Origin: Hyphomonadaceae bacterium
Lineage (GTDB): Bacteria > Pseudomonadota > Alphaproteobacteria > Caulobacterales > Hyphomonadaceae
Length of the DNA stretch: 55,593 bases
Reading direction: 5' to 3'
NCBI GenBank assembly: GCA_030697555.1
Contig: JAUYPV010000121.1
Coordinates: 1-55,593 of the forward strand
Part shown: positions 1 through 55,593 of the stretch, one piece after another
Layout of the letters: the number at the start of each line of letters is the position of its first letter
How positions within the stretch are numbered: the stretch's first letter is position 1
Notes under the pieces: model-generated
Told to the model about the DNA's origin: nothing
Databases searched by the model: none
Seen by the model: the letters and a program-made list of their open reading frames with translations, nothing else
Translations under genes and position numbers: made by a program

Positions 1-100
1 GCAGATAGGGGCGCGCGAAGGCGGGCGCCATCGAAACCCAGCTTCCGCGCTCGGCGTCGGCTGGGGCTGCGGGAGTCGCGTGAGCTTGTTCTTGCGCCAT
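1..100 (-). CDS. ubiA: 4-hydroxybenzoate polyprenyltransferase, N-terminal fragment (probable)
   Basis: Only the first 33 codons lie in the window. On the minus strand an ATG at 100 opens a frame beginning MAQEQAHATPAAP and running through RGSWVSMAPAFARPYL to the window edge. UbiA proteins of alphaproteobacteria often start with a polar tail followed by a W-[VL]-x(n)-RPYLRL stretch before the first membrane helix, and ubiA is often divergent from rsmE in this group. UbiA prenylates 4-hydroxybenzoate in ubiquinone synthesis, which would fit the aa3 oxidase operon nearby. Only 27 bases separate this ATG from the rsmE ATG, so the two promoters must overlap or lie inside the genes. The identification rests on a very short stretch and on context. 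Confidence 0.5.
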   Translation of the reverse strand, partial: MAQEQAHATPAAPADAERGSWVSMAPAFARPYL

Positions 101-127
101 GCTGGCCGCCGGTATAGCGCGTGAGCC

Positions 128-892
128 ATGAGCGCGACACCCCGGCTCTATGTCACCCCCGATCTTGGCGAGGGGCTGGAAATCCCGGTCGACAGCGACC
201 AGGCGCACTATCTCACGCGCGTCATGCGGCTGGCCGCGGGCGATCCGGTGCGGGTGTTCAACGGGCGCCATGGGGAGTTTGACGCCAGCTTAGCCGCTTC
301 GACCAAGTCGACCGCTACACTGAAGCTTGGGCAGCAGACGCGCCAGCAGCAGGGCGTGCCGGATGTCTGGTTGCTTTTCGCGCCGTTGAAGAAGGCGCGC
401 ACGGATTTCGTGGTCGAGAAGGCGACAGAGCTCGGCGCTTCCGAAATCCTGCCTGTGCTTACGGAGCGCACGGACGCGGACACGGTAAGGACAGATCGCC
501 TGCAGCGCATTGCCATCGAGGCTGCGGAGCAGGCGGAGCGGCTGGATGTTCCACGCATTCACGAGGCGGCCAAGCTTCCGGCGTTGCTGGCGTCCTGGAA
601 GCCGGATCGCGTGCTGATCTACGCGGACGAGGCTGGAGAAGATGCGGCCAAGCCGTGGGGCGGAGAGGCGGGTCGAGCGGCTCCTGCGGCCAGCGGGCTG
701 GAGGTCCTGAAGGCGCCGGCTGCGATTCTCATTGGCCCGGAAGGGGGATTCAGCCCAGCGGAGCGCAAGCGCCTGCGAGAGCTTCCCTATGTCCGGCCGG
801 TCAGTCTCGGCCCCCGCATTCTCAGGGCTGAAACGGCTGCCGTAGCGGCTCTTGCATTGTATCAGGCGCTGGCGGGCGACTGGCGTAGCTAG
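128..892 (+). CDS. rsmE: 16S rRNA m3U1498 methyltransferase
   Basis: 254-residue SPOUT-class methyltransferase that methylates N3 of U1498 in 16S rRNA using S-adenosylmethionine. Residues 1-70 form the PUA-like RNA-binding part (HYLTRVMRLAAGDPVRVF). The rest is the knotted SPOUT domain: FAPLKKARTDFVVEKATELG near residues 84-103, IGPEGGFSPAE at about 202-212, and the SAM-binding knot LGPRILRAETAAVAAL at about 227-242. Length is normal for the family (about 240-250). It is divergent from the ubiA start, with gshA following on the same strand after 116 bases. It is probably a single-gene unit, because a promoter sits just ahead of gshA. Confidence 0.95.
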   Translation: MSATPRLYVTPDLGEGLEIPVDSDQAHYLTRVMRLAAGDPVRVFNGRHGEFDASLAASTKSTATLKLGQQTRQQQGVPDVWLLFAPLKKARTDFVVEKATELGASEILPVLTERTDADTVRTDRLQRIAIEAAEQAERLDVPRIHEAAKLPALLASWKPDRVLIYADEAGEDAAKPWGGEAGRAAPAASGLEVLKAPAAILIGPEGGFSPAERKRLRELPYVRPVSLGPRILRAETAAVAALALYQALAGDWRS

Positions 893-930
893 GGCCCTGC
901 CAGCAATAGAATTCCTTCACATACATGTAT

Positions 931-959
931 TTGACGCCGGCCCGCTGGCGCACCTAGGT
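931..959 (+). promoter_or_regulatory. sigma-70-type promoter of gshA
   Basis: TTGACG (931-936), a 17-base spacer, then CTAGGT (954-959). Spacing is optimal and the -35 hexamer matches TTGACA at five of six positions. Transcription would begin near 966, which puts the in-frame GTG at 958 inside the -10 element. This supports ATG 1009 as the gshA start, with a leader of about 43 bases. Confidence 0.6.
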
Positions 960-1008
960 GGGCGTACCTATCTGGCTGGTGAGGACCAGTCCCCGGACGG
1001 ATTCGTGT

Positions 1009-2382
1009 ATGACGACACCAACTCGCGACATCGACGAGTCCGCGCCGCGTATTCGCAACAAGCGCGAACTTGTCGAGCGGCTGGCGGGCGGCTCCAAGCC
1101 CGCGTCGCAATGGCGTATCGGCACCGAGCACGAAAAGTTCGGCTTCATCGAAAAGACGCTTCGGCCGCTGCCCTATGACGGGCCGGCTTCGGTGCGAAAA
1201 CTGCTAGAGGGATTCGAGAAGTTTGGATGGTCGCCCATCATTGAGGGCGACCACATCATCGGCGGCAAGAAGGACGGGGCCAGCCTGAGTCTCGAGCCGG
1301 GCGGCCAATTCGAGCTTTCCGGCGCGCCGCTGGAAACGATCCACGAGACCTGCAAGGAAATTTCCGACCACCTGCGCGAGACGCGTTCGATCGCGGAGCC
1401 GATGGGCGTCGAGTTTCTTGCTCTCGGGTTCTCGCCGATCTGGTCGCTTGAAGAGACGCCGATGATGCCCAAGGGGCGCTACGGCATCATGAAGGCGTAT
1501 ATGGAGAGGGTCGGCCGTCTCGGGCGGCAGATGATGTTCCGTTCCTGCACCGTGCAGTCCAACCTCGACTTCGGATCCGAGGCGGACATGGTGAAGAAGA
1601 TGCGCGTCAGTCTCGCGCTGCAGCCGATCGCGACGGCGCTGTTCGCCAACTCGCCCTTCGCCGAGAACCGCACCAACGGATATCAATCGTATCGCTCGCA
1701 CGTGTGGACCGACACGGATCCGGACCGCACGGGCATGCTGCCGTTCGCTTTCGAGGAAGGCTTCGGGTTCGAGCAGTATGTCGACTACGCGCTCGACGTG
1801 CCGATGTATTTCGTGCGGCGAGATGGAAAGTACCTCGACTGTTCAGGCCTTTCGTTCCGCGACTTCATGGCGGGCAAGCTGCCGACGCTACCGGGCGAGA
1901 AGCCGGCGATGGACGATTTCGACGACCACATCTCGACGATCTTCCCGGAAGTGCGCCTCAAGACCTTCCTCGAGATGCGCGGGGCCGATGCTGGCCCGCA
2001 AACCAAGCTCTGTGCGTTGTCAGCCTTCTGGGCCGGGATTCTTTACGACCAAGTCGCGCTCGACAGCGCGTGGGAGCTGGTGAAGGGCTGGACGACAGCC
2101 GAACGTCAGGCGCTGCGCAGCGCCGTGCCGATGCTTGGCCTGAAGGCGCCGATCCGCAACACGACAGCGCATAAGGTTGCCAAGGACGTGCTGGCGATTG
2201 CGCATCGCGGGCTCAGCCGCCGCAACAAGCTGAACGGGTCGGGTGAGAACGAGACGATCTTCATCACCGAGCTGCAGGAGATAGCGGAGAGCGGGCTCAA
2301 CCCCGCCGAGCGCCTGCTCGAGAAGTATCACGGCCCGTGGAAGCGCGACCTGCGACACGCCTTCAAGGAAGTCCGCTTCTAG
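1009..2382 (+). CDS. gshA: glutamate--cysteine ligase
   Basis: 457-residue enzyme for the ATP-dependent joining of glutamate and cysteine, the first step of glutathione synthesis in the cytoplasm. The sequence has the alphaproteobacterial/plant type of GshA, with RIGTEHEKFGF at about 36-46, SLEPGGQFELSGAPL, and a C-terminal GLNPAERLLEKYHGPW. The size agrees with this class (about 455) and differs from the longer enterobacterial type. I chose ATG 1009 over the in-frame GTG at 958 because a TTGACG-N17-CTAGGT promoter overlaps the GTG. gshB is not in the window. A peptide transporter follows after about 170 bases; no functional link is evident. Confidence 0.93.
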   Translation: MTTPTRDIDESAPRIRNKRELVERLAGGSKPASQWRIGTEHEKFGFIEKTLRPLPYDGPASVRKLLEGFEKFGWSPIIEGDHIIGGKKDGASLSLEPGGQFELSGAPLETIHETCKEISDHLRETRSIAEPMGVEFLALGFSPIWSLEETPMMPKGRYGIMKAYMERVGRLGRQMMFRSCTVQSNLDFGSEADMVKKMRVSLALQPIATALFANSPFAENRTNGYQSYRSHVWTDTDPDRTGMLPFAFEEGFGFEQYVDYALDVPMYFVRRDGKYLDCSGLSFRDFMAGKLPTLPGEKPAMDDFDDHISTIFPEVRLKTFLEMRGADAGPQTKLCALSAFWAGILYDQVALDSAWELVKGWTTAERQALRSAVPMLGLKAPIRNTTAHKVAKDVLAIAHRGLSRRNKLNGSGENETIFITELQEIAESGLNPAERLLEKYHGPWKRDLRHAFKEVRF

Positions 2383-2553
2383 ACCCTTCTGAAAATCCGG
2401 CTCGCCCGAGCTGTTGCCCCAACGAAACCCCCGACATTCAGCCCTTTGTTGTTTTTGCGGGGCAAGACCTTGCTCGCGTCTAGCGATTCCGGGGCTTGAG
2501 CATGTGCGGTCCGCGTGTTGATCTCGCCCACAATAGCGGTTGCTGAGGGTGGA

Positions 2554-4515
2554 ATGGGTTTTTTCAACGTCGTGCTCGTCGTCGGGATCCTGATTACGGT
2601 CCTGACGGCAATCCCCGTGTTTACCCAGATGCGCAAGCATCCCAAGGGACTCCACATTCTGTTCTTCGCGGAGATGTGGGAGCGGTTTTCCTATTACGGG
2701 ATGCGCTCGATCCTGATCTTCTATCTTACCCAGCACTTTCTGTTTTCCGATAGCTTCGCCGGCTCGCAGTACGGGGCTTACACGTCCCTTGTGTACCTGG
2801 TGCCGCTGATCGGCGGGATCCTCGCCGACAAATACCTCGGGACCAAAAAGGCCATCGCCTTCGGCGCGCTGCTGCTTGTCGGCGGACACCTGATGATGGC
2901 GGCTGAGGGGGCGCCGGCCGTTCAGACGATGAGCGTCGCCGGCTCGGAATACCGCTTCGAGGTTGATGGACGCGGCGATGAACGGCGTGTCTTCCTGCCG
3001 ATTGCGGGCGAACGCTGCGAACTGAACGCCGCGCCTGACGCCGGATCCGCCTGCACGATCACGCCGAACTCCAACGGCGACCTGGTCTTCTCTGGGCTCC
3101 CGGCAAACTCGCCACTTCCAGCAACGATTGCGCAGGCCGACTACGCGTTCGGCGTCGCCGAGCGCAATCCAGTCTTTGTGGGCATCTTCTATCTCGCGCT
3201 GTCGCTGATCATCGTCGGCGTGGGATTTCTGAAGGGCAACATTTCCGCCATCGTCGGCCAGCTCTATCCGCAGGGCGACCCCCGGCGCGATCCCGGCTTC
3301 ACGCTGTACTACTACGGAATCAATCTGGGCGCCTTCTGGGCCAGCGCCCTGTGCGGGCTGCTTGGAATGGAGTTTGGCTGGGGCTGGGGTTTTGGTCTCG
3401 CCGGCATCGGCATGGCGCTGGGCTGGCTGGTATTCACGCGGCGCAGGCTGCTGTTCTGGACACCCGGCCCACCCCAGCTTCCCGACGACGTCGGCAACCC
3501 GCCGGAACCGGAAAAGCTCAAGGCGCCGGTGCTGTTCGGGCTTAGCCGCGAGACGGTCATCTACATCGGCGGCATTCTCGGCGTGGGCGTGATCTGGCTG
3601 ATGGTTCAATCGCCACCCGCGGACATCCTCGCGGGGCTCAACACGTTTACCGAGCAGAATCTCAGTTTCCTGGGGCTCGATGGGCAGCCCCACGTTCACA
3701 TCGCGATCCTGCTGCTGATCGGATCAGTTGTTGTGCTCGGCTACATCTTCTGGACGATGACGCGGGTCACTGGCGTGGAGGCCCAGCGTCTCGGACTCGC
3801 CCTGATCCTGGTCGCGGCCGCCACGGTGTTCTGGACGTTGTTCGAACAGGCGGGCTCATCTCTCAGCCTGTTTGCAGACCGCAACACGCAACTGCCGAGC
3901 GACGGCTTTTTCACCATCACGGCGGCTCAGACACAGACTTTCAATGCGGGTTTCATCCTGCTGTTTGCGCCTGTGTTCGCGGCCCTGTGGGCGTGGCTGG
4001 GTTCAAGGAACCAGGATCCGAACCCGATGCTGAAGTTCGGGCTTGGCATCATCCAGGTCGGCATTGGCTTCTTCATGCTGGTGATCGGCGCGCAGTTCGT
4101 CGATGAGACCTTTCAGGTGCCGTTGATCTTCTTGTTGCTGCTCTACCTTTTCCATACGACAGGTGAACTGTTCCTGTCGCCAGTAGGCCTGTCCGCGATC
4201 TCCAAGCTGTCGGTCTACAAGGTGCTGTCGACCATGATGGCGACGTGGTTCCTGGCCTCAGCCTGGGCGCAGTATGTCGGCGGCATCATCGCCGGCCTCA
4301 CCGAAACAGGCACGGTCGCAGGCGCCGCCCTCGACAACGAGGCCGCGCTCAATTCCTCGCTTGAGGTGTTCACCGTGCTCGGCTGGGCAGGCGTGGGCAT
4401 CGGTATCGCGCTGTCGATCGCCAGCTTCTTCCTCAAGCACATGGCGCATGGCGCGTTCGACGAGAAGCCGCTGGCGGAAGAGCCGCCGAAGGCTTCGACC
4501 CAGCCTGCAGAGTAA
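2554..4515 (+). CDS. POT/PTR family proton-dependent oligopeptide transporter
   Basis: Inner-membrane proton:peptide symporter of the major facilitator superfamily (POT/PTR2), 653 residues. Visible are the N-terminal POT motif FFAEMWERFSYYGMR (about 37-51) and the second signature FTLYYYGINLGAF near 249, plus about 12-14 hydrophobic segments. An unusually long polar loop of about 90 residues (roughly 115-205) separates early helices; similar inserts occur in long proteobacterial POT paralogues, which exceed the usual 450-500 residues. The frame is open back to a GTG at 2515. ATG 2554 was preferred because the protein then begins directly with the hydrophobic MGFFNVVLVVGILI, but its GAGGGTGG motif is very close, so the start is uncertain. 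It probably imports di- and tripeptides, consistent with the exported peptidases near 42-47 kb. Confidence 0.88.
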   Translation: MGFFNVVLVVGILITVLTAIPVFTQMRKHPKGLHILFFAEMWERFSYYGMRSILIFYLTQHFLFSDSFAGSQYGAYTSLVYLVPLIGGILADKYLGTKKAIAFGALLLVGGHLMMAAEGAPAVQTMSVAGSEYRFEVDGRGDERRVFLPIAGERCELNAAPDAGSACTITPNSNGDLVFSGLPANSPLPATIAQADYAFGVAERNPVFVGIFYLALSLIIVGVGFLKGNISAIVGQLYPQGDPRRDPGFTLYYYGINLGAFWASALCGLLGMEFGWGWGFGLAGIGMALGWLVFTRRRLLFWTPGPPQLPDDVGNPPEPEKLKAPVLFGLSRETVIYIGGILGVGVIWLMVQSPPADILAGLNTFTEQNLSFLGLDGQPHVHIAILLLIGSVVVLGYIFWTMTRVTGVEAQRLGLALILVAAATVFWTLFEQAGSSLSLFADRNTQLPSDGFFTITAAQTQTFNAGFILLFAPVFAALWAWLGSRNQDPNPMLKFGLGIIQVGIGFFMLVIGAQFVDETFQVPLIFLLLLYLFHTTGELFLSPVGLSAISKLSVYKVLSTMMATWFLASAWAQYVGGIIAGLTETGTVAGAALDNEAALNSSLEVFTVLGWAGVGIGIALSIASFFLKHMAHGAFDEKPLAEEPPKASTQPAE

Positions 4516-4524
4516 GGCGGCAGT

Positions 4525-4977
4525 CTACTGGGGCGCCTTGTAGGGCGTGACCGGCAGGCTGGCGGCGAGCCAGCCCTTGCCGACGCCGTCGCGGCCGATC
4601 ATGCCGTCGCCGACGTTGGTGACGTTGGTGAAGCCCGCGGCGGTGAGCTGTTCGGCGGCTTTCAACGAACGCGTTCCCGAGCGGCAGATCACCGCCACCG
4701 GCTTCGACTTATCGCCGCCATTTGTGGCCAGAACCTTCGCCACGAAATCGGCGCTGCTGATCGGAACGCCCTTGGCGTCCGCAGGCATGCCCGTTTGGGC
4801 CCACTCCGCCGGTTCGCGCACATCCACCAGCGTTGCCCCACCCGGCGCTTTCGAGAACGTCTCGCTCGACACGGTCTTGTAAGAGGCGGTGGTGGCGGAC
4901 GTCTGCTGCGCCAGCGCAGGCGCTGAAACGGCGCCGCAGAGCAGGGCGCAGGCTATCAGACCAGCGATGAGTTTCAT
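4525..4977 (-). CDS. exported single-domain rhodanese-like protein
   Basis: 150 residues: a signal peptide (MKLIAGLIACALLCGAVSAPALAQ) followed by one rhodanese domain. VDVREPAEWAQTGMP is the first rhodanese signature, and Cys98 in the active-site loop VICRSGTRS is intact. Rhodaneses move sulfur or bind thiols; an exported single-domain form suggests periplasmic sulfur or redox chemistry, but no substrate can be read from sequence. It lies 9 bases downstream of tldD on the same strand and is probably co-transcribed. Its stop is convergent with the POT transporter across about 10 bases. Confidence 0.85.
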   Translation of the reverse strand: MKLIAGLIACALLCGAVSAPALAQQTSATTASYKTVSSETFSKAPGGATLVDVREPAEWAQTGMPADAKGVPISSADFVAKVLATNGGDKSKPVAVICRSGTRSLKAAEQLTAAGFTNVTNVGDGMIGRDGVGKGWLAASLPVTPYKAPQ

Positions 4978-4986
4978 GCGTATCTC

Positions 4987-6405
4987 CTAGATGCCGGCGC
5001 CGCCGACTGTGATGGAATCGATCTTGATCGAGGGCTGGCCCACGCCGACCGGAACGGACTGTCCAGCCTTGCCGCAGGTGCCGACGCCGTCGTCCATCGC
5101 GAAGTCGTTGCCGATCATCGAGATGTTGTTCATGACCGTCGGCCCGTGACCGATCAGCGTCGCGTTCTTCACCGGCGCGCCGACCTTGCCGTTCTCGACC
5201 AGGTAGGCCTCGGTGCACTGGAACACGAACTGGCCATTGGTGATGTCCACCTGGCCGCCGCCGAAGTCGACGGCCCAGATGCCCTTCTTGATCGAGCGGA
5301 CGATCTCCTCGGGATCGGCATCGCCGCCGAGCATCACTGTGTTGGTCATCCGGGGCATGGGCGAGTTGGCGTAGCTTTCGCGGCGGCCGTTGCCGGTGGC
5401 CTTCACGCCCATCAGGCGCGAGTTCAGCCGGTCCTGCATGTAGCCGACGAGGCGGCCGTCCTCGACCAGGACAGTGCGCTGGGTCTCCGTGCCTTCGTCG
5501 TCGAAGGAGAGAGAACCGCGGCGGTTGGCGATGGTGCCGTCGTCGACAATGGTGACGCCCTTGGCCATCACCTGCTCGCCGATCTTGCCGGAGTAGATGG
5601 ACGAACCTTTGCGGTTGAAGTCACCCTCGAGGCCGTGGCCCACGGCTTCGTGCAGCTGCGCGCCCGGCCAGCCTGGCCCGAGAGCCCCTTCCATCTCGCC
5701 GGCGGGGGCGGGGACGGCGGCGAGATTGATCTCCGCCTTGCGCAGCGCGCGCTCGGCGAGTGCTTTCCAGCGGTCCGGTTGAATCCATTCGTCATAGGCG
5801 GCGCGTCCGCCCGCACCAGCCGAGCCGGCCTCGCGGCGTCCGTCCTTCTCCATGGTGACGGAGATGTTGAGGCGCACCAGTGGCCGGGCGTCGGCGACGC
5901 TGGCGCCGCCCGGACGGATGATCTCTACGGCGGTGCGCGAACCCGCGAGCGACACAGAAACCTGCACCACGCGCGGATCGCGAGCGCGGCACCAGGCATC
6001 GATCTCGGCGAGCAATCCGGTCTTGGTCACGAAGTCAGGCGAGGCAGTGGGGTCGACGTCAGCGTACAGGCGGCGGTTCACCGGGGTCGGGCCGAGCGCC
6101 AAGGTTCCCGCCCGCCCGCGTTTCGCCGCTGAAGCGGCGGACGCCGCGCGCCGCAGCGCCGCTTCCGACACTTCGCTGGCGTGCGCATAACCGGTGGTCT
6201 CGCCTGAGACGACGCGAAGGCCGAAGCCCTGGCCTGAGTCGTAGGAGGCGGACTTCAGCCGCCCGTCATCGAACAGGAAACTCTCGGACCGCACCGACTC
6301 GACAAAAATCTCGCCGTCATCGGCGCCTGCCAGTGCTTCGTCGAGGATCTCGGCAGCCTTGCTGATCCCGGGACCGATTTCCTCGATCAGGCTGCGGTCG
6401 CTCAT
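4987..6405 (-). CDS. tldD: TldD family metalloprotease
   Basis: 472 residues, typical for TldD. TldD works with PmbA/TldE as a zinc metalloprotease that degrades unfolded or peptide substrates (microcin processing, CcdA turnover in E. coli). The metal site HEAVGHGLEGD is present: His252, Glu253 and His257 of the HExxxH motif. Conserved segments VRSESFLFDDGRLKS (N-terminal) and the C-terminal GVGTCGKAGQSVPVGVGQPS also fit. pmbA is not in the window. The gene is divergent from, and close to, the cytochrome oxidase operon, an arrangement common in alphaproteobacteria. Confidence 0.95.
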   Translation of the reverse strand: MSDRSLIEEIGPGISKAAEILDEALAGADDGEIFVESVRSESFLFDDGRLKSASYDSGQGFGLRVVSGETTGYAHASEVSEAALRRAASAASAAKRGRAGTLALGPTPVNRRLYADVDPTASPDFVTKTGLLAEIDAWCRARDPRVVQVSVSLAGSRTAVEIIRPGGASVADARPLVRLNISVTMEKDGRREAGSAGAGGRAAYDEWIQPDRWKALAERALRKAEINLAAVPAPAGEMEGALGPGWPGAQLHEAVGHGLEGDFNRKGSSIYSGKIGEQVMAKGVTIVDDGTIANRRGSLSFDDEGTETQRTVLVEDGRLVGYMQDRLNSRLMGVKATGNGRRESYANSPMPRMTNTVMLGGDADPEEIVRSIKKGIWAVDFGGGQVDITNGQFVFQCTEAYLVENGKVGAPVKNATLIGHGPTVMNNISMIGNDFAMDDGVGTCGKAGQSVPVGVGQPSIKIDSITVGGAGI

Positions 6406-6509
6406 GGCAATTCCTCGGCAGAAACGACCGCAAGCGGCCCTTTCCCCCTAGATAGGGCGGAGCAGGGGCAAATGACAGCGCGAAACGGCCTTCACAGCAG
6501 CCCCGCGAC

Positions 6510-7088
6510 TCAGCCCGGCTGCTCGACCACGGTGAAGCGCGCGAGCTGATCCGCCGCCAGTTTGAAGGCGGGCTGGGTGTCCAGCGCCCGGCGGAAGTCC
6601 TCGTAGGCCGACTGGATATCGCCGAGCTTCTCGTGGCACAGGGCGCGGTTGTAGAAACCCACGGCGCGGGCATCGACTGAGTCGGTGTAGACGCCCGCGT
6701 TCAGCGCATCCATCGCGTCCTCGTAGCGGCCGAGGCCGTAGAGCGCGGCGCCCTGGTTAACTTTCGACTCAAGCAGCTCGGGCATCAGCCGGATGCTTTT
6801 GTTGTAGTCCACGAGCGCTTTGTCGTGATCGCCCATGCGCATGTAGAGGATGCCCCGGTTGGTCAGCGTGGCGGCGCGGTTCCGCTTGGTCAGGAGCTCC
6901 TGTTCGAGCGCCATGTCGCAAATCTGGACGGCTTTTGTCGGGCCCACTTTGCCGTATTCGACGGCCTCGTAGCAGCTCCGGGCCAGCCCTCCGCCGATCA
7001 CGGTCACAGCGCCCTGGGCAGGTGCGGCGAATGGGCCGACCGTGGCCAGCAAAATGGCCGAAATCCCCAATCGAAACCGAGTGTTCAT
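6510..7088 (-). CDS. exported TPR-repeat protein
   Basis: 192 residues with an N-terminal signal peptide (MNTRFRLGISAILLATVGPFAAPAQG). The mature part carries about three tetratricopeptide repeats: TNRGILYMRMGDHDKALVDY, the ESKVNQGAALYGLGRYEDAM region, and FYNRALCHEKLGDIQSAYED. TPR proteins are scaffolds for protein contacts; this one should sit in the periplasm. It lies upstream of tldD on the same strand with a gap of about 100 bases. The function is not recognisable beyond the fold. Confidence 0.8.
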   Translation of the reverse strand: MNTRFRLGISAILLATVGPFAAPAQGAVTVIGGGLARSCYEAVEYGKVGPTKAVQICDMALEQELLTKRNRAATLTNRGILYMRMGDHDKALVDYNKSIRLMPELLESKVNQGAALYGLGRYEDAMDALNAGVYTDSVDARAVGFYNRALCHEKLGDIQSAYEDFRRALDTQPAFKLAADQLARFTVVEQPG

Positions 7089-7251
7089 CTTCCCAACTCC
7101 ATAGCGCTCTGATAGCGACCTGCCGCCTGCCAGATCGAATCGATGTCCTGCGACACTATGCGCCCGGGCCAGCGAAACGGAGTGGTGGCGGTCGGGAGCA
7201 TATCACGGTAAAGCCCCGATTTCACGCACCTTGCGGAGGATACGGACGATC

Positions 7252-8112
7252 ATGCGCAGAGGGGCTTGGAAGAGCTGGGCGCTGGGTTGCGCCAGCCTGT
7301 TCGTTACGGGATCTGCGGCGGCGGCGCCGACACCCGGCGGGGTCAATTTCCAGACGCCGGCAACGGAAGTTGCGCGCGACGTGATGGCCTTCCACAACGA
7401 GGTCCTGATCATCATTACCGTCATCACCGTCTTCGTGACGCTGCTGCTGGCCTGGGTGGTGATCCGCTACAACAAGCGCGCGAATCCGGTTCCGAAAAAA
7501 TTCAGCCACAACACCCTGGTCGAGATCGTCTGGACGGTCGTCCCGGTCCTCATCCTCGTCTGGATCGCCAAGGGTTCCTTCCCGCTCCTCTACGAGCAGG
7601 ACGTGATGCCGAAGGTTCCGGAAGACCAGGTCGTCGATATCAAGGTCTACGGCCACCAGTGGTACTGGCGTTACCAGTACGGGCAGGGCGACGAGATCAC
7701 CGAGATCGAGTCGCGCATCGTGCCGAAGGACCAGCTCAAGGCTGGCCAGATTGACCAGCTCTCGGTCGATAACCCGATCGTCGCGCCGCTCAACAAGCAT
7801 GTGCGCCTCTCGATCACGGCGCAGGACGTGATCCATGCCTGGGCGATGCCGCCGTTCGCGATCAAGGTCGACGCGGTACCGGGCCGACTGAACCAGCTCT
7901 GGTTCAAGGCCGAGCAGCCCGGGATCTATTTCGGCCAATGTTCAGAAATCTGCGGCGCGAACCACGCCTACATGCCGATCGAGCTGAGGATCCTGCCAGA
8001 GGACCAGTACAACCAGTGGCTGACGCGGCTGAAGATGTCACCCGCTGAAGCCACCGCCTACCTCGACCAGGTGCAGCCGCGTGGCGCTGCGCAGGTCGCG
8101 GCGGCGCACTAG
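7252..8112 (+). CDS. coxB: cytochrome c oxidase subunit II
   Basis: 286 residues: signal sequence ([12 protein letters not shown]), two membrane helices (about 45-70 and 85-108), then the periplasmic cupredoxin domain that carries the dinuclear CuA centre, the entry point for electrons from cytochrome c. Copper ligands are visible: Cys230, Glu232, Cys234 and His238 in [13 protein letters not shown], and the upstream His in [11 protein letters not shown]. The aromatic patch [10 protein letters not shown] is intact. There is no C-terminal cytochrome c domain, so this is an aa3-type rather than caa3-type subunit. ATG 7252 was taken over an in-frame TTG at 7231 because GGAGGA lies about 11 bases before it. 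First gene of the oxidase operon. Confidence 0.96.
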
Positions 8113-8129
8113 AGATCAGGGAGCAATCT

Positions 8130-9821
8130 ATGTCCGCCGACACCAAGAGCGCCCCAGAAGCCGGTCATGGGCACGGCCATGACCATGGGCACGATCAGGC
8201 TCACGATGACCACGGTCACCACGATCCGAAGTGGTACAGCCCGGCTCGCTGGCTGTTCTCCACAAACCACAAGGACATCGGCACGCTCTACCTGTTGTTC
8301 GCGCTCGGCGCGGGCACGGTGGGGATGATCTTCTCCGGTATCATGCGGGTGGAACTCGCCGAGCCGGGCCTGCAACTGTTCAACGGCACCGCCTTCGGCG
8401 GCTTCTTCGGCAACCCGGAGAATTACAACGTCATCACGACGATGCACGGCCTGATCATGATCTTCTTCATGGTCATGCCCGCGCTTATCGGCGGCTTCGG
8501 CAACTGGTTCGTGCCGCTGATGATCGGCGCGCCGGACATGGCGATGCCGCGCATGAACAACATCTCGTTCTGGCTGCTGCCGGTTTCGTTCACGCTGCTG
8601 ATCCTGTCGATGTTCGTGCCGGGCCCGCCGGGCGCCAACGGCTTCGGCGGGGGCTGGGTGCTCTATCCGCCGCTTTCCAGCCACGACGCGAACCCGGGCC
8701 TCGCGATGGACCTGGTGATCTTCTCGCTGCACGTGGCGGGTATCTCGTCGATCCTCGGCGCCATCAACTTCATCGTCACCATCCTCAACATGCGCGCCCC
8801 GGGCATGACGCTGCACAAGATGCCGCTGTTCGCCTGGTCGGTGCTGGTGACTGCGTTCCTGCTCGTCCTCGCGCTGCCGGTTCTCGCCGGCGCTCTGACG
8901 ATGCTGCTGACCGACCGCAACTTCGGCTCGAAGTTCTTCGAACCGGCCGGCGGCGGTGACCCGATCATGTTCCAGCACCTGTTCTGGTTCTTCGGGCACC
9001 CGGAAGTCTACATCATGATCCTGCCGGGCTTCGGCATCATCAGTCACGTCATCTCGACGTTCTCGAAGAAGCCCGTGTTCGGCTATCTCGGCATGGCCTA
9101 CGCCATGGTTTCGATCGGCGTGATCGGCTTCATCGTGTGGGCGCACCACATGTACACGGTCGGCATGAACGTGAATCTCAAGGCGTATTTCGTCGCCGCC
9201 ACGATGGTCATCGCGGTTCCAACAGGCATCAAGATCTTCAGCTGGATCGCAACGATGTGGGGCGGCTCCATCGAGTTCAAGGTGCCGATGCTCTGGGCGA
9301 TCGGCTTCATCTTCCTGTTCACCGTGGGAGGCGTCACGGGCGTTGTACTCGCCAACGCCGGCGTCGACCACGCTCTGCACGACACCTACTACGTCGTTGC
9401 GCACTTCCACTACGTGCTGTCGCTGGGCGCAGTCTTCACGCTGTTCTGCGGCTGGTACTACTGGTTCGAGAAGATGTGGGGCGTGAAGTACAACGGCTTC
9501 CTCGGCGGCCTGCACTTCTGGTTCATGTTCGTCGGCTCGAACATGGTCTTCTTCCCGCAGCACTTCCTCGGCCTCAACGGCATGCCGCGCCGCTATGTTG
9601 ACTATACGCCGGCGTTCCGCGAATGGCACCACTGGTCGACGATCGGCTACTACGTCGTCCTCGTGGGCATGGCGTTCTTCTTTGTCGGCTTGATCGAGGC
9701 GATGGTTCGCCGCCGCAAGGCCGAAGCCAATCCGTGGGGCGAGGGGGCGACGACGCTGGAGTGGACGCTGTCCTCTCCGCCGCCGTTCCACCAGTACAAC
9801 GACCTTCCGCGGGTCAGATAA
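8130..9821 (+). CDS. coxA: cytochrome c oxidase subunit I
   Basis: 563-residue catalytic subunit of aa3 oxidase, a heme-copper oxygen reductase and proton pump. Ligands are all present: His106 (TMHGL) and His427 for heme a, His425 for heme a3, and His290, His339 and His340 for CuB. Tyr294 of HPEVY is the residue cross-linked to His290, and Glu292 marks a type A1 enzyme. The K-channel lysine lies in TGIKIFSW. Twelve membrane helices are expected. The N-terminus before the first helix is very rich in His and Asp (residues 12-31, [20 protein letters not shown]), an unusual metal-binding-like tail. SD AGGGAG precedes ATG 8130. It lies 17 bases after coxB. Confidence 0.98.
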
Positions 9822-9833
9822 CAGGGCCCGCTG

Positions 9834-9856
9834 GCTCCGGCCGCCGCGGCCGGAGC
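9834..9856 (+). other. intercistronic stem-loop between coxA and ctaB
   Basis: Perfect 9-bp inverted repeat GCTCCGGCC / GGCCGGAGC with a 5-base loop, 13 bases after the coxA stop and 17 before the ctaB start. No T-tract follows, so it is not a standard intrinsic terminator. A hairpin that protects the coxBA part of the message or lowers ctaB expression is a reasonable reading. Confidence 0.65.
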
Positions 9857-9872
9857 GGCGGCGCAGTCAGAT

Positions 9873-10841
9873 ATGTCGGACGTAGGCGCAACACCGATCC
9901 CCACGACCGCCCAGACTCCTTACAGTCAGGCGAGCGCGATGGATTTTGTGCGCCTGATGAAACCGCGCGTCATGTCGCTGGTGGTGTTCACTGCCCTGGC
10001 CGGCCTCGTCGCCGCGCCAGGCGACATGCATCCGTTCACCGCCGCCGTTGCGATCCTGGCTGTAGCCCTTGGTTCGGGCGCGGCCGGCGCGCTCAACATG
10101 TGGTACGACGCCGACATCGACCGGCTGATGGCCCGCACGGCGCATCGCCCCGTGCCCGCCGGCCTCATCGCGCCGGCTGACGCGCTGGGCTTCGGCCTCA
10201 TCATGTCGGTGATTTCGGTGATGCTGATGGCGCTGGCCGCGACGCCGCTGGCCGCTGCTTTGCTTGCCTTCTCCATCGTCTTCTACGTCGTGATCTACAC
10301 GATGTGGCTGAAGCGCTCGACCGCGCAGAACATCGTCATCGGCGGCGCCGCGGGCGCCTTCCCGCCGGTGATCGGCTGGGCTGCCGTGACGGGTAATGCG
10401 CCGATCGACGCGTGGATCCTGTTCGGCCTGATCTTCCTCTGGACGCCGCCGCACTTCTGGGCGCTGTCGCTGTGGACTTCGAAAGAATACGCCCGCGCCG
10501 GCGTGCCCATGCTGCCCGTCACCAGGGGGGCAGCCGAGACCCGCCGCCAGATCCTGATCTACACGCTGATCGTCGCCCCGTTCGGCCTTGCGCCGGTTGC
10601 GACCGGTCTCGGCGGCTGGATCTATCTCGTTGTCGCCAGCCTCGGCGGTATCGCCTTCCTCTATGGCGCCGTCCGCGTCTTCTTCAGCCGGGCCGGCGAT
10701 GACAATGTCCGCGCTGACCTGCGCCGCGCGCATGTGCTGTTCGGCATCTCGATCATATATCTCTTTGCGTTGTTCGCGGCGCTGCTGATCGAACATGCAC
10801 TGCCGATGGTCTACTGGCCTGCTGGCCTTGGAGCCGGATGA
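9873..10841 (+). CDS. ctaB: protoheme IX farnesyltransferase (heme O synthase)
   Basis: 322-residue UbiA-superfamily membrane enzyme that transfers a farnesyl group to heme b to make heme O, the precursor of the heme A used by CoxA. The first Asp-rich prenyl-binding motif is [19 protein letters not shown], and the family signatures [10 protein letters not shown] and [13 protein letters not shown] are present. About nine membrane helices. Its stop overlaps the next start (ATGATG), so translation is probably coupled to coxF. ctaA (heme A synthase) is not in this cluster. Confidence 0.96.
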
Positions 10842-11095
10842 TGGCGAAAGAGCCCTCCAACCCAACGATTGAGGCGTCCGCGGCCGTGCAGCCGCGCGCC
10901 GGCCTCGCCGGGGCCGTGTTCGACAGTCATGAAGCGATTTTCACCGGCGAGTACGTCACGCTGACGGCAGAGCAGGCCAAGGCCCGCAAGCACCGTGGCC
11001 AGTGGATCGCGCTCGGCCTGATCACCTTCTGCATCCTGATCTTCCTGATCACCATGACCCGCATGGGTCAGAACCTGATGGTCGGCGGGTCATGA
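10838..11095 (+). CDS. CoxF-like small membrane protein of the oxidase operon
   Basis: 85 residues with a soluble N-terminal part containing [17 protein letters not shown] and one membrane helix ([17 protein letters not shown]). Small single-span proteins of this type sit between ctaB and ctaG in many alphaproteobacterial oxidase operons and are annotated CoxF; they are thought to help oxidase assembly. The start overlaps the ctaB stop and the end overlaps the ctaG start by 4 bases. Position is the main evidence, since the protein is short. Confidence 0.75.
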
Positions 11096-11658
11096 CGCCG
11101 AAAGCGCGCCTCACTGCGTTCATCCTCACCGGCGGCGCCGTCGGCATGCTGGGCCTCAGCTTCGCAGCCGAGCCGCTCTATTCCACCTTCTGCCGGATCA
11201 CCGGCTTCGGCGGCACGACGCAGGTCGCAACCGCGCCATCGCGCAAGGTTCTGGACCAGACCGTCCGCATCCGCTTCGACGCCAACGTGGATGAAGGCCT
11301 GCCGATCACCTTCAAGCCGGTCGAGCCGTACATCGACGTGAAGGTCGGCGAGACGGTGATGAGCTTCTACGAGGTGACCAACACCTCCGAAGGCCAGATC
11401 AAGGCGATGGCCAGCTACAACGTCGCCCCCGACAAGGCCGGCAAATACTTCAACAAGGTCGAATGCTTCTGCTTCAAGGAAAAGATCTTCCAGCCGGGCA
11501 AGACTGAGAAACTGCCGGTGATCTTCTACGTTTCGGCCGACATGGCGGACGATCCGCTGGCCCGGGACGTCAAGGGAATCACGCTTTCGTACACGTATTA
11601 CTTCGCGGGCGAGGTTCAGGCCTCCGCGCGGCTTGAGGACGCATCCGCGGTCAACTAG
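11092..11658 (+). CDS. ctaG: cytochrome c oxidase assembly protein CtaG/Cox11
   Basis: 188 residues. Cox11 delivers copper to the CuB site of subunit I from the periplasmic side. One N-terminal membrane anchor (LTAFILTGGAVGMLGLSFA) is followed by an Ig-like periplasmic domain. The copper-binding CFC motif is at Cys125-Phe-Cys127 (VECFCFKEKIF). PLYSTFCRITGFGGTTQ is the conserved entry to the domain. The start at 11092 overlaps the coxF stop (ATGA) and gives the usual family length. Confidence 0.95.
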   Translation: MTPKARLTAFILTGGAVGMLGLSFAAEPLYSTFCRITGFGGTTQVATAPSRKVLDQTVRIRFDANVDEGLPITFKPVEPYIDVKVGETVMSFYEVTNTSEGQIKAMASYNVAPDKAGKYFNKVECFCFKEKIFQPGKTEKLPVIFYVSADMADDPLARDVKGITLSYTYYFAGEVQASARLEDASAVN

Positions 11659-11722
11659 ACCCGGGGTAGGAAGTTGAAGACTCGCAGGGGCTAAAAAACC
11701 CGGCAAATCGAGGGACTGGACC

Positions 11723-12655
11723 ATGTCGGACGCGACTGTGAAGCACGACTACCACCTGGTGAAACCCAGTCCGTGGCCGCTGCTCGGCGCTATCGCCTTC
11801 CTCATGCTGTTCCTCGGCATGGCCGGGTACATGAAAGGCTTCTGGTTCATCGAGAAGGGCGCCTTGTGGGCCCCGGCGCCGGGCTTTCTGGCCCTGGTCT
11901 TCGTCTGCGTCGGCTGGTGGGGCGATGTCCTCAAAGAAAGCCGGGGTGGCGATCACACCGAAGTCGTCCAGATCTCCCTGCGCTACGGCATGGTGTTGTT
12001 CATCGCCTCCGAGGTGATGTTTTTCGTCGCCTGGTTCTGGGGCTTCTTCGAAATGGCGATCTTCTTCGATGTGCGCGGCAACGCGGCGCACACGGACCTC
12101 GCCAACCCCAACCTCGAGAACCTCAAAGGCTGGGCGCACTGGCCCGTCACGCAGATCGTCACCAACGCAGAGACCGGTGCACGCGAGTTCTTGCCCGTCC
12201 GTCCGTTCGATCCGTTCCACCTGCCGCTGGTCAACACGCTGATCCTGCTGCTCTCGGGCACCACGGTCACCTGGGCACACCACGCGCTGCAGTCCGGCGA
12301 CCGCGCGGGCGCCAAGTGGGGCCTGCTGCTCACCGTCATCCTGGGCATCTCGTTCACCAGCTTCCAGGCGATCGAGTACGCCGAAGCCGGCTTCTCGTAT
12401 GACGGCTCGCTCTATGGCTCCGCCTTCTTCATGGCGACGGGCTTCCACGGCGCACACGTCATCATCGGAACGATCTTCCTCATCGTCTGCCTGCTTCGCC
12501 TGATGGCCGGCGGCATGAAGCCTACCAAACACCTCGGTTTCGAGTTCGCCGCCTGGTACTGGCACTTCGTCGATGTGGTGTGGCTGTTCCTCTTCGCATT
12601 CGTCTACGTCGCCCCGCACCTCATCTTCGGACCGGGCGCGCCGGCGGCCCACTGA
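11723..12655 (+). CDS. coxC: cytochrome c oxidase subunit III
   Basis: 310 residues with seven expected membrane helices. It lacks redox centres and stabilises subunit I turnover. Family signatures seen are HDYHLVKPSPWPLLGA at the N-terminus, FIASEVMFFVAWFWGFFE, and FHGAHVIIGTIFL followed by the last-helix segment WYWHFVDVVWLFLF. Positioned 64 bases after ctaG, preceded by GAGGGA at a sensible distance from the ATG. The length is slightly above the 260-290 of many homologues because of the loop between helices 2 and 3 carrying NLENLKGWAHWPV. Confidence 0.97.
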   Translation: MSDATVKHDYHLVKPSPWPLLGAIAFLMLFLGMAGYMKGFWFIEKGALWAPAPGFLALVFVCVGWWGDVLKESRGGDHTEVVQISLRYGMVLFIASEVMFFVAWFWGFFEMAIFFDVRGNAAHTDLANPNLENLKGWAHWPVTQIVTNAETGAREFLPVRPFDPFHLPLVNTLILLLSGTTVTWAHHALQSGDRAGAKWGLLLTVILGISFTSFQAIEYAEAGFSYDGSLYGSAFFMATGFHGAHVIIGTIFLIVCLLRLMAGGMKPTKHLGFEFAAWYWHFVDVVWLFLFAFVYVAPHLIFGPGAPAAH

Positions 12656-12677
12656 CGGCTAGACTGAGAGTAGGGTG

Positions 12678-13304
12678 ATGCGCGGGAAGACGGCGTTTAT
12701 CGGCTTCCTTGTCCTGCAGGCCGCCATGGTGGTGCTGTGGGTGGCGTCGATCGCGCCGCTCGCGGGCACGGACACACCCATGATCTCGCAGGCCAACCAG
12801 ATCTGGAGCGGCGGCGCCTTCTCCAACACGACCGGAAGCTTCCGCGGCGACGCAGGCGTATCGGCAGAGAAGTTCGAGCTGTTCGGCCATATGCTATGGG
12901 CGACACTGCTGATTGCCGCCTCCGGCGCCGCCGCCTGGTTCGCCGGCGGGTCTTTCCATCGCAACCGCACCTGGCTGTCCGCCGCCCTCTCGCTTCTGGC
13001 TCTGAGCCTTGCCGCCGGCGGCGCCTACTACGTCGTCACGCAATGGTCGGGCGATACGTCGTTCGCTCCGCCCATGCTCGATGCACCGCTGCTCTACATG
13101 GTGACTCGCACAGCCCTGATTCAGTTGTTCATCGGCTGGATCCTGCTGGCGCTCTACACTGTGCTGGCGATCGCGGGCTTCTCCAATCCGGCCAAGCCGC
13201 TCGGGTTTCACCTGGTCGAGTTGAACTGGCTCATCGTCGTCATCGTCTGGATTGTAGTCTATCTAGGTCTCTACCTGGCGCCGAACCAGTTCGGCGGGAG
13301 CTGA
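12678..13304 (+). CDS. unknown polytopic membrane protein in the oxidase operon
   Basis: 208 residues that I cannot assign to a family. About five hydrophobic helices are visible: about 4-26 (FIGFLVLQAAMVVLWVASI), 73-92, 99-121, 149-171 and 182-203 (LIVVIVWIVVYLGLYLA). Between the first two lies a periplasmic-looking loop with ISQANQIWSGGAFSNTTGSF. It sits between coxC and the DUF983 gene with 1-20 base gaps, so it is almost certainly co-transcribed with the oxidase genes. An assembly or accessory role is inference from position only. An in-frame GTG directly precedes the ATG chosen here. Confidence 0.8.
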   Translation: MRGKTAFIGFLVLQAAMVVLWVASIAPLAGTDTPMISQANQIWSGGAFSNTTGSFRGDAGVSAEKFELFGHMLWATLLIAASGAAAWFAGGSFHRNRTWLSAALSLLALSLAAGGAYYVVTQWSGDTSFAPPMLDAPLLYMVTRTALIQLFIGWILLALYTVLAIAGFSNPAKPLGFHLVELNWLIVVIVWIVVYLGLYLAPNQFGGS

Positions 13305-13305
13305 C

Positions 13306-13677
13306 ATGGCCGTCTCCCCCATTTCCGCGGGCCTGCGTTGCCGCTGCCCGAATTGCGGAGAGGGCCGGCTGTACCGTGGCTTCCTCACCTTCAAGCAACG
13401 GTGCGACGCCTGCGAGGCGGATCTCACCGTCGCCGACACAGGCGATGGCGCGTCTTTCTTCGTGATGTTTGCGGCGCTGATCGTGATCGTTCCATCCGCC
13501 GGGTTCTTTCAGCTTGCCTTCGATCCGCCGGCCTGGGTGCACGCCCTGATCTGGCCGCCGCTGACTCTGGCCTTCTGCCTGTTCCTGCTGCGCCCCATCA
13601 AGGCGACGCTGTTCGCCCTGCAATGGAAGCATCATGCAGGCCAGGCGAAGTTCGCGGACGACGACAAGCAGGACTAG
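13306..13677 (+). CDS. DUF983 family membrane protein
   Basis: 123 residues. The N-terminus holds a zinc-ribbon-like set of cysteines (RCRCPNCGEGRLYRGFL, then QRCDACEADL), followed by GDGASFFVMF and two membrane helices. This is the pattern of DUF983 proteins, regularly found between coxC and SURF1 in alphaproteobacteria; the biochemical role is unknown, though metal handling for the oxidase is often suspected. It starts one base after the preceding stop. Confidence 0.9.
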   Translation: MAVSPISAGLRCRCPNCGEGRLYRGFLTFKQRCDACEADLTVADTGDGASFFVMFAALIVIVPSAGFFQLAFDPPAWVHALIWPPLTLAFCLFLLRPIKATLFALQWKHHAGQAKFADDDKQD

Positions 13678-13709
13678 GCGTCCGCCTGCTGCGAGAGTAT
13701 CGCCAAGTC

Positions 13710-14426
13710 ATGTATTTTCGTCCGCTTCCTGTTCTCACTCTGATCGCGATCCCTACGCTTGTCGCGCTGGTTTGGCTGGGAGCGTGGCAGGTCCAGCGGG
13801 CGGGGTGGAAGTCCGGGGTTATCGCGGATTTCGAGCGCGCCGCCAGCGCCACGCCGGGGACGCTCGAAGACGCCTTCTGCGGTCAGGACGCCGAGCCGCT
13901 GGGCAGGATCGTCGCGGTCGAGGCGGCACCCGCCCGCCCGCTGCGCGTCTTCGGCCACAACGCGGCGGGGCAGGCAGGCTGGAGGCTGTTCCTGCCCGTG
14001 ATGCCTGGCTGCTACAGCTCGAACGGGGGCGTTCTGGCCGAGACCGGGTTTGAGCCGCTGCAACTGGACGGCGGCCCCTATACCGCGCCAGCGACGCCCC
14101 AGGCGCTGGCGGGCAGGTTCATTGTCGGGGCGTGGCCGAAGCAGCAGATGATGGCCGCCGCCAACGCGCCGGACCGCAACGAGTGGCACTGGTTCGATGC
14201 ACCCGCCATGGCGGTCTTCCTGCAGACGGGCCCCGTCGACGAACGTTTCATTCTCGCAAGGCTTGACGGGATGCCGGATTACCTGACCCGAACACCGCCC
14301 GAAACCCACATTGGCTATGCTGTAACCTGGTTCGGGATGGCGATTGGTTTCGTCGTGATATACGCCCTGTTCCACGCGCGGGCCGGCCGCCTGCGCTTCA
14401 GGAAACGGGAAGCCGGCCAGCAATGA
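13710..14426 (+). CDS. SURF1 family oxidase assembly protein
   Basis: 238 residues with a membrane helix at each end (about 6-24 and 203-225) and a periplasmic domain between them, the SURF1 layout. SURF1 binds heme A and helps its insertion into subunit I. Seen are WLGAWQVQRAGWK after helix 1, a C-terminal DYLTRTPPETHIGYAVTWFG and the following helix. The domain has cysteine-containing segments (EDAFCGQ, MPGCYSS) that not all homologues carry. ATG 13710 gives the normal size. The stop overlaps the thrC start (ATGA). Confidence 0.92.
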   Translation: MYFRPLPVLTLIAIPTLVALVWLGAWQVQRAGWKSGVIADFERAASATPGTLEDAFCGQDAEPLGRIVAVEAAPARPLRVFGHNAAGQAGWRLFLPVMPGCYSSNGGVLAETGFEPLQLDGGPYTAPATPQALAGRFIVGAWPKQQMMAAANAPDRNEWHWFDAPAMAVFLQTGPVDERFILARLDGMPDYLTRTPPETHIGYAVTWFGMAIGFVVIYALFHARAGRLRFRKREAGQQ

Positions 14427-15805
14427 AGTACGTCTCCACACGTGGAAATGCAGAGCCGGTCGATTTCGTGCAGGCGAGCCTGATGGGCCTCGCGCCCGAC
14501 GGCGGCCTGTTCAGCCCGGAGGCGTTCCCGTCGATCGAGCGGCCCAGCGCAAGCGCCACCTATGTCGAGACGGCCACCCGCGTGCTCTCCGCGTTCGCTG
14601 GAAACAGCCTGCCGGAAGACGCCATTCGCGGCATGGCGCAACGGGCCTACGCGCCCTTCGCGCACCAGTCTGTCGCTCCTCTTATCGAGGTGGGTCCCGG
14701 CCGCTGGATGATGGAGTTGCATCACGGGCCGACGCTCGCCTTCAAGGACGTGGCGATGCGGCTGATTGCCCAGCTCTACGATCACATCCTCGGACTGCGC
14801 GGCGAGCGCATGACCATCCTCTGCGCCACCTCGGGCGACACCGGCGGGGCCGCTGCTTCGGCCTTTGCCGGATCGAAGCACGTCGACATGGTGATCCTGC
14901 ACCCGCTCGACCGGGTCTCGCCGACGCAGCGCCTGTTCATGACGGCGACCGGCGCCGCCAACATCCACAACCTCGCGCTCGAAGGGGATTTCGACGGCAC
15001 GCAGGCGATCCTGAAACAGCTTCTCGCCGACGATCAGTTCCGCCGGCGCACGCATCTCGCCGCCGTCAATTCCATCAACTGGACGCGCGTCGCCGCGCAG
15101 AGCGTCTACTTCGCGCAGGCGCAGGCTCAACTCGGCCGCGACCGCCCGATCCGCTTCGTCGTGCCGACGGGCAATTTTGGCGACGCGCTGGCCTGCTATG
15201 TCGCCTCACGCTGCGGGCTGCTCGCGCGCTTCGACTGCGTCGCCGCCGTCAACGCCAACGATGCGATGGCGCGGCTGCTCTCCGGCATGCCGCTGATGAA
15301 GGGCGCCACCGCCGCCACGCTGAGCCCGGCGATGGATATCCAGCTTCCCTCCAACTTCGAACGCTTGCTGTTCGAAGCCTCCGGTCGCGATGGCGGAGCA
15401 GTCGCCGCCGCCTATGCGCTGCTCGCCAGTAAAGGCGAGGCGCCGTTGCCGAAAACCGCCGCGACCAAGCTGGGCGACATGGGCCTCTCCGCCGAACGCG
15501 TCAGCGACGGCGAGACGGTCGAGGAAATGAAACGCGCCCACGCCGAGACCGGCTGGATCGTGTGCCCGCACACGGCCGTGGGCCTCGCCGCCGCGCGCCG
15601 CACACGCCAGGCCGACGGTCCCATCGTCACGCTCGCCACGGCGCATGCCGCGAAGTTTCCAGAGACCGTGGAAAAAGCGCTGGGTGTCAGGATCGGTCTG
15701 CCGGACCGCGCCGCCGAATTCACGTCGCGCAAGGAAAAGTTCGACACCGGACCGATGAGCGCCGACTTCGTGCGCGACCGTATCCTCTCCCTCGTGGGTG
15801 CATGA
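14423..15805 (+). CDS. thrC: threonine synthase
   Basis: 460-residue PLP enzyme converting O-phosphohomoserine to threonine. The PLP lysine is Lys108 in HGPTLAFKDVAMRL. ATSGDTGGAAASAF binds the phosphate, and VPTGNFGDALA is the second signature. The N-terminus (KYVSTRGNAEPVDF) is that of the long bacterial/yeast class. Both ends overlap neighbours by 4 bases (SURF1 before, M16 peptidase after), so the three are translationally coupled. Linkage of thrC to SURF1 is a known alphaproteobacterial arrangement without an obvious metabolic reason. Confidence 0.97.
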   Translation: MKYVSTRGNAEPVDFVQASLMGLAPDGGLFSPEAFPSIERPSASATYVETATRVLSAFAGNSLPEDAIRGMAQRAYAPFAHQSVAPLIEVGPGRWMMELHHGPTLAFKDVAMRLIAQLYDHILGLRGERMTILCATSGDTGGAAASAFAGSKHVDMVILHPLDRVSPTQRLFMTATGAANIHNLALEGDFDGTQAILKQLLADDQFRRRTHLAAVNSINWTRVAAQSVYFAQAQAQLGRDRPIRFVVPTGNFGDALACYVASRCGLLARFDCVAAVNANDAMARLLSGMPLMKGATAATLSPAMDIQLPSNFERLLFEASGRDGGAVAAAYALLASKGEAPLPKTAATKLGDMGLSAERVSDGETVEEMKRAHAETGWIVCPHTAVGLAAARRTRQADGPIVTLATAHAAKFPETVEKALGVRIGLPDRAAEFTSRKEKFDTGPMSADFVRDRILSLVGA

Positions 15806-17073
15806 TCCACATGGCTGATGCACGTCAGGTCATCACACTGAACAATGGCGTGCGGATGGTGTTCGACGCCATGCCCGGCCTTCGCACGGCCGCCGTTGGG
15901 GTCTTCCTCGGCGCCGGCGCACGGCATGAACCGGCCGACCGCAACGGCCTCGCGCACTTCCTCGAGCACATGGCCTTCAAGGGCGCTAACGGCCTCAACG
16001 CGCGCGAGATAGCCGAGGCCGTCGAGGCGCGTGGCGCATCCATCAACGCCGCCACCGAATACGAACGCACCAGCTATTTCGTCCGCTGCCTCAGCGCCGA
16101 TGCGCCGGAGATGCTGGAGACCGCGCTGTCGCTGGTTTTCGCGCCGAGCCATCCGCCCGAAGAGATCGAGCGTGAGAAGGGTGTTGTCCTGCAGGAAATC
16201 GGCGAAGCCGCAGACCAGCCCGATGACCTGGTCTTCGAGCTTGCGCAGGTGGCCAGCTATCCCGATCACCCGCTCGGCCGCCCCATCCTCGGCACCGAAG
16301 AGACGCTGGCGCCCGTTACCCGCAACGACCTCTACGACTTTGCCCGTTCCAACTATGCGCCGCACCGCACCGTCATTTCCGTAGCCGGCGCCTTCGATCG
16401 CGGCGCCATCGAAGATATCGTCCACCGCTGGTTCGACAGCCGCGAGCCTCTCGCCCGGGAATTTCTCCAGCCGCCAGGCCAGACCGGCTCTGCCGTTCGC
16501 ACCGAAGTGCGCAAGCTCGAGCAGGTCCACCTCGTCCTGGGCCGCCGCGCGCCTTCGGCGACATCCGACGATCGCTTCGCGGCGCGCATCTTCGCAGAGA
16601 TCTTCGGCGGCGGCATGGCCTCGCGCCTGTTCCAGGAAGTGCGCGAGAGCAGGGGACTCGCCTACACCATCGATGCGTCCGCCGAGCAGTATTCCGATGT
16701 CGGCCGCGTCTCGGTCTATGCCGGCTGCGCGACGAAGGATGCCGCCGAAGTCGTGAAGCTTACCTCCGATATCTGGGCGCAGATGGCGAGCGACGGCCCG
16801 ACCGAAGCCGAACTTGCGCGCGCCGTCGCCGTCGCCGCTGCCAGCTACGCCATGGCCGCCGAAGCCCCCGCCGCGCGCGCCGGCACCGCCGCGTATGAGC
16901 TTCTCACCTTCGACAGGCTCGTCCCCGTAGAGGAAGTTCTTCGCCGCATAGACGCCGTGACGGCCGATGACGTCCGCCGCATCGCGCGAGATTGCCTTGC
17001 ACAACCGGCTATTGCCGCCGCCGTCGGTCCTAAGGCTGGACTTGCCGCCGCTGAGGCGTTTGTCTCCGGCTGA
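15802..17073 (+). CDS. M16 family zinc peptidase (processing peptidase-like)
   Basis: 423 residues, the size of the mitochondrial processing peptidase beta/PepR type. The inverted zinc motif HFLEH is at residues 52-56 (His52, Glu55, His56), followed by MAFKGANGLNAREIAE; the third ligand is expected in EEIEREKGVVLQEI. The second, inactive M16 half contains FGGGMASRLFQEVRESRGLAY. No signal peptide is visible, so it is probably cytoplasmic. The start overlaps thrC by 4 bases; an internal ATG nine bases further on is also possible. Confidence 0.93.
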   Translation: MIHMADARQVITLNNGVRMVFDAMPGLRTAAVGVFLGAGARHEPADRNGLAHFLEHMAFKGANGLNAREIAEAVEARGASINAATEYERTSYFVRCLSADAPEMLETALSLVFAPSHPPEEIEREKGVVLQEIGEAADQPDDLVFELAQVASYPDHPLGRPILGTEETLAPVTRNDLYDFARSNYAPHRTVISVAGAFDRGAIEDIVHRWFDSREPLAREFLQPPGQTGSAVRTEVRKLEQVHLVLGRRAPSATSDDRFAARIFAEIFGGGMASRLFQEVRESRGLAYTIDASAEQYSDVGRVSVYAGCATKDAAEVVKLTSDIWAQMASDGPTEAELARAVAVAAASYAMAAEAPAARAGTAAYELLTFDRLVPVEEVLRRIDAVTADDVRRIARDCLAQPAIAAAVGPKAGLAAAEAFVSG

Positions 17074-17089
17074 TCTGATTCGGGGCGAC

Positions 17090-18172
17090 ATGAATCAATT
17101 CTCCGCCGACACCGCCGTTACGTCCGCGCGCGCCGCCTTGTGGACCTGGTCCGCGAGCGAAGGGGCCATTGCGATCCGCGCCGAGCCGGGCGGCCCGCTT
17201 ACCGCGCTCGACGGCCGCTGGACACTCGAGGCGCTGCTCGGCCAACTCGACGGCCTGGCGCGCGGCATGATTGCGTCGCGCCTGAGGGAGGGCCGCCCCG
17301 GCGACCCGATCGATGTGCGCCTCACGCTGATTGATGGCCGCCCGGCTCACTTCATCGGCGCATTCCATGATCTCGGGGTCGCCCGCGGACTCATCGTTTC
17401 GGCCGAAGCTGGCGCTCGTCTCGTCTATGGCGAGACGAATGTGGAACCTGTCTTCCAGCCCATCCGCCGCCTCGACGATCTCTCCGTCGCCGGCTTCGAG
17501 GCGCTGGCCCGCTTCCGTGCGCCCGATGGCCAGCTCGTTGGCCCCGACACGCTGGTCGGGCAGGGTGGCAGCACGGACTGGACATCCATCGCTCCGGTCA
17601 TGCTCGCCAAGTCTGCCGGCGTGCTCGCTTCGCTACGCGCTCAGGGACGGCCGGAAAGCAAGGACCTGTTCATGCAGGTGAACCTCTCCGCCGCTGAAAT
17701 CGCGCGGCCGCTGCTGGTCGAGGAGATTGCCGCAATCATTCGCGACGCCGGCCTGCCGCACGGCGTGCTGCGCATCGAGCTTACCGAACAGGCTGCGCTT
17801 CGCGATTTCGACGGCGCCCTTGGCGCCCTTGCCGCCTTCCGGGCGGCGGGCGCAGGCATTGTGCTCGACGATTTCGGAGCGGGGCACTCTTCCTTCGCCT
17901 GGCTCGCGGAACTTCCCGCCGATGGCGTCAAGCTCGATCCCAAGCTCTCCCGCATGATCCGCCATCCGCGCGCCTGCCGCATTGTTACGGCGCTCACCAC
18001 GCTGATCCGCAGCCTGGGCATGACCGTCACCGCCGAGGGGATCGAGGACGCGGACGTTGCCGGCGAGCTCCACGCCATCGGCTGCGACTACGTACAGGGC
18101 TTCGCCTACGACCTGCCGCTCAGAACGCCCGATGTGGCAGTGGCGTTTGATACTCTGAGAGATCACAATTAG
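17090..18172 (+). CDS. EAL-domain cyclic-di-GMP phosphodiesterase
   Basis: 360 residues with a short PAS-like N-terminal part (about 1-110) and one EAL domain (about 120-350); there is no GGDEF domain and no membrane helix. EAL enzymes hydrolyse c-di-GMP to pGpG. The catalytic set appears complete: Glu137 in EALARF, Asn in QVNLSA, Glu in IELTE, Asp260 and Asp261 in LDDFGAG, Lys in VKLDPKL, Glu in AEGIED, and the final Gln in YVQGFAYD. Activity is therefore likely. It starts 16 bases after the M16 stop, at the tail of the oxidase/thrC run. Confidence 0.9.
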   Translation: MNQFSADTAVTSARAALWTWSASEGAIAIRAEPGGPLTALDGRWTLEALLGQLDGLARGMIASRLREGRPGDPIDVRLTLIDGRPAHFIGAFHDLGVARGLIVSAEAGARLVYGETNVEPVFQPIRRLDDLSVAGFEALARFRAPDGQLVGPDTLVGQGGSTDWTSIAPVMLAKSAGVLASLRAQGRPESKDLFMQVNLSAAEIARPLLVEEIAAIIRDAGLPHGVLRIELTEQAALRDFDGALGALAAFRAAGAGIVLDDFGAGHSSFAWLAELPADGVKLDPKLSRMIRHPRACRIVTALTTLIRSLGMTVTAEGIEDADVAGELHAIGCDYVQGFAYDLPLRTPDVAVAFDTLRDHN

Positions 18173-18192
18173 GCGCCGGCGCAGACACTTTC

Positions 18193-18239
18193 CAACTCAC
18201 GCTCTTCTGGCATAGTCACTGCCGTCAGTTCGTGAGTTG
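18193..18239. promoter_or_regulatory. inverted repeat before the beta-propeller lipoprotein gene
   Basis: CAACTCACG (18193-18201) and its exact complement CGTGAGTTG (18231-18239) flank 29 bases, ending about 18 bases before the GTG start at 18257 and just before its GGGGAAA ribosome-binding site. It could be an operator or a leader hairpin; no T-tract makes it a terminator of the EAL gene. Confidence 0.4.
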
Positions 18240-18256
18240 AGTTGGGGAAACGCCGC

Positions 18257-19864
18257 GTGAAGGCATCTCGGACGATTACCAGGCTTGTCGCAGCCTTGGC
18301 TGTTTCGGCCTGCGGGGGAGGCGGCGGAGGCGGTTCTCCACCTGCGCCACCGCCAGGGTCTCCACCGCCTCCGCCGGCATCCGCAACGATCACGCTTTCC
18401 GCGTCGAGCAGTTCCGCCACCGTGCAGGAGGACGCAACTACCCGATCCGAGACGTTCACGGCCACGGCGGCGACCACGGCCACGACACCTATCGTCATCG
18501 ATGCAACCTACGATACCGCCTTCTATTCGTCCGTCGTCGTCACGCCGGGCGCCATGGCCCGAACTTTTTCCATCACGGCGACCACCCGATCCGACCTCTC
18601 TACCGGCACGCAGAGCAGCCCGATCCAGCTACGCGCCTGCCGGGAAACAGCCTGCACGAACATCTATGCCGGCCCCGGCGCGACCTACACGCTGGCAATG
18701 ACTGTGACCCCGAGCGAATGGGTGACTTACCAGCGCAACGCAGCCCATACCGGGTACGTGCCCGCAACGCTCGACCCGGTGAAGTTCACCAAGGCATGGG
18801 AAGTACCCGGACTATCCGATCCCAACAGGGAAGGCGGCCTTATTGCGGTCAGCGGCTCGGTGTATTTCACGGTCGGACATCGTCTCTATAGCCTCAACGA
18901 AGCAACCGGCGCGCAGAACTGGATGTACGAACCGGCGGACGCGGCGACCTTTCTTGGCGCGCCTGGCTATCACAACGGCCGGATCTACCTTCCGTTCACG
19001 CTCACGTCTCCAACCCCGACATTCACGGGCGATTCTACAATCCGCGGGATCGACGCCGCAACCGGCGCTCCCCTAACAAACGCCATGTTCGACTCGACCG
19101 GGGGCGGCGTGAACCTCAACAGCCCGACCTTCCAGGCCGGGGCAATGTATTTCCTTCGCGGAGAATTTCAGAGACGCGCCTACCGTTTCGCTCTCCCGGC
19201 CGGAACGACAACATGGGACAAGCAGTACGTGGGAGACTATCTCGCCGCACAGACGCCGGCGGTGGATGAAAGCCAAGTTTATCTCCATGTCGTCAACGGC
19301 CTCGTCATTCTCGACAAGGCGACCGGCGAGATGCTCCCGGGCAGCGCGCCTTATGGCGGATCCACCGTCGGGGACAGCATGTCACCCGTTCTCACCGAGG
19401 GTGGTCACGTCATCGGCCGCGACTATTTCGATGGCAACCGCCTGATCGCCATCGACAGGAGAACCCGCGCACGCGCATGGACCGGCCGGACGGGTTACCC
19501 ATACCAGCCCATCACCGCAGGCAATGTGATTTACGCATTCCACGCCGACAACAACGCGACCATCGACGCGATCAGCGACACGGACGGTACGGTGCTCTGG
19601 TCAATTCCAGTGCCGAAAGGAGAGACCCTCGGATCCTATCCGGATAGCCCCAGTATCGGGCCCTACGAAAACATGATCCTCACCGACAACATGCTTTTCT
19701 TTGGCACGCAGAAGAACGTCTACGCCGTCGATCTCACGACGCGCCAAACCGTCTGGTCCTATCCCGTCCGCGGCCAGATGGTCCTCTCGAGCGGCATGGT
19801 GCTCTACATTTTCGAGCGCATCTTCATGGGCGACTCCAGGGTCATCGCAATCAAGCTGACCTGA
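18257..19864 (+). CDS. PQQ-like beta-propeller lipoprotein
   Basis: 535 residues. The signal peptide ends in a lipobox (AVSAC) with Cys19, followed by a Gly run and a Pro-rich linker (about 20-43). An Ig-like, Thr/Ala-rich domain of about 110 residues precedes a beta-propeller with repeated PQQ/quinoprotein-like blades such as LYSLNEATGAQNWMY, LVILDKATGEMLPG, ISDTDGTVLWSIP and VYAVDLTTRQTVWSYP. No PQQ-dehydrogenase catalytic motifs are evident, so this is probably a membrane-anchored binding or scaffold protein rather than an enzyme. GTG 18257 was chosen because it follows GGGGAAA and gives a clean signal peptide. It is not BamB: it is too long and carries an extra N-terminal domain. Confidence 0.82.
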   Translation: MKASRTITRLVAALAVSACGGGGGGGSPPAPPPGSPPPPPASATITLSASSSSATVQEDATTRSETFTATAATTATTPIVIDATYDTAFYSSVVVTPGAMARTFSITATTRSDLSTGTQSSPIQLRACRETACTNIYAGPGATYTLAMTVTPSEWVTYQRNAAHTGYVPATLDPVKFTKAWEVPGLSDPNREGGLIAVSGSVYFTVGHRLYSLNEATGAQNWMYEPADAATFLGAPGYHNGRIYLPFTLTSPTPTFTGDSTIRGIDAATGAPLTNAMFDSTGGGVNLNSPTFQAGAMYFLRGEFQRRAYRFALPAGTTTWDKQYVGDYLAAQTPAVDESQVYLHVVNGLVILDKATGEMLPGSAPYGGSTVGDSMSPVLTEGGHVIGRDYFDGNRLIAIDRRTRARAWTGRTGYPYQPITAGNVIYAFHADNNATIDAISDTDGTVLWSIPVPKGETLGSYPDSPSIGPYENMILTDNMLFFGTQKNVYAVDLTTRQTVWSYPVRGQMVLSSGMVLYIFERIFMGDSRVIAIKLT

Positions 19865-19947
19865 GCGGGTTTTAGGGTCTATTCCACAGGGTCGACGCCC
19901 CGGCCAAACGCCGCTAGAACCCGGCTTCCGCCCGCTTTGAGGACGCC

Positions 19948-21465
19948 ATGACCACCCGCACTCCCTATCTGATTTCAGGCCGCACCGGCGACTGGGAAGT
20001 CGTCATGGGGCTCGAAGTCCATGCGCAGGTGGCCAGCAAATCCAAGCTGTTCTCGGGCGCGTCCACTGCCTTTGGCGCCGATCCGAACACCAACGTTTCG
20101 CTGGTGGATGCGGCCATGCCCGGCATGCTGCCCGTGATCAACAAATTCTGCGTCGAGCAGGCGGTGAAGACCGGCCTCGGCCTCAACGCCCAGATCAATC
20201 TCTATTCGCGCTTCGACCGGAAGAACTATTTCTATCCCGACCTGCCGCAGGGCTATCAGATCAGCCAGTTCAAATCGCCCATCGTCGGCGAGGGACAGGT
20301 CGAGGTTGAAGCCGATGAAGGTTACACCTTCACCGTAGGCATCGAGCGGCTGCACCTCGAGCAGGACGCAGGCAAATCGATCCACGACCTCGATCCCAAC
20401 GCGACCTATGTCGACCTCAACCGGTCGGGCGTGGCGCTGATGGAGATCGTCTCCAAGCCGGATATCCGCTCGCCCGCGGAGGCGGCCGCCTATGTGAAGA
20501 AGCTGCGCTCCATACTCATCGCGCTCGACACGTGCGATGGCGACATGGAGAAGGGCAATCTGCGCGCCGACGTGAACGTCTCGGTCTGCCGGCCGGGTGG
20601 CTACGACGACTATCAGGCGACCGGCAGCTTGAAGAAGCTCGGGACGCGCTGCGAAATCAAGAACGTCAACTCGTTCCGATTCATCCAGATGGCGGCCGAG
20701 TTCGAGGCGCGCCGGCAGATCGATATCCTGGAAGACGGGGGCAAGATCGATCAGGAGACGCGCCTCTACAACGCGGACAAGAACGAGACGCGCTCCATGC
20801 GCTCGAAGGAAGACGCGCACGATTATCGTTACTTCCCCGATCCCGACCTGCTGCCGCTGGAGCTTTCCAGGAAGTGGGTCGAGGAGATCCGCGCGAAGCT
20901 TCCGGAGTTGCCGGACCAGAAGCGCGCGCGCTTGGTGAAGGACTATGGCCTGAAAGACTACGACGCGGGCGTCATCGCCAGTGATACGGAAAAGGCCACC
21001 TTCTTCGAGTCCGTTGCGAAGGGCAGGGACGCGCGTCTTGCCGCCAACTGGGTGACGCAGGAGCTGTTCGGCTATCTCAACAAGGAAGGGCTGGAGCTCT
21101 CCGTGTCGCCTGTGAAGGCCGAGCAGCTCGGCGGCCTGATCGACCTCATCTCGAACAACACCATCTCAGGCAAGATCGCCAAGGATGTGTTCCTCAAGAT
21201 GATCGCCACCGGCGATGCGGCCGTGAAGATCGTCGAGCGCGAAGGTCTCAAGCAGGTCACCGACACCGGCGCGATCGAAAAAGTCGTCGATGAGGTGATC
21301 GCGGCCAATCCGAAACAGGTCGAAGAGGTCAAGGCGCAGCGCGCCGCCGGTCACGAAAAGCCGAAAACGCTCGGCTGGTTCGTCGGCCAGATCATGAAGG
21401 CAAGCGGCGGCAAGGCGAACCCCGGCGCGGTGAACGAGATCCTGCTGAAAAAGCTCGGGCTTTAG
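19948..21465 (+). CDS. gatB: aspartyl/glutamyl-tRNA amidotransferase subunit B
   Basis: 505 residues. GatB is the kinase/tRNA-binding subunit of GatCAB, which converts mischarged Glu-tRNA(Gln) and Asp-tRNA(Asn) to the amidated forms. Seen are [12 protein letters not shown] at the N-terminus, [27 protein letters not shown], and the helical C-terminal YqeY-like tail ending [15 protein letters not shown]. gatC and gatA are not here. The stop overlaps that of the minus-strand lipoprotein gene by 4 bases. Confidence 0.97.
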
Positions 21466-21941
21466 TTCGGCGCGGGCGCGGGTCCGGGCGCGAGCTGGTT
21501 GTCGATCGCCGACTCCACCTTGTCCGGCCAATCGTCCGCTGTGCCGACGCAGTCGCGCTTGAAGCTGGCGGTCACGTCCTCGACCTTGCCCTTGTCGGCG
21601 GTGGAGGCGATTTCCCAGTCCATCTGGCAGGCGCGGGTGGCGAAGCTGCGCGTGCAGACGGCCATGGGATCGGGATAGTCCTGGTGGGCCTCGCCATAGG
21701 TGCATTCGAAGCCGGCTTCGTTGATGGCCGTGATTGCATCCGATCTGGTCATCGGTCCGAGGATCGCCTTCGCTCCGGCCTCGAACGCGCCATTGAGGCT
21801 GGGCCCCGGCTCGTTGGCCCAGTCGTGAGCCGCTTCGATGTCCTTCAGGCTGGCGGGCGTGGCGGTGGGCGCAGGGGTCTCGGTCCGCCGCGGCGAGCAG
21901 GCCGCAATCGCGAGGCCAAGTACAAGAACGGCGCGGATCAT
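21462..21941 (-). CDS. small lipoprotein of unknown function
   Basis: 159 residues with a signal peptide and lipobox AIAAC (Cys15), a short Thr/Pro/Ala linker, and a compact domain with four further cysteines (ECTYG, VCTRS, RACQMDW, RDCVG) that could form two disulfides in the periplasm. It ends in a Pro/Ala tail. I do not recognise the family. It lies convergent to gatB and divergent from queA; about 90 bases before queA must hold both promoters. Confidence 0.75.
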
Positions 21942-22031
21942 GGTTCATCCTCCCGCAGCCAGCTTACCCTAAATCCAGGCAACGCAAGGGCGGACTGGCG
22001 CCCAGAGCTGTTACGGGTTATCGCGCGCGGA

Positions 22032-23084
22032 ATGGTGTTGTCCGACTTCGATTTCGACCTCCCGGAGGAGTTGATCGCCCTGCGCCCGGCGTCCCCGAGG
22101 GATTCGGCTCGTCTGCTGGTCGTGCGTGGGACGGAAGGCAGGCTTGAGGACCGGACTGTGCGCGACCTCCCGCATCTGCTGAAAAGGGGCGATATTCTTG
22201 TCGCCAACGACACGCGTGTGCTCAAGGCGGCGCTCTCCGGAAGGCGCACCGCCCGTGCCGATGGGCCGGACGTCGAGATCGAGGTCAATCTCAACTTCCG
22301 CGTTTCACCTGGCGAATGGAGCGCCTTCGCTCGTCCCGGCAAGCGCCTCAAGGAAGGCGATACGATCCAGTTCAACAGCGGACTTGAAGCGCGCGTCGCT
22401 TCCAAAGCCGAAGCCGAAGTCCGGCTGGGTTTCAATCGTTCAGGGGCGGACCTCGACGCCGCGATCGATCTGGCGGGCACGACGCCTCTGCCGCCCTACA
22501 TCGCCTCGAAGCGCGCACCCGATGCGCGGGATGCCGGAGACTATCAGACGATGTTCGCGCGCGAGACTGGTTCGGTCGCCGCGCCGACGGCCGGACTCCA
22601 TTTCACGCCGGGCCTTCTCGAGGAACTCGCCGCCGCTGGCATCAGACGCAAAGCGGTGACGCTTCACGTCAACGCCGGCACATTCCTGCCGGTGAAGTCC
22701 GAAACTATCGCCGACCACCGCATGCATGCCGAGCGCGCAGAGCTTTCCGCTTCGACCGCCAGCGCCATCAACGCGGCCCGTCAGGCCGGAGGCCGGTGCA
22801 TTCCCATCGGCACCACGGCGCTACGCACTCTAGAAAGCGCCGCGGCCAGCGGCGAGCTCAAGCCATTCAGCGCCGACACCTCGATCTTCATCACGCCTGG
22901 CTACCGTTTCCGCGTTGCTGATGGCCTGATGACCAATTTCCACCTTCCCAAGTCGACGCTCTTCATGCTGGTGAGCGCCATGATGGGTCTTGATGTCATG
23001 AGGCGCGCCTATGCCCATGCCGTGAAGGAGCGTTATCGCTTCTTCTCCTACGGCGATGCCTGCCTGTTGCTGCCCAATGGCTGA
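22032..23084 (+). CDS. queA: S-adenosylmethionine:tRNA ribosyltransferase-isomerase
   Basis: 350 residues. QueA transfers the ribosyl part of SAM to preQ1 in tRNA to make epoxyqueuosine. Seen are [21 protein letters not shown] split around residues 5-25, [19 protein letters not shown], the [12 protein letters not shown] signature, [11 protein letters not shown], and the C-terminal [19 protein letters not shown] 22032 gives the family length. The stop lies inside the start region of tgt (8-base overlap), forming a two-gene queuosine operon. Confidence 0.96.
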
Positions 23085-24201
23085 GTTTCCGTTCCACATC
23101 GCGGCCACGGATGGCGAGGCGCGCGCTGGCCGGCTGTCGACGCCGCGCGGCGATATCGCGACGCCTGCCTTCATGCCGGTTGGCACTGCGGGCACGGTGA
23201 AGGCGCTCTATCTCGATCAGTTGCGCGGCGCCGGAACCGACATCATCCTCGGCAACACCTATCACCTGATGCTGCGTCCGACGGCTGAGCGCGTGCACAA
23301 GCTGGGCGGTTTGCATCGCTTCATGCGCTGGGATCATCCGATCCTCACCGACAGCGGCGGATTTCAGGTTTTCTCGCTGTCCGAGCTGCGCAAGATGAGC
23401 GAGGAGGGTGTGAGCTTTCGTTCTCATATCGACGGTTCATCGCATTTCCTGTCGCCGGAACGTTCCATCGAAATCCAGTCCGATCTCCTTGGTTCGGACA
23501 TCGCCATGCAGCTCGACGAGTGCGTGGGGAATCCCTGTGAACATGGCGAGGCGGCCAACGCCATGCGCCTCTCCGCCCGATGGGGCGATCGCTCGAAGAA
23601 AGCGTTCGGCGCCCGCGACCGTCAGGCGCTGTTCGGCATTGTCCAGGGCTCCACCTATGCCGATCTCCGCAAGGAAAGCGCCCAGCGCGTGGTCGACACG
23701 GGCTTCGATGGTTACGCCATCGGCGGTCTGGCGGTGGGCGAGGGGCATGACGCGATGTGCGACACGATCAGCCTGACCGCGCCGCTGCTGCCTCAGACAA
23801 GGCCGCGCTACTTGATGGGCGTCGGCAAGCCGATCGACATTGTCGAAGCGGTCGCGCGCGGAATCGACATGTTCGATTGCGTCTTGCCCACGCGCTCCGG
23901 CCGTCATGGGCAGGCCTGGACGTGGGACGGCCCCGTCAATCTCAAGAACGCGAAATTCGCCGAGGACGATGCGCCGATCGATCCATCGTCCTCATGCCCG
24001 GCCAGCCGCGACTATTCGAAGGCTTACCTCAACCATCTGTTCAAGGCCGGCGAGTATCTCGGGCCGATGCTGCTCTCCTGGCACAACATCGCGTTCTTCC
24101 AGGCGATGATGGCCGCGATGCGCCTCGCCATCACCGAAGGCCGCTTCGAGGCGTGGCGCAAGGAGATGCGCGAGCGCTGGAGCGCCGATCAGCCCGGCTG
24201 A
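23077..24201 (+). CDS. tgt: tRNA-guanine transglycosylase
   Basis: 374 residues. Tgt exchanges G34 for preQ1 in tRNAs for Asp, Asn, His and Tyr. Asp92 in [12 protein letters not shown] and the nucleophile Asp267 in [13 protein letters not shown] are present. The zinc site is unusual: where the family has CxCxxC, this protein has Ser305, Cys307 and Ser310 ([14 protein letters not shown]), while the histidine ligand is kept as His336 (SWHN). It may bind zinc weakly or not at all. ATG 23077 gives the usual N-terminus ([15 protein letters not shown]); a frame-compatible ATG exists at 23056. Overlaps queA by 8 bases. Confidence 0.95.
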
Positions 24202-24782
24202 ACCTTGCTGCGGTACTCGATTGGTGGCCCGGGTGGCGGGACACCCGCGCTCGGAAGAGGCGCCGCCGGCGGCGCGCAGCCGAGCTGCTTGCCGATGCCT
24301 TTGAGGTAGGAGCGCCGTTCGACGCCACGCTCATATGCCGCCCTCAGCCGCCGCTCGTGCGCGCTGGCGCCTGTCGCTTCGCGCACGACGGAGCGGAACG
24401 GGATGAAGTCTGTCGCCAGCGAGGCGACGCTGCCGAGCGCAAGGCCCGCCGCGCCATCGCCGGCTTTCTGGCCGAGCGTTTCTTCCGGACCGGCAGGCGC
24501 ATCCGAGTCCGGGCCGAGGATCTTGGTCAGCTCGACGACCTCGAATGCGATGTCCTTGCAGTCGAGCTTGGGCACGGCTTCGTAGGGCGAGGTCAGGGCC
24601 GCCAGGCGGGCGGGGATTTCGACCCGCCGGATGTTGAAATCGTTCAGTGGGGTCAGGGCGGCGTCGCCCAGCCCCTCGGACGTGCGGTTCACGGCGCGGC
24701 CGACGCCGTCGTCCTTCTTGGGTCCCGAGGTGCACGCCGCCAGAGCCGCGAGCGCCACACATATCCCCATCAATCGCAACAT
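24189..24782 (-). CDS. lipoprotein of unknown function
   Basis: 197 residues with a lipoprotein signal peptide ([12 protein letters not shown], lipobox Cys17). The mature part has a region on tri- or dibasic residues, a central Gly/Ala-rich hydrophobic stretch ([21 protein letters not shown]) that could be amphipathic or membrane-inserting, and a repetitive Arg-rich segment ([21 protein letters not shown]), ending in a Pro-rich tail. The family is not recognised. It overlaps the 3' end of tgt by 13 bases in convergent orientation. Confidence 0.7.
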
Positions 24783-24881
24783 CTTCCCGCTCCCAATCCC
24801 CTGTTCTCACACCAGAATAGCACCATTGCGGCCCAATCCGGACAGGGCTGTGCAATTCGCCTTTTGCGCTAATATCCTGCG

Positions 24882-24910
24882 TTGACCGGGAGGGAATCGG
24901 CGACTAGGTT
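24882..24910 (+). promoter_or_regulatory. promoter of tRNA-Lys
   Basis: TTGACC (24882-24887), 17-base spacer, TAGGTT (24905-24910). The mature tRNA starts 14 bases after the -10, giving a leader of about 7 bases. The similar box ahead of gshA (TTGACG-N17-CTAGGT) supports this as the housekeeping pattern of this genome. Confidence 0.75.
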
Positions 24911-24923
24911 CCGCCGCTTCCAA

Positions 24924-24999
24924 GAGCCGGTAGCTCAGTTGGTAGAGCACCTGACTTTTAATCAGGTGGTCGCGGGTTCGACCCCCGCCCGGCTCACCA
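24924..24999 (+). tRNA. tRNA-Lys (anticodon TTT)
   Basis: A complete 76-base cloverleaf including an encoded CCA. The acceptor stem GAGCCGG pairs perfectly with CCGGCTC, followed by discriminator A. The D arm is GCTC...GAGC, the anticodon stem CCTGA/TCAGG encloses CTTTTAA (anticodon TTT), and the T arm is GCGGG-TTCGACC-CCCGC. A 6-bp hairpin overlapping the CCA follows it. Confidence 0.98.
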
Positions 25000-25013
25000 C
25001 AGCCTTCGCTGTG
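24998..25013 (+). terminator. hairpin at the tRNA-Lys 3' end
   Basis: CACAGC-CTTC-GCTGTG, a perfect 6-bp stem starting in the CCA end. No T-run follows, so it may act as a processing or 3'-end-stabilising structure rather than an efficient intrinsic terminator. It lies 19 bases before the convergent ligD stop. Confidence 0.35.
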
Positions 25014-25031
25014 ATCCCACCATAACCAGAT

Positions 25032-27743
25032 TCAATTGTTCGACACTGCTTTCAGGGCGGTGGCTTTGAGCTGTTGGCGCGATGCTGCGACGTAACCTTT
25101 CCACGGGTCGGAACGGAGGCGGGAAAGGCGGGCGCCGATGGTCTTGATGGTGAAGGCTGCGGGGGTGTCGAACTTCGGAAGTTCGGCCCAGCTTACCGGC
25201 GTCGCGACGGGCGCGCCTTTGCGTCGGCGGGGGGAGAAGGGGGCGATAGCTGTTGAGCCACGCTCGTTGCGCAGCCAGTCGATGAAGATGCGGCCCTTGC
25301 GTTTGGCCTTCGAGGCCTGGGCGACATAGCGATCCGGCGCGTGGCTGGCGAGCATGCGGGCGAGGTCGCTGGAGAACTGCTTCACGTCCGGCCATTCCAG
25401 CTTGCGGGCGATCGGGACGATGACGTGGATGCCTTTGCCGCCCGTGAGCAGGGGGAAGCTCTTGAGGTCGAGGCTTTCGAGAACGCCTTTGAGTTCGACC
25501 GAGGCCGCCTTCACATCCTCGAAGTCCAGCCCCTCGTCCGGATCGAGATCGAACACGATGCGCTCAGGCTTTTCCAGGCTGTCGGTGCGGGCGCCCCAGA
25601 CGTGCAGCTCCAGCCCGCCGATCTGCGAGGCGCCGACGACGCCGGCGGCGTTGCGGATCACCAGATAATCGGCTTTGCCGCCGTCCTTCTCCTTGATGCT
25701 GACGGTTTCGATGGCGTCCGGCGTGGAGGGATTGTGGTGCTTCTGGAAGAAGCATTCGCCCTTGTACCCTTCGGGGCAGCGGACCAGGCTGAGCGGCCGG
25801 TCCTTCACATGGGGCAGGATCCGGTCGGAGAAATCATTGTAGTAAGTCGCGAGGTCGAGCTTGGTGAAGCCGTCTTCCGGCCAGAGCAGCTTGTCGGGCG
25901 AAGTCAGGCGCAGGCCCTTGATGGGCTCGGGCGCCTTCTTCGCGGCAGGTGGCTTCCTTGCCGGCGCGCGCACCTTTGGACTCGCCTTCACCGCCGCCGC
26001 GTGGGCGCGGGTCTTGGCCTTCGTCTTCTTCGTGCTTGCGAGCGACACGGAGGAGCTTCCCGTCTTCACCGCCTTTGCCGGCTTATCCTCGCGAAGGCCC
26101 AGGAAGCTGGGGTGGCGAAGATGGCCGTCGGGCGTGGTTTCAAGATAGGCTACCTGCGCGACAATGCGAGGCTCGACCCAGACAGCGTTGCGGCGGGCAT
26201 CGGTCGTTTCATCCTCGAAGGGGCTGGTCTTGCGTTTCAGCTTCTGGAGCCGGGGCAGGAGAGTGGCGAAGAGCTGGTCGTTGAAGCCCGTTCCGACGCG
26301 GCCACGATAGATCAGCTTGCCCTTGTCTTTGCCGGCGCCGAACTCGCCTAGAAGCAGGGAGCGGAAGGCCCGGCCCTTCTTATCGGAGAGGCGATAGCCA
26401 CCGATGACGAACTCGTCGCTGCCGATGCACTTGCTCTTGATCCACGAGAGGCCGCGGCCTGAACTGTAGAGCGCATCGGCGCGCTTGGAGATGACGCCTT
26501 CGAGGTTGAGCTTGCAGGCCGAAGCGATGACGTCCTCTCCGTCGCCATCGATGTGGCTGCTGTATTTGATGCTGTCGGGCGGGGAGCGGAGCAGGGCCTT
26601 CAGGCGCCTCTTGCGTTCGACCAGCGGGAGGTCGGTGAGATCTTCGCCGTCTTCGTTGAGGAGGTCGAACAGGTTGAATACCAGCGGAATGTTCTCGTCT
26701 TCCGTGGCCGCCTGCATCTTCGAGAAGGAGGCGTGGCCCTTGTCGTCCAGCGCGACCAGTTCACCATCGAGTACGGCATTCTTCAGGCCCAGCTGTGCCA
26801 CGGCTTCCGCCGTCCGCTGGTATTTGTGCGTCCAGTCCTTCTGGTTGCGAGTGAAGAGGCGGACCTTGCCTTTGTTGATGACAGCAATGATGCGGTAGCC
26901 GTCGAACTTGATCTCGTGCAGCCAGCCCGCTCCGGCCGGCGGCGAGGTATCAAGCGTGGCGAGCTGGGGTGCGACGAACTTTGGATCGACGCGGGGACCG
27001 CGTCGCCGAGGTCCGCTTTTTGGCTGGAGCTTTTTTGCGGGGGATTTCTTCGCAGCCCCCTTCTTCACCGTCGCCGTCTTCACTTTGGTCGCCTGCGTCT
27101 TTGCCTTCTTCGGGGCTTTCGATTTCGTCCGTGAGGTCGTCGAGTACATCTTTCCACGCTTGTACTTTTCGCCCTCATCGGTGATCCGGTCGAGGTCGCG
27201 GCCGGTCTTGATGCTGGTGTCCCATTCGTCGGTTGCAACGACGCTTTCGTCGGCCCACTGGTCGCGCTCTTTGATGAGCAGCCAGCTCTCATGTTTCGAC
27301 TTTTTCTCGCCGGGCTTTGGCCTGAGACGGATCAGTGCGAAACCACCTTTCAGGCGCTCGCCCATCAGCACGAACTTGAAGTTGCCCTTCTTCAGCCCTT
27401 CATGCGGATCGCCCTGCGGGGCCCAGACACCGCGATCCCACAGCATCACAGTGCCGGCGCCATAGCCTGAGGGGATCACGCCCTCGAAGCCGCCATATTC
27501 GACCGGATGGTCCTCGACGTGAACGGCGAGGCGCTTGTCGGCGGGGTTGAAGCTCGGCCCGCGCGTGACGGCCCACGAAAGCAGAACACTGTCCAGCTCC
27601 AGCCGGAAATCGTAGTGCAGGCGCGTCGCATCGTGTTTCTGGATGAGGTAGAGGCGGCCTTTGGTCTTCTTCATCTTGCCGCGCGGTTCGGGCGTCTCCT
27701 TGAAGTCCCGCATGCTCTGGTATCGCGAGAGGGAGTCGGCCAT
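25032..27743 (-). CDS. ligD: multifunctional DNA ligase D (NHEJ)
   Basis: 903 residues in the order phosphoesterase - ligase - polymerase. The phosphoesterase part (about 1-165) carries KHDATRLHYDFRLELD and VHVEDHPVEYGGFEG. The ATP-dependent ligase (about 235-560) has the adenylated Lys279 in HEIKFDGYR, then VLDGELVALD and GVISKRADALY. The primase/polymerase domain (about 605-890) has the catalytic pair Asp732/Asp734 (FDLDPDEGLD) and LTGGKGIHVIVP. The domains are joined by long Lys/Ala-rich linkers (about 205-240 and 575-610) suited to DNA contact. LigD processes and seals ends held by Ku. It starts 3 bases after ku and shares the EcfG-type promoter upstream of that gene. Confidence 0.97.
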   Translation of the reverse strand: MADSLSRYQSMRDFKETPEPRGKMKKTKGRLYLIQKHDATRLHYDFRLELDSVLLSWAVTRGPSFNPADKRLAVHVEDHPVEYGGFEGVIPSGYGAGTVMLWDRGVWAPQGDPHEGLKKGNFKFVLMGERLKGGFALIRLRPKPGEKKSKHESWLLIKERDQWADESVVATDEWDTSIKTGRDLDRITDEGEKYKRGKMYSTTSRTKSKAPKKAKTQATKVKTATVKKGAAKKSPAKKLQPKSGPRRRGPRVDPKFVAPQLATLDTSPPAGAGWLHEIKFDGYRIIAVINKGKVRLFTRNQKDWTHKYQRTAEAVAQLGLKNAVLDGELVALDDKGHASFSKMQAATEDENIPLVFNLFDLLNEDGEDLTDLPLVERKRRLKALLRSPPDSIKYSSHIDGDGEDVIASACKLNLEGVISKRADALYSSGRGLSWIKSKCIGSDEFVIGGYRLSDKKGRAFRSLLLGEFGAGKDKGKLIYRGRVGTGFNDQLFATLLPRLQKLKRKTSPFEDETTDARRNAVWVEPRIVAQVAYLETTPDGHLRHPSFLGLREDKPAKAVKTGSSSVSLASTKKTKAKTRAHAAAVKASPKVRAPARKPPAAKKAPEPIKGLRLTSPDKLLWPEDGFTKLDLATYYNDFSDRILPHVKDRPLSLVRCPEGYKGECFFQKHHNPSTPDAIETVSIKEKDGGKADYLVIRNAAGVVGASQIGGLELHVWGARTDSLEKPERIVFDLDPDEGLDFEDVKAASVELKGVLESLDLKSFPLLTGGKGIHVIVPIARKLEWPDVKQFSSDLARMLASHAPDRYVAQASKAKRKGRIFIDWLRNERGSTAIAPFSPRRRKGAPVATPVSWAELPKFDTPAAFTIKTIGARLSRLRSDPWKGYVAASRQQLKATALKAVSNN

Positions 27744-27746
27744 TGG

Positions 27747-28652
27747 CTAGCCTGCCTTTCTCCGAGGCTTCGCGGGCGCCGTGCGCGCGGAAGTTCGGCG
27801 CGTCGTCGTCTTGCGGGCCGAGGATGCGCGCTTGGCGTGGCCGCGTCCGCTCGCGGCAGCCGCCTTGCCCTTCACGCTCTTCCGCAGGGCTTCCATCAGG
27901 TCGATCACGTTGCTCTGGCCTTTGACGCCCAACTCCTCGTCGTCGACGTGGGAGACTTCGCCGGTCTTGCGTTTCTCGTTGATCAGAGCGCGAAGCGCCG
28001 CCGCGTAGTGGGACTTGAACTTCTCCGGGTCAAACTTGTGGGTCTTGCGCTTGATCAGCTCAGAGGCGAGCGAGAGCATTTCCTTGTCGATCTTCACCTT
28101 TGGAATGTCGTCGAACACAGTATCCGTATCCTTGACCTCGCGGGCGTAGCGCAGGGTTTCGAGCAGGATGCCGTCGCCGCAGGCGCGGACAGCGCAGATC
28201 TGGTCGCGGCCACGAGTGGCCATCTGGCCGAGGCCAATCTTCTTGGCGCTGCGCAAGGCCTCGCGGATGACGGCGAAGCCTTCGGCCGCCACATCGTCGG
28301 AAGTTGGAGCGACATAGTAGGGGCGGTCGAAATAGCGGGGGTCGATCTCGTCATGATCAACGAACTGCACCAGGTCGATGGTGCGTTTGCTCTCCAGCTT
28401 GATCTCGTCGAGTTCTTCGGGCTCGAGGGTGACGTACTCGTCCTTGTCGACCTCGACGCCCTTGACGATGTCGGACGCCTTCACGGCCCCGATGCCGGGG
28501 GCGACCTTCTCGTAACGGATCCGCTTGCCGGAGGGCTTGTGGATCTGGTGGAGGGCGGTGTCAGAGGTGCTGTTGATGGCGGTGTACAGCTCGATACCGA
28601 CCGTGACCAAAGACAGCCTTAGATAGCCTTTCCAGTACGCGCGCGCGGGCAT
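27747..28652 (-). CDS. ku: Ku homodimer protein for non-homologous end joining
   Basis: 301 residues. Bacterial Ku forms a ring on DNA double-strand ends and recruits LigD. Family features are ARAYWKGYLRLSLVTVGIELY at the N-terminus (split here by the start ARAYWKG), LDPEELDEIK-like LEPEELDEIKLE, and the bridge region KDTDTVFDDIPKVKID. The C-terminal tail after about residue 255 is rich in Lys, Arg, Ala and Ser, typical of bacterial Ku. GAGGA seven bases before ATG 28652 is a good ribosome-binding site. Promoted by GGAAC-N16-CGTT at 28682-28706 and transcribed with ligD. Confidence 0.97.
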   Translation of the reverse strand: MPARAYWKGYLRLSLVTVGIELYTAINSTSDTALHQIHKPSGKRIRYEKVAPGIGAVKASDIVKGVEVDKDEYVTLEPEELDEIKLESKRTIDLVQFVDHDEIDPRYFDRPYYVAPTSDDVAAEGFAVIREALRSAKKIGLGQMATRGRDQICAVRACGDGILLETLRYAREVKDTDTVFDDIPKVKIDKEMLSLASELIKRKTHKFDPEKFKSHYAAALRALINEKRKTGEVSHVDDEELGVKGQSNVIDLMEALRKSVKGKAAAASGRGHAKRASSARKTTTRRTSARTAPAKPRRKAG

Positions 28653-28681
28653 TTGACGTTCCTCGGGGTTTTCCGGAGTCG

Positions 28682-28706
28682 AACGCCAAGCAAACCTCTG
28701 GGTTCC
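28682..28706 (-). promoter_or_regulatory. EcfG (general stress sigma) promoter of ku-ligD
   Basis: On the minus strand GGAAC (28706-28702), exactly 16 bases, then CGTT (28685-28682): a perfect match to the alphaproteobacterial EcfG/sigma-T consensus. It sits 17 bases beyond the GH130 stop and about 30 before the ku ATG, so the leader would be about 22 bases with a GAGGA ribosome-binding site. Links NHEJ to the general stress response. Confidence 0.75.
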
Positions 28707-28722
28707 TGCTTTAAGCGGGTTC

Positions 28723-30054
28723 CTATTTCAGCGTGGCGAGCAGGTCGCTTATCCGCATGGAAACGAAGCGAACCGAGGAATCCGCAACTCCATAGGGCAG
28801 GAGCAGCATTTCTCCGACCTTCAGCGCGCCGCAGGTGTAGACCACGTTCGGGACGTAGCCCTCCCGGGTCTCGTCGACTGGCGTGAGAAAAGGTTCGCGG
28901 GAGCGGCCGATGACTTTCGATGGGTCCCTCTTGTCGAGCAGGGCAGCGCCCATCGAATACTGCCGCATCGCGCCGACCCCATGGGTCAGCAACAGCCAGC
29001 CTTCGTCGAGTTCGATCGGCGATCCGCAGTTGCCGAGTTGGACGAGCTCCCAGAGATACTTCGGCTGCATGATCCGCTTGCCATAGTTCCAGGTGAAGCG
29101 GTCGTCGCTCTGCATGAAGTAGAGGCTTTCATGATCGAGCCGGCCGATGGCGGTGTAGCGGCCGTCGATGCGACGCGGGAAGAGCGCGAGACCCTTGTGC
29201 TGGGCCGCGGCCCCGCGAAGGGGTGTGAGGTCGAACTCCGAGAAGCGCTCGGTGGTCAGCATTTCGCAGCCGACGTCCCGGCCGGAAAAAGCGGTATAGG
29301 TCCCGACATAGTATGCCGCGCCGTCGTCCTCGGTGAAGCGCACGAGGCGGAGGTCCTCGAGGCCGTTCTTCTGGGCGCGTGTGATCGGGAAGATCACGAC
29401 GCCGGAAAGCGGTGAGGAGTCGTGACGCCGGACGGCGACTGGCCCGCCTTCTCCATTGTGGTTGTCGGTTGTAGCGGCGATGGCGAACGGCGTTTCGGGC
29501 CAGAGCGTGAAATTGCCGTCGGGCGTAGCGAGGCCTTCTCGGAATGAGATCGATGAGATGTGACCTTCGCCCACGGTACGCAGTGAAAGGACGAACTTCA
29601 CGGCGCCGCCGATCACGCCGGACTGGTCAGGATGTACGACGATGGAGGGGTTCATCACCGCGGCAGCGGCGTAAGAATACTCGTGGCTGAAGTAAGCTCC
29701 GATGAGCTTGGCGTGGTCTTCGTTGACGTTGTCGAGGCCGCCTATGAGGTTGCGGACCTGTTCGAAGCGATCGATGAAGATGGAGTGGGTCTGCCAGTGA
29801 CGGCCGAAGAAGTCGCCGTCGACGGCGTCGAGATACCTGCGGCACTCTGCATCGGAGAGCGCGAGCACGGTTTTCACGATGCGTTCGGCGCGGGTCATGA
29901 TGCCGTAGGCGGTGCCGCGCGGCTCCGCCGTGATGCTGAAGGGGCGGAGGACGACGCGCGAGGGATCGGCGACTAGCTGGGCGTCGTGATGGCGAAGCTC
30001 GAACATTTGGCTGGGGGACCCGTCTGTGTGCAGCAGCGGCTTTAGAGCGGTCAC
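28723..30054 (-). CDS. GH130 family glycoside phosphorylase/hydrolase
   Basis: 443 residues with a five-bladed propeller fold expected for GH130. These enzymes mostly phosphorolyse beta-mannosidic bonds, releasing mannose 1-phosphate; some hydrolyse. Seen are NPSIVVHPDQSG, GLEDLRLVRFTEDDG, YTAIGRLDHESLYFM, ELVQLGNCGSPIELDEGWLLLTHG (split by family motif LTHGVG) and VPNVVYTCGALK. Start GTG 30054 lies one base after the stop of the GT4 gene, which implies translational coupling; the frame stays open upstream inside GT4 but that part is non-coding. Substrate cannot be read; a role in a mannose-containing storage or protective glycan is likely from its partner. Confidence 0.9.
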   Translation of the reverse strand: MTALKPLLHTDGSPSQMFELRHHDAQLVADPSRVVLRPFSITAEPRGTAYGIMTRAERIVKTVLALSDAECRRYLDAVDGDFFGRHWQTHSIFIDRFEQVRNLIGGLDNVNEDHAKLIGAYFSHEYSYAAAAVMNPSIVVHPDQSGVIGGAVKFVLSLRTVGEGHISSISFREGLATPDGNFTLWPETPFAIAATTDNHNGEGGPVAVRRHDSSPLSGVVIFPITRAQKNGLEDLRLVRFTEDDGAAYYVGTYTAFSGRDVGCEMLTTERFSEFDLTPLRGAAAQHKGLALFPRRIDGRYTAIGRLDHESLYFMQSDDRFTWNYGKRIMQPKYLWELVQLGNCGSPIELDEGWLLLTHGVGAMRQYSMGAALLDKRDPSKVIGRSREPFLTPVDETREGYVPNVVYTCGALKVGEMLLLPYGVADSSVRFVSMRISDLLATLK

Positions 30055-30055
30055 A

Positions 30056-32356
30056 TTACGGTCCTGATCGGGAACGGAGAAGGTCTCGCATGCTCGCCGA
30101 GGCGAGATGGTAGCTGAGAATGGATTCGGCGCCCTGATTCTGGTTGGCGCCGTGGACGGTGAGACCATCGAAGCATCCGCCATCGGCGGGCATGGCCAGG
30201 GCCAGACCATGGTCGTTCTGGCCGGCGAACCACATGAAGGCAGCTTCGGCGCGTGAGGCCCAAGCTTCCTCGCGGGTGGCCTGGAAGGCGGCGACACAGG
30301 CGTCGACCGTGGCGAGCGCCTCGATGGGCTGCTGGTCGAAGCAGGGGTGGTCGGCGTCGCACTGAGCGAAGGAGGAGGTGGCAATGGGAGAGAACCAGCC
30401 CTGCGGCGACCGCTGGCGGCGCATCAGAATCGCGAGGGTGGTGAGGCCCGCGTCGAGCCAGTCCTGCCGCTTGAGGCGATGGCCGGCGAGGATGAGAGCC
30501 TCGGGCAGGCGGGCGTTGTCGTAGGTGAGGCCCGGCTCGAACCATTCGCCGCCTTGTTCGCTTTGCTGGGCCAACAGGGCGAGCATGGCGTCGGCGGCTT
30601 GGGTGATGAAGGCGGTGGTCTTCACCGGATCCGGCGTGGCCAAATCGACGAGCAGCAACGACTTGATCAGCAGGGCGCGGGCGCGAACCGAGGACCACGC
30701 ACCGATATGGGGCAGAGCGTCAACGAGCATGGACTGCGCCCAGTCGCGGAGATCGGGGCGGGTGGCGTGGCCGCCGGCGAGGCAGAGAGATTCGAAGGAG
30801 CGGGCGCAGCAATCGTCCGAGCCGCCCTCGTCCAGCCAGGTACGGTTGAAGCCCATGAAGTTGCGGAAGCGGCCGGTGTCGGGATTCCAGGCGTGGCTGA
30901 TGAAGGCGGCGCTGGAGTAGGTGAGGCGCGCGTCGGGATCGCCGTTGTCGCCTTCAAGGGACAGGCGGGCAAACAGGGTCAGCGCGCGGGCGTTGTCGTC
31001 GCTGCAGTAGCCGTGGCGGCGGTCAGGGACGCGGAAGCGGGCGTGCTGGAAGATGCCGCAGTCGTCGAACATGTGGCGCACTGCCCCAAGCGAGGGACGG
31101 GAGAGGGTGCGGATGGAGGCCTGGGCGCGCTTGTCGCCGGCGTCGCGGCAGGCAATGGCGAGCTCGAGCGAGGACGCGGCGACCTTGCGCCAGCGCGAAG
31201 GCTCGCCGGCCTTCCAGGCGCGCCGGGCCATGGCTTCGCGGCGAACCTGGTTGGAGAGAAGGCTGGTGATTTCGCGGCCGAAGGCTTCGGAGTCGTGGAA
31301 GTTGCAGATGATGCCTACGCCGTCCGCCAGCGCTTCCGTTGCGTGCCAGTAGGGCGTCGAGATCACCGGCTTGCCCAGCGCGATCGCGTAGCTGAGCGTG
31401 CCCGAAGTGATCTGTGCTTCGGTGAGGTAGGGCGTTACGTAGATGTCGGCCGCCTGCAGCAGATCGACCAACTCCTGCTGGTCGACGAACCGATTGATGA
31501 AGCCGAAGTGCTCGGCAACGCCCAGTGACTCCGCCAGCGCGACGAGGCTGTCGCGGTAGGTCTCGCCATCACGCGCCAGCAGGTGCGGGTGCGTGGCGCC
31601 GACGACAAGATAGTGAGTGTCCGGATGCTGGCTCAGTATGCCGGGCAGGGCGCGGATGATGGTTTCGACCCCCTTGTTCGGCGAGATCAGGCCGAATGTC
31701 ATCAGCAGCTTCTGGCCGGCGAAACCGAGCGCCGCCTTGAATTTTTCCGTCGAAGCGAAAGGCCGTTCCGGCGCCCCGTGCGGAATGACGTGAACTTTGG
31801 AAGGGCCGACGCGGTGGACACGCTGGATGATCTCGGCGCCCTTCCAGGTCATGACGATGGCGCCGGCGGCGAGATGGAGGATTTCATCCATCACGCGCTT
31901 CTGCACCGGCGTCGGATGTTCAAGCACCGTATGAAGCCAGACAATGACCGGCATACGCAGGCGCCGCATCAGCAGGAGGAGGTTCGAGCCAGCCTCGCCG
32001 CCGAAAATGCCGAACTCGTGCTGGACGATCACCACTTCGACGCCGGAAAGGTTGAGGACGTCCGCGATGCGCACATAGGCCTTAGGATCGTCCTGGGGCA
32101 GGACGTGCGTGACATCCTCCGGATAGTCGTAGGTGGAGCCTGTGTCGTTCATCGCGACCACGTGCCACTCAGCAGTAGGGCTCTGGTCGCGCAGGCTGGT
32201 GAAGGCATCGTGGGTGAAAGTCGCGATCCCACAGCGGCGCGGTGGGAAATTGCCGATCATCGCCGCGCGCCGCAGGGGAGCGGCGAACGACGAAGGACCC
32301 TTCAGGCCTTGCGGCGCACGGTCGACAGTCAACAAAGCAAACCCCCGTTTGGGCAT
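30056..32356 (-). CDS. GT4 glycosyltransferase with C-terminal helical domain
   Basis: 766 residues. The N-terminal half (about 30-400) is a GT-B fold glycosyltransferase 4: IGNFPPRRCGIATF, a donor-side GLISPNKGVETIIRALP, and the EX7E-like region ITSGTLSYAIALGKPVISTPY. The C-terminal half (about 425-755) is an all-helical, alpha/alpha-barrel-like domain with YCSDDNARALTLF, FNRTWLDEGGSDDCCARS and GGEWFEPGLTYDNARLPEAL, resembling glycosidase-like accessory domains. Coupled to the GH130 gene. ATG 32356 is preferred because an EcfG-type promoter covers the longer TTG start at 32410. Confidence 0.9.
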   Translation of the reverse strand: MPKRGFALLTVDRAPQGLKGPSSFAAPLRRAAMIGNFPPRRCGIATFTHDAFTSLRDQSPTAEWHVVAMNDTGSTYDYPEDVTHVLPQDDPKAYVRIADVLNLSGVEVVIVQHEFGIFGGEAGSNLLLLMRRLRMPVIVWLHTVLEHPTPVQKRVMDEILHLAAGAIVMTWKGAEIIQRVHRVGPSKVHVIPHGAPERPFASTEKFKAALGFAGQKLLMTFGLISPNKGVETIIRALPGILSQHPDTHYLVVGATHPHLLARDGETYRDSLVALAESLGVAEHFGFINRFVDQQELVDLLQAADIYVTPYLTEAQITSGTLSYAIALGKPVISTPYWHATEALADGVGIICNFHDSEAFGREITSLLSNQVRREAMARRAWKAGEPSRWRKVAASSLELAIACRDAGDKRAQASIRTLSRPSLGAVRHMFDDCGIFQHARFRVPDRRHGYCSDDNARALTLFARLSLEGDNGDPDARLTYSSAAFISHAWNPDTGRFRNFMGFNRTWLDEGGSDDCCARSFESLCLAGGHATRPDLRDWAQSMLVDALPHIGAWSSVRARALLIKSLLLVDLATPDPVKTTAFITQAADAMLALLAQQSEQGGEWFEPGLTYDNARLPEALILAGHRLKRQDWLDAGLTTLAILMRRQRSPQGWFSPIATSSFAQCDADHPCFDQQPIEALATVDACVAAFQATREEAWASRAEAAFMWFAGQNDHGLALAMPADGGCFDGLTVHGANQNQGAESILSYHLASASMRDLLRSRSGP

Positions 32357-32381
32357 AAATCTACGGAACGTCTGGGGGTCG

Positions 32382-32406
32382 AACGCGTTGCAGTGCAGCA
32401 AGTTCC
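32382..32406 (-). promoter_or_regulatory. EcfG promoter of the GT4-GH130 operon
   Basis: GGAAC (32406-32402), a 16-base spacer, CGTT (32385-32382) on the minus strand. Transcription should start near 32375, about 20 bases before ATG 32356. The upstream TTG at 32410 lies inside this promoter and so cannot be the translated start from this transcript. Confidence 0.75.
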
Positions 32407-32477
32407 CCAACGGGACGAACGTTGGCTAACGACCAGAGATATCGATCATTTTCTGGGCGGAGAGGCGGGGAAGTTGG

Positions 32478-32633
32478 CTAGCCCCAGTGTCCCTGTAGCA
32501 CCTGCCCTAGGGCCCATAGCGCCGCGAGTCCACCGTAAAGCAGGAGGGCCAGCCGCATATCCTGCCGTTCTCCGCGGGAAATGCGTGTGGGCTGATGGAC
32601 TTTCAGTCCGTGTTCGACGGGATCGAGCTTCAA
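32478..32633 (-). CDS. possible small single-span membrane protein
   Basis: 51 codons from TTG 32633 to TAG 32478. The product has a polar N-terminus (LKLDPVEHGLKVHQPTRIS) followed by a hydrophobic helix (MRLALLLYGGLAALWALGQV) and ends QGHWG. The positive-then-hydrophobic layout looks real, and it follows the DUF5985-like genes on the same strand after 71 bases. There is no convincing ribosome-binding site, and the frame is open further upstream without a better start. It fills the gap between the GT4 promoter and the DUF5985 genes. Confidence 0.35.
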   Translation of the reverse strand: MKLDPVEHGLKVHQPTRISRGERQDMRLALLLYGGLAALWALGQVLQGHWG

Positions 32634-32704
32634 GACGGCTCTCAGACAAGCTGGTTCGGCGCCAGTGATATCTGAGTCGCGGGTGGTTACAGACGGAGTC
32701 GCGG

Positions 32705-32968
32705 CTAGCGGCCCATATTCTTCCGCAGGATAGCAAAACTGAGGATCAGGAACGCCGCGAGACGCAGCAGGTATATCCAGCTGCGGTCTTCCTCAGGCAG
32801 GCCCAGGAATGTGGTCAGGAATTGCTGCGTGGCCAGCAGGGCAAACGCCAACGCGAAGGCTAAAAACAGACCGTCCTTCGTCCTGTTCCAGAAGCGCAGG
32901 AAGAACAGGGCGGCGACGAGGAGGCCGGCAGCCTGGAAGCCTGAAAAGAACTCGGGATGTGGCATCAT
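32705..32968 (-). CDS. DUF5985-like small membrane protein (second of pair)
   Basis: 87 residues with three hydrophobic helices and the conserved-looking core FFLRFWNRTKDGLFLAFALA followed by EEDRSWIYLLRLAAFLILSFAILRKN, as in DUF5985 proteins. Function unknown. ATG 32968 overlaps the stop of the preceding paralogue by 4 bases (ATGA), so expression is coupled and a heteromeric pair is likely. Located in a three-gene set with a winged-helix regulator. Confidence 0.8.
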   Translation of the reverse strand: MMPHPEFFSGFQAAGLLVAALFFLRFWNRTKDGLFLAFALAFALLATQQFLTTFLGLPEEDRSWIYLLRLAAFLILSFAILRKNMGR

Positions 32969-33231
32969 TCGGCCTCCCAGATCAGGCCGAAAATCAGCAC
33001 GCAGATCGCCACAACGCCCGCCGTCACGCGGAAGGCGCTCAGGTCTACGTCGGGCGGGGCGAGCGTGGTGTCCGCAAACAGGAAGAAGTTGTTCACCGCG
33101 AGAAAAACGAAGCTGACCGCTGTCCAGAGCAGCAGCCGCGTTCGCGTTTTCATCCAAGACCGCACCAGCATCCCGGCGCAGACAGCGCAGGTAACGAAGC
33201 AAAGTATGTAGACCAGAGCGGGCGCGATCAT
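32965..33231 (-). CDS. DUF5985-like small membrane protein (first of pair)
   Basis: 88 residues, three hydrophobic helices, with LVRSWMKTRTRLLLWTAVSF in the position of the FLRFWxRTxDxLFLxF core of its neighbour, so the two look like paralogues. The start ATG 33231 overlaps the stop of the regulator gene (ATGA) and has GGAAGGA just before it. Function unknown; the pairing suggests a small heterodimeric membrane unit. Confidence 0.78.
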   Translation of the reverse strand: MIAPALVYILCFVTCAVCAGMLVRSWMKTRTRLLLWTAVSFVFLAVNNFFLFADTTLAPPDVDLSAFRVTAGVVAICVLIFGLIWEAE

Positions 33232-33704
33232 TCGTCCTTCCCCCAATCTTTACCCTTAGCATCCGGCCCCTTGAGCCGGAATGCATCCGAGAAATTCCGG
33301 AGTTTGTCGTTAGGCGACCACGTGATGGCGTCGCGAACGGCGATCGGCCGGTCATGGCTGGCGATTTCGAGGGCCTCACAAAGGCGGGCCAAATCGGGCG
33401 TTGCGGGCGAGAAACGAGCGGTTCCCGCTTCATCGTCCAGAGACACCAGCCCGGCCTGCGCAAGCTGGTGCAGGCACTTCGAAATTAACCCAGGTGAGGA
33501 TCGAAGAGCTGCGACGATCTCACCCGGCTTCAATGCTTCGGCGGTCCTGCGCCGCAAGAGCAGCAGCACCTCCAGGGACCAGATGGACTGGACCGAGTTC
33601 CTGATAAAAGCGATGAGTTCGGGGTCGAGCACTGGACTTTCGGGCCGTGTTTCTTCCGCTGGCGGCACGGATGCCAAATGGCCAATGCCCGCCGATGCGA
33701 ACAA
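33228..33704 (-). CDS. winged-helix DNA-binding protein, unknown family
   Basis: About 158 residues. The core (SIWSLEVLLLLRRRTAEALK, then EIVAALRSSPGLISKCLHQL and AGLVSLDDEAGTARFSP) has the helix-turn-helix plus wing pattern of a small MarR/PadR-like repressor; the C-terminus is charged (GPDAKGKDWGKDE). The start is uncertain: TTG 33704 follows AGGA by six bases and gives a compact protein, while the frame stays open to 33947. It leads the DUF5985-like pair through a 4-base overlap and is divergent from the giant kinase, so it may control one or both sides of the shared 195-base interval. Confidence 0.65.
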   Translation of the reverse strand: MFASAGIGHLASVPPAEETRPESPVLDPELIAFIRNSVQSIWSLEVLLLLRRRTAEALKPGEIVAALRSSPGLISKCLHQLAQAGLVSLDDEAGTARFSPATPDLARLCEALEIASHDRPIAVRDAITWSPNDKLRNFSDAFRLKGPDAKGKDWGKDE

Positions 33705-33740
33705 TGACAATCCTACGCAAAAATAAACCGGAAACAGTGT

Positions 33741-33765
33741 GGAACCTGACTTCCAGGGCTGCGTT
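33741..33765 (+). promoter_or_regulatory. EcfG promoter of the giant kinase gene
   Basis: GGAAC (33741-33745), 16 bases, CGTT (33762-33765) on the plus strand. Transcription should begin near 33773, leaving an unusually long leader of about 125 bases before ATG 33900. Third perfect copy of this promoter within about 5 kb. Confidence 0.75.
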
Positions 33766-33780
33766 TTGGATTTTCGGAGG

Positions 33781-33856
33781 GGTGTATGCGGACGCACACC
33801 TCGTGCTGAAATCGCCGGTCGCTCCGGCAAATCCAGGTTAAGCGCCCGTCGGGCGC
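33781..33856 (+). promoter_or_regulatory. structured 5' leader of the giant kinase mRNA
   Basis: Three consecutive inverted repeats: GGTGT/ACACC with inner GCG/CGC (33781-33800), GCCGG-TCGCT-CCGGC (33814-33828) and GCGCCC-GTC-GGGCGC (33842-33856). All lie between the predicted start of transcription and the GGGGAG ribosome-binding site of the kinase. Post-transcriptional control or leader stability is possible. I do not recognise a known riboswitch. Confidence 0.4.
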
Positions 33857-33899
33857 GTAGATCTTGTCCGCGTGGCCCAGGGGCGGGGAGTAGACCCGG

Positions 33900-40214
<6,315 letters not shown>

Positions 40215-40218
40215 GGTC

Positions 40219-41733
40219 ATGATGAATCCAGATGCAGCCGGCAAACAGAAGATCAACATCCTCCTGGTCGACGACCAGCCCGGAAAACTTGCGAGCTACG
40301 AGGTCATCCTCGCGGAGCTAGGCGAGAACCTGATCAAGACGTCCTCGGCGAAAGAGGCGCTGGAAGTCCTGCTCAAGACCGACATCGCCGTCGTTCTGGT
40401 GGACGTCTGCATGCCGGAACTCGACGGCTTCGAGCTGGCGCAGATGATCCGCGAGCATCCGCGCTTCAAGGAAACGGCGATCATCTTCATCTCCGCCGTG
40501 TTGCTATCGGAACTGGACAGCCTGCGGGCCTATGAGATGGGTGGCGTGGACTATGTCTCGGTGCCGGTGGTGCCGGGCGTGCTGCGCGCCAAGGTACGGG
40601 TGTTCGTCGATCTCTATCGCAAATCGAAAGAGCTGGAGCGCATCAACAACGAACTCGAAAGCCGGGTGAAGGAGCGGACTGCGGAACTGGAAGCCGCGAT
40701 CGCGCAGCAGGAGCTGCTGGCCCGCGAAGTGGATCACAGGGCGCGCAACGCGCTGGCCGTGATCCAGTCGATCGTTTCGATGATGCCGGATACGCCCGGC
40801 GGCAAGATGGCGAAGGTCATCGAAGGGCGTATCCGCGCCATGGCGCGGGCGCACACCCTGCTATCGCAGGCGCGCTGGGAAGGCGCCGATCTCTACAAGC
40901 TGGTGAACGAAGAGCTGGAGCCCTTTCGCGCTGGCGACCGTGTGAAGATTCATGGCCAGGCGGCGGCCATCAAGCCGGCCGTGGCGCAGAATTTCGCGCT
41001 GGCGATCCACGAGCTGGCGACCAACGCCGCCAAGTATGGTGCACTGTCGGCGCAGAAAGGCCGGCTGGATGTTTCCTGGACGCTGTCACCGAGCGGGCTG
41101 GTCATGACGTGGAGCGAGTCGGGTAGCCCGAATTCAGGGCCGCCGACCAAGAAAGGCTTCGGCACAAAGGTCATCGAGGCGAGTATCAAGCATCAGCTGA
41201 CGGGCGTGATCGAAAGCGACTGGTCGAGCGGAAGCCTCGTCTGCACGTTGCGCGTGCCGGCGGAGCATTTCTCCGAGATGGTGGCGCGATCGGCGGACGA
41301 GCCGCCAGAGGAAGAGGATGTGATGGAGCCACGCCCATCGATGGTCGATCCGCGCATCAATGGTCGCCGGATCCTGTTGGTCGAAGACGAGCCGCTGGTC
41401 GCAATGATGATGACGCAAATGATTGCGGACATGGGCGGCCAGGTGATCGGGCCATTTGGCACGCTGCGCGATGCAATCGACGGATTGCCTGAAGAAGGGC
41501 TCGACGCGGCGGTGCTCGATGTCAACGTCGGCGGCGAGCTGATCTATCCGCTGGCGGAGCGGTTGGAGCGGGACGGCACCCCCTTGATGTTCCTGACCGG
41601 CTATGACTCGAAGAGCGTCGACCGGCGGTTTGTCACGGCGCGCGTGTTGACCAAGCCGATCGAGGGCCCGGAGCTTGCCTCTGCTCTGGCGAGCCTGCTG
41701 GAAGCGCAGCCGAAGGCGCGGGCGCACGCCTGA
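40219..41733 (+). CDS. REC - HWE-type histidine kinase - REC signalling protein
   Basis: 504 residues. An N-terminal receiver (phospho-Asp62 in VDVCMPELDG) is followed by a short coiled coil, an HWE/HisKA_2-type kinase with phosphoacceptor His173 (EVDHRARNALAVIQSI) and the N-box HELATNAAKYGALS, and a C-terminal receiver (Asp434, VLDVNVGGEL). No membrane helix. HWE/HisKA_2 kinases feed the PhyR-NepR-EcfG general stress pathway in alphaproteobacteria. The gene begins 4 bases after the giant kinase stop, its ribosome-binding site overlapping that stop, so the N-terminal receiver may accept phosphate from the giant kinase. Two ATG codons in a row make the first residue uncertain. Confidence 0.9.
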   Translation: MMNPDAAGKQKINILLVDDQPGKLASYEVILAELGENLIKTSSAKEALEVLLKTDIAVVLVDVCMPELDGFELAQMIREHPRFKETAIIFISAVLLSELDSLRAYEMGGVDYVSVPVVPGVLRAKVRVFVDLYRKSKELERINNELESRVKERTAELEAAIAQQELLAREVDHRARNALAVIQSIVSMMPDTPGGKMAKVIEGRIRAMARAHTLLSQARWEGADLYKLVNEELEPFRAGDRVKIHGQAAAIKPAVAQNFALAIHELATNAAKYGALSAQKGRLDVSWTLSPSGLVMTWSESGSPNSGPPTKKGFGTKVIEASIKHQLTGVIESDWSSGSLVCTLRVPAEHFSEMVARSADEPPEEEDVMEPRPSMVDPRINGRRILLVEDEPLVAMMMTQMIADMGGQVIGPFGTLRDAIDGLPEEGLDAAVLDVNVGGELIYPLAERLERDGTPLMFLTGYDSKSVDRRFVTARVLTKPIEGPELASALASLLEAQPKARAHA

Positions 41734-41743
41734 CGGTTTGGCC

Positions 41744-43573
41744 TCACGGTTCGCGGCCGACGGGGTAGAGCAGGTATCGGTCGTCGTAGAACGGGCTGCG
41801 TTCATAGAAGAATTGCAGGCGGCGGAGCGGGGAGGCCGCGAAGGCTGCATCGTCCTTGAGGCGTTTTTCGAACTCGGCTTTCAGCGAGGGCTCGTTCGCC
41901 AGCATCTGTTCGGCCATCGGGGCAATGGCGTAGGGCTCCATGTATTCTACACGCTGCAGAATCTCGCTGAAGAAGCCCCAGGCGAGGAAGGAGTCCTCGC
42001 TCTCCGGTTCGAGCAGGTAGGCGGCTAGGGAGCCGAGTGGCTGATCGGTGGAGATGCGGACGGAGCCGGGCGGGTAGGTCTGCGTGCGGATTTCGTGGGT
42101 TAGACCGGTGACGGTGATCGGGACGCGGCCTTCGCTGGGAGCGGAGGCCCGGAAGCCGGTGAGGCGGATCATGTCGACCTCGACGGTGCGAGCCTTCTTG
42201 ATGGTCTCCATGGCGATGCCATGCGCCTTTAGGCGGGCAATCACGTCCGGCTTGGTGGCAGGCGCCCAATAGGCCTTGGCGACGGGCAGCTTCAGGCCGG
42301 GCTCAGAGCCGTATATCGGCGCTTTGACGGTGGGGCCGGGCTTGCCGTTCCAGACCGTACGATTTCCGCCGGTGGCCGGGGAGGCGACTTCGCTGGCCTC
42401 AATGGTGAGGAAGTCGACCGAGCCGACGGGGTCGTCCTTGGCTTTCCAGTTGGCGTCCACGGTGCTGGGGCGCAGGGCGCGGTCGGCGGCGATGGCGGCC
42501 TTGAGGGCTTTGCCGTCGGTCGCGAGGGCGGTGAGTGTAGCATCGAGGAGGACGTAGGTTCCGAGAACGCGCTGGCGGTAGGGCTTCAAGGAGTGGTTCT
42601 CGACCAGCACGGTCGGCAGTCGGCGCAGGTCGCCATAGGCATGACTGAAGCGCGGAGCGAAGGCGTTGAGGTCGATGCCCTTGGTGAGATCGTTCTCGTC
42701 GCGAGCGAAGATCAGCGGACCCGGAATGTGGCCGCCGGCTTTGAGCGCGGTGTCGGCTTTCGCACGATAGACGTCGTTGAGCCATTTGCCGATGGCGGGG
42801 CTGTCGGCATAGAGGCCATTCCATCCATCGAAGCCGTATGTGATGTCGTACTGGTAGTCCAAGCCGTCGGTGACGTGCAGGTCGATATAGAAATCCGGGC
42901 TGTACTTGTTGATGAGTCCGAGCATGGCCTGCATCTCGGGCGCATCGGCCTTCATGTAGTCGCGGTTGAGATTGAGGTTCTGGGCGGTATTGCGCCAGCC
43001 CTGGCTCACCGGTCCCCGCTGGTTGGGACGACTGTAAGGCGTCGAGCGTTCGTGGCCGTCGGCGTTGAAGATCGGCACAAAGACGATGTTCACCTTGTCG
43101 ATCAGCTTGTCGCGGCCCTTGAAGCAGATGTCGCGGATCAACATGAACGTGGCGTCCTTGCCGTCGATCTCGCCCGAATGAATGCCAGCCTGGATCAGGA
43201 ACACGGGCTTGGCGGGGTCTAGCTTGGCGCCGTCCTTCGAGACGATCGCGGCGACAAGCTTGCGGCCCTGTGGCGTGGCGCCAAAGTTTTCGAGGCGCAC
43301 CAGCGCGGACGCCTTGTCGATCTTCTTCAGGAACGCAATCGTTTCGTCATAGGTGGGCGAGGCGGTGAGGCCTGTCTTCTCGGAAGGCGTGATCCAGGGG
43401 TCGTTCACCGGAACGATCAGCTTTTCGCTGGCGCCGCTCCACGCGGGCGCGGGTGGCAGGAAGGATTCGGGATCGAGTTTCGGCGTCTGTGCGCTCGCCA
43501 TGATGCTTGTTCCGGCAATGAGGATGACTGCGGCGCGGCGAACAGCCTTCAGGACCTGTCTGTGCACGATCAT
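41744..43573 (-). CDS. exported M14 family zinc carboxypeptidase
   Basis: 609 residues with a signal peptide (AAVILIAGTSIMASA). The M14 metal site HSGEIDGKDA gives His132 and Glu135; the third ligand is expected in FYIDLHVTDG. Also seen are NLNRDYMKADAPEMQA and LVENHSLKPYRQRV, characteristic of the large proteobacterial M14 group. The last 200 residues form a second, beta-rich domain. It should trim C-terminal residues from peptides in the periplasm or outside. The 3' end is convergent with the HWE kinase gene; the 5' end is divergent from the M28 peptidase gene across 107 bases. Confidence 0.92.
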   Translation of the reverse strand: MIVHRQVLKAVRRAAVILIAGTSIMASAQTPKLDPESFLPPAPAWSGASEKLIVPVNDPWITPSEKTGLTASPTYDETIAFLKKIDKASALVRLENFGATPQGRKLVAAIVSKDGAKLDPAKPVFLIQAGIHSGEIDGKDATFMLIRDICFKGRDKLIDKVNIVFVPIFNADGHERSTPYSRPNQRGPVSQGWRNTAQNLNLNRDYMKADAPEMQAMLGLINKYSPDFYIDLHVTDGLDYQYDITYGFDGWNGLYADSPAIGKWLNDVYRAKADTALKAGGHIPGPLIFARDENDLTKGIDLNAFAPRFSHAYGDLRRLPTVLVENHSLKPYRQRVLGTYVLLDATLTALATDGKALKAAIAADRALRPSTVDANWKAKDDPVGSVDFLTIEASEVASPATGGNRTVWNGKPGPTVKAPIYGSEPGLKLPVAKAYWAPATKPDVIARLKAHGIAMETIKKARTVEVDMIRLTGFRASAPSEGRVPITVTGLTHEIRTQTYPPGSVRISTDQPLGSLAAYLLEPESEDSFLAWGFFSEILQRVEYMEPYAIAPMAEQMLANEPSLKAEFEKRLKDDAAFAASPLRRLQFFYERSPFYDDRYLLYPVGREP

Positions 43574-43680
43574 TTCAACCGAAGCCTTGAGCCCGCTCTT
43601 GAAGCAGGTTCTACCATCAGCCTAGCCTCGGCCCGCAACCCCGGATGCGTGCGCTTGGGCGCCTGGAAAAGGGATTCTCT

Positions 43681-45087
43681 ATGAAAGCTGGATTTGCAGC
43701 GCTCCTGGCGGCGACGGCGCTCGCCGCTGCGTGCGCGTCGGTCACAGCGGGAGATGCTGGCCGGACAAACCCGCCGCCAGCGGCCGTTTCGGCGGCGTTG
43801 AAAGCAATTGCCGGCGAGGTAAGCGAAGCGAACCAGCGCGCTTACGTCGAAAAGATGGTCAGCTTCGGCACCCGATCCACGATTTCGGATGCGACCTCGA
43901 ACACGCGTGGGATCGGCGCGGCGCGGCGTTGGGTCGAGACCGAGTTTCGGGGAATGGCGTCCGCCTGCAGCGGCTGCCTCGAGATCGTGACGCCCTCCGA
44001 CACCGTGACCGGCGCCCGCTATCCGCAGCCCACGCTGGTCGTGGACGTGGTGGCGATCCAGCGCGGCACGACGGACCCCAACCGCGTCATCATCATCCAG
44101 GGCCACCTCGACAGCCGCAACAGCGCGAATGAGAACGTCACCGACGACGCTCCTGGGGCCAACGACGATGCCTCTGGTGTTGCGGCCGTGATGGAATCCG
44201 CCCGCATCCTGTCGAAGCGCAAATTCCCGGCCACAATTGTCTACGCGGCGCTATCCGGGGAAGAGCAGGGGCTTTCCGGCGGCCGTATCCTAGCGGCCTA
44301 CGCCAAGGCGCAGGGCTGGCAGGTGGAGGCTGTCCTCAACAACGACATCGTCGGCAATTCGAAGAGCATCAATGGCAGGGTGGACGACAAGACGGTGCGC
44401 GTCTTCTCCGAAGGCATCCGCGCGACGGAGACGACACAGATGGCGGCGGCGCGGCGGTCGAACGGCGGAGAACTCGACAGTCCGTCCCGGAACCTGTCGC
44501 GGTACATGGCGACGCTGGCCGAACAGCACTTCGACGACTTCCGTGTCCGCATGATCTACCGGATGGATCGTTACGGCCGGGGCGGCGACCAGACGCCGAT
44601 GCAGGAAGCAGGCTTTCCCGCTGTGCGCGTCACCGAAGGCGCCGAGAACTGGAACCACCAGCACCAGAACATCCGCACCGAGAACGGCGTCTTCTTCGGC
44701 GATACGATCGAATACGTCGACTTTGCCTATCTCGCCCGAGTGACGCGGCTCAATGCCATCACTCTCGCGAGCCTGGCGTCAGCGCCGCGTCCGCCGCTGG
44801 AGGTGAAGGTCCAGGGCGCCTTGTCGGTGGACACCACGGTGAGCTGGACCGCGGGAGCAGGGCCGGCGCCGGCCAAGTATGTTGTCTGGTGGCGCGACAC
44901 GACCTCGCCGGTCTGGCAACATAGCCAGGAAGTGGCAGGCGATCAGGGCAGCGTAATTATCAAGGATGTCGTCCTCGACGATCACTTCTATGGCGTGCAA
45001 GCAGTCTCGGCCGACGGCTATGCCAGCCCGATCCAGTTCGCGGGCCTGCTCGGCGCATTCTTCCCGCCGCCTGCCGCCGCGAACTGA
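43681..45087 (+). CDS. exported M28 family aminopeptidase
   Basis: 468 residues. The signal peptide ends at ALAAACAS, possibly a lipobox. The M28 zinc sites are complete: His142 (GHLDSRN), Asp162 (GANDDASG) and the Glu194-Glu195 pair (SGEEQGLSG), with further ligands expected in NNDIVGNSKS and NWNHQHQNIRTENG. A C-terminal fibronectin-III-like domain (about 375-460; VSWTAGAGPAPAKYVVWW) follows. ATG 43681 was chosen over an in-frame ATG at 43645 because GGAAAAGGG precedes it and it gives a clean signal peptide. Confidence 0.92.
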   Translation: MKAGFAALLAATALAAACASVTAGDAGRTNPPPAAVSAALKAIAGEVSEANQRAYVEKMVSFGTRSTISDATSNTRGIGAARRWVETEFRGMASACSGCLEIVTPSDTVTGARYPQPTLVVDVVAIQRGTTDPNRVIIIQGHLDSRNSANENVTDDAPGANDDASGVAAVMESARILSKRKFPATIVYAALSGEEQGLSGGRILAAYAKAQGWQVEAVLNNDIVGNSKSINGRVDDKTVRVFSEGIRATETTQMAAARRSNGGELDSPSRNLSRYMATLAEQHFDDFRVRMIYRMDRYGRGGDQTPMQEAGFPAVRVTEGAENWNHQHQNIRTENGVFFGDTIEYVDFAYLARVTRLNAITLASLASAPRPPLEVKVQGALSVDTTVSWTAGAGPAPAKYVVWWRDTTSPVWQHSQEVAGDQGSVIIKDVVLDDHFYGVQAVSADGYASPIQFAGLLGAFFPPPAAAN

Positions 45088-45091
45088 AACG

Positions 45092-47020
45092 TCACTTCGC
45101 TTTCAGGATGTCATCGAGGTAGGCAGGCTTGCCGGGGATGCGCTCGAGGTTCGGGTAGCGATGGCCGCCCTTGTAGTCGAGCTTGAGCGTCTTCACAGTT
45201 TCGCCTGAGCGAACGGACAGCTCCACGGGCGTGGTCTTCGACGCGCCGACTGCTGCCTTCAGCCGATCGACCGTGAACGATTGCCCGTTCACGCCAGTGA
45301 ATGTCGCCGCGGTGGTGAGGCCGGCTTTGAAGGCGGGGCCTTCCCATTGGATCAGTGTGACCTTGCCTCCCGCGTCGACGGAGAGGCCAATCGAGTAAAG
45401 CAGGTTCGCCGCGCGCGAGCGCGTCTCGCCGCTGGCCCAGACGTTGTTCGGCGTTTCGGAGTAGACGAGCTTGTAGCCGCCACGCTCAAGCCCGGCGAGC
45501 GGCGCCTTGGGCGCAACACTGTCGACCCGGTCGCGGAAGAAGGCTTCCCAATCGTAGGGCTCGATCTTGTTGAGCGCCGCGACGAGGTCCCGGCGGTTGT
45601 AGGTCAGCGTGCCCCAGTCGCCATCGTTGACGCCGAAAAAGGCCTTGGCGAAATCGTCGAGCGACCGCTTGCCCTGCGATTTCTCGCGGATCAGCGTGTC
45701 GACGTCCATCCAGATGAGCTGGCCTTCGGAATAATAGTCCTCGCTGCGCTGCCAGTTCTGCCAGGGCAGCGAGCGGCGTGCGGCGATCACGGGATCGAAC
45801 GTGGTGTCCGCGAGAGGGCGCCAGTTGCGGCCGATGCGCGTGTCGTAGACCGCCGCGTTGTTGGCGATGAGATCGAGTGCGTCCTGCTTCGATACGAAGC
45901 CTGCGCGGGCGGCGAGCACATGACCCCAGTACTGCGTCTGGCCCTCATAGACCCAGAGCAGGCTGTTGCGCATGGGCACGTTGAAGTTGGGCGTCCAGAG
46001 GTCCGCCGGGCGGCGATATTTTCCGTTCCACGAATGAGTGTATTCGTGGGCCAGCAGGTCCTTGCTGATGAAGGCCGTATCCCACGATTTGAAGTAACCG
46101 CTGGCGACGCCGTTGTCGCTGGATCGCTGATGTTCGATTCCTGCGGTCGCCAGCCGGTCGCTGACCGACAGCAGGAAATCGTAGTGATCATAGTGGCGCG
46201 AGCCATAGAGCTTGTCGGCCTGCTTCACTAGATTGCGAAGCGTTTCGATTGCTTCAGGCGAGACATCGACCTGTTCGGCCTCATCGCCCATGGTGTTGAG
46301 CGTCACGCGCGAGCGGCCGCCCGGATCGAGATCGATCTTCTTCATGTACTTGCCGGAGAACAGCGGGCTGTCGATCACTGTCTCCCACGATGCCGTCTTG
46401 AACTTGACCGTCTGGCCGTTCTTCGAGGCTGTCTCCAGAGCGGTTGCATAGTCCCATCCCTGCGGCAGCTTCACCGAGATATCGAAGTTCACACGCCGGG
46501 AAAAGTGGCCCGCCGGATAGAGCGCGCCGATGTACCAGTTCAGCCGCATCATCTCCTGCGTCATCATGATCGGGCCCTGCGGCGCCTCGATCGCGGAGAG
46601 GAACTGGGCTTCGACGTCGAGCGACTTCACGCCTGACGGCACATTGACGTGGAAGGCGTAGACATCCGCCGGATCGCGCGTCCATGGCACAGGCTTGCCG
46701 TTCGCCGTGATCTTCAGCCCCGAGTAGTTGTAGATCGGTCCGCGCGGCGCGTGGTTGCCCATGATCCACTGGGAATAGAGCAGGGTGGTCGGACCCGAGC
46801 GCGGGACGGGGATCGTCTGCCTGATACGGAAGATGCGCCGGTCGAGGTCGGTAGCGTCGATATCGAGCTTGATGATTCCCGGATAGGCCACATCCCTGGG
46901 CGCGGGCAGGGGCGCCTGGGCGGTGGTCGGCTGGGGTTGGGAGCGCAGGGTCTGGGCGGCCGCCGGCATGACGGCGAGCGCGACGGCGGCAACTATCGTC
47001 AGGGCAAGTTTCACTGGCAT
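45092..47020 (-). CDS. exported M61 family glycyl aminopeptidase-like protease
   Basis: 642 residues with a signal peptide (LTIVAAVALAVMPAAAQ). M61 proteases have an N-terminal beta domain, a thermolysin-like catalytic domain and a C-terminal PDZ domain. The zinc motif HEYTH is at residues 325-329 with His325, Glu326 and His329, followed by SWNGKYRRP; SLLWVYEGQTQYWG carries the third ligand. The PDZ part is near residues 530-600. Stop-to-stop distance to the M28 gene is 4 bases, convergent. The family includes enzymes that release N-terminal glycine or alanine. Confidence 0.93.
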   Translation of the reverse strand: MPVKLALTIVAAVALAVMPAAAQTLRSQPQPTTAQAPLPAPRDVAYPGIIKLDIDATDLDRRIFRIRQTIPVPRSGPTTLLYSQWIMGNHAPRGPIYNYSGLKITANGKPVPWTRDPADVYAFHVNVPSGVKSLDVEAQFLSAIEAPQGPIMMTQEMMRLNWYIGALYPAGHFSRRVNFDISVKLPQGWDYATALETASKNGQTVKFKTASWETVIDSPLFSGKYMKKIDLDPGGRSRVTLNTMGDEAEQVDVSPEAIETLRNLVKQADKLYGSRHYDHYDFLLSVSDRLATAGIEHQRSSDNGVASGYFKSWDTAFISKDLLAHEYTHSWNGKYRRPADLWTPNFNVPMRNSLLWVYEGQTQYWGHVLAARAGFVSKQDALDLIANNAAVYDTRIGRNWRPLADTTFDPVIAARRSLPWQNWQRSEDYYSEGQLIWMDVDTLIREKSQGKRSLDDFAKAFFGVNDGDWGTLTYNRRDLVAALNKIEPYDWEAFFRDRVDSVAPKAPLAGLERGGYKLVYSETPNNVWASGETRSRAANLLYSIGLSVDAGGKVTLIQWEGPAFKAGLTTAATFTGVNGQSFTVDRLKAAVGASKTTPVELSVRSGETVKTLKLDYKGGHRYPNLERIPGKPAYLDDILKAK

Positions 47021-47200
47021 TCCCGTATCAAGGAGTGTTCACGGGCGAGTTAGACAAGGCTCGGGGGATTTACAACGCCCCGCACGAAAACAAGGCTAGG
47101 TGCGGGAATCGCACATGCAGGGCGGCGGGTTGGCCACTGGCGGGGGGCGTTAAAATCGTGCAGGTCTCGGGGCGAAAACGGGGCTAGGGAGAAAGCCGGG

Positions 47201-48856
47201 ATGGAAACTGCCGCTACCGGGGCGCCGACGAAGCCCGCGACGCCTATGCGCACGGTTGTGCTCGCGTCTTCCACAGGCACCGCCTTCGAGTGGTATGACT
47301 TCTTCATCTACGGCGCCGTGGCGCCGACCATCGCCAAGAACTTTTTCTCCGAACTCGATCCGACGGCCGGTCTCATCGTCTCGCTCGCGATCTTTGCGAC
47401 CGGCTTTCTGTTCCGTCCGCTGGGCGCGCTGATCTTCGGGCGCCTCGGCGACCGCTTCGGCCGCAAGGGCGCTTTTCTCGCCACAGTGGTCATCATGGGC
47501 GGGGCGACCTTCGCAATGGGCCTCTTGCCGACCTACGACCAGATCGGCGGCGCCGCCGTGGCTCTCCTAATCTTCCTTCGCATCCTCCAGGGCACGGCCG
47601 TCGGCGGCGAATACGGCGGAGCGGCCATCTATGTGGCTGAGCACGCCACTCCCGAGCGGCGGGGACTGTCCACCGGCTGGATCCAGGCATCCGCCGCCTT
47701 TGGCCTCCTCGGTGCCCAAGGGATCGTGCTCTTCACGCGTACGCAGATGTCGCCCGAAGCGTTCGACGCGTGGGGCTGGCGCGTTCCCTTCCTGCTGTCG
47801 GCCGGCCTGCTCGCGATCTCGATCTGGATGCGGTTGCAGCTGAAGGAAAGCCCGGAATTCGTCAAGGCTAAGGAGGAAGGACGTCTCAGCCAGGCCCCCT
47901 ATGCCGACGTCTTCCTCCGTTGGAAGAACCTGAAAGTGGTGCTCATCGCGCTTTTCTCGGTGCTGTTTGCACAGGGCGCGATTTGGTGGTGTGCCTTCTT
48001 CTACACGCAGATCTTCCTCGAAAGCTCAATGAAGCTGTCGCCGATCTTCACCAACATCGTGCTGTTGTCCGCAACACTGGTGAGCATCCCGCTCTACGTT
48101 TTCTTTGCGTGGCTTTCGGACAAGGTCGGCCGCAAGCCGGTCATCCTGTTCGGCATCGGCCTAGCGCTGATTTCGATTTTCCCGTCCTTCCAGTTCATGG
48201 CGCGTGGCGCCAATCCGGCGCTGTTCGAGGCGATCGAAGCAACTCCGGTGGCGGTGCATGCCGATCCTGCGAGCTGTTCCTTCCAGTTCGATCCCCTGGG
48301 GCAGGCGCGCTACACTAGCGGATGCGACATCGCCCGCACCATTCTGCGGGGATCGGGCGTTGCCTACGATACTTTCGACGCGCCGCCCGGCTCTGCGACG
48401 GAGGTACGGGTCGGCGGCGCCGCTGTTCGCGCGCCGGAGGGCGTCGGCCTTTCCCGGGAGCAAATCTCCGAACAGACGGGACAGGTGGCCGCAGCCATAC
48501 GTAGCGCGCTGGTCGAAGCAGGCTATCCCACGGAAGCCAACCGCGACGACGTCAATTGGCCGTTGATCGCCCTGGGCCTCGTCGCGCTGGTCGTCGCCGC
48601 GACTGCGCTGTACGGACCGCAGGCCGCGGCGCTGGTCGAACTCTTCCCTACAAATGTCCGCTACACCGCGCTCTCGGTTCCATACCACATAGGCGTCGGA
48701 TGGGTCGGAGGGTTCATGCCAATGATGGGTGTGGCTCTGGTCGCTGCGACCGGGGACCTGTTTGCCGGCCTCTGGTACCTCGTCTTCTTCGCAGGAATCA
48801 GCCTGGTTTGCTGCTTGCTGTTCTTCCCGGAAACAAAGGGAAGATCGCTGACTTAG
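47201..48856 (+). CDS. MHS-type MFS transporter
   Basis: 551 residues in the metabolite:proton symporter (MHS) branch of the MFS. Seen are the N-terminal STGTAFEWYDFFIYG, the RLGDRFGRKG loop between helices 2 and 3, GGEYGGAAIYVAEH, and the C-terminal FPETKGRSLT. About 12 helices plus an insert of about 110 residues in the second half (near 350-460) with two cysteines, which makes it longer than classical members such as ProP (about 500). The substrate cannot be predicted. Its 3' end overlaps that of the sensor kinase gene by 4 bases. The 180 bases upstream hold both this promoter and that of M61. Confidence 0.9.
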   Translation: METAATGAPTKPATPMRTVVLASSTGTAFEWYDFFIYGAVAPTIAKNFFSELDPTAGLIVSLAIFATGFLFRPLGALIFGRLGDRFGRKGAFLATVVIMGGATFAMGLLPTYDQIGGAAVALLIFLRILQGTAVGGEYGGAAIYVAEHATPERRGLSTGWIQASAAFGLLGAQGIVLFTRTQMSPEAFDAWGWRVPFLLSAGLLAISIWMRLQLKESPEFVKAKEEGRLSQAPYADVFLRWKNLKVVLIALFSVLFAQGAIWWCAFFYTQIFLESSMKLSPIFTNIVLLSATLVSIPLYVFFAWLSDKVGRKPVILFGIGLALISIFPSFQFMARGANPALFEAIEATPVAVHADPASCSFQFDPLGQARYTSGCDIARTILRGSGVAYDTFDAPPGSATEVRVGGAAVRAPEGVGLSREQISEQTGQVAAAIRSALVEAGYPTEANRDDVNWPLIALGLVALVVAATALYGPQAAALVELFPTNVRYTALSVPYHIGVGWVGGFMPMMGVALVAATGDLFAGLWYLVFFAGISLVCCLLFFPETKGRSLT

Positions 48857-50403
48857 GCGCTCACGACTGCCGCGGGCAGGCGGATAATCGCCGCGAACCC
48901 GCCGGGCGTCCTGTTCTCGAGCGTCAGCGATCCGCCGTGAGCCTTAGCGATGGCGTCGGCGAGCGTGAGGCCGAGACCGGCGCCGCCGGTTGAGCGGTTG
49001 CGAGAGGCATCGCCACGCACAAAGGGCTGGCCGGCGCTGGCGAGGGACTTTTCCGACATGCCGGGGCCGTCGTCTTCGATGCGGACGAGTACGTCGCTGC
49101 CCTCCCTCCGGACGGAAAGCCGCGCGGTCTGGCCATAAGTGATCGCGTTGTCGATCAGGTTGCGCAGGGCGCGGCGGAACAGGACCTGGCGGACAGCCGC
49201 AGGCGCCTTTTCGGAAGTTGAGAGCGAGACTGGCGCTCCGGTCTCGGCATAGTCTTCGACCATGTCCTCGACGAGGATGGAGAGGTCGATGGCCTGCACG
49301 GGTTCGCTTGAGCGGCCGCGACGAGCAAGTTCGAGGATGTCCTCAAGAAGCTGGCTCGCTTCCTCGATGGTCTTCACCGCCTTCACCCGTTCAGACTCGG
49401 GTTCCATCGTTTCGATGCGGATACGCAGGGACGAGAGGGGCGTGCGCAGATCGTGGCCGAGAGCGCCGAGCATGACGTCTTTCTCACCGAGGAGCTGGCT
49501 AACCCGGCGGCTCATGGCGTTGAAGGCTTCGAGGGTCTGACGCACGTCGCCGGGGCCGCGTACCGCGACTTCCTCTGGTTCGGCGGCGGCGCTGCCGACG
49601 CGTGCCGCCGCTCGCGTGAGGTCGTTGAGAGGGCGGGAAAGACGGCTAGCGATCCACAGCGCCGCGGCGAGCACGAAGGCAAAGGTGATGAAGGTTGTCG
49701 CGCCAAGGCGCCAGAGTTCGCCGGTCGGTGGCAGCGGCGATGCGGCCAGACCATTCAGCCAGCGTCCGTCAGGAAGCCGCGCGGCCAGGACGATCTCGCG
49801 CATCTCGATGTCGTCGCCCGCAAAGACTTCCCGCATCATGCCGTCGCGGGGCGGCCCGGGCGGGCCATCTGGTCGAGGGCCGTCAGGTGGGGGGCCGTCT
49901 GGTGGTGGGCCATCCGGCGGACGCCCACCCGGCGGCGGACCGCCGGGGCCGAAATCGCGTAGCCGAATAGGCCGGCCATCGATTCCGATAAACACTCCGC
50001 CCTGCCGGCTACGTTCCGCGCGAGAGACGACGCGGCTGGCGGCGCGTACTTCGGTGACGGTGATGTTCGCTTCCCGAAGATTGCGCAACAATCGCTGCTC
50101 GAGACCCTGGTCACGCCGGAGATTGCGTCCATCGACCGGATTCTCGGCCGAGACATTGTATCGACCGGGCCCACGCCGGCGCTCGACGAGGAATGGCGCC
50201 AGCCGGTCGGGCGGCGGCGCGGCGAAGATTTCGGAGGCGACGTCGACGAAACGGGCGATCGACGGACCGTTCTGTTCGTTGATGCCGGCGCGCTGGCGTT
50301 CGCCGACGAGCAGCGCGAAGTTGACCATGCTTGCGATCAGCAGAGCACCGGCCATCACAAGCGCGATCTGTCCAGACAGGTTTCCGGGAAAGAACTTTTT
50401 CAA
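48853..50403 (-). CDS. membrane sensor histidine kinase with Gly/Pro-rich sensor region
   Basis: 516 residues: membrane helix about 12-33, extracytoplasmic part to about 232, second helix 233-252, HAMP 253-305, HisKA with His317 (LGHDLRTPLSSLR), and HATPase with NLIDNAITYG, EDDGPGMSE and GGAGLGLTLADAI. The sensor region holds a low-complexity segment at 151-188 made of DGPPP-type repeats, next to an acidic stretch (FAGDDIEMRE). TTG 50403 was chosen because it overlaps the response-regulator stop (TTGA) and leaves a normal first helix; the frame is open further. Same operon as the response regulator. The signal is unknown. Confidence 0.92.
   Translation of the reverse strand: MKKFFPGNLSGQIALVMAGALLIASMVNFALLVGERQRAGINEQNGPSIARFVDVASEIFAAPPPDRLAPFLVERRRGPGRYNVSAENPVDGRNLRRDQGLEQRLLRNLREANITVTEVRAASRVVSRAERSRQGGVFIGIDGRPIRLRDFGPGGPPPGGRPPDGPPPDGPPPDGPRPDGPPGPPRDGMMREVFAGDDIEMREIVLAARLPDGRWLNGLAASPLPPTGELWRLGATTFITFAFVLAAALWIASRLSRPLNDLTRAAARVGSAAAEPEEVAVRGPGDVRQTLEAFNAMSRRVSQLLGEKDVMLGALGHDLRTPLSSLRIRIETMEPESERVKAVKTIEEASQLLEDILELARRGRSSEPVQAIDLSILVEDMVEDYAETGAPVSLSTSEKAPAAVRQVLFRRALRNLIDNAITYGQTARLSVRREGSDVLVRIEDDGPGMSEKSLASAGQPFVRGDASRNRSTGGAGLGLTLADAIAKAHGGSLTLENRTPGGFAAIIRLPAAVVSA
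49840..49953 (-). repeat. Gly/Pro/Asp-rich coding repeat in the sensor kinase
   Basis: About 38 codons reading GPGG, PPPGG, then several copies of PDGPP units. The DNA is a run of imperfect 15-18 base repeats on very G/C-rich sequence, prone to slippage. It encodes part of the extracytoplasmic domain. Confidence 0.75.
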
Positions 50404-51113
50404 AGCCGCCGCACCTCGGCCGAGAAGGTATAGCCGCCGCCCCATACTGTCTTGATGTAACGCGGCGTCTTGGGATCTTCCTCGATCTTGCGGCGCAACC
50501 GGCTGATCTGGTTGTCGATGCTGCGGTCGAAAACACTGGCCTCGCGGCCCTGCGTGAGATCCAGCAACTGGTCGCGCGTCAGAACAAGCTTGGGTCGTTC
50601 GACCATCGCGAGCAGGAGGGCGTACTCTCCGGTAGACAGAGGAACGGTCAGGCCATCCGGGCCGACGAGTTCACGCTCTCCTGTCTTCAGCACCCAGTCG
50701 CCGAAGGCGTAGCGCAAGGTATCGGGCGGCGTCTGCTTCGGAGGCAGGCTGTTGGCGCGGCGCAGGACTGCCTTCACCCGCGCGAGCAGTTCGCGCGGGC
50801 TGAATGGTTTCACTACATAGTCGTCGGCGCCAACTTCCAGCCCGAGAATGCGGTCAAGCTCCTCGCTGCGGGCAGTCAGAAGAATGACTGGCAGATTGCT
50901 GGTCGAGCGGATGTGGCGGCAGAGACTGAGGCCATCCTCGCCCGGCATCATGATGTCGGAGATTACCAGGTCGAACGCATGAGCGGCGAGAAGCTGGCGC
51001 GCCTCCGCGCCGCTCGCGGCAGCTTTCACTCGGAACTGGTTGGTTTCGAAATACTTTGCCAGCGGTTCGCGGATCGAGGCTTCGTCTTCGACAATGAGCA
51101 GGTTCTGGGACAT
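50400..51113 (-). CDS. OmpR-family response regulator
   Basis: 237 residues: receiver domain with Asp10/Glu-Asp acidic pocket (IVEDEASI), phospho-Asp53 (VISDIMMPGEDG) and Lys in VVKPFSPREL, then a winged-helix DNA-binding domain (STGEYALLLAMVERPKLVLT, RSIDNQISRLRRKIEED, YIKTVWGGGYTF). It partners the downstream sensor kinase through a 4-base overlap. A likely target is the EF-hand gene immediately upstream, whose promoter region carries repeated TTGCGACA sites. Confidence 0.95.
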   Translation of the reverse strand: MSQNLLIVEDEASIREPLAKYFETNQFRVKAAASGAEARQLLAAHAFDLVISDIMMPGEDGLSLCRHIRSTSNLPVILLTARSEELDRILGLEVGADDYVVKPFSPRELLARVKAVLRRANSLPPKQTPPDTLRYAFGDWVLKTGERELVGPDGLTVPLSTGEYALLLAMVERPKLVLTRDQLLDLTQGREASVFDRSIDNQISRLRRKIEEDPKTPRYIKTVWGGGYTFSAEVRRL

Positions 51114-51140
51114 CGGCTCGCTATTCTGGAAACGCCCGCA

Positions 51141-51174
51141 GCCTGCTGCATCGGGGGTTACCGATGCAACAGGC
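51141..51174. terminator. strong hairpin between the EF-hand gene and the response regulator gene
   Basis: GCCTGCTGCATCGG pairs with CCGATGCAACAGGC: 14 bp with one mismatch and a 6-base loop. It lies 59 bases past the EF-hand stop and 28 before the response-regulator ATG. There is no T-tract, so it could be a factor-assisted terminator for the EF-hand message or an operator/leader element of the two-component operon. Confidence 0.5.
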
Positions 51175-51232
51175 CTTGGGGCAGTCAGAGAACGCGCCCA
51201 TTCGGGGGAGAGGAGGGGCGCTCAACTGGCCG

Positions 51233-51886
51233 CTAACGGGGACCGCGGGCGAGGGCCTGCAGTTCGGCAATCGTCACCGTGCCATCCTTGTTGGCGTCGG
51301 CGTAGGTGAAGGCCTCGTTGGAATGGGTAGTGAATTCGGCAAACGTGACCTTGCCGTCGCTATCCGCATCGCCTGGTCCGGCGCGTTCCCGGCGAGGGCC
51401 ATCGCCGGGACCGTCAGGGCCACCCGGATCACGGAAGCGCAGTCCACCCGGTCCGCCAGGGCCACCGCGCATGCGGATCTCGGGACCATCCGGAAGGCCA
51501 AAGCCGCGATCGTCCCCGCGGCCAGCTTGAAGCTCAGTGAAGCTGAGCTGGCCATTCTTGTCCGTATCCATGGCGATGAAGCGCTCTTTCTCCATGGTCT
51601 GGAAGCGCACCTGCCTCGCGGCCTGGACTTCTTCGGGGGTGGCCGATCCGTCCTTGTTGCCGTCCAGTTCGTTGAACCGGGTTTTCTGACCGGCGTCGAA
51701 TTCGGCGCGGGTCAGCTTGCCGTCGGCATTGGCGTCGAACTCCAGCAGCGACCAGCCGCCGCCTCCGTGGCGCATCATCGGCGGCCCGCCGCGTCCCGGG
51801 CCAGCACCGGGTCCAGGGGTCTGGGCGACGGCTGCGGTTGTCAGGGCAAGGCTGGCGGTCAGGAGGAAAAGGTGACGGCGTTTCAT
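51233..51886 (-). CDS. exported calcium-binding protein with five EF-hands
   Basis: 217 residues with a signal peptide (MKRRHLFLLTASLALTTAAVAQ). Five complete 12-residue EF-hand loops are present, starting at Asp51, Asp75, Asp107, Asp173 and Asp197, each with acidic or Asn residues at positions 1, 3 and 5, Gly at 6 and Glu at 12. Between loops 3 and 4 lies a Gly/Pro/Arg-rich linker (about 122-172), and a Gly/Pro-rich stretch also follows the signal peptide. It should bind calcium in the periplasm or outside. It lies upstream of the two-component genes on the same strand, separated by a strong hairpin. The target of calcium binding is unknown; an odd number of EF-hands suggests dimers. Confidence 0.9.
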   Translation of the reverse strand: MKRRHLFLLTASLALTTAAVAQTPGPGAGPGRGGPPMMRHGGGGWSLLEFDANADGKLTRAEFDAGQKTRFNELDGNKDGSATPEEVQAARQVRFQTMEKERFIAMDTDKNGQLSFTELQAGRGDDRGFGLPDGPEIRMRGGPGGPGGLRFRDPGGPDGPGDGPRRERAGPGDADSDGKVTFAEFTTHSNEAFTYADANKDGTVTIAELQALARGPR

Positions 51887-51948
51887 TGTCGTTTCTTGTC
51901 CTTAGGAGCGCAGGAATCAGCGCCATGGGACTGAAACTGGAGGATGCC

Positions 51949-51988
51949 TGTCGCAAGAGTACGCCGTACTGCGAGCCGTTTGTCGCAA
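51949..51988 (-). promoter_or_regulatory. TTGCGACA direct repeats flanking a palindrome, upstream of the EF-hand gene
   Basis: On the minus strand TTGCGACA occurs at 51988-51981 and again at 51956-51949, 32 bases (about three helical turns) apart, with the palindrome AGTACG-C-CGTACT (51958-51970) in between. The sites lie 63-102 bases before the EF-hand ATG. Spaced direct repeats suit binding by an OmpR-family regulator such as the one encoded just downstream. Confidence 0.4.
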
Positions 51989-52006
51989 AGTGTGCTGCGG
52001 ACGGCC

Positions 52007-52693
52007 CTAGAAGCCGAGGCTGGCAGTTATCCAACCCCAGAGGTCCGACATGCTTCTGCCCATCCAGCCCAGGAATTCGGGCAGGGACTGGATGAACAGG
52101 ACTGTAACCACCGAGACGGCTGCAGTCGCCGCGATGGAGGCGATCAACCCGAACAGGACAATGACTCCGTCCCGCTCCACGAGCCCCATGCCAAGGACCG
52201 CGCAGGCTAGCGCCGGCGGGAAGTTGCCTCCGGGAGGCAGGGGCAGGATCAGGATGATGGCCATGAACAGGACGACGAGACCGATCAGCACCGTTGCGGT
52301 CTTCCCAGTCAGCGCCAACAGCCGCGGCCGGGCGATCTTCTCTATGGCTTCGAGGCGAGGCGCGATCTTCTCGAACGCCTTGACCAGCGCCGGGCGCGAA
52401 AAGCTGCGCTTTGAAAGGAAGCCGGGCAGCCATAGCTCATGCCGGCCAACGACCATTTGCATCGAGACGATGAACAGGGCGACACCCACCACCGTCGGTA
52501 CGCCCGGCGGCATGGGCACGATCGAGGGAATCGAAAAAATCAGCGTTGCGAGTCCAAAGGCCCGGGCGTCCAGCGCATCCAGGATGTCCGCGATCGTTAC
52601 CCGCTCGGACTCACCCCGTACGGCGCGCAGCATGAGGGTGGACGTGCGTTCGCCCGTCCCCTCTGCTGAATGGGCGTCAGAAGCTGCCGACAT
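52007..52693 (-). CDS. ExoD-like exopolysaccharide synthesis protein
   Basis: 228 residues. ExoD-family membrane proteins affect exopolysaccharide production and alkali tolerance in rhizobia; the mechanism is unknown. Seen are the N-terminal ERVTIADILDALDARAFGLA, the SIPSIVPMPPGVPTVVG hydrophobic signature, LWLPGFLSKRSFSRPAL, and three or four C-terminal helices. An internal ATG (MLRAVRGESERV) could be the true start. It is upstream of the EF-hand gene on the same strand with 120 bases between, and divergent from secF. Confidence 0.88.
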   Translation of the reverse strand: MSAASDAHSAEGTGERTSTLMLRAVRGESERVTIADILDALDARAFGLATLIFSIPSIVPMPPGVPTVVGVALFIVSMQMVVGRHELWLPGFLSKRSFSRPALVKAFEKIAPRLEAIEKIARPRLLALTGKTATVLIGLVVLFMAIILILPLPPGGNFPPALACAVLGMGLVERDGVIVLFGLIASIAATAAVSVVTVLFIQSLPEFLGWMGRSMSDLWGWITASLGF

Positions 52694-52874
52694 GGCCGTT
52701 GCGTTTTCTGCCCGCGGCGTGCTGCGGGTCCTTATTTAGTCTCAAAACTGGGGGATTCCCCTGCGCCGCACGCACAGAGCGCATTGGAGAAAGTCGGGGC
52801 GGGGGGGCTTTAAGTCCATATGCAGGGGCACAAATTTTCTAAGTGGCGCTTTTCAGCCTCAGCTGCTAGCGCAG

Positions 52875-52890
52875 GGGCCCAATCGGGCCC
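52875..52890. other. short hairpin upstream of secF
   Basis: GGGCCC-AATC-GGGCCC in the 242-base interval between exoD and secF, 46 bases before the secF ATG. This interval has no gene that I can support. The hairpin could be in the secF leader. Confidence 0.3.
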
Positions 52891-52935
52891 TAGGAGGGCC
52901 GTGAACCATTATGTCGAGCGTGCAACGAGGCCTGA

Positions 52936-53895
52936 ATGTGGTGGGATAAACCGACCGCCCAAAAGAAGCCGGAGAAGGAGCAGGAACCTCTGCCCTTCAT
53001 GAAGATGAGGTGGCTGGGCTTCCTCATCAGCGCCCTGATCATGGTGGCCACGACTGTTTCGCTCGCGACGCAGGGTCTCAATATGGGCCTCGACTTCACC
53101 GGCGGCGTTCAGATCACGGCATCACGGTCGACCGTGTTCGATGCGGGCGTCGTGCGCCAGCAGGTCGCCGCCGCCGGTTTCGAGGAAAGCAACGTTACAA
53201 CCGCCGACAACGGCAACACGGTTCTCATTCGTGTGCCGGCGCAGGAAGATGCTGCGGACATCGACACGGTGGCGCGCCAGGTCAGCGCCGCACTCGGCGA
53301 GGGCATAACCATCCGCGATGCGGCGGCTGTTAGCGGCAAGGTTTCCGACGAGCTGTTCCAGGGCGGCATCATTGCCGCCGGGCTCGCGTTGGTGGCGATC
53401 GCGCTCTACATCTGGTTCCGCTTCGAATCCAAGTTCGGCTGGGCGGCGCTGATCACGACCTTCCACGACGTCTATTCGATCGTGGGCGTGTTCTCAATCT
53501 TCCAGCACTGGTTGACGTTCGATCTCACCATCATCGCCGGGGTGCTGACGCTCGCGGGCTATTCCATCAACGACAAGGTCGTGGTGTTCGACCGCATCCG
53601 CGAGATGCTGAAGAAGTACAAGAAGATCCCGCTGCCGCGCGTCATCGACATCTCCATTACGGCGACGTTGTCGAGGACGCTAATCACGTCGCTGGCGACG
53701 ATGATGGCGGGCGGGGCCATGCTGTTCCTCGGCGGGCCGGTGCTGTTCGGCTTTGCCGTGTCCATCTGCTTCGGGATCGTGATCGGCACCTATTCCTCGA
53801 TCTTCGTGGCGGCGCCGTTGCTGATCCACCTGCCGGGACGCGTGCCGGGCCAGCGGATCTCCGGTACGGACCAGGCGGCCGAGGCCGTCTCCTAG
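52936..53895 (+). CDS. secF: protein translocase subunit SecF
   Basis: 319 residues, six expected membrane helices. SecF with SecD and YajC uses the proton-motive force to help proteins leave the SecYEG channel on the periplasmic side. Family features: GLDFTGGVQI after helix 1, FRFESKFGWAALITTFHDV, the Asp/Arg region AGYSINDKVVVFDRIRE, and SISITATLSRT-like DISITATLSRTLITS. Full length, so functional. Unusually, no secD precedes it: the upstream gene is exoD on the other strand. GAGG sits about seven bases before ATG 52936. Confidence 0.96.
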   Translation: MWWDKPTAQKKPEKEQEPLPFMKMRWLGFLISALIMVATTVSLATQGLNMGLDFTGGVQITASRSTVFDAGVVRQQVAAAGFEESNVTTADNGNTVLIRVPAQEDAADIDTVARQVSAALGEGITIRDAAAVSGKVSDELFQGGIIAAGLALVAIALYIWFRFESKFGWAALITTFHDVYSIVGVFSIFQHWLTFDLTIIAGVLTLAGYSINDKVVVFDRIREMLKKYKKIPLPRVIDISITATLSRTLITSLATMMAGGAMLFLGGPVLFGFAVSICFGIVIGTYSSIFVAAPLLIHLPGRVPGQRISGTDQAAEAVS

Positions 53896-53939
53896 GCCAG
53901 ACAAGCGCGAGGGGAGGGGCTGGCGTCCTGCCGCGATGA

Positions 53940-53955
53940 CCCTATTACTATAGGG
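53940..53955. promoter_or_regulatory. palindrome upstream of the symporter gene
   Basis: CCCTAT-TACT-ATAGGG, a perfect 6-bp inverted repeat in the 118 bases between secF and the symporter gene, 58 bases before its ATG. Its AT-rich centre could overlap a -10 element, but I find no convincing -35 at the right distance. A related CCCTAGATAGGG sequence occurs near 6450, upstream of tldD. Confidence 0.3.
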
Positions 53956-54013
53956 AAACCAGCGACACGGCCGCCGGGGAGCGGGCGTACGGCTTTCGGG
54001 GCGGAGGACTTCC

Positions 54014-55426
54014 ATGGCCGTAATCGGGGCGCCCGCCGAAGGGCAGCGGCGCAAGGGCCCATTCTATACCCAGCTCTATTTCCAGGTTGTCGCGGCGATC
54101 ATCATCGGCGGCACGATCGGCTGGCTCTACAAGATCAACTGGTTCGGCGCCGTCCTGGGCTTAACCGCGCTCGATAACTCGGTCCCCTGGGTAAAGGACT
54201 TCCTGAAGCCCCTGGGCGACGGCTTCGTCGCCCTGGTCAAGATGATCATCCCGATAGTCATCTTCGTCACCATTGCGGTTGGCGTTGGCGGCATGCGGGA
54301 CATGGGCAAGCTGGGACGCGTCGCGCTCAAGGCCCTGGGCTATTTCCTTGCCGTCTCTTCGCTTGCGCTGGTCATCGGCCTCATCGTCGGCAACCTGATC
54401 CAGCCCGGCAACGGCATGAACGCCGATCCCGCCCACTACAGTGCCGGCGATATCGCCGCCGTGCAGGGCTATGCCGAGAAAGCGCACGACACGACAGTCG
54501 TGGGCTTCCTGCTATCTATCATTCCAAAGACCTTCATATCGGCCTTTACGGACGGTTCGACGCTCCAGGTTCTGTTCGTCGCGATCCTCGCCGGCGTCGG
54601 CCTCGCGATGGCGGGCGAGCGGGCTCAGAAGGCGCTGGATGTCCTGACGTCGGTCTCGCAGGCGATCTTCAAGATGGTGGCGATCCTGATGCGGGCGGCG
54701 CCGATCGGGGCGTTTGGTGCATTCGCCTTCATTATCGCCGACCTTGGGCTGGACGCGATCCAGAGGCTGCTGCTCCTGGTGGCGGCGGTCTATCTGACGT
54801 CGATCATCTTCATCATCGTCGTTTTGGGTGCGATCGGCTTCCTTGCCGGATTCTCGATCTTCAGCCTGCTACGTTATCTCAAGGATGAGTTGTTCCTCGT
54901 GCTCGGTACGTCGTCGTCGGAGTCGGCGCTGCCGGCGCTGATGGAGAAGATGGAACGGGCAGGGTGCGCGCGGCCGGTTGTCGGCCTGGTGGTGCCAACC
55001 GGCTACTCCTTCAATCTCGACGGCACCAACATCTACATGACCATGGCGGCGCTGTTCATCGCGCAGGCCATGAATATCCACCTTCCCATCGAGCAGCAGG
55101 TGATCCTGCTTGCCGTCGCGATGCTGAGTTCCAAGGGCGCAGCCGGCGTGACGGGCGCCGGGTTCATCGCGCTTGCGGCGACGCTGGAGTCGGTGATGGG
55201 GCCGGATGGCAACCCGATGATCCCTGTGGCCGGGATGGTGATCATCCTGGGCGTCGATCGTTTTCTGTCCGAATGCCGCGCGCTTACCAACTTCATCGGC
55301 AACGCCGTCGCGACGATCGTCGTCAGCGGCTGGGAAGGCGCGTTGGATCGCGACAAGCTGAAGCTTGCCATGGCGGGCAAGGCGCCGCCGCTGGCTGCCC
55401 AGCCGATCGAGCAGGATACGGACTAA
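54014..55426 (+). CDS. dicarboxylate/amino acid:cation symporter (DAACS family)
   Basis: 470 residues. DAACS carriers (GltP, DctA) import glutamate/aspartate or C4-dicarboxylates with protons or sodium. Diagnostic motifs: the first hairpin Ser motif [17 protein letters not shown], the helix-7 motif [10 protein letters not shown] (NMDGT equivalent), and the second hairpin [13 protein letters not shown]. About eight membrane helices. GGAGGA about six bases before ATG 54014 is a strong ribosome-binding site. Substrate between amino acid and dicarboxylate cannot be decided with confidence. Convergent with the next gene, stops overlapping. Confidence 0.93.
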
Positions 55427-55593
55427 CCGAAAAGAAGGCCGACGAGCAGTTTCGCCCAGACGTTGTCGTCCTCCGGCGTTCGCGAAAAGCTGGCTTCGAC
55501 GATACGCAGCTTCGTCCAGCGGCCGAGCTCGTCGATCATTGGCATCGCCAAGCCGGCATTCGGCAGCATCTGCGTAACCGCAATTGCGGCCAC
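55423..55593 (-). CDS. 3' end of an unidentified gene
   Basis: The last 56 codons of a minus-strand gene that continues past the window, ending KLLVGLLFG and a TAG that overlaps the symporter stop by 3 bases. The visible part reads [19 protein letters not shown] then [19 protein letters not shown] do not recognise the family. An open frame with a stop placed exactly against the neighbour argues that it is real. Confidence 0.6.

Follow-up and report, generated by a model that had tools for sequence, protein, structure and literature searches.

Do three promoter-like motifs lying close together in a Hyphomonadaceae genome place DNA end joining, glycan metabolism and a giant sensor kinase under one stress sigma factor, and do the three units belong together as an island? 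We addressed this question in the window, i.e., the whole 55,593-nt stretch of contig JAUYPV010000121.1 that was analysed, in the rest of the genome, and in relatives. In the PhyR-NepR-EcfG switch of the general stress response (GSR), stress yields phosphorylated PhyR, which removes NepR from EcfG. We consider it very probable that three EcfG promoters drive neighbouring, evolutionarily independent units here, namely ku-ligD, GT4-GH130, and a giant kinase with a REC-HWE kinase, the latter pair probably feeding PhyR. Motif class, site locations, conservation, and the presence of PhyR, NepR and EcfG-like sigma genes form the computed basis of this reading, from which we infer transcription, the sugar product and the feedback. 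The motif matches concerned are:

28682..28706 (-): site 1, predicted EcfG-type promoter GGAAC-N16-CGTT, CGTT 29 nt upstream of the start codon of ku
32382..32406 (-): site 2, predicted EcfG-type promoter GGAAC-N16-CGTT, CGTT 25 nt upstream of the probable start codon of GT4 (ATG at 32356)
33741..33765 (+): site 3, predicted EcfG-type promoter GGAAC-N16-CGTT, CGTT 134 nt upstream of the start codon of the giant kinase
32365..32389 (+): fourth exact GGAAC-N16-CGTT match, overlapping site 2 and absent from the earlier note

The positions and strands that the earlier note had given for sites 1 to 3 were borne out, as was its common 16-nt spacer, which fits the pattern GGAAC, 16-17 nt, CGTT at all three. 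Its further claim, that all three lie between genes, in the right orientation and just upstream of a gene, holds for site 1 and, if GT4 starts at 32356, for site 2; site 3 is non-coding and correctly directed, and its distance to the start codon is long. We placed the GT4 start from the homology of relatives, which begins near residue 14; the later start of the gene caller puts CGTT 121 nt away. The argument from rarity (one match per 262 kb per strand) is correct for equal base use only and not for this window (64% GC), where shuffling gave 1.71 expected matches (spacers 15-18, both strands) against five observed, a number reached by 4 of 100 shuffles. An N18 match also occurs at 16324-16350 (-). 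The fourth exact match, which shares the palindrome AACGCGTT with site 2, is probably accidental, because no plus-strand gene was called across the 1510 nt downstream and the match is absent from the equivalent GT4 promoter in 10/10 relatives compared.

A genome-wide scan, the check suggested in the earlier note, returned 100 N16/17 matches versus 87 for the reversed pattern. Since match counts alone thus prove little, we did not treat them as decisive and used spacing and location instead. Across 916 kb of the genome, 45 of 57 N16 matches and 13 of 25 N17 matches were non-coding, compared with 27 of 131 when spacers 8-15 and 18-30 are pooled (N16 vs other spacers, p = 4e-14). In the whole genome, 38 N16 sites lay within 150 nt upstream of a correctly oriented gene, where 3.9 were expected from other spacers. 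We show that, by spacing plus location, matches with spacer 16 behave like a class of promoters in this genome; on location alone, about 10% of upstream N16 matches would remain false positives. Of the 33 non-coding N16 sites that have a gene within 150 nt, 23 show a distance of 22-46 nt from CGTT to the start. Among 40 downstream proteins scanned were CsbD, two hemerythrins, two DUF4142 proteins, OmpA, glycine-zipper proteins and a PAS hybrid kinase, and 14 had no family assignment. Genes were called with our own codon-usage script, whose starts are approximate and which misses small genes (e.g., the winged-helix gene at 33228). A flanking-base score excluding the nine fixed bases gave 0.8, -4.5 and -3.0 for sites 1, 2 and 3, respectively, versus -2.2 to 10.3 for 29 training sites and -8.7 to 0.9 for coding matches. 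Sites 2 and 3 hence score below all training sites and within the range of coding matches, which is weak but unfavourable evidence because the training scores are in-sample, with little information in the 29 sites and no cross-validation.

The earlier note had named the absence of ecfG or phyR as grounds for rejecting its proposal; PhyR, NepR and EcfG-like sigma genes are all present. PhyR scores above its NCBIfam cut-off, and the genome holds two NepR matches over the Pfam cut-off, in two NepR-sigma pairs. One sigma gene beside nepR is cut by a contig end (C12) and the other is complete (C162); both match ECF sigma models below those models' cut-offs, so that the name EcfG derives from the neighbouring nepR, and the complete one passes TIGR02937. 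phyR and a nepR-sigma pair are divergent and carry their own N16 and N17 sites. With these regulators present, a real motif class, and sites 1 and 2 conserved, the EcfG-type identity of the sites is well supported, and co-regulation of the three units by one sigma factor appears likely; the claim that one stress sigma factor ties the three together extends to this likely co-regulation and not to an evolved unit. GGAAC-N16-CGTT is the experimentally derived GSR motif of Sphingopyxis granuli TFA (PMC7083833). According to excerpts of the S. granuli and Sphingomonas melonis Fr1 reports (PMC7083833, PMC6599016), both systems share with this genome the promoter motif, the core regulators, the divergent phyR and nepR-ecfG, and ku(-ligD) and hybrid or HWE kinases among the targets. 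The same excerpts do not name GT4-GH130 or a poly-HAMP kinase with a REC-HWE partner as targets, although the S. melonis targets #1750 (Glycosyltransferase), #1751 (Glycosidases) and #1746 (hybrid kinase) may, by description only, be relatives (PMC6599016).

Site 1 precedes an end-joining unit:

27747..28652 (-): ku, 301 aa, the leading gene of the pair (above cut-off for PF02735 and TIGR02772)
25032..27743 (-): ligD, 903 aa, combining phosphoesterase, ligase and primase-polymerase domains (above cut-off for TIGR02776 and for the LigD domains of Pfam)

ligD starts 3 nt after ku, and the pair has the make-up of bacterial NHEJ (Ku, and LigD with ligase, phosphoesterase and polymerase domains). 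ku was found in 16/105 genomes, i.e., this one, 13 that were counted, and two left out of the count (G008, with fragments and a 40% Ku, and G013, with fragments). In 12 of the 13 readable relatives, the ku start is preceded at 23-38 nt by GGAAC-N16/17 with a -10 at most one mismatch from CGTT. ku-ligD is described as a direct GSR target with the same consensus in S. granuli (PMC7083833), and Ku as EcfG-dependent in S. melonis (PMC6599016). As stress control of ku-ligD is already published (PMC7083833), this part of our results is a confirmation.

Site 2 precedes a glycan unit:

30056..32356 (-): GT4 glycosyltransferase, 766 aa (PF00534), C-terminal ~350 aa without Pfam match
28723..30006 (-): GH130-family protein, 427 aa (PF04041, 90.3 bits, cut-off 26)

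The nearest solved relatives of the GH130 protein are beta-1,2-mannobiose and oligomannan phosphorylases (7fip, E 3.5e-32), and its C-terminal half aligns with PDB 7fip, 9fj8 and 5b0p. Unlike these, it falls below the NCBIfam equivalogs for beta-1,2-mannobiose phosphorylase (137 bits vs 550; 126 vs 450) and is paired with a GT4 bearing a C-terminal region without family. Judging from sequence, GT4-GH130 would synthesise a glycan and break it down by phosphorolysis, the likeliest candidate being a beta-mannan or mannoside that serves as a reserve or protectant; the "osmolyte" label used previously is a guess. The exact motif occurs upstream of GT4 in 6/6 readable congeners and in 4/7 loci from another genus in the family, and is absent near the start in the other 3/7 and in 5/5 readable loci beyond the family. 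If correct, a stress-induced GT4-GH130 glycan pathway with a promoter conserved across two genera would be new.

Site 3 lies between a divergent gene trio and the kinase pair:

32705..32968 (-): DUF5985 small protein (PF19447 above cut-off)
32965..33231 (-): second DUF5985 small protein (PF19447 above cut-off)
33228..33632 (-): winged-helix-like small protein (MarR_2 / HTH_5 below cut-off; start by eye, uncertain)
33900..40214 (+): giant poly-HAMP hybrid histidine kinase, 2104 aa (HAMP, GAF, HisKA, HATPase, 3 REC)
40219..41733 (+): REC-HWE-REC histidine kinase, 504 aa (HWE_HK by PF07536, 74.7 bits, cut-off 22.8)

With 11 HAMP and 12 HAMP_2 stretches, HisKA, HATPase and three REC domains, the giant kinase has the composition that defines group III (>5 HAMP, HisKA, HATPase, REC). 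It may also lack a membrane span, as expected of this group, judging by eye from the sequence. Compared with published descriptions, as excerpted from PMC7643160, its architecture is group III (Nik1/Ask)-like. In Myxococcus xanthus, AskA and AskB are group III poly-HAMP kinases and AskC is encoded next to askB (PMC7643160); by description, these share with our locus the many HAMPs, HisKA-HATPase, several REC domains and a kinase gene directly downstream, and both show odd SpoIIID and HTH_6 matches within their HAMPs. The REC-HWE-REC kinase begins 4 nt after the giant kinase and is probably on the same transcript. Winged-helix homologues of 121-125 aa also stand beside giant kinases at three other loci (L191, L192 and L195). 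A structured leader before the giant kinase was considered and rejected (z -1.26; 14/200 shuffles as good), and a tRNA was all that Rfam matched in the window. For comparison we used the best 80 of 578 giant-kinase relatives, assigned to alphaproteobacteria or not from record titles.

Could the sites be read by something other than EcfG? GGAAC alone is not specific, since E. coli RpoE uses GGAACTT as its -35 (PMC8103513), yet the 16-nt spacer with CGTT matches the GSR motif derived by experiment (PMC7083833), and the same motif recurs between phyR and nepR-sigma in this genome; we therefore regard another ECF sigma factor with a GGAAC -35 as highly improbable. More plausible, albeit still unlikely, is that the EcfG promoters at sites 1 and 2 are real and site 3 is a chance match, with the giant kinase transcribed from another promoter. 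The 134-nt leader departs from the usual 22-46 nt, the flanking-base score is low, the roughly 10% background among upstream N16 matches applies here as well, and the locus in Sabulicella (L195) has the same divergent gene trio with no site and a HisKA partner. Among loci from the best 80 of 578 relatives (28 alphaproteobacterial and 30 other; loci that were truncated at the 5' end or had a disrupted reading frame left out), even a relaxed site was absent in 19/28 alphaproteobacteria. Against chance, exact sites precede the giant kinase in 5/28 alphaproteobacteria, where by our own estimate from the background rate about 0.1 would be expected, versus 0/30 others (p = 0.02), and with a relaxed -10 the counts become 9/28 vs 0/30 (p = 0.0006). 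Moreover, the 46% relative in genome G059 is preceded by an exact N16 site, 137 nt from its start.

The earlier note's "compact general-stress island" goes too far, as we find three independent neighbours in one of several site clusters. That the units were selected to move or evolve together would account for three sites within 5 kb and for the ku and ligD remnants directly downstream of GH130 in congener G013, which show that the adjacency of ku-ligD and GT4-GH130 predates this genome. We nevertheless give this scenario very little credence: in the congeners examined, G013 excepted, GT4-GH130 and its promoter have other genes around them; at the three loci that were read at length (L177-L179), intact ku has a different location; 103/105 family genomes have no giant-kinase match at E <= 1e-150 among the best 8 candidates per genome; and EcfG sites cluster elsewhere in the genome too, 28/68 non-coding sites having a neighbour within 5.1 kb versus 8.7 at random. 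The poly-HAMP kinase was apparently acquired.

Under the reading we favour, three EcfG promoters before independent units, stress would phosphorylate PhyR and take NepR off EcfG, and EcfG-RNA polymerase would start a few nt past CGTT, inducing all three: ku-ligD for end joining, GT4-GH130 for synthesis and phosphorolysis of a glycan, and the giant kinase with its HWE partner, which would probably return stress information to PhyR. HWE/HisKA2 kinases known to feed PhyR include LovHK, PhyK and Paks. The partner shares their HWE_HK domain but, unlike them, has an N-terminal REC and no sensory domain there, and because this REC replaces the sensory domain, it probably listens to the giant kinase. 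Among loci from the best 80 of 578 relatives (36 alphaproteobacterial and 32 others, 28 of them usable and 25 of those with an adjacent same-strand gene), the giant kinase is followed by a partner whose REC is homologous in 36/36 alphaproteobacteria, about 17 of which are Bradyrhizobium or close kin and hence not independent. By Pfam, the partner core is HWE in 28/36 alphaproteobacterial versus 1/25 other loci, which instead carry a HisKA, HisKA_3 or CheR gene. The single exception is probably L209, from a MAG titled Gammaproteobacteria (66% BLAST identity), and such titles may be wrong. BLAST coverage as a measure of the HWE core (33/36 vs 4/28) was dropped for the Pfam counts, because it overcounts HWE: Pfam shows that the L195 partner is HisKA.

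The HWE core and the upstream EcfG-type site set this locus apart from the Nik1/Ask kinases as described in the PMC7643160 excerpt. The giant kinase and its partner possibly act as a feedback input to the stress response. Tentatively, alphaproteobacteria may have wired a Nik1/Ask-type sensor into the GSR (giant kinase to partner REC to HWE to PhyR), with the EcfG promoter closing a positive feedback in this and some other lineages. If so, the locus would add a new candidate GSR input, in which a bacterial relative of Nik1, the fungal osmosensor, is coupled by way of an HWE kinase, and the variable partner core makes the idea testable in tractable relatives, e.g., Bradyrhizobium or Nitrospirillum. 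First-look searches for relatives took the best 14, 8 and 2 candidates per genome (14 for HWE-like kinases, 8 for the giant kinase), and at least 14 HWE-like kinase matches were scored in this genome, which has other such kinases besides the partner. The best NCBIfam match of the partner itself is a blue-light LOV kinase, below its cut-off.

The earlier note had reported three exact EcfG-type promoter matches, GGAAC (-35) and CGTT (-10) with a 16-nt spacer (N16). We found all three at the reported positions and strands, as well as a fourth:

28706-28682, minus strand: site 1, exact GGAAC-N16-CGTT before ku-ligD
32406-32382, minus strand: site 2, exact GGAAC-N16-CGTT before GT4-GH130
33741-33765, plus strand: site 3, exact GGAAC-N16-CGTT before the giant poly-HAMP kinase
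32365-32389, plus strand: fourth exact match, overlapping site 2

The fourth match arises because a palindrome, AACGCGTT, sits in the -10 region of site 2. It has no called gene ahead of it for 1510 nt, is absent from the same promoter in 10/10 relatives compared, and is probably accidental. With spacers of 15-18 summed, the window holds 5 matches versus 1.71 in window shuffles, and at least 5 were reached by 4 of 100 shuffles; bare match counts are therefore weak evidence. The raw genome-wide count is likewise weak evidence (100 GGAAC-N16/17-CGTT matches versus 87 with the reversed pattern). Hence the argument that three matches are unlikely by chance gains little from numbers, and what sustains it is the spacing and the non-coding placement of the matches.

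Each of the 100 N16/17 matches was placed relative to genes called by a codon-usage script. Within 916 kb around most sites (86% coding), 45/57 spacer-16 and 13/25 spacer-17 matches were non-coding, versus 27/131 for control spacers 8-15 and 18-30 pooled; these stretches were picked for holding N16/17 matches, which inflates the match number, not the non-coding share. Across the whole genome, the non-coding matches numbered 51/68 (N16) and 17/32 (N17), of which 38 and 11, respectively, preceded a gene by no more than 150 nt. From the other spacers, 3.9 upstream places of this kind are expected per spacer, so that roughly 10% of the upstream N16 sites would be false positives. A Pfam scan of 40 proteins downstream of sites recovered CsbD, two hemerythrins, two DUF4142 proteins, glycine-zipper, OmpA and DJ-1/PfpI proteins, a PAS hybrid kinase and a protein resembling diacylglycerol kinase; no Pfam family was matched by 14 of the 40. 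The hybrid PAS kinase (L082:7358-9289, G000:C131) starts 24 nt past an exact N16 site and is a possible second feedback input.

Absence of ecfG or phyR would have spoken against stress control, and PhyR, NepR and EcfG-like sigma genes are all present. PhyR, on contig C12, scored 354.7 bits (cut-off 240); NepR is divergent from it and is followed by a sigma gene truncated by the contig end, with one N16 and one N17 site, pointing both ways, between the PhyR and NepR genes. A second, complete NepR-sigma pair occurs on contig C162 (G000:C162:8165-8943), and a hemerythrin gene having its own N17 site lies roughly 2 kb away. The genome probably carries two EcfG paralogues, the sigma genes being named EcfG-like because nepR adjoins rather than by an EcfG-specific model.

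The proposal of a compact general-stress island overreaches. Neighbours no more than 5.1 kb away exist for 28/68 non-coding sites, versus 8.7 when sites are scattered at random along a single 4.98 Mb line; overlapping pairs, such as the two on C65 and the accidental window match, are included in the count. Further clusters of three or more sites occur on contigs C12, C65, C66 and C138, and the window cluster is one of several. Among the congeners read, ku-ligD lies beside GH130 only in G013, as broken remnants.

Sites 1 and 2 are each almost certainly real. Ku matches occur in 16/105 family genomes; once this genome is set aside, together with G008 and G013, whose ku is in broken pieces, 12 of the 13 relatives carry GGAAC-N16/17 and a -10 box with at most one mismatch to CGTT (CATT 9, CGTT 2, CGTA 1) 23-38 nt before the ku start, and L115 has no such site before ku. 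RpoE2-dependent end joining has reportedly been studied in Sinorhizobium. In the accessible parts of two papers, ku-ligD is a direct general-stress target in S. granuli, a species in which in vitro transcription fell when CGTT was changed to CATT and rose with the opposite change (PMC7083833), and Ku of S. melonis is EcfG-dependent and preceded at 30 nt by a GGAAC motif (PMC6599016); given these precedents, stress control of ku-ligD is known biology, here in a new species. Nine relatives (L106-L114) hold the weaker CATT constant before ku (GGAAC-N16/17-CATT), which may reflect selection for low promoter strength. Broken ku and ligD remnants beside intact GT4-GH130 in G013 (L050, 5347-5756), and Ku pieces with stops in G008 (G008:C107), which also has a 40% Ku, suggest that end joining has decayed more than once in this genus.

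The GT4 gene of site 2 occurs in 8/15 genomes of the genus, this one counted. The exact N16 site was present in 6/6 congeners with readable GT4 upstream sequence (a seventh locus, L056, is cut by a contig end). In four of the six it precedes the called start by about 38-43 nt; in L050 and L051 the gene caller took a later start, and an ATG read by eye follows the site at about 40 nt. In another genus of the family, 4/7 GT4 loci (one a partial gene) have the exact site. None of five readable loci elsewhere in the class has an exact site close to the start; TGTT stands 31 nt upstream in one, and in another an exact N17 match lies 322 nt away. The boxes are kept while flanking bases diverge. Since GT4-GH130 has other neighbours in relatives, the promoter travels with the operon, not the neighbourhood. 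GH130 is closest to beta-1,2-mannobiose and oligomannan phosphorylases, yet under equivalog cut-offs; GT4 may build a glycan that GH130 recovers via phosphorolysis, and the osmolyte role proposed in the earlier note is conjectural. A literature search covering few subscription journals returned no paper joining GH130 with EcfG.

The giant kinase behind site 3 (11-12 HAMPs, GAF, HisKA, HATPase and three REC domains) agrees with how group III kinases are described in the accessible part of PMC7643160, down to the partial SpoIIID and HTH_6 matches within its HAMPs. It was probably acquired, because it is near-absent in the family, where only this genome and G059 passed E 1e-150 among 105 genomes (at most eight best candidates per genome), while relatives of 71-74% identity occur outside (Rhodoplanes, Nitrospirillum and Bradyrhizobium records and one Caulobacteraceae MAG, among the best 80 of 578). 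Site 3 might not be a real promoter of this gene: the leader is long (134 nt), the bases around the motif score low, and Sabulicella (L195) shares the window's divergent gene trio, yet without the site and with a HisKA partner. In G059, an exact site precedes the start of the shorter relative (46%) by 137 nt. Among relatives with readable upstream sequence (28 alphaproteobacteria and 30 others, from the best 80 of 578), exact N16/17 sites preceded 5/28 versus 0/30 (p = 0.02), and sites with a CGTT, GGTT, CATT or TGTT -10 box 9/28 versus 0/30 (p = 0.0006), whereas three times as many wrong spacings gave 3 versus 3. These counts point to a coupling of EcfG site and giant kinase that appears recurrent yet far from universal, and we consider site 3 likely to be real, with less assurance than sites 1 and 2.

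A REC-HWE-REC kinase gene begins 4 nt past the giant kinase gene. Among the best 80 of 578 relatives, 36/36 alphaproteobacterial loci have a partner gene next in line whose N-terminal REC is homologous (core HWE in 28, HisKA in 8), versus HisKA 11, CheR 7, HisKA_3 5 and HWE 1 in 25 other loci where a gene on the same strand adjoins. Part of this contrast is phylogeny, since Bradyrhizobium kin make up 17 of the 36 loci and HWE kinases in general are mostly alphaproteobacterial. The accessible part of PMC6599016 gives HWE/HisKA2 kinases as the main PhyR inputs. The giant sensor kinase would hand its signal, by putative phosphotransfer via the conserved REC, to the lineage's own output kinase, and in alphaproteobacteria the output served would be the stress response. 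The search, covering few subscription journals, found no paper on DUF5985 and, among the matches listed, none combining poly-HAMP with HWE, EcfG or PhyR.

DUF5985 genes, singly or in pairs and in some loci joined by a winged-helix gene, lie near the giant kinase (32705-33632 in the window, the divergent trio shared with L195; also L191, L192, L193 and L232), within three genes in 4/36 alphaproteobacterial versus 1/28 other loci (best 80 of 578), and possibly belong to a mobile sensor module. In the giant-kinase leader, 20 nt past the -10 box, an ATG with a strong GGAGG opens a 7-codon frame (33786-33809, plus strand), perhaps a leader peptide or chance.
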